Of a DNA stretch of 32,980 nt, positions 1-32,980 are shown piece after piece. Position numbers and translations under genes: made by a program. The stretch comes from an uncultured Eubacteriales bacterium (GTDB lineage: Bacteria; Bacillota_I; Bacilli_A; RFN20; CAG-288). Numbering within the stretch: the first letter of the stretch is position 1; every line of letters starts with the position of its first letter. A model generated the notes under the pieces. The model saw only the letters and a list, made by a program, of their open reading frames with translations, did no database searches and was not told where the DNA came from. Location: contig ONBI01000017.1 of assembly GCA_900316035.1 (NCBI GenBank), positions 1 through 32,980 on the forward strand, written 5' to 3'.

Positions 1-1313
1 ATGCTGTCAAGAAGGTTCTTGACATAGGTGTACTCACGGGCCTTTTCCTTAACATAAGCGCTATTGGAATTAGCACCGCTAGTCTTGAAAACTTCCATGG
101 AAATCATCGAATCATCATCGTCCTGGATGAGTTCGCCGTACTGTTTCCAGAAGCTAGCATCATAGTCCGCCGCATCGTTATACATGAAGTTGACACCGCG
201 ATAGTTGAAGTAGTTGTTGAAGAGAATGTTACGGGGATACTGATCCGTCGAAGCATACTGAACGGTAGAACCGTTGACCGGGTTCTTCTCCTCTTCGGAA
301 AGATACTGAAGAGTGAAAGCGACTGAGACCGGGATACCGAAAGCCTTGCTCTGGCCGACTAAGGTAGAGCCGATCTGGTCCGCGACATTGGTCTTGTTGT
401 CATAGGTCTTGTCGCCGGAAGTGACTTCTTTCCCCGGGACTCTCAAAGTTGCACGGATAAGGTCATTCGAAGCGTTGCCGCTCTCATTAGTCGTCGTATC
501 CGGATTGAGGAAAGTATCGTAGGCATAAAGACCGAGCTTGAATTCGTTGATATAAGTCGTCGAAAGCTGCATCGCCGACATCGTGTTATCGCCCCAGCAT
601 TCACCATACTGGACAGCAGAGCTGGAATCATCCGAAGCAAGCTGAGCGACCGAGCCGAAAGAATCGCCGGCCGTAAGCATACGGGTGACGTTACCTAACT
701 GTTTCGCATCATCGGAAGAAATCTGTCCGGCATAGTAACCCTGGCCGGAAGAAGAAGCATCGACGCGGATGAGGATGTGGGAAACATGGTACGGAGCCGT
801 GTTCTCGACATATTTCTCCGTAGCCTCTTTGCTGATGACGTAGCTATCGCCAGTGGATAAAGTGGTGGTACGGGTATAAGCGTCGGAGTTTTCCTTGATC
901 TGAGCATCGGCGATATACTTCGCACGGAGTTCATCCTCACTATCGACATTCTCGGAAGTGAAGGTCTTCTCCTGTTCCTCTTTATAGGAAGTGCTGTTCG
1001 AACGGGCGTTCGATTTCCAGGTATCGTGAAGCTTGTTGATCTTGAGATCGACATCCGATTTGATACCATCGGTGACCGGAGTCACAAGCTGAGCGGCGAC
1101 ATTCTTCGCCACCGTGAAATACGCCTGAGCACTGGCTTTGCTGTTGTCGAAATACTTATAGATTTCGCTGTATTCGTAAGTTTTACCACCGATCGTAGCG
1201 ATCTTGCCTTCTACCCAGTTGTTGTCCGGATAGGTATATTCTCCCGAACAAGCCGAGAGGGAAATGGCGCAGATTGTAAGCGCCAGCGATAAGAAACGTT
1301 TGCCTTTTCTCAT
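1..1313 (-). CDS. prsA: PrsA-like peptidyl-prolyl isomerase lipoprotein (3' end outside window)
   Basis: Extracytoplasmic foldase of the parvulin (PpiC/PrsA) type, expected to be lipid-anchored outside the membrane and to help exported proteins fold. The frame is open from the ATG at 1313 to the window edge, so the C-terminus is missing (437 codons present). The N-terminus MRKGKRFLSLALTICAIS is a signal peptide ending in a lipobox, LSAC, with Cys22 as the predicted lipidated residue. Near residue 175 the segment HVSHILIRVD matches the start of the parvulin domain (H-x-S-H-I-L). A GGAGGAGGG ribosome binding site lies just upstream of the ATG. It is transcribed divergently from parA. The start, lipobox and HVSHIL motif are visible directly; folding activity and the name PrsA are inferred from the family. 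A SurA-like foldase is the main alternative. Confidence 0.8.
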   Translation of the reverse strand, partial: MRKGKRFLSLALTICAISLSACSGEYTYPDNNWVEGKIATIGGKTYEYSEIYKYFDNSKASAQAYFTVAKNVAAQLVTPVTDGIKSDVDLKINKLHDTWKSNARSNSTSYKEEQEKTFTSENVDSEDELRAKYIADAQIKENSDAYTRTTTLSTGDSYVISKEATEKYVENTAPYHVSHILIRVDASSSGQGYYAGQISSDDAKQLGNVTRMLTAGDSFGSVAQLASDDSSSAVQYGECWGDNTMSAMQLSTTYINEFKLGLYAYDTFLNPDTTTNESGNASNDLIRATLRVPGKEVTSGDKTYDNKTNVADQIGSTLVGQSKAFGIPVSVAFTLQYLSEEEKNPVNGSTVQYASTDQYPRNILFNNYFNYRGVNFMYNDAADYDASFWKQYGELIQDDDDSMISMEVFKTSGANSNSAYVKEKAREYTYVKNLLDS

Positions 1314-1358
1314 AAGGGCCCTCCTCCTTGAATCTTTCGCACACAGATAGTCTTTACT

Positions 1359-1387
1359 ACTATAGTGGTTCACAACCTCCTTTTCAA
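1359..1387 (-). promoter_or_regulatory. Sigma-A-type promoter of the PrsA-like gene
   Basis: Read on the minus strand: -35 TTGAAA (1382-1387), a 17-bp spacer, and -10 TATAGT (1359-1364), about 45 bp upstream of the lipoprotein ATG. Spacing is ideal and each box is close to consensus. Confidence 0.6.
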
Positions 1388-1458
1388 GCAGAATTCGCTT
1401 CTCGAAGCCTAGGAAAGTGCGGAAAGTGTCGAAAAAGAAAGGCAAAAGAAGCAGGGGG

Positions 1459-1469
1459 TATGCTAAACT
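1459..1469 (+). promoter_or_regulatory. Extended -10 element of parAB
   Basis: TGCTAAACT (1461-1469) fits an extended -10 (TG-n-TAAACT) and ends only 9 bp before the parA ATG at 1479. Transcription would start almost at the start codon. No convincing -35 is seen. See findings. Confidence 0.35.
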
Positions 1470-1478
1470 GATAAGGCT

Positions 1479-2276
1479 ATGAAAGAGATTATTGCTATCG
1501 CCAACCAAAAAGGCGGGGTCGGAAAGACCACGACCGCCTATAACTTAGCCTCGGCTCTCTCCCGCTACAACAAGAGAATCCTGCTCGTCGATATGGACCC
1601 CCAGGGAAACTGCTCCCAGGCAATCGGTATCGACCCGACTCAGTCGAAGAGAACCATGTATGAATTGCTCACCGGGCAATATGATTTAAGACATACAATC
1701 CGCAAGACGCCGATTGAAAACGTTTCTCTGATTCCGGCGAACCTGACTCTGGCGATGGCGGAATCGAATCTTTCCAGTCAGGGAAAGAAGGCTTCTTTGA
1801 CTTTATTGAAAGAGAAGCTGGATGATAAAGAAGCTTCCCTCTTCGATTTCATCCTCATCGATACCCCGCCTTCCCTAGGTTTCCTTTCTCTTAACGCCCT
1901 CAATGCCGCTACTTCCTTACTGGTCCCGGTCCAGTGTGAATATTTTGCCCTAGATGCCTTAGCCCAGCTTTTCTCTACGGTCACTTCTTTACAGAGAACC
2001 ACCAATCCTTCCTTAGAGATCTTAGGTTTACTTCTCACCATGTACGACCCGAGAACCAAGCTTTCCGCCGATATTGCTCAGGAAGTGCGGAAGAATTTCC
2101 GCTCCCATGTCTTTTCGACCGTGATCCCACGGAATGTCTCTATCCCCGAAGCGATTGCAAACGGTCTACCGGTCAACGCCTATAAACCGCAATCCGCCGG
2201 TTCTCTTACGTATGCCTCCTTAGCCCGTGAGGTGATGGAATATGCCGAAAACAAAGAGAAGAACCTCGCTCGGTGA
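1479..2276 (+). CDS. parA: ParA/Soj-type chromosome partitioning ATPase
   Basis: Deviant-Walker ATPase that works with ParB on DNA in chromosome segregation, and in Bacilli also affects replication initiation. The 265-residue protein starts directly with the family signature: the deviant Walker A motif KGGVGKTTT (about residues 11-19), then LLVDMDPQGNCSQ (Walker A') and FILIDTPPSLG (Walker B). Length is typical of chromosomal Soj/ParA. The ATG at 1479 is the only sensible start because the Walker A motif begins 10 codons later, yet there is no good Shine-Dalgarno sequence (only ATAAGG, 2 nt away). It overlaps parB by 35 bp, so the two are translationally coupled. Confidence 0.93.
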   Translation: MKEIIAIANQKGGVGKTTTAYNLASALSRYNKRILLVDMDPQGNCSQAIGIDPTQSKRTMYELLTGQYDLRHTIRKTPIENVSLIPANLTLAMAESNLSSQGKKASLTLLKEKLDDKEASLFDFILIDTPPSLGFLSLNALNAATSLLVPVQCEYFALDALAQLFSTVTSLQRTTNPSLEILGLLLTMYDPRTKLSADIAQEVRKNFRSHVFSTVIPRNVSIPEAIANGLPVNAYKPQSAGSLTYASLAREVMEYAENKEKNLAR

Positions 2277-3039
2277 ACTGATTGAGAAATATTCCAACTA
2301 CTCCGTCGTCGAAGAGATCGAGAAGAATCTCTCCTCTTTCCCACGCAGCGATATTCCGATGGAAAAACTTCTTCTCCATCCTCTTTTCGATGAGAAGAAC
2401 TATGCGTTAGATCTCTATTCCTCTCTGAAGGAATCCCTGAAAAACGACGGTTTCCTCTCACCTCTGATCCTGGTTCCGGCTTCCTCTTCGAAGTATTATG
2501 TCATCAACGGTGTGAAACGTTATCTCTTAGGGAAAAGCCTGGGTTACACCTCTTTTCCCGGTGTCGAAGCGGATCTCAGCAAAGAGAGAGTCCGGCTCTA
2601 TATCTTAGAAAACATCGTCGCCGAAAACGACTGTCCTCTGGTCAAGACCACCTGTTTCTCAAGACTTCTGAAAGAGAAAGTCTTCACGGCGGAAGATATC
2701 GCCGCCATCACTTCCTTATCCCTGAGCCAGGTGAGAAACCTGATCCGGCTAGATAACCTTCCGGAATTCCTCAAAGAAGGACTCCGGGAAAGGAAACTCA
2801 CCTACGGCGAAGCAAGAGCACTTCTTTCTTTAGACGAGAAGGATCAGAAAGAGATCTATCAGAGAATCCTCTCTTCCCCACTTTCGGTACGGGAGATTGA
2901 ATCCTATAAGCGGAAAGTCATGGGAAGAACCAAGAAAACAAAAGTGACGCTCCACAAGAGAAGCGTCACCATCACTTTCGAAGACGAAGAAAAAGCCAGA
3001 AGAGCCTATCCGAGCATCCTCAAGTCGTTCTCCGACTGA
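2242..3039 (+). CDS. parB: ParB/Spo0J-like partition protein, divergent CTP-binding motif
   Basis: DNA-binding partner of ParA that would load at parS sites and slide along DNA as a CTP-dependent clamp. The 265-residue protein shows the N-terminal ParB fold (SLKNDGFLSPLILVP), the segment YYVINGVKRYLLGKSLGY where most ParBs carry GERR(W/Y)RA, the LENIVAENDCPLVKT box, and a helix-turn-helix (AEDIAAITSLSLSQVRNLIRL, about residues 150-171). The C-terminus is short and basic (RKVMGRTKKTKVTLHKR...), then a small dimerisation-like tail. The start overlaps the end of parA, with GAGGTG upstream. The 3' end overlaps the 3' end of convergent queH by 34 bp. The family call is firm; orthology to Spo0J rather than a Noc-like paralog is inferred from the neighbouring parA. 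Confidence 0.85.
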   Translation: MPKTKRRTSLGELIEKYSNYSVVEEIEKNLSSFPRSDIPMEKLLLHPLFDEKNYALDLYSSLKESLKNDGFLSPLILVPASSSKYYVINGVKRYLLGKSLGYTSFPGVEADLSKERVRLYILENIVAENDCPLVKTTCFSRLLKEKVFTAEDIAAITSLSLSQVRNLIRLDNLPEFLKEGLRERKLTYGEARALLSLDEKDQKEIYQRILSSPLSVREIESYKRKVMGRTKKTKVTLHKRSVTITFEDEEKARRAYPSILKSFSD

Positions 3040-3701
3040 GCTTTTCTTCTTCGGATCTCCTCTTCTCTTTCCTTCAAAGAGACTAGACATCCGCAGTAAT
3101 TCTGCCGGTATAGGGAATAGGCTTTGGCAATCTGTATTCCTTTCAGCTGTCCGTTATCCTTCTTGAAATCGGAATAGACATACTTGGTCGTAGGATAGAT
3201 GGCCTCCAGTTTCTCCGCGATCTCATTAAGTTCTCTCGAAGGTTTCTTGCAGGAGACCGTCATCACGGTCGTGAAATAGTCGTAGTGATGAAGATAGGCA
3301 TAGCGGTAGGCAAGCGAAAGACGGTAGGCGTGACATTTAAGACAAGTTGCACCGCCCTCATGATCCTTGTCTCTATCCTGAAAGGCTTTCTCATAGGCGA
3401 GAAAATCTTCTTCGTTGACGACAAGAGGAATCTCGACTCCTTTATCCTTGCTATAGCGGGTGATGAAACTCTCTAAGGTTTCCAGTCTTTTCCGGTATTC
3501 TTCGGCCGGCTGGATATTCGGATTGAAGAATCCGACCGTCACCTGGAAATGCTCAATCAAGACCGATAAAGGATAGGTGAGACACGGCCCGCAGCAGGCA
3601 TGGAGAAAAAGGGTCGGCTTTTCTTTCCGTTTATCGACCTCTTCACAGAGAGAAAGGAACTTCCGCTGATAATAGTCTTTCCGGTTTCTGTCGTCGACCA
3701 T
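3006..3701 (-). CDS. queH: Epoxyqueuosine reductase QueH
   Basis: Non-orthologous replacement of QueG that reduces epoxyqueuosine to queuosine at the tRNA wobble position. In the 231-residue product the metal/cluster cysteines stand out: HACCGPC (residues 34-40), GATCLKC (about 116-122) and NYCGC near residue 203. FFNPNIQP is also a QueH/DUF208 signature. The start codon overlaps the queA stop (TGATG), so it is translationally coupled as the last gene of a TetR-tgt-queA-queH run. The stop overlaps the parB 3' end. Reaction and pathway come from characterised family members; the motifs and context are seen here. Confidence 0.92.
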   Translation of the reverse strand: MVDDRNRKDYYQRKFLSLCEEVDKRKEKPTLFLHACCGPCLTYPLSVLIEHFQVTVGFFNPNIQPAEEYRKRLETLESFITRYSKDKGVEIPLVVNEEDFLAYEKAFQDRDKDHEGGATCLKCHAYRLSLAYRYAYLHHYDYFTTVMTVSCKKPSRELNEIAEKLEAIYPTTKYVYSDFKKDNGQLKGIQIAKAYSLYRQNYCGCLVSLKEREEEIRRRKAQSENDLRMLG

Positions 3702-4768
3702 CAGTGGATGAACATGGCATCGCCGAAAGAGAAGAAACGGTAGTTGTTCTCAACCGCATGCTTATAGGCATTGAGAATGTTGTCTCTTGTCGAGAAAGCC
3801 GAGACAAGCATCACCAGAGTCGACTTCGGAAGATGGAAGTTCGTGATAAGCGCATCGATCGCCTGATATTTATAACCGGGGTAGATGAAGAGTTTCGTGT
3901 TTCCGGAGCACTCGGCAAACTTTCCGAAGCGCTGATAGACGGATTCCAGCGTTCTTGTCGGAGTGGTGCCGATCGCGATGATTCTTCTTCCTTCGGCTTT
4001 GGCTTTGTTAAGAGTGTCAGCCGCTTCCTTCGACATCATATAGAACTCCGAATGCATATCGTGCTTACGGATATCGTCGGTCTTGACCGGACGGAAAGTA
4101 CCTAAACCGATATGGAGCGTAATATCGACTACCTGTACGCCTTTCTTCTCTAAGCGATCGAAGAGTTCGTTGGTGAAATGGAACCCCGCGGTCGGAGCGG
4201 CGGCACTTCCTTCGATCTTGGCATAGACGGTCTGATAGCGGGAGTTATCCCCTAACTGTTTATGGATATAGGGAGGAAGAGGCATCTTTCCTAAGGAGTC
4301 TAAGACCTCTAGGAAAATTCCCTTATAGGTGAAATGGAAAAGACGTAATCCTTCTTCCTGAACTTCGATGCACTCGGCGACAAGTTCATCGTTGGTACCG
4401 AAATAGACCTTGGTACCGAGTTTGACGGTGTGGGCGTTACCGACTAAGCACTGCCAGACATCCTTGCGGTCCTTCAGTTCATTGAGAAGAAGAAGCTCCA
4501 CATGGGCATGGGTCTCTTTCTTCTCGCCTAAAAGACGGGCCGGAATGACCTTGGTGTTATTGCGGACAAGGACATCGCCGGCATGGAGGTATTTCTCAAT
4601 GTTGCGGAAATACGGTTCATCGGTGAGTGCCCCGGTCTTGCGGTCCATCACAAGAAGACGCGATTCGTCTCTTTTTTCGGCCGGAGACTGGGCAATTCTC
4701 TCTTCCGGAAGATCGTAATTATAGGAATTGAGATCGTAGACATCGTAATCAAAACCTGGTGTATTCAT
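3701..4768 (-). CDS. queA: S-adenosylmethionine:tRNA ribosyltransferase-isomerase QueA
   Basis: Transfers and isomerises the ribosyl part of S-adenosylmethionine onto preQ1-modified tRNA to make epoxyqueuosine. The N-terminal sequence YDLPEERIAQSPAEKRDESRLLVMDR is a hallmark of the family, followed by GDVLVRNNTKVIPARL, GSAAAPTAGFHFT, the HIGLGTFRPVK box and a C-terminal TNFHLPKSTLVMLVSAF. I place the start at the ATG at 4768 (355 residues). A longer reading begins with TTG at 4780, but that codon directly abuts the AAAGGGG ribosome binding site and is unlikely. It lies 5 bp after the tgt stop and overlaps queH by 1 bp. Confidence 0.95.
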   Translation of the reverse strand: MNTPGFDYDVYDLNSYNYDLPEERIAQSPAEKRDESRLLVMDRKTGALTDEPYFRNIEKYLHAGDVLVRNNTKVIPARLLGEKKETHAHVELLLLNELKDRKDVWQCLVGNAHTVKLGTKVYFGTNDELVAECIEVQEEGLRLFHFTYKGIFLEVLDSLGKMPLPPYIHKQLGDNSRYQTVYAKIEGSAAAPTAGFHFTNELFDRLEKKGVQVVDITLHIGLGTFRPVKTDDIRKHDMHSEFYMMSKEAADTLNKAKAEGRRIIAIGTTPTRTLESVYQRFGKFAECSGNTKLFIYPGYKYQAIDALITNFHLPKSTLVMLVSAFSTRDNILNAYKHAVENNYRFFSFGDAMFIH

Positions 4769-4773
4769 AAAAA

Positions 4774-5916
<1,143 letters not shown>

Positions 5917-6537
5917 TCAGCGCGAAAGAAGATGGCTTTCGGCATAATCGACATAGACTTCGACAACCATATGGTAAAGATAACGTTCCATCTGGGAGAG
6001 GGTGTAGTGAGCCGGAGAGGAGAACAAGGCAAAGAGAGCAGACGGTATAAGTCCCGAAAGTCCGGCGACATAGATTTCATAGGGAACCGCCTTTTCGATT
6101 CTCTCCTTAAAAGGAAGGAGAAGATCGGAAAGGGTTTCTTTCAGAGCCTTGGTGAAAAGATAAAGTCCGGTCTTGGCTTCCTCTTCTCTCCGGAAGATCT
6201 CCGTGAAGGAGTCCTTTTCGACATACAGGGTCTTCACCGTGATATGGAGGAACTGCCAGAACATCAGCTCGATCTCCTCTCGGCTCGAATCGGAGTCGGT
6301 CGCTTTCTTGATATCGGCCTTCAGAGGAGCCGAAAGATCGATGAGGTAAGCTTTGAAGACATCCTGCACCGAATCGAAATTGTTGTAGAAGGTAGCTCGC
6401 GAGACATCGGCCTTCTCGCAGAGCAAAGAGACCTTGATCTCGTTGAGGGATTCCTGCTTGAGATAGAATAACAAGGCATTCTCTAACTTCTTTCTCGTCT
6501 TCAGCACACGTAAATCCGTCTTTTCTCTATCTCGCAT
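5917..6537 (-). CDS. TetR/AcrR-family transcriptional regulator
   Basis: 206-residue regulator with an N-terminal TetR-type helix-turn-helix (about residues 12-57; VSLLCEKADVSRATFYNNFDSVQDVFKAYL) and an all-helical ligand/dimer domain with no recognised ligand signature. AAGGAGG sits 7 bp before the ATG. It is the first gene of a run with tgt, queA and queH (12-bp gap to tgt), an unusual partner for queuosine genes. A palindrome overlapping its own promoter suggests autoregulation. The effector is unknown; many TetR proteins of this length sense small hydrophobic molecules, but nothing here identifies one. Confidence 0.88.
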   Translation of the reverse strand: MRDREKTDLRVLKTRKKLENALLFYLKQESLNEIKVSLLCEKADVSRATFYNNFDSVQDVFKAYLIDLSAPLKADIKKATDSDSSREEIELMFWQFLHITVKTLYVEKDSFTEIFRREEEAKTGLYLFTKALKETLSDLLLPFKERIEKAVPYEIYVAGLSGLIPSALFALFSSPAHYTLSQMERYLYHMVVEVYVDYAESHLLSR

Positions 6538-6562
6538 CGCAGTTCCTCCTTGAGTGCGGTTT

Positions 6563-6591
6563 ATTCTATCGAAAAACTAGACAGAATACAA
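6563..6591 (-). promoter_or_regulatory. Promoter of the TetR-tgt-queA-queH operon with overlapping palindrome
   Basis: Minus strand: -35 TTGTAT (6586-6591), 17-bp spacer, -10 TAGAAT (6563-6568). An inverted repeat with 9-bp arms, TATTCTATC (6562-6570) and GACAGAATA (6580-6588), matches at 8 of 9 positions and covers the -10 and the whole spacer. This is the size and placement of a TetR operator. Confidence 0.5.
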
Positions 6592-6657
6592 GTATCTTAG
6601 GCGTTTCTGGTATTCTAACGGACAGAAGCAGTTAAAAAGATAATTGTGTCAGCCGAT

Positions 6658-6687
6658 AAAAAAGAGCTCCCTATTTCTAAGGAGCTC
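6658..6687 (-). terminator. Intrinsic terminator after gatB
   Basis: Minus strand: a GAGCTCC / GGAGCTC stem with a short AT-rich loop, followed by six T. It lies 10 bp beyond the gatB stop and closes the pcrA-ligA-gatCAB run. Confidence 0.85.
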
Positions 6688-6696
6688 AGGGAATCT

Positions 6697-8142
6697 CTAC
6701 TGACCTTTCTTCGCGCCGCAAGGACCGATCTTCTTTAAGATCAGCTCTTTCGCAAGGCTAGGATTGGCCTTTCCTTTACTTCTCTTCATGACCTGGCCGA
6801 CAAGATAGCCAAGAGCATGGTCTTTTCCTCTCTGCCAGTCGGCGATCGTCGGAGCATTATCGGCTAAGACTCCTTCGACCAGAGTTTCAATCGCTCCGGT
6901 ATCGGAGATCTGCTCCATGCCTTTCTCCTTGACGACACTCAAAGGATCGCTGCCTTTCTCGAGCATGACCGAGAGCACCTCTTTTGCCTGCTTGGAATTG
7001 ATCTTCCCATCGGAGAGAAGATTGACTAAGGAAGCAAGATTCTCCTTGGTGAACTTCAGATCCTTGAGAGAAAGCGAATTCTTATTGAGGTAACCGAGGA
7101 TATCGACCATCAGGAAGTTCCATAAGGTGGTCGGATTCTTCACACCCAGCGTGATACAGTCTTCATAGTAGGTGACAAAGTCTCTATCCTTGAGAAGCTC
7201 TTCGATCTCGTAATCGTCAAGACCTAACTTCGTCAGGTCTTCCCGATAGGCGTTCGGAAGCTTGTTCATCGAATGGATCGCATCGTAGATGAAACCTTCG
7301 TCAAGATCGATCGGGACGATGTTCGGCTCACGGAAATACTTGTAGTCGATGGCGTTGGTCTTCTTACGCATCAGAACCGTCTTCTTCTCGGCTTCGTCAT
7401 AACGTCTTGTCTCCTGTTCGACCTTACCGCCGGAAAGGAGAATCTCACTCTGACGTTTGACTTCATAGTCGACCGCCGCGCGGATGTTCTGAATCGTGTT
7501 GAGGTTCTTGCATTCGGTCTTGGTACCGAGTTTGGTGGAACCCTTCTCTCTTAGGGAGACGTTGATATCACAGCGTAACGAGCCGTTTTCCATCTTACCG
7601 TCGGAGACACCTAAGTAAGTGACGATCTCACGGATCGCTTCCACATACTTCATCGCTTCTTCCCCGGAATGCATATCCGGTTCAGAGACGATTTCGATCA
7701 GCGGAGTACCGGCACGGTTGAAGTTGAGAAGGGAGATATCGGCTAAATGGATCTGCTTTGCGGTATCTTCCTCCAAGTGGGCGTTATTGACACGGATACG
7801 GACCGGCTTATGGTCGATCTGGATTTCGATATAGCCGTCTCTTCCGATCGGGTCGAACTGCTGGGTGATCTGGAAACCTTTCGGTAAATCCGGATAGAAG
7901 TAGTTCTTACGGTCGAAATAAAGGGTGCGGGCAATCTTCATATGCATCGCTTCACAGACGCGGATACCATATACGACCGCTTCCTTATTGACAACCGGCA
8001 TGCAGCCAGGCATCGCCAAATCAAAAGGAACGGTCTCGGAGTTAGGCGAAGCGCCAAAAGTGACCGGAGCCGAAGAGAACATCTTCGACTTGGTCTTGAA
8101 CTCGACGTGGATTTCAATACCGATTACTGGTTCAAATTCCAT
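6697..8142 (-). CDS. gatB: Asp-tRNA(Asn)/Glu-tRNA(Gln) amidotransferase subunit GatB
   Basis: tRNA-binding kinase subunit of the GatCAB complex, which converts misacylated Glu-tRNA(Gln) (and Asp-tRNA(Asn)) to the correct amide form. The N-terminus MEFEPVIGIEIHVEF aligns with other GatB proteins and fixes the ATG at 8142; a GTG two codons upstream overlaps the gatA stop and is a less likely alternative. Motifs include NKEAVVYGIRVCEAM, DLPKGFQITQQ, HLEEDTAK and the yqeY-like tail (KINSKQAKEVL, GYLVGQVMKRSKGKANP). At about 481 residues it is full length. AAGGAG lies 11 nt upstream. Confidence 0.96.
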   Translation of the reverse strand: MEFEPVIGIEIHVEFKTKSKMFSSAPVTFGASPNSETVPFDLAMPGCMPVVNKEAVVYGIRVCEAMHMKIARTLYFDRKNYFYPDLPKGFQITQQFDPIGRDGYIEIQIDHKPVRIRVNNAHLEEDTAKQIHLADISLLNFNRAGTPLIEIVSEPDMHSGEEAMKYVEAIREIVTYLGVSDGKMENGSLRCDINVSLREKGSTKLGTKTECKNLNTIQNIRAAVDYEVKRQSEILLSGGKVEQETRRYDEAEKKTVLMRKKTNAIDYKYFREPNIVPIDLDEGFIYDAIHSMNKLPNAYREDLTKLGLDDYEIEELLKDRDFVTYYEDCITLGVKNPTTLWNFLMVDILGYLNKNSLSLKDLKFTKENLASLVNLLSDGKINSKQAKEVLSVMLEKGSDPLSVVKEKGMEQISDTGAIETLVEGVLADNAPTIADWQRGKDHALGYLVGQVMKRSKGKANPSLAKELILKKIGPCGAKKGQ

Positions 8143-8144
8143 GG

Positions 8145-9608
8145 TCACTTGTTCTCCTTTCCGGCGACGAGATTCTTCAGTCCGGTGATATCTTCGATCT
8201 CTTTGCCCATGCTTAAGACATAGCCGTCTTCAAAGATGCGTCCGGTGACATTGACACCGATTGGCATTCCCTGATCGAAGGTGAGCGGAACCGTAACAGA
8301 CGGATAACCGCCGAAATTCCCTAGCGTAAGGATGTTATCGAGATAATCCGGATGGGTCGACCAGGCGGTCGAAAGATCCTTGATCTTCTTCGGAATCGAA
8401 TAGGCGGAAGGAACGATGAGATAATCAAACGAATCGAAGAAGCGGTTCATCGCATCGACGATAAGACGACGGGCTTTCTGAGCGCGGTTGAACATCTCCG
8501 GCTGATTCTCCGCTAACAAAGAGAAAGAACCGATGACGAAACGTCTCTTGATAAGATCGGAGAAGCCTTTACTACGGCAGTCGATCATATATTCCTTATA
8601 GGTCTTCGGATTGTTGGTAGCGGCAGGGCCGAAACGGACACCGTCGAGGTTAGCGTCGTTCGAGCCGGCTTCGGCGCAGGAGATGATCATATAAGTAGGA
8701 TAGAGAGCATCGAGAAGCTCGATCGGATAATCGTAAGGAAGGACTTCATAGCCTTTCTTCCTGAGTTCCTCAAGAAGTTTGCTATAAGCATCCTTGATGA
8801 TAGGATCCTTGATCGAATCCATGACGGCTTTGAAGTAACCGACTCTCTTGAGTCTCTTTCCTTCCAGAACATACTTCTCGTACTTCTCTTTCTTACGATA
8901 GGAAGAAGACATATCGTTCTTATCGTGTCCGCTTAACGCAGTGAGAACATAAGCCGCGGAAAGAACATCACGGGTGAAGAAACCGACCGCATCCAAAGAG
9001 GGAGCAAACGGGAAAAGACCGAAACGGGAGATTCTTCCCCAGGTCGCCTTATAACCGACGAGTCCGGCTAAGGAAGCCGGTTTACGGACCGAGTCACCAG
9101 TATCGCTTCCTAAAGCCATCGGAGCGATACCCTGCGCAAGGGCAGCTGCCGAACCGCAGGAAGAACCGCCGACGATACGCTCCTTGTCGTAAGGATTGGT
9201 GGTATCGCCTTTTCTTCCGGTCGTACCGGTTCCGCCCATCGCCAGTTCATCCATGGTGGTATGGGCAACCTGGATCATGCCGGCTCTTTTGAGCTTCTTG
9301 ACGACCGTCGCATCGAAAGTCGGAACATAACCGGTGAGGATCTTCGAAGAAGCGCTGGTCTCGGTACCCTTGGTGGAATAGTTATCCTTAGCGAGATACG
9401 GGATACCTTTCAGGACTTCGTCTTCCCCGATCTCGGTGATCTTCTTCGCTTCTTTTCTCGCCTCGTCAAAACGGGTGGCTTCAAAAGAATTGCACTGGTC
9501 TTTTCCGATGCGCTCAATACACTCCTCCACGAGTTCGGAAGGAGTCACTTCCTTCTCGACCAAAGCCTTATGGATCGAGAGAATATCCTTAGTCATCCAT
9601 TTCGTCAT
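8145..9608 (-). CDS. gatA: Glutamyl-tRNA amidotransferase subunit GatA
   Basis: Amidase-signature subunit that liberates ammonia from glutamine for GatB. The Ser-cisSer-Lys triad is visible: Lys74 (PYLAKDN), Ser149 (GGSSCGSAAA) and Ser173 (GSDTGDSVRKP). Two normally strict positions differ from the usual DTGGSIRQPA: the second glycine is Asp172, and Gln is Lys (RKPA). The rest is ordinary at 487 residues. The start at 9608 overlaps the gatC stop by 20 bp, with a weak AGGT ribosome binding site; an in-frame ATG at 9596 is an alternative. The gene sits in the order gatC-gatA-gatB. Confidence 0.95.
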   Translation of the reverse strand: MTKWMTKDILSIHKALVEKEVTPSELVEECIERIGKDQCNSFEATRFDEARKEAKKITEIGEDEVLKGIPYLAKDNYSTKGTETSASSKILTGYVPTFDATVVKKLKRAGMIQVAHTTMDELAMGGTGTTGRKGDTTNPYDKERIVGGSSCGSAAALAQGIAPMALGSDTGDSVRKPASLAGLVGYKATWGRISRFGLFPFAPSLDAVGFFTRDVLSAAYVLTALSGHDKNDMSSSYRKKEKYEKYVLEGKRLKRVGYFKAVMDSIKDPIIKDAYSKLLEELRKKGYEVLPYDYPIELLDALYPTYMIISCAEAGSNDANLDGVRFGPAATNNPKTYKEYMIDCRSKGFSDLIKRRFVIGSFSLLAENQPEMFNRAQKARRLIVDAMNRFFDSFDYLIVPSAYSIPKKIKDLSTAWSTHPDYLDNILTLGNFGGYPSVTVPLTFDQGMPIGVNVTGRIFEDGYVLSMGKEIEDITGLKNLVAGKENK

Positions 9609-9909
9609 TTTTGTTACCTACAACTTTCGGGAGTTTGATCTGATTGCCTAAACGGGTATTCGAGTTGGATAATTCCTCTTCCGCACTCAGAGGTTTCGAA
9701 GGGATATCCTCTCTGAGAAGCTTCTGATGTTCCTTATAGGGGAAAGTCATCGGCTCGGCTTCATCGACGCCTTCGATTCCCTTGAGGAAATCGATCTGGG
9801 CAAGAACCGTATTGAACTCTTCGTAGATCAGGTCCGCCTGACCCGGAGCAAGTTCAAAAAGGAGGTTCTCCGCGCACTGATTAATGACATCTTTTGTTAC
9901 TTTGATCAT
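9589..9909 (-). CDS. gatC: Glutamyl-tRNA amidotransferase subunit GatC
   Basis: Small belt-like subunit that stabilises GatA on GatB. The 106-residue product starts at the ATG at 9909, 8 nt after TTAGGAG; a GTG at 9918 abuts that site and is rejected. Typical GatC features are the N-terminal helix (KVTKDVINQCAENLLFEL), EEFNTVLAQIDFLKGIEGVDEAEPM, and the motif REDIPSKPLS. It overlaps gatA by 20 bp. It follows ligA after 54 bp, where a TATAAT box is present, so the genes may be both co-transcribed with ligA and separately promoted. Confidence 0.92.
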   Translation of the reverse strand: MIKVTKDVINQCAENLLFELAPGQADLIYEEFNTVLAQIDFLKGIEGVDEAEPMTFPYKEHQKLLREDIPSKPLSAEEELSNSNTRLGNQIKLPKVVGNKNDEMDD

Positions 9910-9934
9910 CGATAGCACTCCTAAAAAACAATTT

Positions 9935-9940
9935 ATTATA
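9935..9940 (-). promoter_or_regulatory. Possible -10 box for gatCAB
   Basis: A perfect TATAAT on the minus strand in the ligA-gatC gap, about 26 bp before the gatC ATG. No clear -35 at 16-18 bp, so this may be a weak internal promoter. Confidence 0.35.
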
Positions 9941-9963
9941 TAACAAACACTCTTCTTCGGCTC

Positions 9964-11988
<2,025 letters not shown>

Positions 11989-14307
11989 TTATTCCCCCTC
12001 TCTCTTTTTGCGGAAGGCTTTGAAACCGATCATGAGTTTCTTCTCTCCATAGGGAGAGGGGAACTCGACCAAGATCTTGTTTCCCGGAAGAAGCTCTTTG
12101 ACTTTCCCGACACCGAAGGAAGTGTGGATCACTTCATCGCCGACGTTATAGACTTCGTTGGTGGCGCTGTTTGTAGGTCTTGATAAAGCAGCACTCTTAA
12201 GAATACTTTCTGCCTGCGGAGAGAAAAGACTTCCTCTCGCACTCGGACGATGGGACCCGATATAGGCAGAGTAGTCTTTCGCCGGTTCTTTCTTCGGAGT
12301 GACTAAGTCCAGCTCTCTTAAGAACATACTCGGCGTATAAGGAGCACCGGTCATGAAGCTATGGCCACCGAACGAAGATAGATAGAGGCGTTCTCTGGCT
12401 CTGGTGACACAGACATAAAGAAGACGTCTCTCTTCTTCGATCGCACTTCTTCCTTCGCTGGATAGAGCATGGGAGGTCGGGAAGATGTTCTGACATAGAC
12501 CGGTCACAAAGACGACCGGAAACTCCAAGCCTTTGGAGACGTGCCCTGTCATCAGGGCGACTTTCTTCTCCTCTTTCATCGTATCCTGGTCGGACTGTAA
12601 GGCGACTTCGATGAGGAAATCCTCCAAGGTCGCTTTTCTTCTGGTTCCGTCGTCATCGAGATACTCTTCTTCCAGGAAGGAAGTGATATCTCTTAGGAAT
12701 TCCATGACGTTATCGGTCTTGCTCTGAGAAGAAGCGGCGGTATAGGAAAGCTCATCCTCCATCTTCTTATCTTCCTTATTGACATAATCGAGGAAGCCGG
12801 TCTGGACAAAGTAGTTGCGGATGGCGGTCACCAGTTCTGCCGGTTCACAGTCGGATTCTAGGACATCCTTCATCTGTCTATAGGCCTGATAGAAAGGCGC
12901 AAGCAGGATCTTCGACTTCGAAGAGAGCTTGATATCATCGGCGTGATCTTTGAAAATCGTAAAAAGCGAATTCTCCTCTTCCGGAAGAAGTGCTTTTAAG
13001 GATAAAGCGCGCGTAAGAGTGACATCTCCGACCCCTTTTGACGGAGCTTTGAGAATGCGGCGGAAAGAGATATCGTCCGGATTGACAAGAAGTCTCAGAT
13101 AGGAAAGAGCATCCTTGATCTCGGCTCTTTCGTAGAACTTCATACCGCCGTAGACTTCATAGGGAATCTTGAAATTCGTCAGTTTCTTTTCGATGGCGTT
13201 GGAGAGATAGTTGGAGCGATAAAGGATAGCGATGTCGTTATAGTTATACTTGCCTTTGGTGACGAGAGAGCGGATCTGCGAAGCGATACCATAGGCTTCG
13301 TTATCCATATCGGAATAGGCGATATAGGTGATGTTTTCTCCTTCCTGACCAGAGGCAGCGACTAAGTTCTTCTCCAGGCGATCCGAATTATGACGGATCA
13401 GAGCATTGGCGGCATTGAGAATCTTCTGGGTCGAACGGTAGTTTTCATCGAGAACCACGGTATCGAGAGTCGGGAAATCCTTCGAAAGAGAATCCTTGAT
13501 GATCTCGTTCTTGGCTCCGCGCCAGGTGTAGATGGTCTGATCGGGATCTCCGACCACGGTGAGCATCGCCTTCTTGGAAAGCAGAAGCTTCACCAGTTCA
13601 TACTGGACGGAGTTGGTGTCTTGGAACTCATCGACAAGGAAGATATCGTACTTGTTCTGCCAGACGCTTCTTACATTCTCTTCGGAGCGGAGAATCTTCA
13701 GAGTAAGCATCAATAAGTCATCGAAATCCAGGAGGTTCTGACTCCGCAAGAACTTCTGATAAGCGTCATAGACATAGATCAGTTCATCGAAAGTATAGAT
13801 GGCATCCAGAGGTACCATCGTCGGACGGACATCCGCGACGAATAATCCTTTGGTCTTGAGATCCGAGATCTTGGAGACGACCGCCTTGGTGAACTCTTTG
13901 GAGGACCCTTTGGTCATCTTGGAGAAGATATCTTTATAAATCTGGGATTGATCGGCATCGTCGGCGATATTGAAGCTGGAGGAATAGCCGGAAAGATGGC
14001 CGATCTCTTTTCTTAGGAAACGGAAACAAAACCCGTGGAAAGTGCAGATCAGCGGTTTTGCCGAAGTCGAGAAACCTTCTTGGGAAAGAAGGGCATCGAC
14101 ACGGGTCTGCATCTCTTTGGCGGCTTTGTTGGTGAAGGTGATAGCGACCATTCGCTTCGGATTGATACCCTCGGTGATGAGATAGGCGATTCGATAGGTC
14201 AGAGTCCTGGTTTTCCCGGTTCCGGCACCGGCGATGATACGGAGATACTGGCTTTTACTGCTGGCGGCGAGATACTGATTCGTATTGAGTTTCGATTTGA
14301 TGTCCAT
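11989..14307 (-). CDS. pcrA: UvrD/Rep-family 3'-5' DNA helicase PcrA
   Basis: Superfamily 1A helicase acting in repair, plasmid rolling-circle replication and clearing of RecA or RNA polymerase. The 772-residue protein shows AGAGTGKT (Walker A, residues 26-33), LVDEFQDTN (motif II), VGDPDQTIYTWRGA (motif III), ENYRSTQ (IV), MTGHVSKGLEFPVVFV (V) and EERRLLYVCVTRARERLYL (VI). The C-terminus (VYNVGDEVIHTSFGVGKV...) is the Tudor-like RNA polymerase-binding domain of PcrA. An extended -10 lies upstream, but no AGGAGG-type site is found before the ATG. It heads the run leading into ligA. Confidence 0.96.
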   Translation of the reverse strand: MDIKSKLNTNQYLAASSKSQYLRIIAGAGTGKTRTLTYRIAYLITEGINPKRMVAITFTNKAAKEMQTRVDALLSQEGFSTSAKPLICTFHGFCFRFLRKEIGHLSGYSSSFNIADDADQSQIYKDIFSKMTKGSSKEFTKAVVSKISDLKTKGLFVADVRPTMVPLDAIYTFDELIYVYDAYQKFLRSQNLLDFDDLLMLTLKILRSEENVRSVWQNKYDIFLVDEFQDTNSVQYELVKLLLSKKAMLTVVGDPDQTIYTWRGAKNEIIKDSLSKDFPTLDTVVLDENYRSTQKILNAANALIRHNSDRLEKNLVAASGQEGENITYIAYSDMDNEAYGIASQIRSLVTKGKYNYNDIAILYRSNYLSNAIEKKLTNFKIPYEVYGGMKFYERAEIKDALSYLRLLVNPDDISFRRILKAPSKGVGDVTLTRALSLKALLPEEENSLFTIFKDHADDIKLSSKSKILLAPFYQAYRQMKDVLESDCEPAELVTAIRNYFVQTGFLDYVNKEDKKMEDELSYTAASSQSKTDNVMEFLRDITSFLEEEYLDDDGTRRKATLEDFLIEVALQSDQDTMKEEKKVALMTGHVSKGLEFPVVFVTGLCQNIFPTSHALSSEGRSAIEEERRLLYVCVTRARERLYLSSFGGHSFMTGAPYTPSMFLRELDLVTPKKEPAKDYSAYIGSHRPSARGSLFSPQAESILKSAALSRPTNSATNEVYNVGDEVIHTSFGVGKVKELLPGNKILVEFPSPYGEKKLMIGFKAFRKKREGE

Positions 14308-14327
14308 AGCGTTTTTTCTTGCGCTCT

Positions 14328-14336
14328 ATTATAGCA
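14328..14336 (-). promoter_or_regulatory. Extended -10 promoter of pcrA
   Basis: TGCTATAAT on the minus strand, ending 20 bp before the pcrA ATG, so the leader is only about a dozen bases and lacks a Shine-Dalgarno match. A GNRA-type hairpin (AGGGGCT-GAGA-AGCCCCT, 14343-14360) lies immediately upstream and may be a weak terminator of earlier transcription. Confidence 0.5.
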
Positions 14337-14428
14337 AAGAAGAGGGGCTTCTCAGCCCCTGAGAAAGGGAAAAAGAGCGGGTGGCTTTTCAGGGCAGAAA
14401 AAGAAAGAAAAAAAGGATAAAAAGACGT

Positions 14429-14454
14429 AAAAAAGCTCTCCGATCAGGGAGAGC
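14429..14454 (-). terminator. Intrinsic terminator of tRNA-Gln
   Basis: Minus strand: GCTCTCC-CTGATC-GGAGAGC stem-loop followed by TTTTTT, about 10 bp after the encoded CCA of the tRNA. Confidence 0.88.
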
Positions 14455-14464
14455 AATCATTCAT

Positions 14465-14539
14465 TGGCTGGGATACTTGGATTCGAACCAAGGCATCACG
14501 GTTTCAGAGACCGTTGTCTTACCGCTTGACTATATCCCA
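14465..14539 (-). tRNA. tRNA-Gln (anticodon CUG)
   Basis: 75-nt cloverleaf on the minus strand. Acceptor TGGGATA pairs with TATCCCA, then discriminator G and an encoded CCA. The anticodon stem is ACGGT/ACCGT with loop CTCTGAA, giving CUG (codon CAG). The T arm is CTTGG-TTCGAAT-CCAAG. It has its own strong promoter and terminator. Co-occurrence with gatCAB fits the indirect Glu-to-Gln charging route. Confidence 0.93.
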
Positions 14540-14551
14540 AGAGCAAAAACA

Positions 14552-14580
14552 AGTATAGAGGCCTTCTTCGTGTTTGTCAA
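14552..14580 (-). promoter_or_regulatory. Promoter of tRNA-Gln
   Basis: Minus strand: a perfect -35 TTGACA (14575-14580), 17-bp spacer, -10 TATACT (14552-14557), 13 bp before the tRNA 5' end. Confidence 0.8.
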
Positions 14581-14632
14581 ACAATTTTTGCTTTTTCGGC
14601 TCGACTTCGCTAAGAAAAGCCTTTCCTTATCC

Positions 14633-15109
14633 TTACTTATCGTAGGTTTCTCCGGAAGCGATCTTCATAGCCCTGTAGACCTGTTCGGTAGCTAACAGAA
14701 ACGCCATCGTATGGGTGAAGGTGAGTTTGGAAAGAGAAACCGATAGATCCGCTCTTCTCCGCTCGCACTCATCGATTCCATAGGAAGAACCGAAGAGGAA
14801 AACAAGGCTGCCGCTACGACTAGTGAGCTCTTTTAAAGAAGAAGCAAAAGAAGCCGAATCCATCTCTTTTCCGTGGACATCGAAAAGAATGACTTTCTCA
14901 TCGTCCCGGATCAGACGTAGATTCCTTTCCGCTTCTTTCTTCAGAGCCGCTGCGATCTCTTTCTGACTCGGAGACGGAGGAAGAGGTTCTTCTTTGAGCA
15001 TCGTCAAAGAGACTTTCCCGAAACGGGAAAGACGTTTCATATATTCTTTCGAACCTTCCTCGATATAGTTCTCACGGATTTTTCCGGGGAGCAGAAAGCG
15101 GAAGTTCAT
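14633..15109 (-). CDS. rlmH: 23S rRNA pseudouridine-1915 N3-methyltransferase RlmH (divergent)
   Basis: SPOUT-fold methyltransferase that modifies 23S rRNA at position 1915 on assembled ribosomes. The 158-residue length is typical, with the N-terminal GKIRENYIEEGSKEYMKRLSRFGKVSL and the C-terminal TEQVYRAMKIASGETYDK matching the family. Two usually conserved elements differ: the SAM-binding loop reads FLFGSSYGI rather than an F-x-I-G-G form, and the C-terminal YHK is YDK. The start is the ATG at 15109, 4 bp overlapping the upstream metallo-beta-lactamase gene, preceded by GGAGGAG; a longer upstream reading has no support. Confidence 0.85.
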   Translation of the reverse strand: MNFRFLLPGKIRENYIEEGSKEYMKRLSRFGKVSLTMLKEEPLPPSPSQKEIAAALKKEAERNLRLIRDDEKVILFDVHGKEMDSASFASSLKELTSRSGSLVFLFGSSYGIDECERRRADLSVSLSKLTFTHTMAFLLATEQVYRAMKIASGETYDK

Positions 15110-15867
15110 TTTTCTCCTCCTCTTGTCTCTTCTTTGGCACTGGCGGTGCGGAAAAGACATTCCGGAACATAACCGAGCTGGGTGAGCAGCACTTCCTTTA
15201 CCGTAGAGAGAGCTTTCTCCGGGGTGTTGCATTCTTCGGAAAGATGGGAGAGAACCACTTCTTTTGTCGAAGAAGAAATCAGAAGGGAAAGATAATAGCC
15301 GGAATCGCTATTGGAAAGATGGCCGGTATCGGAAATGATACGGCGGATCAGATAATCCGGACGCTTCGATTCATAGAGCATCTTCGGATCGTGATTGCTT
15401 TCGAAGATATAGTAGGTCTTTCCCTGAAGATAGGGAAAATCCTTCTCCGGAACAAATCCGGTGTCCGTAAGATAGACTAAACTTTCTTTTCCGTCTTCCA
15501 TCACATAGGCCATGGTATTGGGGCAGTCGTGAGAGACCGGTAGTGCCCTTATCGAAAAAGGGCCGATCTGCGTCAGCGAAAACGGCGCAATCAGATGTTC
15601 TCCGGAGAGCAGAGCATCCACTTTCGGAATCCGTGGCTGAGGCGCATAAAGAAGCGAAAAAGGAACGTTGAAAGCATCGCTAGCGTGGTCCGAATGGGTG
15701 TGGGTAAGAAAGACAGCCGAAAGCGAAGCAAAGGAGCATCCATAGGCTTCCAAAGCTTTTTCTACTCTTTTCTTCGAGATACCGAAATCCAAAAGAATTA
15801 CCGAATCTCCTGAGAATACTAAAGTAGCATTTCCTTTCGAACCGGAGGAGATGACATCAAAGCGCAT
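15106..15867 (-). CDS. walJ: WalJ/YycJ-like metallo-beta-lactamase-fold hydrolase
   Basis: Predicted metal-dependent hydrolase. In Bacilli the YycJ/WalJ family is encoded with walRK genes near the origin and is implicated in coordinating cell wall and DNA metabolism; the substrate is unsettled. The 253-residue protein begins MRFDVISSGSKGNATLV and carries the metal-binding HTHSDH motif (about residues 61-66), LPVSHDCPNTMAYV, YLTDTGFV, FESNHD and a late histidine in VVLSHLSEECN. The start at 15867 is 2 bp after the dnaB stop with GAGGAA upstream. walRK are absent here; the association retained is with dnaB upstream and rlmH downstream. Confidence 0.85.
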   Translation of the reverse strand: MRFDVISSGSKGNATLVFSGDSVILLDFGISKKRVEKALEAYGCSFASLSAVFLTHTHSDHASDAFNVPFSLLYAPQPRIPKVDALLSGEHLIAPFSLTQIGPFSIRALPVSHDCPNTMAYVMEDGKESLVYLTDTGFVPEKDFPYLQGKTYYIFESNHDPKMLYESKRPDYLIRRIISDTGHLSNSDSGYYLSLLISSSTKEVVLSHLSEECNTPEKALSTVKEVLLTQLGYVPECLFRTASAKEETRGGEK

Positions 15868-15869
15868 CG

Positions 15870-17354
15870 CTATTGTTCCTCGTGCTGGTCGTCTAAGATA
15901 TTGAAGGAGCAATGTTCCTTATCGAACATGAAAGTCAAAGCGCCGGTTGCACCGTTACGGTTCTTCATCAAGGAGACCGAGACCTGGGAAATCGGGGAAT
16001 TGGAATTCTGCTCCTGGGCTTCTTCCTGACTTTCTCCCGGCCCGTAGTTCTTCTGATTTTCGTAGTAATCGCTACGGTAGAGCATGAAGATCATATCGGC
16101 ATCCTGTTCGATAGAACCGGAGTCGCGGATATCCGACATCTGCGGACGGTGGTCCGGACGTTTTTCGGAATCACGGGAAAGCTGTGTCAATGCGATGACC
16201 GGAACCGACAGGGTACGGGCCATCTGTTTGATCTGACGGGAGATATCGCTGACTTCCTGCTGACGCGAGCCGGCGTTAGCCTTGCTCGGAGAGGTGATAA
16301 GACCGATGTAGTCGATCGCAATCAAGGCGATATTCTGTTTTTCCTTCTGAAGAATCGTGTTCTGAAGCTGTTTGCACTTCGTCGCGATATCCATCATCTT
16401 GGAACCTGGGTTATCGTCGATATAGAAAGGAAGGGAGGTAAGTTCGTTTAAACCGTGCTGAAGCTTGATTGCATCGGCAGCGGCATCGCTATCGCCATGG
16501 GTATCGATGACGAGGTTATCCTTCGTCGACTGCTCCTGATAATCGAACTCGTTGATCCGTTCGCTGGTAAGACCCGAAGTGAGGTTAAGAAGACGGAGAG
16601 CAATCTGTTCGGCCGACATTTCCAGGGAGAAGAAGACAACCGGCTTATGCTGCCTTGCGACCTGGTAAAGAAGGTTCAGGGCAAAAGCGGTCTTACCGAC
16701 ACTAGGACGGGCACCGACGACGACCATGTCGCCGGGATGCCAACCTTTGGTGAGATTATCGAGTTCTTCGTACCCGGTTCTGACACCGGTCATACCGGAG
16801 AGAGGGATGTTCTTCTCTTTGAAATCCTTCGTCTGCTTGACAAGTCTTGCGACAAGAGCATCGGAGACATCGCTCAGCGATTTTGCAGCGGTGATACGGC
16901 GTTGCTGGGAAATCTCGAGAATCTTATCGGTTCTGGAGCCGATGAATTCGGAGATATCGCTGATCGGAGTGCTTTTCGCTTCTTTGATGATGTCGTTGAG
17001 TTCGTTGATATAGCGGTTGAAAACGGCTTTATCCTTGACCGAAGCAAGGTAGTTTTCGATGGAGCCTTGGGTGACCGCCTTTTCGACAACGGCGTTGAGG
17101 TATTCCTCACCGCCGATCTCATCGAATTCCTTGGCGTTCTTCAGCTCCTCTTCGACCGTGGCAAAATCGGGGTTGATTCCCTTGCGGTTCAAAGAGAGAC
17201 AGGCGCGGAAGATGGCTTGGTTTCTGGTATCGGTGAAATCTTCCGGTGTGACACGCTGGGAAGCCACCAAAAAGCTATCCCCGGTCGGGTCGAGAAGAAT
17301 ATTGCCGAGAATCGAGATTTCGTCTAACTGCAGTCCGTCCTGAGAGGAGGCCAT
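15870..17354 (-). CDS. dnaB: Replicative DNA helicase DnaB
   Basis: Hexameric helicase that unwinds DNA at the replication fork (named DnaC in B. subtilis). The 494-residue protein has an N-terminal domain (EISILGNILLDPTGDSFLVASQRVTPEDF) and a RecA-like C-terminal domain with VVVGARPSVGKTAFALN (Walker A, about residues 213-222), VVFFSLEMSAEQIALRLL, LIAIDYIGLI (Walker B) and SDIRDSGSIEQDADMIFMLYR. No intein is present. It starts 1 bp after the rplI stop with AAGGA in the end of rplI. The rplI-dnaB adjacency is widespread in Bacillota. Confidence 0.97.
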   Translation of the reverse strand: MASSQDGLQLDEISILGNILLDPTGDSFLVASQRVTPEDFTDTRNQAIFRACLSLNRKGINPDFATVEEELKNAKEFDEIGGEEYLNAVVEKAVTQGSIENYLASVKDKAVFNRYINELNDIIKEAKSTPISDISEFIGSRTDKILEISQQRRITAAKSLSDVSDALVARLVKQTKDFKEKNIPLSGMTGVRTGYEELDNLTKGWHPGDMVVVGARPSVGKTAFALNLLYQVARQHKPVVFFSLEMSAEQIALRLLNLTSGLTSERINEFDYQEQSTKDNLVIDTHGDSDAAADAIKLQHGLNELTSLPFYIDDNPGSKMMDIATKCKQLQNTILQKEKQNIALIAIDYIGLITSPSKANAGSRQQEVSDISRQIKQMARTLSVPVIALTQLSRDSEKRPDHRPQMSDIRDSGSIEQDADMIFMLYRSDYYENQKNYGPGESQEEAQEQNSNSPISQVSVSLMKNRNGATGALTFMFDKEHCSFNILDDQHEEQ

Positions 17355-17355
17355 T

Positions 17356-17814
17356 TTACTTCTTTTCCTTGAGGACGACTTTGACGTGGATGGTGCCTAA
17401 GACACCATCGAAAAGATCGACTTTGAGATCGGTGACACCGAAGCCGTTGATGATGACGTTCTTATCGATGACCTGGCCTTTATCGATCTTGATATCGTAT
17501 TGTTTCTTCAAGGCCTCGGAAACCTTCTTGAAGGAGACGGTTCCGATCATGTCGCCACGTCTACCGGCCGGAGCTTCGAAAACAAGCGTGATGGTCTCCA
17601 AGCGTTTGGAGAGCTCTTTTGCCTCTTCGCGTTTGCGCTCTTTTTCTTTCCGCTCCTCTTCGAGTTCGATTTCATACTGCTTCTGGGCTTCGGCGGTATA
17701 GAGCACCGCATAGCCGTTCGGAATCAGATAATTGGCTCCGTAACCATCGGAAACATCGACGATTTCGCCTTTCTTTCCGACTTTACGAAGATCCTGTTTC
17801 ATAAGTACTTTCAT
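17356..17814 (-). CDS. rplI: Large-subunit ribosomal protein bL9
   Basis: bL9 binds 23S rRNA near the L1 stalk. The 152-residue protein starts MKVLMKQDLRKVGKKGEIVDVSDGYGANYLIPNGYAV (the classic N-terminal rRNA-binding domain), has a long Glu/Lys/Arg connecting helix (about residues 44-75), and a C-terminal domain (IGTVSFKKVSEALKKQYDIKIDKGQV). AAGGAGG in the end of gdpP precedes it, with a 2-bp intergenic gap. Confidence 0.97.
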   Translation of the reverse strand: MKVLMKQDLRKVGKKGEIVDVSDGYGANYLIPNGYAVLYTAEAQKQYEIELEEERKEKERKREEAKELSKRLETITLVFEAPAGRRGDMIGTVSFKKVSEALKKQYDIKIDKGQVIDKNVIINGFGVTDLKVDLFDGVLGTIHVKVVLKEKK

Positions 17815-17816
17815 TA

Positions 17817-19886
17817 TTAAGCTTCCTCCTTGTCTTCACTTTCACTCTTCATACGGGCATCGTCGAGATAGTCGTTGAGAACCGCAAGCAGTTCCTTCTT
17901 CGCCTCAGCAACGCTCACATCCTTGATCTTGGTCGCCGCCATTCTTAAGTGGCCGCCACCGCCAAGCTTCTCCAGAATCACCTGTACCGAAATAGAACCA
18001 TCGGAACGTCCCGAGATCTTCACTTCATGAGGCGAGATACGACCGATGATGAAGCTAGCCTGATTGCCTTTGATCGAAATCGCTTCGTTTCCGGCAAGAG
18101 CAAGCGTCGTATCGTTGACGATCTCATCCTCTTTGGCACAGGCGACAACGATACCGCTATAGGGAGTCTCGGCCGAATTGAGGATTGAGATCTTCTCGCG
18201 GTAGATATCCCATTCCTCCTTGAGGAATTCGGCGACTTCGTTATCGTTAGCGCCGTATTTGGAAAGAATCATCGCGGCTTCAAACGTATTGGCTGTCGCC
18301 TTCTGCTTGAAGAAGCGGGTATCTAACGAGATACCGGCAAGTAAGAAGGTAGCGGTACGGCTATCGAGAGCAATCTCGTTGGCGTTATAGGAGATATAGA
18401 AGGTCAGGAGTTCCGAAGCCGAAGAAGCCGAAGTATCGATACCGTTGAGTTCGATATCGTCATAGATCGTATCACCCGGCCGATGATGGTCAATGACAAC
18501 GAAGTGGGAGAACTTCTTGACAATCGAAGGGAATATCGCCTGTTTCGGGTTGTTGTGGTCAACCGCGACATAAAGCGTGTTCTCCCCGGCTAAGGCGCTG
18601 ATAGAACGCATATTGCCGGTCATGGCATCGAGTTCATCCTTATTGAATTCACTCTCCACGGCACCGCGGGTCGAATCCTCGGCGGCCGTCGGATCCCAGC
18701 AGATCTTCGCGTTGAGATGAAGATGCTGACAGATATGATAGACGCCTAAGGCAGAGCCGATCGCATCGAGGTCGGCGTTATAGTGCGGAACGATGACGAT
18801 CTGCGAATAGTTCTTGAGCAGAGTCGTGAAGGAATTGGAAAGAGAACGGATCTTGACACGGTTGCGGGAAGGCTGAAGCTCGGTCTTGCCACCGACATAG
18901 ATGATCTGGCCTTGGAAAGGAAGAATGACGGCCTGATCACCACCGCGGGACAAAGCGACATCGAGAGCATCGCTTGCCTTCTGAGCAAGTTTCGAATAGG
19001 TCGTAAATCCATAGGCGATACCTAAAGAAATCGTAAACCCGTCCGGGAAACGTTTGCGGACCTGGTCGAGAACCGCGAAATTGGTCTGTTTGATCTTCTG
19101 GTAGTTTTCGTTATCGGTGATGAAAAGATAGCGGTCATCCTGAATTCTTCGCATCAGGGAGGCGGTATCGGAACCGAATTTCGTAATGATTTCACGGATA
19201 TCGTGGACCATATCGGCAAAGCGGGTATCGTCGCCGATCGCCATCTGGACATCGGCGTAGTTATCGATGGCGAGATAGCCGACCACCGGTGCGGACTTAT
19301 TGGAAGCGATCTGGATGTTCTGGAAGTCGGTGACATCGCGGAAGATGACGAGATGGGATTCTTTAAGATATTCGGCCTGATAATAGTGGCTTTCGTATTC
19401 GAGGTTGGCGACGGGGCAATTTTCACTGATGCTCTGTAATCCGGGGAAGATATCGTAGAGGTTTTCATCGACGATGTTGTGATAGCGGGAGAGGAGGAAG
19501 TCGTTCGCCCAGACGATCTGCATATCGTTATCGACGACGGCTAAGCCGATCTTACCGAATTCATAGGCTTCATCGGCTTCGTTACCGACGATTTCGGCCG
19601 CCTTGATTTCGGTAGTGCTTTTGGTTTTGCGGAAGCCGAGGTTGAAAGCCAAAGTGAGAATCACGGTCGCGACGATGAAGAAACCGAGAAGACCAACGGC
19701 GACATAGAAGTAATAGTCAAACGGCGTGACGAAGTAGTAGCAGATAAGCAAAGCGGCGATCGAAGCCGTTGCCAAAAGCAGGTCACAGGCAATCCAGATG
19801 CGCCATTTGACCAAGAGGGTATTCATGGCCCCTAAACGGGTCTTTTTTGTCGTTGCTTTCTTATGGTCTTTCTCGTTGTTTTCCAT
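17817..19886 (-). CDS. gdpP: Cyclic-di-AMP phosphodiesterase GdpP (YybT)
   Basis: Membrane-bound DHH-DHHA1 enzyme that hydrolyses c-di-AMP, setting levels of a messenger for cell wall, potassium and osmotic control. The ATG at 19886 gives 689 residues; an upstream TTG reading would contain the AAGGAG site and is rejected. Two N-terminal transmembrane helices are followed by a PAS-like domain (FGKIGLAVVDNDMQIVWAND), a degenerate GGDEF domain (SRGGDQAVI), the DHH domain (VPHYNADLDAIGSALG; DHH in FVVIDHHRPGD) and DHHA1 (EKLGGGGHLRMAATKI). All phosphodiesterase metal-binding motifs look intact. It heads the gdpP-rplI-dnaB-walJ-rlmH operon. Confidence 0.95.
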   Translation of the reverse strand: MENNEKDHKKATTKKTRLGAMNTLLVKWRIWIACDLLLATASIAALLICYYFVTPFDYYFYVAVGLLGFFIVATVILTLAFNLGFRKTKSTTEIKAAEIVGNEADEAYEFGKIGLAVVDNDMQIVWANDFLLSRYHNIVDENLYDIFPGLQSISENCPVANLEYESHYYQAEYLKESHLVIFRDVTDFQNIQIASNKSAPVVGYLAIDNYADVQMAIGDDTRFADMVHDIREIITKFGSDTASLMRRIQDDRYLFITDNENYQKIKQTNFAVLDQVRKRFPDGFTISLGIAYGFTTYSKLAQKASDALDVALSRGGDQAVILPFQGQIIYVGGKTELQPSRNRVKIRSLSNSFTTLLKNYSQIVIVPHYNADLDAIGSALGVYHICQHLHLNAKICWDPTAAEDSTRGAVESEFNKDELDAMTGNMRSISALAGENTLYVAVDHNNPKQAIFPSIVKKFSHFVVIDHHRPGDTIYDDIELNGIDTSASSASELLTFYISYNANEIALDSRTATFLLAGISLDTRFFKQKATANTFEAAMILSKYGANDNEVAEFLKEEWDIYREKISILNSAETPYSGIVVACAKEDEIVNDTTLALAGNEAISIKGNQASFIIGRISPHEVKISGRSDGSISVQVILEKLGGGGHLRMAATKIKDVSVAEAKKELLAVLNDYLDDARMKSESEDKEEA

Positions 19887-19917
19887 AGCCGACTTTCTCC
19901 TTAGTTGCAAGCACTTA

Positions 19918-19923
19918 ATTATA
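19918..19923 (-). promoter_or_regulatory. -10 box of the gdpP operon within a small palindrome
   Basis: TATAAT on the minus strand, about 32 bp before the gdpP ATG. It lies inside a perfect inverted repeat TTATAC-TTA-GTATAA (19919-19933), a possible operator. The -35 is poor (TTTATT at 17 bp). Confidence 0.45.
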
Positions 19924-19933
19924 CTAAGTATAA

Positions 19934-20602
19934 CTAGTTAAATAAAGAACCCTTTATCCTTCTTTCTTCGAGTTTCTGGTTGTCCATCAGAATCAATCCT
20001 GAGATGCTTCTGACGCCGATTCCCTGTAGTGCCGAAGCGGATTGAAGAAAAGTAGAGCCGGTCGTAAGAACATCATCGAAAAGAACAATTCTTTTCCCGA
20101 TAAGTTCTTTTCCTTCTTCTTTGACACCGATTCCTTTCTTGGCAAAGCGTTCGGAACCCTTTTTCTCTTTCTGCTCTTCCTTATCCCCCTTTTTGAGAAC
20201 CGCCCGATAAGGAAGATGCGAGGCTTCTAGAATCATAGGCAGATGATCAAAACCGCGTTTTGAGATTCTTTCCTGACTCGACGGGCAAGGAACGAAAAGA
20301 GAAAAAGGAAAGAACAGGTGGATCAAAGGAAGATAAAGAGAAAAGAAAACCGGAGCCAATTCACTGTCTCCCGCCTCTTTATAATTCATCAGCCACTGTT
20401 TCATGATGCCATCATAGAAACAGAGAAAATAAACGTTGATTCCTTCTACTTTCCGAAAAGACAACTCGTTCTTCAGTTGGGAAAGACAGTCATGACAGAT
20501 AAGAGGTTCTTTCTCCCATATTCTTCGATAGGGAGGAGCACGGAATTCCTTGAAGCAGGATTTACAGAAGCTTTGCTTTGATGTTGGTCCGATGAATCTC
20601 AT
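19934..20602 (-). CDS. comFC: ComFC-like phosphoribosyltransferase-fold competence protein
   Basis: Cytoplasmic protein of the ComF family, needed in competent bacteria for handling of incoming single-stranded DNA together with ComFA. The 222-residue product has an N-terminal zinc-binding cluster (FCKSC...ICHDC) and the PRPP-binding loop VLFDDVLTTGSTF near the C-terminus. I use the ATG at 20602 because AGGAGG lies 9 nt upstream; a longer reading to 20695 has no such site. The start overlaps comFA by 41 bp, so translation is probably coupled. An insert rich in Lys/Glu before the PRPP loop (about residues 140-170) is longer than usual. Confidence 0.9.
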   Translation of the reverse strand: MRFIGPTSKQSFCKSCFKEFRAPPYRRIWEKEPLICHDCLSQLKNELSFRKVEGINVYFLCFYDGIMKQWLMNYKEAGDSELAPVFFSLYLPLIHLFFPFSLFVPCPSSQERISKRGFDHLPMILEASHLPYRAVLKKGDKEEQKEKKGSERFAKKGIGVKEEGKELIGKRIVLFDDVLTTGSTFLQSASALQGIGVRSISGLILMDNQKLEERRIKGSLFN

Positions 20603-21716
20603 AGATCGCTTCCTCCTCTTCTGAGGTATTGCTTTCGGAAAGAAAAAGGACTTCTCCTCCGGTAGCACCGATTTTTCTTCCGACTCTTCCGGCAATCTGG
20701 ATCAAGGCGGCTTTAGTGTAGAGAACATGGTCCGCATGATAGACGATGACCTGAAGGTTTTTGACCGTGACACCTCTTTCCAGAATAGAAGTCGTAACGA
20801 GGTAACGATACGTTCCGCTCTTGAAGCGTTCTATCTCGATTCTTCTTTCTTCTTGCTTCGAGGAGACCAGTCCTCCTCCCGGAAGAAAAAGAGAAAGAAA
20901 ATGGAAAAGGCTTTTTCCTTCGTCGATCGTCGGAACAAAGACAAAGACCGGTTTCCCTTCTTCTAAGAATCCTCTCAGTTCTCTCATACAGGTGAAATAA
21001 CCGGTCAGGGGAGTGATCTTGAGTATCTTCGGTTCCGGAAGAGGAGAATGGTGGTAGCGTTCAAAAAGAGTCACGACTTCGCCGTTATCTTTCTCTATCG
21101 ATTCGATATCTTTCTGGGAAGGGGTAGCCGAAAGAAGAACATAGTTTCCTTTCACGGCCCGATAGAAAAAAGCGTTCAGGACCTGGTTATCCCGATACGG
21201 GAAAGCGTCGATCTCATCGAGAATCAGGAGATCGAAATATTTCGGATACCGGTAAAGCTGATGGGTGGTAAGGACAAGGATATCGCCTACCAGTAAAGAA
21301 GTATGTTCTCCATAGACCGAAACGACTTTCGCCTTCGGGAATGCTTCTTCGATACGGGGAGCAAGATCAATGACGACGTCTTTTCGGGGAGTGGCAAAAC
21401 CGACATGGAGTCTCTTTCTGAGATAGTGTTCCATCGAAGCATAGACAAGTTCGGTTTTCCCGGCACCGGTGACAGCATGGATGAGAGCGTTCTTTCTCTG
21501 TTTCAGGAGGGAAAGGACTTTCTTCGATACTTCTTCCTGTTTCGGACTTAAGGGATAAGTCAGAGAAAGAGAAAGATTCTCTTTCGGAAGATAAGAAGCA
21601 TCGGCTTCTTTTCCCTGAAACGAAAGACAGAGACGGCAATAGGGTTTTCCGTTCCGGTGTCCGATGGTCCTAGGATCTTTGTTTCCGCACCGGGGACAGA
21701 CATAACTTTCCGACAT
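20562..21716 (-). CDS. comFA: ComFA-like DNA translocase/helicase
   Basis: DEAD-box-like ATPase that in naturally competent Bacillota drives internalisation of transforming DNA. The 384-residue protein starts with a four-cysteine zinc finger (YVCPRCGN...CRLCL), then Walker A TGAGKTE (about residues 83-89), the ComFA-style Walker B LLILDEIDAFP, motif III LLSATP, and a C-terminal helicase domain ending IQIAGRVGRKIGATGG. The only obvious ribosome binding site, GGAGGG 7 nt before the ATG, is buried in a terminator-like hairpin. It is followed directly by comFC. Confidence 0.93.
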   Translation of the reverse strand: MSESYVCPRCGNKDPRTIGHRNGKPYCRLCLSFQGKEADASYLPKENLSLSLTYPLSPKQEEVSKKVLSLLKQRKNALIHAVTGAGKTELVYASMEHYLRKRLHVGFATPRKDVVIDLAPRIEEAFPKAKVVSVYGEHTSLLVGDILVLTTHQLYRYPKYFDLLILDEIDAFPYRDNQVLNAFFYRAVKGNYVLLSATPSQKDIESIEKDNGEVVTLFERYHHSPLPEPKILKITPLTGYFTCMRELRGFLEEGKPVFVFVPTIDEGKSLFHFLSLFLPGGGLVSSKQEERRIEIERFKSGTYRYLVTTSILERGVTVKNLQVIVYHADHVLYTKAALIQIAGRVGRKIGATGGEVLFLSESNTSEEEEAIYEIHRTNIKAKLL

Positions 21717-21758
21717 AAAAAAGCCCTCCTCATCTAGATATTGTCTAGAAGGGAGGGT
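21717..21758 (-). terminator. Terminator-like hairpin containing the comFA ribosome binding site
   Basis: Minus strand: outer stem CCCTCC (21752-21757) with GGAGGG (21724-21729), inner stem of two TCTAGA copies (21744-21749 and 21733-21738), followed by C and six T (21717-21723) that abut the comFA ATG. It would terminate the upstream HAD-thioesterase transcript and also mask the comFA Shine-Dalgarno sequence. Confidence 0.75.
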
Positions 21759-21769
21759 TTTGTCTCACT

Positions 21770-22522
21770 CTAGCGAGAAAGAAAACGGAGTTTGAAGGAT
21801 AAGGAACCGTCTTCTTTTCTTCCTTCGATCTCTTCTTTTCCCGGTTCTTCTTTTTTCCAAAGAGAAAGTTTATCGTTCAGGAAGCATTCTTTTTCAAAGT
21901 CGATTTCAAAGGAAGAAAGAGAATCGAACGAAGAGATGTCTTTGCTGATACGGAGATAGGAAGTGTTGTTCATGTGATGGTTCGCATCGATATCGGAAGG
22001 AGCAATCGTATAATCGCCGGCTTTAACGAATCCTTCTTTAGGGAAGTCAAGAGCCGCAAGATGGGTCCCTTCGATCTCTTTGTTCTCTTTCATCTTCGGA
22101 TACTTCGCTAAGATATCGTCCCTGTAGAAACGGGCCGGTTTGATTCTCCTTGTCTTCGGATCGAGGAGTATCCATAAGGAAGAAAGGAAAAGAACCGGTT
22201 TTTCTTCCGAATCGAGAAGATAGGCGTAACGGATCATATCGATGAGGTTAGGAACTAAGGTATAAGTGACACCGGTCAGTTTTTCTCCCACCTTCAGATT
22301 CTGATAGAAAGTCCCTTTCATGCGACAGACCACATAAAGGAAACTCTTTTCTCTCTGATAGTCTTCTCCGAAACCGAGTTTCTTGACATGGGCTAAGGCG
22401 AGGTTCTGAAGGAAGTAGACGGTCTTCGCTAAGTCCGGTTTTCCTCTGCTATCGGCTTCGACTTTGGTATCGTCTACCTGATAGAGGAAATCGTCTTTGC
22501 CCGGCAGAATCAGTTTTTCCAT
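21770..22522 (-). CDS. Acyl-ACP thioesterase (FatA-like, double hotdog)
   Basis: Hydrolyses acyl-acyl carrier protein to free fatty acid. The 250-residue protein consists of two hotdog repeats. The first contains FLYVVCRMKGTFYQNLKVGEKLTGVTYTL and SSLWILLDPKTRRIKPA; the second contains DYTIAPSDIDANHHMNNTSYLR, matching the D-x-D-x-N-x-H-x-N-N active-site signature. Length and motifs fit bacterial members of PF01643. The start overlaps the end of the HAD gene by 13 bp, suggesting coupled translation. Chain-length preference cannot be told from sequence. Confidence 0.88.
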   Translation of the reverse strand: MEKLILPGKDDFLYQVDDTKVEADSRGKPDLAKTVYFLQNLALAHVKKLGFGEDYQREKSFLYVVCRMKGTFYQNLKVGEKLTGVTYTLVPNLIDMIRYAYLLDSEEKPVLFLSSLWILLDPKTRRIKPARFYRDDILAKYPKMKENKEIEGTHLAALDFPKEGFVKAGDYTIAPSDIDANHHMNNTSYLRISKDISSFDSLSSFEIDFEKECFLNDKLSLWKKEEPGKEEIEGRKEDGSLSFKLRFLSR

Positions 22523-23265
22523 AAAGAGAGTTCTCCTTTGCTGTTATAGAGTTCCGCATAGGAAGCGATGGTCTTATGCGGGATGTTCCTATAATCCTCA
22601 ACGAAGACTTTGACGAAGGCAAGATCTTCCCATGTCTTCTTTTTCCGGTTGAAGAAGATCGATAGCCCATACCCGGCAAGAGAGGATCCGCAGATATCCT
22701 GCAGATAAGAGTCTCCGATATAGATGGAATCGGAAAGAGGGACGTCAAGAAGAATAGGTCCTAACGTGAAGAAATCCGGATTCGGTTTCTTGACACCGAC
22801 TTCTTCGGAAGTGAGAAGAAAGGCAAAGCGATGCTTCGGATAGAAAGAAGTAAGCAGTTTCTCCATTTCCTTCTTCGGATAGATGGTATTCGATAAACAG
22901 GCATAAGGAATATGGTTTTCTTCTAAAACCGAAAGGAACTCCTCTACCCCGGGAATGGGGCTAGGATTCAGAGAGACGAACATCTCGGAAGCGCATTGTT
23001 CTAGAGAGCAATCCAGTTTCAACCCGAAACGGAGAACCAGAAGGTTACAGAACTGCAGGGCACTTATTTCATAGGGAAGGTGTTTGTGGTAATAGGCATC
23101 GAGCATCTGATGCCCGTATTTCTGGACTTCTTCTATATTGACAACTTCTTTATTGATTAAATGATTGATTAACGGTCTTGTTTCCCATGCCTCCTCTTTG
23201 GTAGCAAAGGCAACAAGGGTGTCCCAGCAATCGAAGAACACCGCGGTTTTCTTGTGTTCGATCAT
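22510..23265 (-). CDS. HAD-superfamily hydrolase
   Basis: 251-residue haloacid-dehalogenase-like protein. Motif I is FFDCWDTL (nucleophile Asp12); the position that is Asp in classical phosphatases (DxD) is Trp14, as in dehalogenase-like subgroups, so phosphatase activity is uncertain. Motif II is CLSNT, motif III the Lys of GVKKPNPDFF, and motif IV GDSYLQD. A helical cap lies between motifs I and II (about residues 20-100). GGAG precedes the ATG by 9 nt, and TGTTACAAT (extended -10) lies at 23286-23294 on the minus strand. It overlaps the thioesterase gene by 13 bp. Substrate unknown. Confidence 0.82.
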   Translation of the reverse strand: MIEHKKTAVFFDCWDTLVAFATKEEAWETRPLINHLINKEVVNIEEVQKYGHQMLDAYYHKHLPYEISALQFCNLLVLRFGLKLDCSLEQCASEMFVSLNPSPIPGVEEFLSVLEENHIPYACLSNTIYPKKEMEKLLTSFYPKHRFAFLLTSEEVGVKKPNPDFFTLGPILLDVPLSDSIYIGDSYLQDICGSSLAGYGLSIFFNRKKKTWEDLAFVKVFVEDYRNIPHKTIASYAELYNSKGELSLWKN

Positions 23266-23358
23266 TTTTCTTTCTCCAAGGCGTTATTGTAACATGCTTT
23301 TTTGCTTTTCCTAGAGAAAAAAGGATGCGAAAAGGTGTGGAAGAAGCACGGGAAAAGA

Positions 23359-23471
23359 TTGCAAAGTGAGCTAGAAAAAGGTAGACTATTTCTGACCGGA
23401 AAGCTAATCCAATTCCATTGAATAGCACACAGGGAAGCCCACTTGATTATTCAATAACAGGTGGGCTTTTC
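23359..23471 (+). ncRNA. Candidate small RNA or short leader RNA (promoter plus terminator, no ORF)
   Basis: Promoter: -35 TTGCAA (23359-23364), 17-bp spacer, -10 TAGACT (23382-23387), predicting a start near 23394. Terminator: AGCCCACTTG (23436-23445) with CAGGTGGGCT (23458-23467) and a T-rich tail. The roughly 78-nt transcript has no plausible reading frame. Eight bases in the terminator loop, TATTCAAT (23448-23455), are perfectly complementary to ATTGAATA (23417-23424), allowing a pseudoknot or an alternative fold. I recognise no known RNA family. Confidence 0.5.
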
Positions 23472-23473
23472 TC
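23436..23473 (+). terminator. Intrinsic terminator of the candidate small RNA
   Basis: 10-bp stem (one G-U pair) with a 12-nt AT-rich loop followed by TTTTCTC. No coding gene lies upstream on this strand. Confidence 0.75.
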
Positions 23474-23580
23474 ATGCCTGCTCTTTTTTCAGGAGAAATC
23501 CGGCTTCCCAACATGCCTACAGGTACTCGTTGAGAAAAGTTGTTTCTTAAGAAATTTTTCTCTTCCTTCTTGAAAAAGTA

Positions 23581-23610
23581 TTGTCAACAAAAAGGAAGCA
23601 GTGATAGACT
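23581..23610 (+). promoter_or_regulatory. Promoter of the large membrane protein gene
   Basis: -35 TTGTCA (23581-23586), 18-bp spacer, -10 TAGACT (23605-23610), the same -10 as the nearby candidate small RNA. The leader of about 48 nt contains a small hairpin AAGGGC-TTTCT-GCCCTT just before the AAGGAGG site. Confidence 0.6.
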
Positions 23611-23664
23611 AATGTTTAGTTAAAGGGCTTTCTGCCCTTATTCTCAGCAAGGAGGTTTTTGGGT

Positions 23665-26496
23665 ATGGCTAACTCTTCTCTGAAACCCAAAAAAGTCCGG
23701 CGTCATTCGCCGGCAGTGACGGTCTTCAACATTCTCTTCCTGATCGCTGCGGTCTGTATCGTCGTCTGGGGTGTACTGATGTTCACTCCGGCCAAGTCCT
23801 CGATCAAGGCTTGGTTGCAGTCGATGGATTGGCTTAAGGCAAGGGTCCCGGCCATCAAAAATTGGGTCAATTACCACATCTGCCAGAACTACCATTGTGC
23901 GACCGCATTACCTGGGCATGGTGTTGCCTTCACCTGCGCTTTCTATCTCTTATTAGGCTCTATCTGTGCGCTCGGGTATCTCTTCCTTATCTATATCATC
24001 TTCCTTGTCATGGGGAAGAATAAGAGAGTCGGAAGAACCCAGGCTTGGAGAAAGGTCTTCGAATGGATTCTCTTTGTCATAGTTCTTCTCTGTGCTGCGG
24101 CTACTGCCTCTACTTTATGGAAACAGAGATCGATCAAGGTCTTCGGTCCTGCCTATACTTGGATGCTCAATGTCGCCCGTTCCTTCGCCGATCTCTTTAA
24201 AGAAGGAGGTGCCCTGACCATCTTACGTTTCGGCGGACATACGAATCCTTATATCTTCGCTCTCTTCTATTTCTGCCTGATTGTCGCTCTCTTTGAAATC
24301 GTTGTTCTCCTCATCTGCCGTTTCGCCGGTAAACCGAAGAAAGCGAAAGAAGCGATTCCTTCTCTTGCCGGAAAAGAAGAGGAAGAAGAGGAAAAGAAGC
24401 CGGAAGAGACTCCTGCTCTTCAGGCTCCGGTTCCTGCTTATTCGGAAGCTACCGAAGCTGCTCCTGTCAAAGAAGAAGAGGAAAAGAAGCCGGAAGCTGC
24501 CGTTGCTGCTACTTCCCCTGTCGCTGCCGTTTCTACGAAAGAAGTTACGAAGGCTACGAGCGAACGTGTCTTACCGACAGTCCGTGAACTTGCTTTACTC
24601 AATTCCTTAGAACCGCTTAAGCCTTCCCGTATCGCTGCTTTACCTGGTATCTATCCGACCGAGGAAGAGAAGATCATCAACGATCTCGAACCGGTCCACG
24701 AGAAGGCCGTAATCAAAGAAGAGAACAAAGAAGATTCCGCTCTGGCGAAATCCTTAAGTCCGGAAGAAGCGAAAGTCCAGGTTCTCCCTGCGGTCGATGA
24801 ATGGGGTGCCGATCCTTGGGACGAAGAAGAAAAGCCGGTGGAAGAAGAAAAACCGGCCGAAGAACCGAAGCCGGTAGAAGAAACAAAGCCGGTGGAAGAA
24901 GCTCCGAAGGAAGAAGAAAAACCGATAGAAGAGAAAACTATCGAAGAGACTCCTGCTCCGAAGGAAGATATCACCGAAACCGCAAAGCCTGAAGAAGAGA
25001 CAGCTCCGGTCTTAGAAGAAGTCAAAGAGCCGGTCGAAGAGCCTAAGCCCCTTGAAGAAGCTCCGAAAGAAGAGAAGCCTATCAAAACTCCGGTGGAAGA
25101 AGAAAAACCGGCCGAAGAAGAAAAGCCGTTCAATCCGAATGATCTCAAAGCCGATTACGGACGTGCCGAAAAAGAGAATCCTTATTCCTTTGAAGCTACC
25201 GGCGAAGACCGCAGTGATGTAAAGAGTGTCGTTGCCGATAACGAGCATGAACCTCTTACGACCGAACCTCGTCCGGAGAATACTTGGGTCTTACCTCCTT
25301 ACGTTCCGGAAGAGAAACCGGTGGAGGAAGCTAAGCCTATCGAAGAGACGAAACCTGTGGAAGAAGTTAAGCCGGTAGAAGCTCCTAAGGAAGAAGCTAA
25401 ACCGGTGGAAGAAGTTAAGCCTGCCGAAACCCCGAAGGAAGAAGAAAAACCGGTCGAAGCTCCTGTTGAAGAAAAGCCGGTGGAAGAAGAGAAACCTCTT
25501 AATCCGAACGATATCAAAGCCGAGGTTGGTAGAAAGGAACAGGCAAATCCTTATTCCTATCAGGCTACCGGGGAAGATAGAAGCGAACTCAAGAGTGTTC
25601 AGAACAACAATGAACACGAAGAGATCAAGACGGAAGCACGTCCGGAGAATACTTGGGTCTTACCTCCTTATGTTCCGGAAGAGAAACCGGTCGAAGCTCC
25701 AAAGCCGGTCGAAGCCAATAAGCCGATGGCTACGCCGAACGTCAAGCAGATGGTTCTTAAACCGGTCAACTTAGGCGTTCATGCCAATAAGCCTCATGGT
25801 CCTATCGGTGTCGTCGCTCCGATGGCTCATAAGGAAGAAGAACCGAAACCGGTTGTTCAAGAAGAGAAGAAGTTAGCGCCGGTCAGCGGTCCTCTCCATT
25901 CGACCGCGAAGTCGAAGCACGAAAAGATCGAAGCCGTCAAGGCTAGACATGTCGCCTTCGAACTCAAGAACTATCAGGTCCGCACCTATCAGGGAGATCT
26001 TACTCCGGAGCAGGCCTTCGCTCTCGGTGCCATGAAGGTTCAGCCGAAGGTCCGTCCTACCTTTGCGAACGAATCCAACGAACCTACTTGGAAGGCGAAG
26101 AGAAGAGAAGAGGATATCCGCAAGAACGGCTACTCCAATATCACTCAGGTCGAAGACCTCAATGGGGCAAAGCCGAGTGTTCCTAAGCCGGTTACTTCTA
26201 CCAAAGCTACTTCAATCCGTGATATGGTCAAGGAAAGGCAGTTAGCTGCCGAAGAAGCGAAGAAAGCGGCGCAAGAGAAGCCGACGAGCGAAGAGAAGAA
26301 ACCTCTTAAGCCGATCAAGCCGATCAAACCGGTCTCTGCTTCTACTACTCCTACAAAGCCTAGCGAACCCGAAACGAAGAAAGACGAGATTCCGCAGCCG
26401 AAAGAATTCTTCCATCCGATTGCTCCAATCGCCAAGAAACCGAATAAACGTCCGGAAATCAAGCCGATCGATCCGAATCAGAGAAAGAAGCAGTAA
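23665..26496 (+). CDS. Large four-helix membrane protein with Pro/Glu/Lys-rich duplicated tail; unknown family
   Basis: I do not recognise this 943-residue protein. The start is the ATG at 23665, 9 nt after AAGGAGG; a TTG two codons earlier sits too close. A basic N-terminus (KPKKVRRH) precedes four predicted membrane helices (about residues 17-40, 88-116, 132-150, 194-218), which puts both ends in the cytoplasm. The external loop before helix 2 holds Cys73 and Cys78. From residue 222 onward the chain is low-complexity, with dozens of KPVEE/KPAEE units. Embedded are two copies of a module (about residues 484-554 and 607-678) sharing NPND(L/I)KA, NPYS(F/Y)-ATGEDRS and ENTWVLPPYVPEEKP. A less repetitive region (about 750-840) contains YQVRTYQGDLTPEQAFALGAMKVQ. 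It is monocistronic, with its own promoter and terminator. A role as an envelope or cell-shape scaffold would be a guess. Confidence 0.88.
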   Translation: MANSSLKPKKVRRHSPAVTVFNILFLIAAVCIVVWGVLMFTPAKSSIKAWLQSMDWLKARVPAIKNWVNYHICQNYHCATALPGHGVAFTCAFYLLLGSICALGYLFLIYIIFLVMGKNKRVGRTQAWRKVFEWILFVIVLLCAAATASTLWKQRSIKVFGPAYTWMLNVARSFADLFKEGGALTILRFGGHTNPYIFALFYFCLIVALFEIVVLLICRFAGKPKKAKEAIPSLAGKEEEEEEKKPEETPALQAPVPAYSEATEAAPVKEEEEKKPEAAVAATSPVAAVSTKEVTKATSERVLPTVRELALLNSLEPLKPSRIAALPGIYPTEEEKIINDLEPVHEKAVIKEENKEDSALAKSLSPEEAKVQVLPAVDEWGADPWDEEEKPVEEEKPAEEPKPVEETKPVEEAPKEEEKPIEEKTIEETPAPKEDITETAKPEEETAPVLEEVKEPVEEPKPLEEAPKEEKPIKTPVEEEKPAEEEKPFNPNDLKADYGRAEKENPYSFEATGEDRSDVKSVVADNEHEPLTTEPRPENTWVLPPYVPEEKPVEEAKPIEETKPVEEVKPVEAPKEEAKPVEEVKPAETPKEEEKPVEAPVEEKPVEEEKPLNPNDIKAEVGRKEQANPYSYQATGEDRSELKSVQNNNEHEEIKTEARPENTWVLPPYVPEEKPVEAPKPVEANKPMATPNVKQMVLKPVNLGVHANKPHGPIGVVAPMAHKEEEPKPVVQEEKKLAPVSGPLHSTAKSKHEKIEAVKARHVAFELKNYQVRTYQGDLTPEQAFALGAMKVQPKVRPTFANESNEPTWKAKRREEDIRKNGYSNITQVEDLNGAKPSVPKPVTSTKATSIRDMVKERQLAAEEAKKAAQEKPTSEEKKPLKPIKPIKPVSASTTPTKPSEPETKKDEIPQPKEFFHPIAPIAKKPNKRPEIKPIDPNQRKKQ
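25117..25698 (+). repeat. Internal tandem duplication in the large membrane protein gene (369-bp offset)
   Basis: Two copies of a module of about 210 bp (25117-25326 and 25486-25698) lie exactly 369 bp (123 codons) apart with no indels. The DNA of the GTCCGGAGAATACTTGGG segment and its continuation is nearly identical (25271 onward and 25640 onward), while the NPND-NPYS part has diverged more. Confidence 0.85.
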
Positions 26497-26502
26497 CCCT
26501 CT

Positions 26503-26530
26503 AGCGCCTACTTCGGTAGGCGCTATTTTT
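26503..26530 (+). terminator. Intrinsic terminator of the large membrane protein gene
   Basis: AGCGCCTAC-TTCG-GTAGGCGCT, a 9-bp stem with a UUCG tetraloop, followed by ATTTTT, 6 bp after the stop codon. Confidence 0.92.
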
Positions 26531-26544
26531 CTTAGCGAAAAGCC

Positions 26545-26573
26545 TTGCATTCCCTAACCTCGGATGCTAGAAT
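26545..26573 (+). promoter_or_regulatory. Promoter of tRNA-Pro
   Basis: -35 TTGCAT (26545-26550), 17-bp spacer, -10 TAGAAT (26568-26573), 15 bp before the tRNA 5' end. Confidence 0.65.
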
Positions 26574-26588
26574 GATGAAGCTCTTCAT

Positions 26589-26665
26589 TGAGGCGTGGTG
26601 CAGCTTGGTAGCACGCTTGGTTCGGGACCAAGAGGTCATGGGTTCAAATCCCATCGCTTCAACCA
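26589..26665 (+). tRNA. tRNA-Pro (anticodon CGG)
   Basis: 77-nt tRNA with encoded CCA. Acceptor TGAGGCG pairs with CGCTTCA (one G-U). The anticodon stem is CTTGG/CCAAG with loop TTCGGGA, giving CGG (codon CCG). The T arm contains GGTTCAAATCC. It has its own promoter and terminator. Confidence 0.93.
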
Positions 26666-26676
26666 TCGAAAACAGA

Positions 26677-26704
26677 ACCTGGGGGGTGAAACCTCAGGTT
26701 TTTT
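26677..26704 (+). terminator. Intrinsic terminator of tRNA-Pro
   Basis: ACCTGGGG / CCTCAGGT stem (one G-U pair), GGTGAAA loop region, then a run of six T. Confidence 0.8.
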
Positions 26705-26726
26705 CGTGTTTTCTTTAGGATCCAAA

Positions 26727-26750
26727 CAAAAAAGAAGGAAGTCCCTTCCT
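26727..26750 (-). terminator. Intrinsic terminator of the cysK-cysE operon
   Basis: Minus strand: AGGAAG-GGA-CTTCCT stem followed by TCTTTTTT, about 37 bp beyond the cysE stop. Confidence 0.7.
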
Positions 26751-26786
26751 ATCCTTATAAGAATAAGTTGGTTCTTCCTTTTTTCT

Positions 26787-27605
26787 TCAGTTCTGACTTC
26801 TTTTCTTGGTGATGGTGATGCCGCTATCGCCGAGGATGACTAACGAATAAGGTTCGACGCTGTCGGTGAGATAGACCGAGGAACCGATCGTGGAATCGTG
26901 TCCTATCACGGTGTTCCCACCGAGGATAGAAGCGTTAGAGTAAATCGTGACTCTATCTTCTACCGTAGGATGGCGTTTGGTCCCGATAAGACCTCTTCCT
27001 TTTCCTAAGGATTTGGCTCCCAAGGTGACACCTTGGTAGAGTTTTACATGTTCTCCGATGATGGTGGTTTCGCCGATGACGATACCGGTACCATGGTCGA
27101 TGAAGAAGTAGTCGCCGATCTTCGCTCCTGGGTTGATATCGATACCGGTATGGGAATGGGCGCTTTCGGTGATTCTTCTAGCCAGAAGCCGATATCCTTC
27201 CTGGTAGAGTTCATGTCCGATACGGTAAGCCATAATCGCTTCAAAGCCAGGATAGGTATAGACGATCTCGGCTAAGTTCTCCGCCGCCGGATCGCCGTCC
27301 AGAATCGCCTGTAAGCTCGTAAGTAAGGACTTACGGATTCCCGGTAAGGAAGAGAGAAACGCTTCGCTATCGACCTTCTTTTCTTCTTTGCAGGAACAGA
27401 GGAGACGGAGATAATCTTCTTCGATGTTGTCCAGCAGGGCATCCAGCGTCTTATCGTTATAATGCGGGGTATCAAAATCCAGGAGAAGAAGCTGTCTCGT
27501 CTTCTTCAGAAAATCTTTCAGTGTCTTCTCATCGATCCTGAGGCAGCTTCTACCGGGCTCGTAACTGCTCTGAAGCTCCTTTTTGATCTCCTCGCGTGTC
27601 GACAT
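26787..27605 (-). CDS. cysE: Serine O-acetyltransferase CysE
   Basis: Makes O-acetylserine, the substrate of cysteine synthase. The 272-residue protein has an N-terminal helical domain (about residues 1-135) and a C-terminal left-handed beta-helix with hexapeptide repeats: ESAHSHTGIDINPGAKIGDYFFIDHGTGIVIGE is the acetyltransferase signature, including the catalytic histidines, then LYQGVTLGAKS and hexapeptides such as IGHDSTIGSSVYL. The helical domain is the long (EpsC-like) type. It starts 5 bp after the cysK stop with almost no ribosome binding site, so translation is likely coupled to cysK. The C-terminus lacks an obvious CysK-binding Ile tail (it ends KKRSQN). Confidence 0.93.
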   Translation of the reverse strand: MSTREEIKKELQSSYEPGRSCLRIDEKTLKDFLKKTRQLLLLDFDTPHYNDKTLDALLDNIEEDYLRLLCSCKEEKKVDSEAFLSSLPGIRKSLLTSLQAILDGDPAAENLAEIVYTYPGFEAIMAYRIGHELYQEGYRLLARRITESAHSHTGIDINPGAKIGDYFFIDHGTGIVIGETTIIGEHVKLYQGVTLGAKSLGKGRGLIGTKRHPTVEDRVTIYSNASILGGNTVIGHDSTIGSSVYLTDSVEPYSLVILGDSGITITKKRSQN

Positions 27606-27610
27606 AGTCT

Positions 27611-28534
27611 TTAGAAAAGCCCATCGACCGAAAGATAACGTTCGCCGTTATCCGGAAGAACCGTGACGATGTTCTTATGAGGGAATTCCTTTGCAAGCTG
27701 AAGAGCTTCAAAGACGTTGCATCCGGAAGAAATACCGACAAACAGGCCTTCGAAACGGGCAAGTTCACGGGTGAGACGATAGGAATCTTCATCCGAAACC
27801 GTGACAAAGCGATCGACATACTCGCTCTTTAAAACATCCGGACGGAAACCGGCTCCGATACCCTGAATCTTATGGCTTCCGCCATGACCTTCGGTGATCA
27901 CCGGAGAACCTTTCGGCTCGACACCGACAATGAGAATATCCTTGTTCTGTTCCTTGAGATAACGTCCGACACCGGTGATGGTACCGGCGGAACCGAAACC
28001 GGCGCAGAAAACATCGACCTTACCATCAAGATCCTTATAGATCTCCGGTCCGGTCGTCTTATAGTGGGCTAAAGCATTATCGGGATTAGAGAACTGCATC
28101 GGCATAAAAGCCTTCGGAAGTTTTGCCACATAGGCTTTCGCTTCCTGGATAGCAAACTTCATACCACCCTTGGTGACATCGGTGACGATGATCTCCGCAC
28201 CTAAAGCCTTCATGATCTTGACTCTCTCCTGAGAGGCATTGGAAGGCATGAAGATGACGCAACGTAAACCTAACGAAGCGCAGCAGGCAGCTAAACCGAT
28301 ACCGGTGTTACCGGAAGTCGGTTCGACGATGACGGTATCCTTATCGACTTCCCCTCTTTCCATCGCATCCAGAAGCATTTCCTTCGCCGCTCTATCCTTG
28401 ATAGAACCGGTAGGATTGGAACGCTCGAGTTTCGCGTAGACGTTTCCTTCGACACCATATTCCTTCATCAGACGGTTGAGTTTGATGAGAGGGGTATTGC
28501 CGATCGCATCGATCATACTTTCTTTAACATTCAT
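27611..28534 (-). CDS. cysK: Cysteine synthase (O-acetylserine sulfhydrylase)
   Basis: PLP enzyme that turns O-acetylserine and sulfide into cysteine. In the 307-residue protein the PLP lysine is Lys46 (NPTGSIKDRAA), the substrate loop is PTSGNTGIG, and the phosphate-binding loop reads GFGSAGT rather than the usual G-x-G-T-G-G-T. SSGCN replaces the common SSGAA near the C-terminus. AAAGGAG lies about 10 nt before the ATG. It is the first gene of the cysK-cysE pair, giving a complete two-step serine-to-cysteine route. No T-box leader fits in the 190-bp upstream gap; a TATAAT box lies about 33 bp upstream. Confidence 0.95.
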   Translation of the reverse strand: MNVKESMIDAIGNTPLIKLNRLMKEYGVEGNVYAKLERSNPTGSIKDRAAKEMLLDAMERGEVDKDTVIVEPTSGNTGIGLAACCASLGLRCVIFMPSNASQERVKIMKALGAEIIVTDVTKGGMKFAIQEAKAYVAKLPKAFMPMQFSNPDNALAHYKTTGPEIYKDLDGKVDVFCAGFGSAGTITGVGRYLKEQNKDILIVGVEPKGSPVITEGHGGSHKIQGIGAGFRPDVLKSEYVDRFVTVSDEDSYRLTRELARFEGLFVGISSGCNVFEALQLAKEFPHKNIVTVLPDNGERYLSVDGLF

Positions 28535-28638
28535 AACTAGTATTCTCCTTTCAAAGCATTCCCATTATAAAAAGGGAGCTAAAGAAAATGTTGCGATATG
28601 ATTTAATCGAATGGGAAAAGAGAATAATACTCCTTGTC

Positions 28639-28667
28639 TTGAAGACAGGAGGGAAAAATGGTATAGT
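28639..28667 (+). promoter_or_regulatory. Promoter of tRNA-Leu
   Basis: -35 TTGAAG (28639-28644), 17-bp spacer, -10 TATAGT (28662-28667). Transcription would begin near 28674, about 48 bp before the mature tRNA 5' end. Confidence 0.65.
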
Positions 28668-28721
28668 TTTTGCACGCATAGAAAGAACCTTTTCTTTGTT
28701 CTATGGGTGAATGACTTCTTT

Positions 28722-28809
28722 GCCTCTGTGGCGAAATCAGGTATACGCGGCAGACTCAAAATCTACTGAACGCAAGTTCGTGCCGGTTCGATTCCGGCCA
28801 GAGGCACCA
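28722..28809 (+). tRNA. tRNA-Leu (anticodon CAA), probable island integration site
   Basis: 88-nt class II tRNA with encoded CCA. Acceptor GCCTCTG pairs with CAGAGGC. Anticodon loop CTCAAAA gives CAA (codon UUG). The long variable arm is GAAC-GCAA-GTTC and the T arm GCCGG-TTCGATT-CCGGC. The anticodon stem GCAGA/TCTAC has one mismatch (C28-A42). It marks the left boundary of a region with an integrase remnant and phage-type genes. Confidence 0.9.
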
Positions 28810-28820
28810 TATCGATATCT

Positions 28821-28849
28821 ATCTCCCGGCTATAGCTGGGAGATTTTTG
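28821..28849 (+). terminator. Intrinsic terminator of tRNA-Leu
   Basis: ATCTCCCGGC-TATA-GCTGGGAGAT, a 10-bp stem with one G-U pair, then TTTTTG. Confidence 0.85.
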
Positions 28850-29061
28850 ATTCTGACTGATTCAAATACGAAAGGACTATCCGTAACGTCAGCGATCTGC
28901 CTTCGCCTTTTTATTCCCCTCTGATTTATTGTTCTTTTTTTTTGAATGAATATATGAAATTGTTTCTTCTGTTTATTTCGTACACTCCACGCCGTTTGCA
29001 TAGCATTGATATGAGGATTGCTTATTTGGCTTTTGAATATCAACACAAGACAGGATTCCTT

Positions 29062-30687
29062 TTATCGGAATCTGTATTTTCCTTTTCCTTTGACGGGAAC
29101 AATGAGATTCAGGATCATAAGATAGCTGATATAGTTGCTAGAGGAAGATTTTGAGACATCAAGCTTTTCCGCGATATCGGATCTGCCGAACGTCTCACTG
29201 AAAAAGGAATCATAGATGCGAAAAAGCATCTTCTTAATCGTGTTGGAATAGTCAGAATGGTTGATGATGCCAATGGTGTCGATTCTGTTTACTTTGATTT
29301 TTTCCTGGTTTTCATCGTCCAAATCATTAAATGAATCGTCCAAATTTTGCCCTTCATAGTCCAAATTTCTGATATTGAGTCCATATTTTTTCGATTCGGA
29401 GGAATATTGAACATATCTGCGGTTGATGGGAATGGTGACGGAGGTAATGTCGATTCTCTCATCGTATTCTTCATAATGGATCATCTCGCTTCCGTTTTCG
29501 GCCATTGCCCTTTTGGCCTTTCCGACACCCGAGCCGAAGGATTCAATCAGATTGAGGGATTTGAACATTTCCCGAATGGATGGATTCTCATACACCCGAT
29601 TAGGAAAAGAATCCTTGGCGTTCAGATCTTCTATGGTTATCGGAGGCGTGGGCTTATTGTAATTGGTGATGACGATTCTATCTTCATAAATATAGATCTG
29701 AACTGTTCTTGGATTTTCATAGTTCTTATGCACGACGGCATTGGTCAGAAGTTCTTCGATTGTCGAATACGGATAGTTATAGATAGTTTCGCTTTTTAAA
29801 TCATCCTTTACTCGTAGAGTCAAAGATCGAAGATAATTATTGTTGATATCATCCATGCAGTTTCTTAGCTGCTTCCAGATAGGTCCTCTATATTCCTTTG
29901 AAGACATGACGGATTCCCCAGAAGAACTTTTATGAATCAATTCGATATAGGCATAAGGGATAAACTTTTCCGGATTATGAGAAAACATAAGTAAGGCATA
30001 ATTTTTGACCATTCCGGTATTCTCATCCAAAAGGCCCATATGCTGACTGATTTCCTTTTTGGATAAGGAAGAAGTGTTGTTTCTTGTTGAGGTAGATCTT
30101 AGAAATTCATGCAGATAATCGACATCCAGATCATCAAGAGTTCCGACATTCGAATACTCTTCCGTGAAATGATAATTCGAGAATTTCTTTAACAGTTCAA
30201 ACTCTTCCCGGATGGTAGCCAATCGGGAATCCCTCTCAATTCGGACATATCGTCCACGCCTGAGATTGACACTTTTATCGTTTTCAGCTTTCTCGAGCAC
30301 CTCAAATGGACCATTATTGTTGTTTAGAAAGGCAAAAATGACAAAAGAACGACCGTCAATCTCGGCATGTGTCAAACTATAGCTGATTTTCGGCTTAATA
30401 AATCCGAGGAGAGACTTCAGGGAATTTTCAATCGTCTCTATTTGGCTTTCATCATAACCGCAAATCGGTCGAACGGGAGTTCCTTTCAAATCCGGTTCTT
30501 TATGTTCTTCTACGCCGATTAAGATCATGCACAAGTCGCGGTTCATCAGATTGTTGGAAAAGGCACACATCGTTTTTAAAATACTATCTCTCTGCAAATG
30601 GGATTTCTTATATTCAAGACAGTCTGATTCGATTTTTCCGCCTTCCAGGTATTGAAGAGCTATCTTTCTGATATCATCAATATTCAT
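29062..30687 (-). CDS. AlbA_2/Schlafen-like putative ATP-binding transcriptional regulator
   Basis: 541-residue protein of the family often annotated as ATP-dependent DNA helicase-related or transcriptional regulator (AlbA_2 plus HATPase_c_4). The N-terminal AlbA_2 region (about residues 15-150) contains ESDCLEYKKS and a late RRGRYVRI. The central ATPase-like part holds STIEELLTNAVVHKNYENPRTVQIYIYEDRIVITN (about 305-345), then IREMFKSLNLIESFGSGVGKAKRAM. The C-terminus is a winged helix (SDIAEKLDVSKSSSSNYISYL). Between them lies a heptad-like repeat NLDYEGQ-NLDDSFN-DLDDENQ (about 441-461) encoded by operator-like DNA repeats. AGGTG lies 6 nt before the ATG. AT-richer codon use than the housekeeping genes and its place in the island suggest transfer. 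Its target is unknown; autoregulation is inferred. Confidence 0.82.
   Translation of the reverse strand: MNIDDIRKIALQYLEGGKIESDCLEYKKSHLQRDSILKTMCAFSNNLMNRDLCMILIGVEEHKEPDLKGTPVRPICGYDESQIETIENSLKSLLGFIKPKISYSLTHAEIDGRSFVIFAFLNNNNGPFEVLEKAENDKSVNLRRGRYVRIERDSRLATIREEFELLKKFSNYHFTEEYSNVGTLDDLDVDYLHEFLRSTSTRNNTSSLSKKEISQHMGLLDENTGMVKNYALLMFSHNPEKFIPYAYIELIHKSSSGESVMSSKEYRGPIWKQLRNCMDDINNNYLRSLTLRVKDDLKSETIYNYPYSTIEELLTNAVVHKNYENPRTVQIYIYEDRIVITNYNKPTPPITIEDLNAKDSFPNRVYENPSIREMFKSLNLIESFGSGVGKAKRAMAENGSEMIHYEEYDERIDITSVTIPINRRYVQYSSESKKYGLNIRNLDYEGQNLDDSFNDLDDENQEKIKVNRIDTIGIINHSDYSNTIKKMLFRIYDSFFSETFGRSDIAEKLDVSKSSSSNYISYLMILNLIVPVKGKGKYRFR
29314..29366 (-). repeat. Three ATC/AGTCCAAAT repeats, 21-bp period, inside coding DNA
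   Basis: On the plus strand ATCGTCCAAAT at 29314 and 29335 and ATAGTCCAAAT at 29356; a weaker GAGTCCATAT follows near 29377. The period is 7 codons, encoding the (N/D)LD(Y/D) repeat of the AlbA_2 protein. The same motif recurs in the gene's promoter. Confidence 0.75.
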
Positions 30688-30732
30688 AGCGTCACCTCAT
30701 TTTTTTGGACTTTGTACTGTAAATAGCAGTGT

Positions 30733-30770
30733 ATCATCCAAATTTTACGATAATCGTCCAATTTTTACAA
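30733..30770 (-). promoter_or_regulatory. Promoter of the AlbA_2 gene with two operator-like repeats
   Basis: Minus strand: -35 TTGTAA (30765-30770), 17-bp spacer, -10 TAAAAT (30742-30747). On the plus strand ATCGTCCAAT (30753-30762) lies between the boxes and ATCATCCAAAT (30733-30743) lies just downstream of and touching the -10. The repeat period is 20 bp. An oppositely oriented TTTGGAC occurs near 30704-30710. Confidence 0.55.
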
Positions 30771-30842
30771 GAGCTCAAAATGTAATTCAGGAAGAGTCTG
30801 TTGCTACCCACTCCAATCACCGAAGTTATTTTTATGCAGCTC

Positions 30843-31102
30843 ATTTTCTTTCAAGATTGGAAAGCAAGGAGGCCAAAATCGTTTGTCCGGCCTCCCAGAG
30901 ATTCCGGAAGAAAAACGGGTTCCGGGTGATTAGGTTCCGCGACCTACGCCACTCCTGCGCCACGATGCTCCGCCACATAGAAATCCGCATGGAGGACATC
31001 CGGAAGTAACTGAGACACTCTACCATCACGACCACCGAAGGTATCTACGCCCACTTCGGCAATTCGCAGAACAAGGTCTCCATAGACTCCCTAAGCGACT
31101 AA
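30843..31102 (+). pseudogene. Tyrosine recombinase (phage integrase) C-terminal remnant with in-frame stop
   Basis: In one plus-strand frame the sequence reads RFRKKNGFRVIRFRDLRHSCATMLRHIEIRMEDIRK-stop-LRHSTITTTEG and on to IYAHFGNSQNKVSIDSLSD-stop. This is the catalytic end of a tyrosine recombinase: the H-x-L-R box (RDLRHSCA), the second histidine (HST), and the nucleophile tyrosine (GIYAHF). An ochre codon at 31007-31009 falls where family members have the Trp of KWLGHS. No N-terminal or core-binding part precedes it, only about 30 further residues of open frame. It is followed by a strong terminator, so it was once the end of a transcription unit. It probably mobilised the surrounding island. 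Confidence 0.78.
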
Positions 31103-31140
31103 ATCCAAAGCCCCGAGGAAAAGGAAATGAAATGAGCATC

Positions 31141-31168
31141 AAGGCACGCTGTAAAAGCGTGCCTTTTT
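31141..31168 (+). terminator. Intrinsic terminator after the integrase remnant
   Basis: AAGGCACGCT-GTAAA-AGCGTGCCTT, a perfect 10-bp stem, with a TTTTT tail. Confidence 0.9.
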
Positions 31169-31252
31169 GCCGATATTTACTCGTTTTGGCCTAGAGAAAT
31201 TGGTGGATAGGAACACACGTTCGGAATCAGGTTTTACGGGAGGTGTTTATAC

Positions 31253-31405
31253 ATGACTTACGATTACAAAGCAATCCAGGAAAAGGACAGAGACGATCTC
31301 CAGTATGAGCTCAGCTCCTACGGCCAGGCCGGATGGAGATAGGTCTCGGTCGTCTACAGCCACGAGGTAGATGCCTGCGTCGCTATCCTCGAAAGAGCCG
31401 ACTGA
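31253..31405 (+). pseudogene. DUF4177-like small protein gene interrupted by an amber codon
   Basis: GGGAGGTG lies 8 nt before an ATG giving MTYDYKAIQEKDRDDLQYEL, then SSYGQAGWR, a TAG at 31340-31342, then VSVVYSHEVDACVAILERAD and TGA. The split halves fit the DUF4177 pattern, in which a conserved GW-x-L-V-S-V segment precedes a final strand; the stop replaces the expected Leu. Total length with the stop read through would be 50 codons. The TGA overlaps the ATG of the AP2 gene (TGATG). Either a recent nonsense mutation or a suppressed stop; the first is more likely because TAG ends several normal genes here. Confidence 0.6.
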
Positions 31406-32046
31406 TGGCGAGGGACGAAATCGGGAAAAGATACGGCCATCTGACTGTCCTGAAGGACACCGGAAAGAGAGTCCATCAGACTAGAATTTTCCTATGCCGA
31501 TGTGATTGCGGTAACCTGAAAGAAGTCGATATCAACAAGCTCCATTCCGGTCATACGACATCCTGCGGATGCCAAAGGCATAAGATCAAAGACCTGACAG
31601 GACAAAGGTTCGGAAGGCTCACCATCCTTTCTTTCAAGGAGAGAAAGAATGGCAAAACCTACTGGAACTGCCATTGTGACTGTGGGAATGATTGCGTGGT
31701 CTCAACCCCGAATCTGACGACGGGGCAGATGGTTTCCTGCGGATGCAAGAACAAAGAGAACCAGAGCAAGGTTTCCAACCTCAAGAACGATTACGTCGAC
31801 GGCACTTCCCTATCCGCCGTGAAGGCATCAAGGAAAAGAAACCGAAACAACACTTCCGGCTATACTGGAGTCCATTGGGACAAGGAACGAGGCAAATGGG
31901 TCGCCCAGATCATGCCGGCAAGGAAAAGTCATCTGATAGGAAGGTTCGACAGAAAGTCCGAAGCCATCCGTGCTAGAAAAGAAGCTGAGAAGGAATACTT
32001 CGGGAAATACCGGAATCAACACAAAAGAGGAAAGTATGAAACTTGA
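31405..32046 (+). CDS. AP2-domain phage-type DNA-binding protein with two Cys-rich repeats
   Basis: 213-residue protein. Residues about 5-58 and 62-115 are two similar units, each with a (G-x-R-x-G-x-L-T) start and a C-x-C-D-C-G-N ... S-C-G-C pattern, which look like zinc-binding modules. Residues about 150-200 form an AP2-like DNA-binding domain (SGYTGVHWDKERGKWVAQI...LIGRFDRKSEAIRARKEAE). Such proteins are common in Bacillota phages and may descend from homing endonucleases, but no HNH nuclease motif is visible. I start at 31405, coupled to the upstream DUF4177 stop by TGATG; a longer frame from 31333 overlaps that gene and has no ribosome binding site. Confidence 0.82.
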   Translation: MARDEIGKRYGHLTVLKDTGKRVHQTRIFLCRCDCGNLKEVDINKLHSGHTTSCGCQRHKIKDLTGQRFGRLTILSFKERKNGKTYWNCHCDCGNDCVVSTPNLTTGQMVSCGCKNKENQSKVSNLKNDYVDGTSLSAVKASRKRNRNNTSGYTGVHWDKERGKWVAQIMPARKSHLIGRFDRKSEAIRARKEAEKEYFGKYRNQHKRGKYET

Positions 32047-32143
32047 ACTCGGGCATGTTCCTTATCGCGCCAGACTAGATATGCGGACTTCAGGCGGAAG
32101 AATAATCAGAAAGCTTCTGAAAAATAGTTCACGTGGCTATTGA
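32036..32143 (+). CDS. Possible 35-residue basic peptide
   Basis: MKLELGHVPYRARLDMRTSG and 15 further residues ending RGY. It overlaps the end of the AP2 gene by 11 bp and is preceded by AGAGGAAAG. Rich in Arg/Lys. No recognised family; length and composition alone do not prove it is translated. Confidence 0.3.
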   Translation: MKLELGHVPYRARLDMRTSGGRIIRKLLKNSSRGY

Positions 32144-32466
32144 TCCTCCTAGGGATGAATTCCTACTCGCAGATGAATTGATTGATGTAGGCTGTTTGGT
32201 CAGGTCAAATGCCTGCAGGAGGAGCCTTCCGAAACTCCTTCTTGGTCCGCTACCGAACGCACCGAAATGCACGATTTCAGTAGTGGAAAATCTTTCCACT
32301 CAGGTTTTCCACTCAAATTTTCAAAAAGCTCCGTGCAAAACGGTTCCGCTCGGTTCGGCGACTGAAAAGGATTGAAGCCCAAAAAGTCCGATGCCATCGA
32401 GTGTCCCTTCGGTTCCATTCCGTCAGGTGATACCCTGTTGTGATGAAATGACGGGATTCAAAAGAC
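32144..32466. other. Gene-free stretch with inverted repeats
   Basis: No convincing gene on either strand. It contains AGTGGAAA-ATC-TTTCCACT (32282-32300) with a third TTTCCACT copy at 32306-32313, and arms TGCACG and CGTGCA about 60 bp apart around it. Otherwise featureless. Short open frames here lack ribosome binding sites and family resemblance. Confidence 0.5.
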
Positions 32467-32522
32467 ACTCAAAATCTATTGTACGTAAGTACGTGCGGGT
32501 TCAAGTCCCGCTTCGGGCACCA
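32467..32522 (+). pseudogene. 3' half of a tRNA-Leu (anticodon loop to CCA)
   Basis: Starts at ACTCAAAATCTA (anticodon loop and 3' stem), then a variable arm GTAC-GTAA-GTAC, T arm GCGGG-TTCAAGT-CCCGC, acceptor 3' strand TTCGGGC, A, CCA. No matching 5' half (GCCCGAA...) lies upstream. It matches the intact tRNA-Leu at 28722 at about 44 of 56 positions, counted by eye, but its acceptor strand would not pair with that tRNA's 5' end, so it derives from a different Leu tRNA. Likely an attachment-site remnant. Confidence 0.65.
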
Positions 32523-32533
32523 TCGAAACATCG

Positions 32534-32565
32534 GCCTTCTTGCTACTGAACAAGGAGGCTTTTCT
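32534..32565 (+). terminator. Hairpin and T-run after the tRNA-Leu fragment, overlapping the AP2 ribosome binding site
   Basis: GCCTTCTTG (32534-32542) pairs with CAAGGAGGC (32551-32559, one G-U), then TTTTCT. The 3' arm contains AAGGAGG, the ribosome binding site of the ATG at 32568. Confidence 0.6.
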
Positions 32566-32567
32566 AT

Positions 32568-32980
32568 ATGCCGGAAGAAAGAAACGATGACAGACAGCAC
32601 TCTCATCATGGCTATGACTATTACAAGGGGATGCGGATTTCCTCTATCAGTCCAAAGCGACAGAAGAGAGGAAACTGCCTTCACAAAGGGGTCTATTACC
32701 GACCCAAGCGAAAGGTTTGGGAAGCACAGATTCAGATCAGCGGGGAGAAACAATGGCTTGGGTATTTCAAGACATTCGAAGACGCCGTCAAAGCCAGAGA
32801 AGAAGCAGAGGAGAAATACTTCAAGCCTATCCTTGACGTTCGACCACCTAAGGAGAAGAGGAAGGAGAAACTCCCTGGGAAAAACGTAAGCGGAAATTGG
32901 GGGTCTTCGGGCCCCTTTTTTCAATGGTATCCTCATCATCACAAGGAGGACGAAGAGGATGACATATCCGCTCACAGAGA
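32568..32980 (+). CDS. AP2-domain protein, possibly frameshifted near its end (open at window edge)
   Basis: The frame begins MPEERNDDRQHSHHGYDYYK, 9 nt after AAGGAGG, and includes an AP2-like DNA-binding domain (about residues 41-95: KGVYYRPKRKVWEAQIQISG, then KQWLGYFKTFEDAVKAREEAE). It is a paralog in fold of the gene at 31405 but lacks the Cys-rich repeats. The frame stays open to the edge, yet a strong terminator (32900-32921) and a new ribosome binding site and ATG (32959) lie inside it. A TAA at 32887-32889 in the +1 frame sits 11 bp before the terminator, so the natural end is probably there and a 1-nt indel near GGGAAAAACG has shifted the frame. Confidence 0.65.
   Translation, partial: MPEERNDDRQHSHHGYDYYKGMRISSISPKRQKRGNCLHKGVYYRPKRKVWEAQIQISGEKQWLGYFKTFEDAVKAREEAEEKYFKPILDVRPPKEKRKEKLPGKNVSGNWGSSGPFFQWYPHHHKEDEEDDISAHR
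32900..32921 (+). terminator. Intrinsic terminator near the end of the AP2 gene
   Basis: GGGGTC-TTCG-GGCCCC with a C(UUCG)G loop followed by six T. It lies inside the open AP2 frame. Confidence 0.82.
32959..32980 (+). CDS. Start of a further gene (MTYPLTE..., truncated by window edge)
   Basis: AAGGAGG (32943-32949) lies 9 nt before ATG 32959. Only seven codons are visible. The opening MTY resembles the DUF4177-like gene at 31253, but that is too little to assign it. Confidence 0.35.

Follow-up and report, generated by a model that had tools for sequence, protein, structure and literature searches.

The window, the whole 32,980-nucleotide stretch of DNA that was analyzed, contains on its minus strand a gene whose 541-residue product has the architecture of a bacterial Schlafen protein, comprising an SLFN_AlbA_2 domain, an HATPase_c_4 domain, and a C-terminal winged helix. 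This architecture was not part of the earlier note on the same DNA, which had described a short motif repeated over the promoter of the gene and inside its coding sequence. The features of the locus are as follows.

29062..30687, minus strand: Schlafen/AlbA_2-HATPase-winged-helix gene, 541 residues (domain search and model)
30223..30630, minus strand: SLFN_AlbA_2 domain, residues 20–155 (Pfam, 48.4 bits, cut-off 25.3)
29446..29706, minus strand: HATPase_c_4 domain, residues 328–414 (Pfam, 48.1 bits, cut-off 26)
29287..29382, minus strand: disordered linker, residues 436–467, the sole stretch with pLDDT below 50
29065..29313, minus strand: C-terminal winged-helix-like domain, residues 459–541 (AlphaFold2 model and weak fold matches)
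30742..30770, minus strand: putative promoter, -35 TTGTAA (30770–30765) and -10 TAAAAT (30747–30742), from consensus only
30753..30763, minus strand: promoter repeat 1, AATTGGACGAT, between the -35 and the -10
30733..30743, minus strand: promoter repeat 2, ATTTGGATGAT, overlapping the -10 edge
29379..29383, minus strand: degenerate fourth core, TGGAC, 20 bp beyond coding repeat 1
29356..29366, minus strand: coding repeat 1, ATTTGGACTAT (motif search)
29335..29345, minus strand: coding repeat 2, ATTTGGACGAT (motif search)
29314..29324, minus strand: coding repeat 3, ATTTGGACGAT (motif search)

The AlphaFold2 model of the protein was built from 30 sequences and has a mean pLDDT of 85.9. Histidine-kinase catalytic domains are among its fold matches, and the winged helix, as modeled, has weak matches in the PDB to proteins such as NolR and HlyU. 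No Pfam helix-turn-helix profile matches the window protein; sub-threshold matches of this kind occur in two relatives, L004 and L022. The acidic residues E20 and E25, candidates for the active site of the Schlafen RNase, are invariant in 30 sequences; among the PDB matches listed for the model there is no Schlafen RNase. In seven relatives (L001, L004, L006, L010, L014, L016, and L022) the AlbA_2-HATPase part matches the PADLOC profiles for prokaryotic Argonaute and SIR2-PNTD, with E values of 1e-6 to 1e-20 and, for Argonaute, at about positions 41–396 of 1121; the C-terminal domain of L001, L004, and L016 matches the PADLOC profile PDC-S72.

Just upstream of the Schlafen gene, on the plus strand, positions 30851–31107 hold a C-terminal remnant resembling a tyrosine recombinase (RFRDLRHSCATMLRHIEI...LRHSTITTTEGIYAHF), recognized by eye and interrupted by an in-frame stop. 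It is followed by a plus-strand open reading frame (31333–32046) with a sub-threshold match to the AP2 domain (22.4 bits, cut-off 33.3), which is possibly part of the same island.

Repeated Sites in the Promoter and Coding Sequence

In gene orientation the repeat unit is ATTTGGACGAT, with two copies at the promoter (AAATTGGACGAT and AATTTGGATGAT) and three in the coding DNA (AATTTGGACTAT, AATTTGGACGAT, and GATTTGGACGAT). All five lie where the earlier note had placed them, with distances of 20 bp in the promoter pair and 21 and 21 bp in the coding trio, and one promoter copy falls in the spacer and the other at the -10 edge, as it had claimed. Its description of the copies as the same motif holds for the two that are exact (ATCGTCCAAAT on the plus strand, at 29314 and 29335), but the other three carry one mismatch each (ATAGTCCAAAT at 29356, ATCATCCAAAT at 30733, and ATCGTCCAATT at 30753). 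The coding copies are read on the minus strand as (N/D)LD(Y/D), also as claimed, and encode residues ~441–458, within the disordered stretch of the predicted protein. The window gene has a repeated site over its own promoter, the promoter itself being a weak consensus match; the best sigma-70-like candidate matches the consensus at 9 of 12 positions.

With two mismatches allowed, the motif is not enriched across the whole window (11 matches versus 13.8 expected), and its distinctive feature there is clustering. In a promoter-seeded test (K=10, one mismatch) the five clustered copies were equalled in 2 of 300 synonymous shuffles and in 0 of 300 codon-order shuffles; the test was weaker at two other settings (19 and 78 of 300 synonymous shuffles). 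In a promoter/gene test based on a single HSP, the window gene and the short-motif group were not significant when taken alone. The significance of the promoter/coding match in the window gene by itself is modest and depends on the settings and, because the motif was picked post hoc, the weight of the argument rests on the homologs.

Genome-wide scans were carried out as pattern searches, the genome of the window (G000) being a 1.86-Mb draft that is 75% complete. The pattern TTGGAYNAT-N(9–13)-TTGGAYNAT occurs in it as three pairs, all within this gene, and the reversed control pattern gave no matches in the same draft. Among the relatives, three with TTGGTGC arrays have the paired motif confined to the two ends of the gene, and in genome G239 it is confined to the surroundings of the gene. 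Across six TTKE-type genomes, the pair of AACTACC motifs occurs only one to four times per genome and sits in the linker wherever its coordinates were compared with the locus.

Phased Arrays in Homologous Genes

The comparison covered 15 loci from the order, 5 more from the class, 80 from GTDB species genomes, and a few from plasmid, phage-collection, and viral records; clustering of the 124 proteins at 70% identity gave 43 clusters. A mainly phage-borne family was considered and rejected, relatives in viral contigs numbering one by profile A1 and two by profile A2, with two further unannotated phage-collection records. Arrays were identified with a strict detector that requires direct 9-mers spaced 10–13 or 20–23 bp, and the 3' end was taken as the coding linker or the region immediately past the stop codon. 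Strong phased arrays occur at 31 of the promoters and at 45 of the 3' regions, which amounts to 73 of 102 loci, three of them with both, and in none of 306 mid-gene control windows. The 102 loci cannot be counted as independent observations; cluster by cluster, 29 of 42 representatives have arrays, and none of 126 mid-gene windows does. As arrays that mix direct with inverted copies escape the strict detector, joint occurrence was examined with motif searches as well. Among the loci of the Lachnospiraceae-type set and its neighbors, 30 of 34 have CTTTGGATT-like sites in both promoter and linker, as compared with 0–1 per control window, and the linkers of the Lachnospiraceae-type set include inverted copies.

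The spacing in non-coding arrays is 10–13 and 20–22 bp, or one or two helical turns, in line with the phasing that the earlier note had proposed. Coding arrays are mostly spaced 12 and 21 bp, values that satisfy both helix and codon phase; the 21-bp spacing and the position of the coding copies in the window gene match those of L004 and L037 exactly in kind. In a second subfamily, which the earlier note did not cover, the 3' array lies just past the gene: it starts with the base directly following the stop codon in L006, L009, L010, L012, and L014 and with the fifth base in L015. In L006, L010–L012, and L014 the promoter arrays overlap the -10 or lie upstream of it. The nearest complete homolog, L023 (55% identity), carries the promoter array TTAGTTATT with a spacing of 20–21 bp and no repeat copies in its linker; L032, L058, L005, L007, L008, and L020 likewise have a promoter array to which no second array corresponds. 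In the TTKE-type group the arrays are in the linker, and L022 is the only member with promoter copies.

Similarity of the Promoter and 3' Arrays of One Gene

The repeat sequence varies from lineage to lineage, and the promoter and 3' copies of one gene are alike in about a dozen of the 43 clusters. Strong matches involving lineage-specific motifs (z 14 to 31) were obtained for L004, L006, L009, L010, L011, L014, L015, and L037, and the matched classes (L004; L037; L010–L012; L006; L014; L009/L015) each have a different motif. When nine motif classes were compared, the mean score was 50.6 for matched and 16.6 for mismatched ends, and none of 200,000 random pairings reached the observed sum; the window gene and L016 were only second best in their own rows, and one of the nine, L054, owes its high score to an unrelated flanking repeat and was rejected as an operator match. 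With a general detector, 20 clusters have a promoter array, of which 8 have at least two copies at the 3' end, 2 of those 8 being of low complexity.

The repeat at L054 is a direct repeat of 126 bp (90% identity), located upstream at -199 to -74 and downstream at +10 to +134, and outside it is a second pair, about 344 bp long; these flanking repeats are a possible insertion or duplication scar. At L018, an identical 44-bp repeat with TGGTGTGAT units is found on both sides of the gene (-453 to -409 and +54 to +97), the upstream copy of this two-ended array being displaced to 450 bp before the start. L006 and L012, from different genera, have the gene in or beside a similar tRNA cluster (Ile, Val, and Thr, plus Leu in L012). 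An origin of the L006 array as a target-site duplication was rejected because its motif is absent at related tRNA loci that lack the gene, among which only L160 spans the whole gap between two tRNA genes.

Selection on DNA Rather Than Peptide in Relatives

Synonymous-site conservation, a check suggested in the earlier note, was determined for 27 Lachnospiraceae-type genes. The largest excess is in ten-codon windows starting at codons 434–441, on the linker motif, where the peak of +0.35 (window SD 0.07) is the highest in 524 codons. The unit ACCGACAAGAAA of L062 occurs in steps of 11–12 bp in all three frames, where it is read as TDKK, KPTR, and NRQE, and the coding arrays of L131 and L102 use three and two frames, respectively. 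The heptad peptide of the window protein, whose variability the earlier note had not described, is not conserved among homologs, and unrelated peptides occupy the same place in the linkers of relatives. The earlier note had regarded a peptide kept on unrelated DNA as the mark of coincidence; the opposite was found, in that both peptide and motif change and the match between promoter and 3' end is often kept. The synonymous constraint of the Lachnospiraceae-type cluster and the out-of-frame arrays strongly support DNA-level selection on the repeats in relatives outside the lineage of the window itself; such selection is only a possibility for the in-frame repeats of the TTKE-type group.

Discussion

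The repeats are probably private operators through which the Schlafen-HATPase-winged-helix protein controls its own gene. The gene product is the likeliest binder because the arrays of relatives are constrained as DNA, are helically phased, lie over the promoter, and occur at no other gene; autoregulation by the product is a likely reading of the sequences, and the presence of arrays at one end of the gene or the other in most relatives suggests that these proteins recognize and silence their own genes. The C-terminal winged helix probably recognizes the direct-repeat array of its own gene, and the helical spacing fits binding of molecules side by side on one face of the DNA. From the placement of the copies over the -35 and -10 we infer that the protein would repress its own promoter upon binding. 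The 3' array, which in the window gene is in frame within the disordered linker, would add sites that strengthen or stabilize repression, whether through a DNA loop, through a block to RNA polymerase, or through retention of the protein on its own gene. On this reading the protein would also be an RNase that is kept silent until phage infection. Since the TTKE-type group, L022 apart, lacks promoter copies, repression at the promoter cannot be the whole story.

Autorepression specifically by a DNA loop, in which the promoter and 3' arrays ~1.4 kb apart are bridged and the gene is closed, is possible but doubtful. The earlier note had raised looping, and the clusters with matched arrays at both ends speak for it, as does the helical spacing inside each array; as a general rule it does not stand, because some members of the family are one-ended, either promoter-only (L023 and the six others listed above) or 3'-only (the TTKE-type group), and looping is not a universal need.

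The private-operator reading can be extended to a family of phage-defense Schlafen toxins silenced by operators in their own genes, with the linker peptides (TTKE, NRQE, LGID, and others) as translational shadows of the DNA sites. The winged helix is made last, beside the 3' array, so that new protein may be caught in cis on its own gene; its release from the DNA upon infection would then be the trigger. As a whole, this extended version is unlikely.

It is also quite unlikely that the arrays are the ends of a mobile single-gene cassette, acting as recombination or transposition sites and not as operators. The gene has a patchy distribution, several copies are near tRNA genes, and long near-identical direct repeats flank it in one subfamily (64 bp, 95% identical, in L009; 41 bp, 100% identical, in L010), but the second array of the window gene and its group is intragenic, upstream of the winged helix, related tRNA loci that lack the gene do not carry the L006 motif, and the helically spaced arrays coincide in part with promoter elements. 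A very low probability is assigned to the view that the coding copies are slippage-made peptide repeats of a flexible linker, kept for the sake of the protein, and that their resemblance to the promoter is coincidental. The linker is disordered in the model and in many relatives short peptide repeats are encoded by in-frame units of 12 bp, so that this view keeps some force for the TTKE-type repeats alone; against it are the reading of one DNA unit in two or three frames (L062, L102, and L131), the unrelated peptides at the same place, the synonymous constraint, the matching arrays in untranslated promoter and post-stop DNA, and the divergence of the spacers between the 21-bp copies.

Schlafen proteins act on RNA as a family, the linker and post-stop arrays are transcribed, and one group has transcribed copies only, all of which would suit post-transcriptional control by binding of the protein to repeats in its own mRNA. 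We regard this as very improbable, since promoter copies of the window gene, L006, L010–L012, and L014 are over or upstream of the -10 and hence before the likely transcript start, the spacings of 10–13 and 20–22 bp suit double-stranded DNA, and inverted copies are found in Lachnospiraceae-type linkers. That the resemblance in the window gene itself is due to chance, the family pattern being real elsewhere, is scarcely probable: the single-gene significance is modest and varies with the settings and L023 lacks linker copies, but no other paired copies occur in 1.86 Mb and the 21-bp coding spacing and position recur in L004 and L037.

If private operators are the correct reading, a self-recognizing array would be a testable answer to how potentially toxic defense proteins of the Schlafen type are restrained in healthy cells, and the DNA that each member probably prefers could be read from its own gene. 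The occurrence of unrelated short peptide repeats at one place would be explained as coding sequence shaped by a need for DNA binding, and the many natural pairs of protein and array would form a ready set for learning how winged helices read DNA.

Comparison with Known Systems

Bacterial Schlafen proteins that combine a Schlafen RNase, a minimal histidine-kinase ATPase, and a wHTH have been described from BREX loci in at least 1017 taxa (PMC12839542), and the window protein shares their domain order. An anti-phage role of these proteins is reported in a preprint (Taboada et al. 2025, as cited in PMC12839542). A search of the text of PMC12839542 turned up no reference to operators, promoters, repression, or direct repeats, and a literature search found no paper tying these proteins to repeats in their own genes. 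The TAACTGA repeats of Beggiatoa were considered and looked unrelated.

In fold comparison the model is most similar to DIP2311 of Corynebacterium diphtheriae (PDB 3LMM; E 1.5e-19), which is also the sole PDB match by sequence profile, with 12–13% identity to the window protein and a TM-score of about 0.4; we know of no own-gene operator for DIP2311. The iterons of ori lambda are located within the gene for the initiator, lambda O, and serve as a replication origin, with no copies at a promoter. The window gene resembles this system in having direct repeats, here candidate binding sites, within the coding sequence of the protein proposed to bind them, but it differs in that it has promoter copies and that no replication role is indicated. 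The lac O2 site in lacZ and the internal gal operator are auxiliary operators situated within a gene and bound by repressors. As in lac and gal, sites are found both at the promoter and within coding sequence, an arrangement in which looping is possible; unlike the lac and gal operators, the sites described here are private to one gene, differ between relatives, consist of direct repeats, and are located at the 3' end of the gene for the putative regulator itself.
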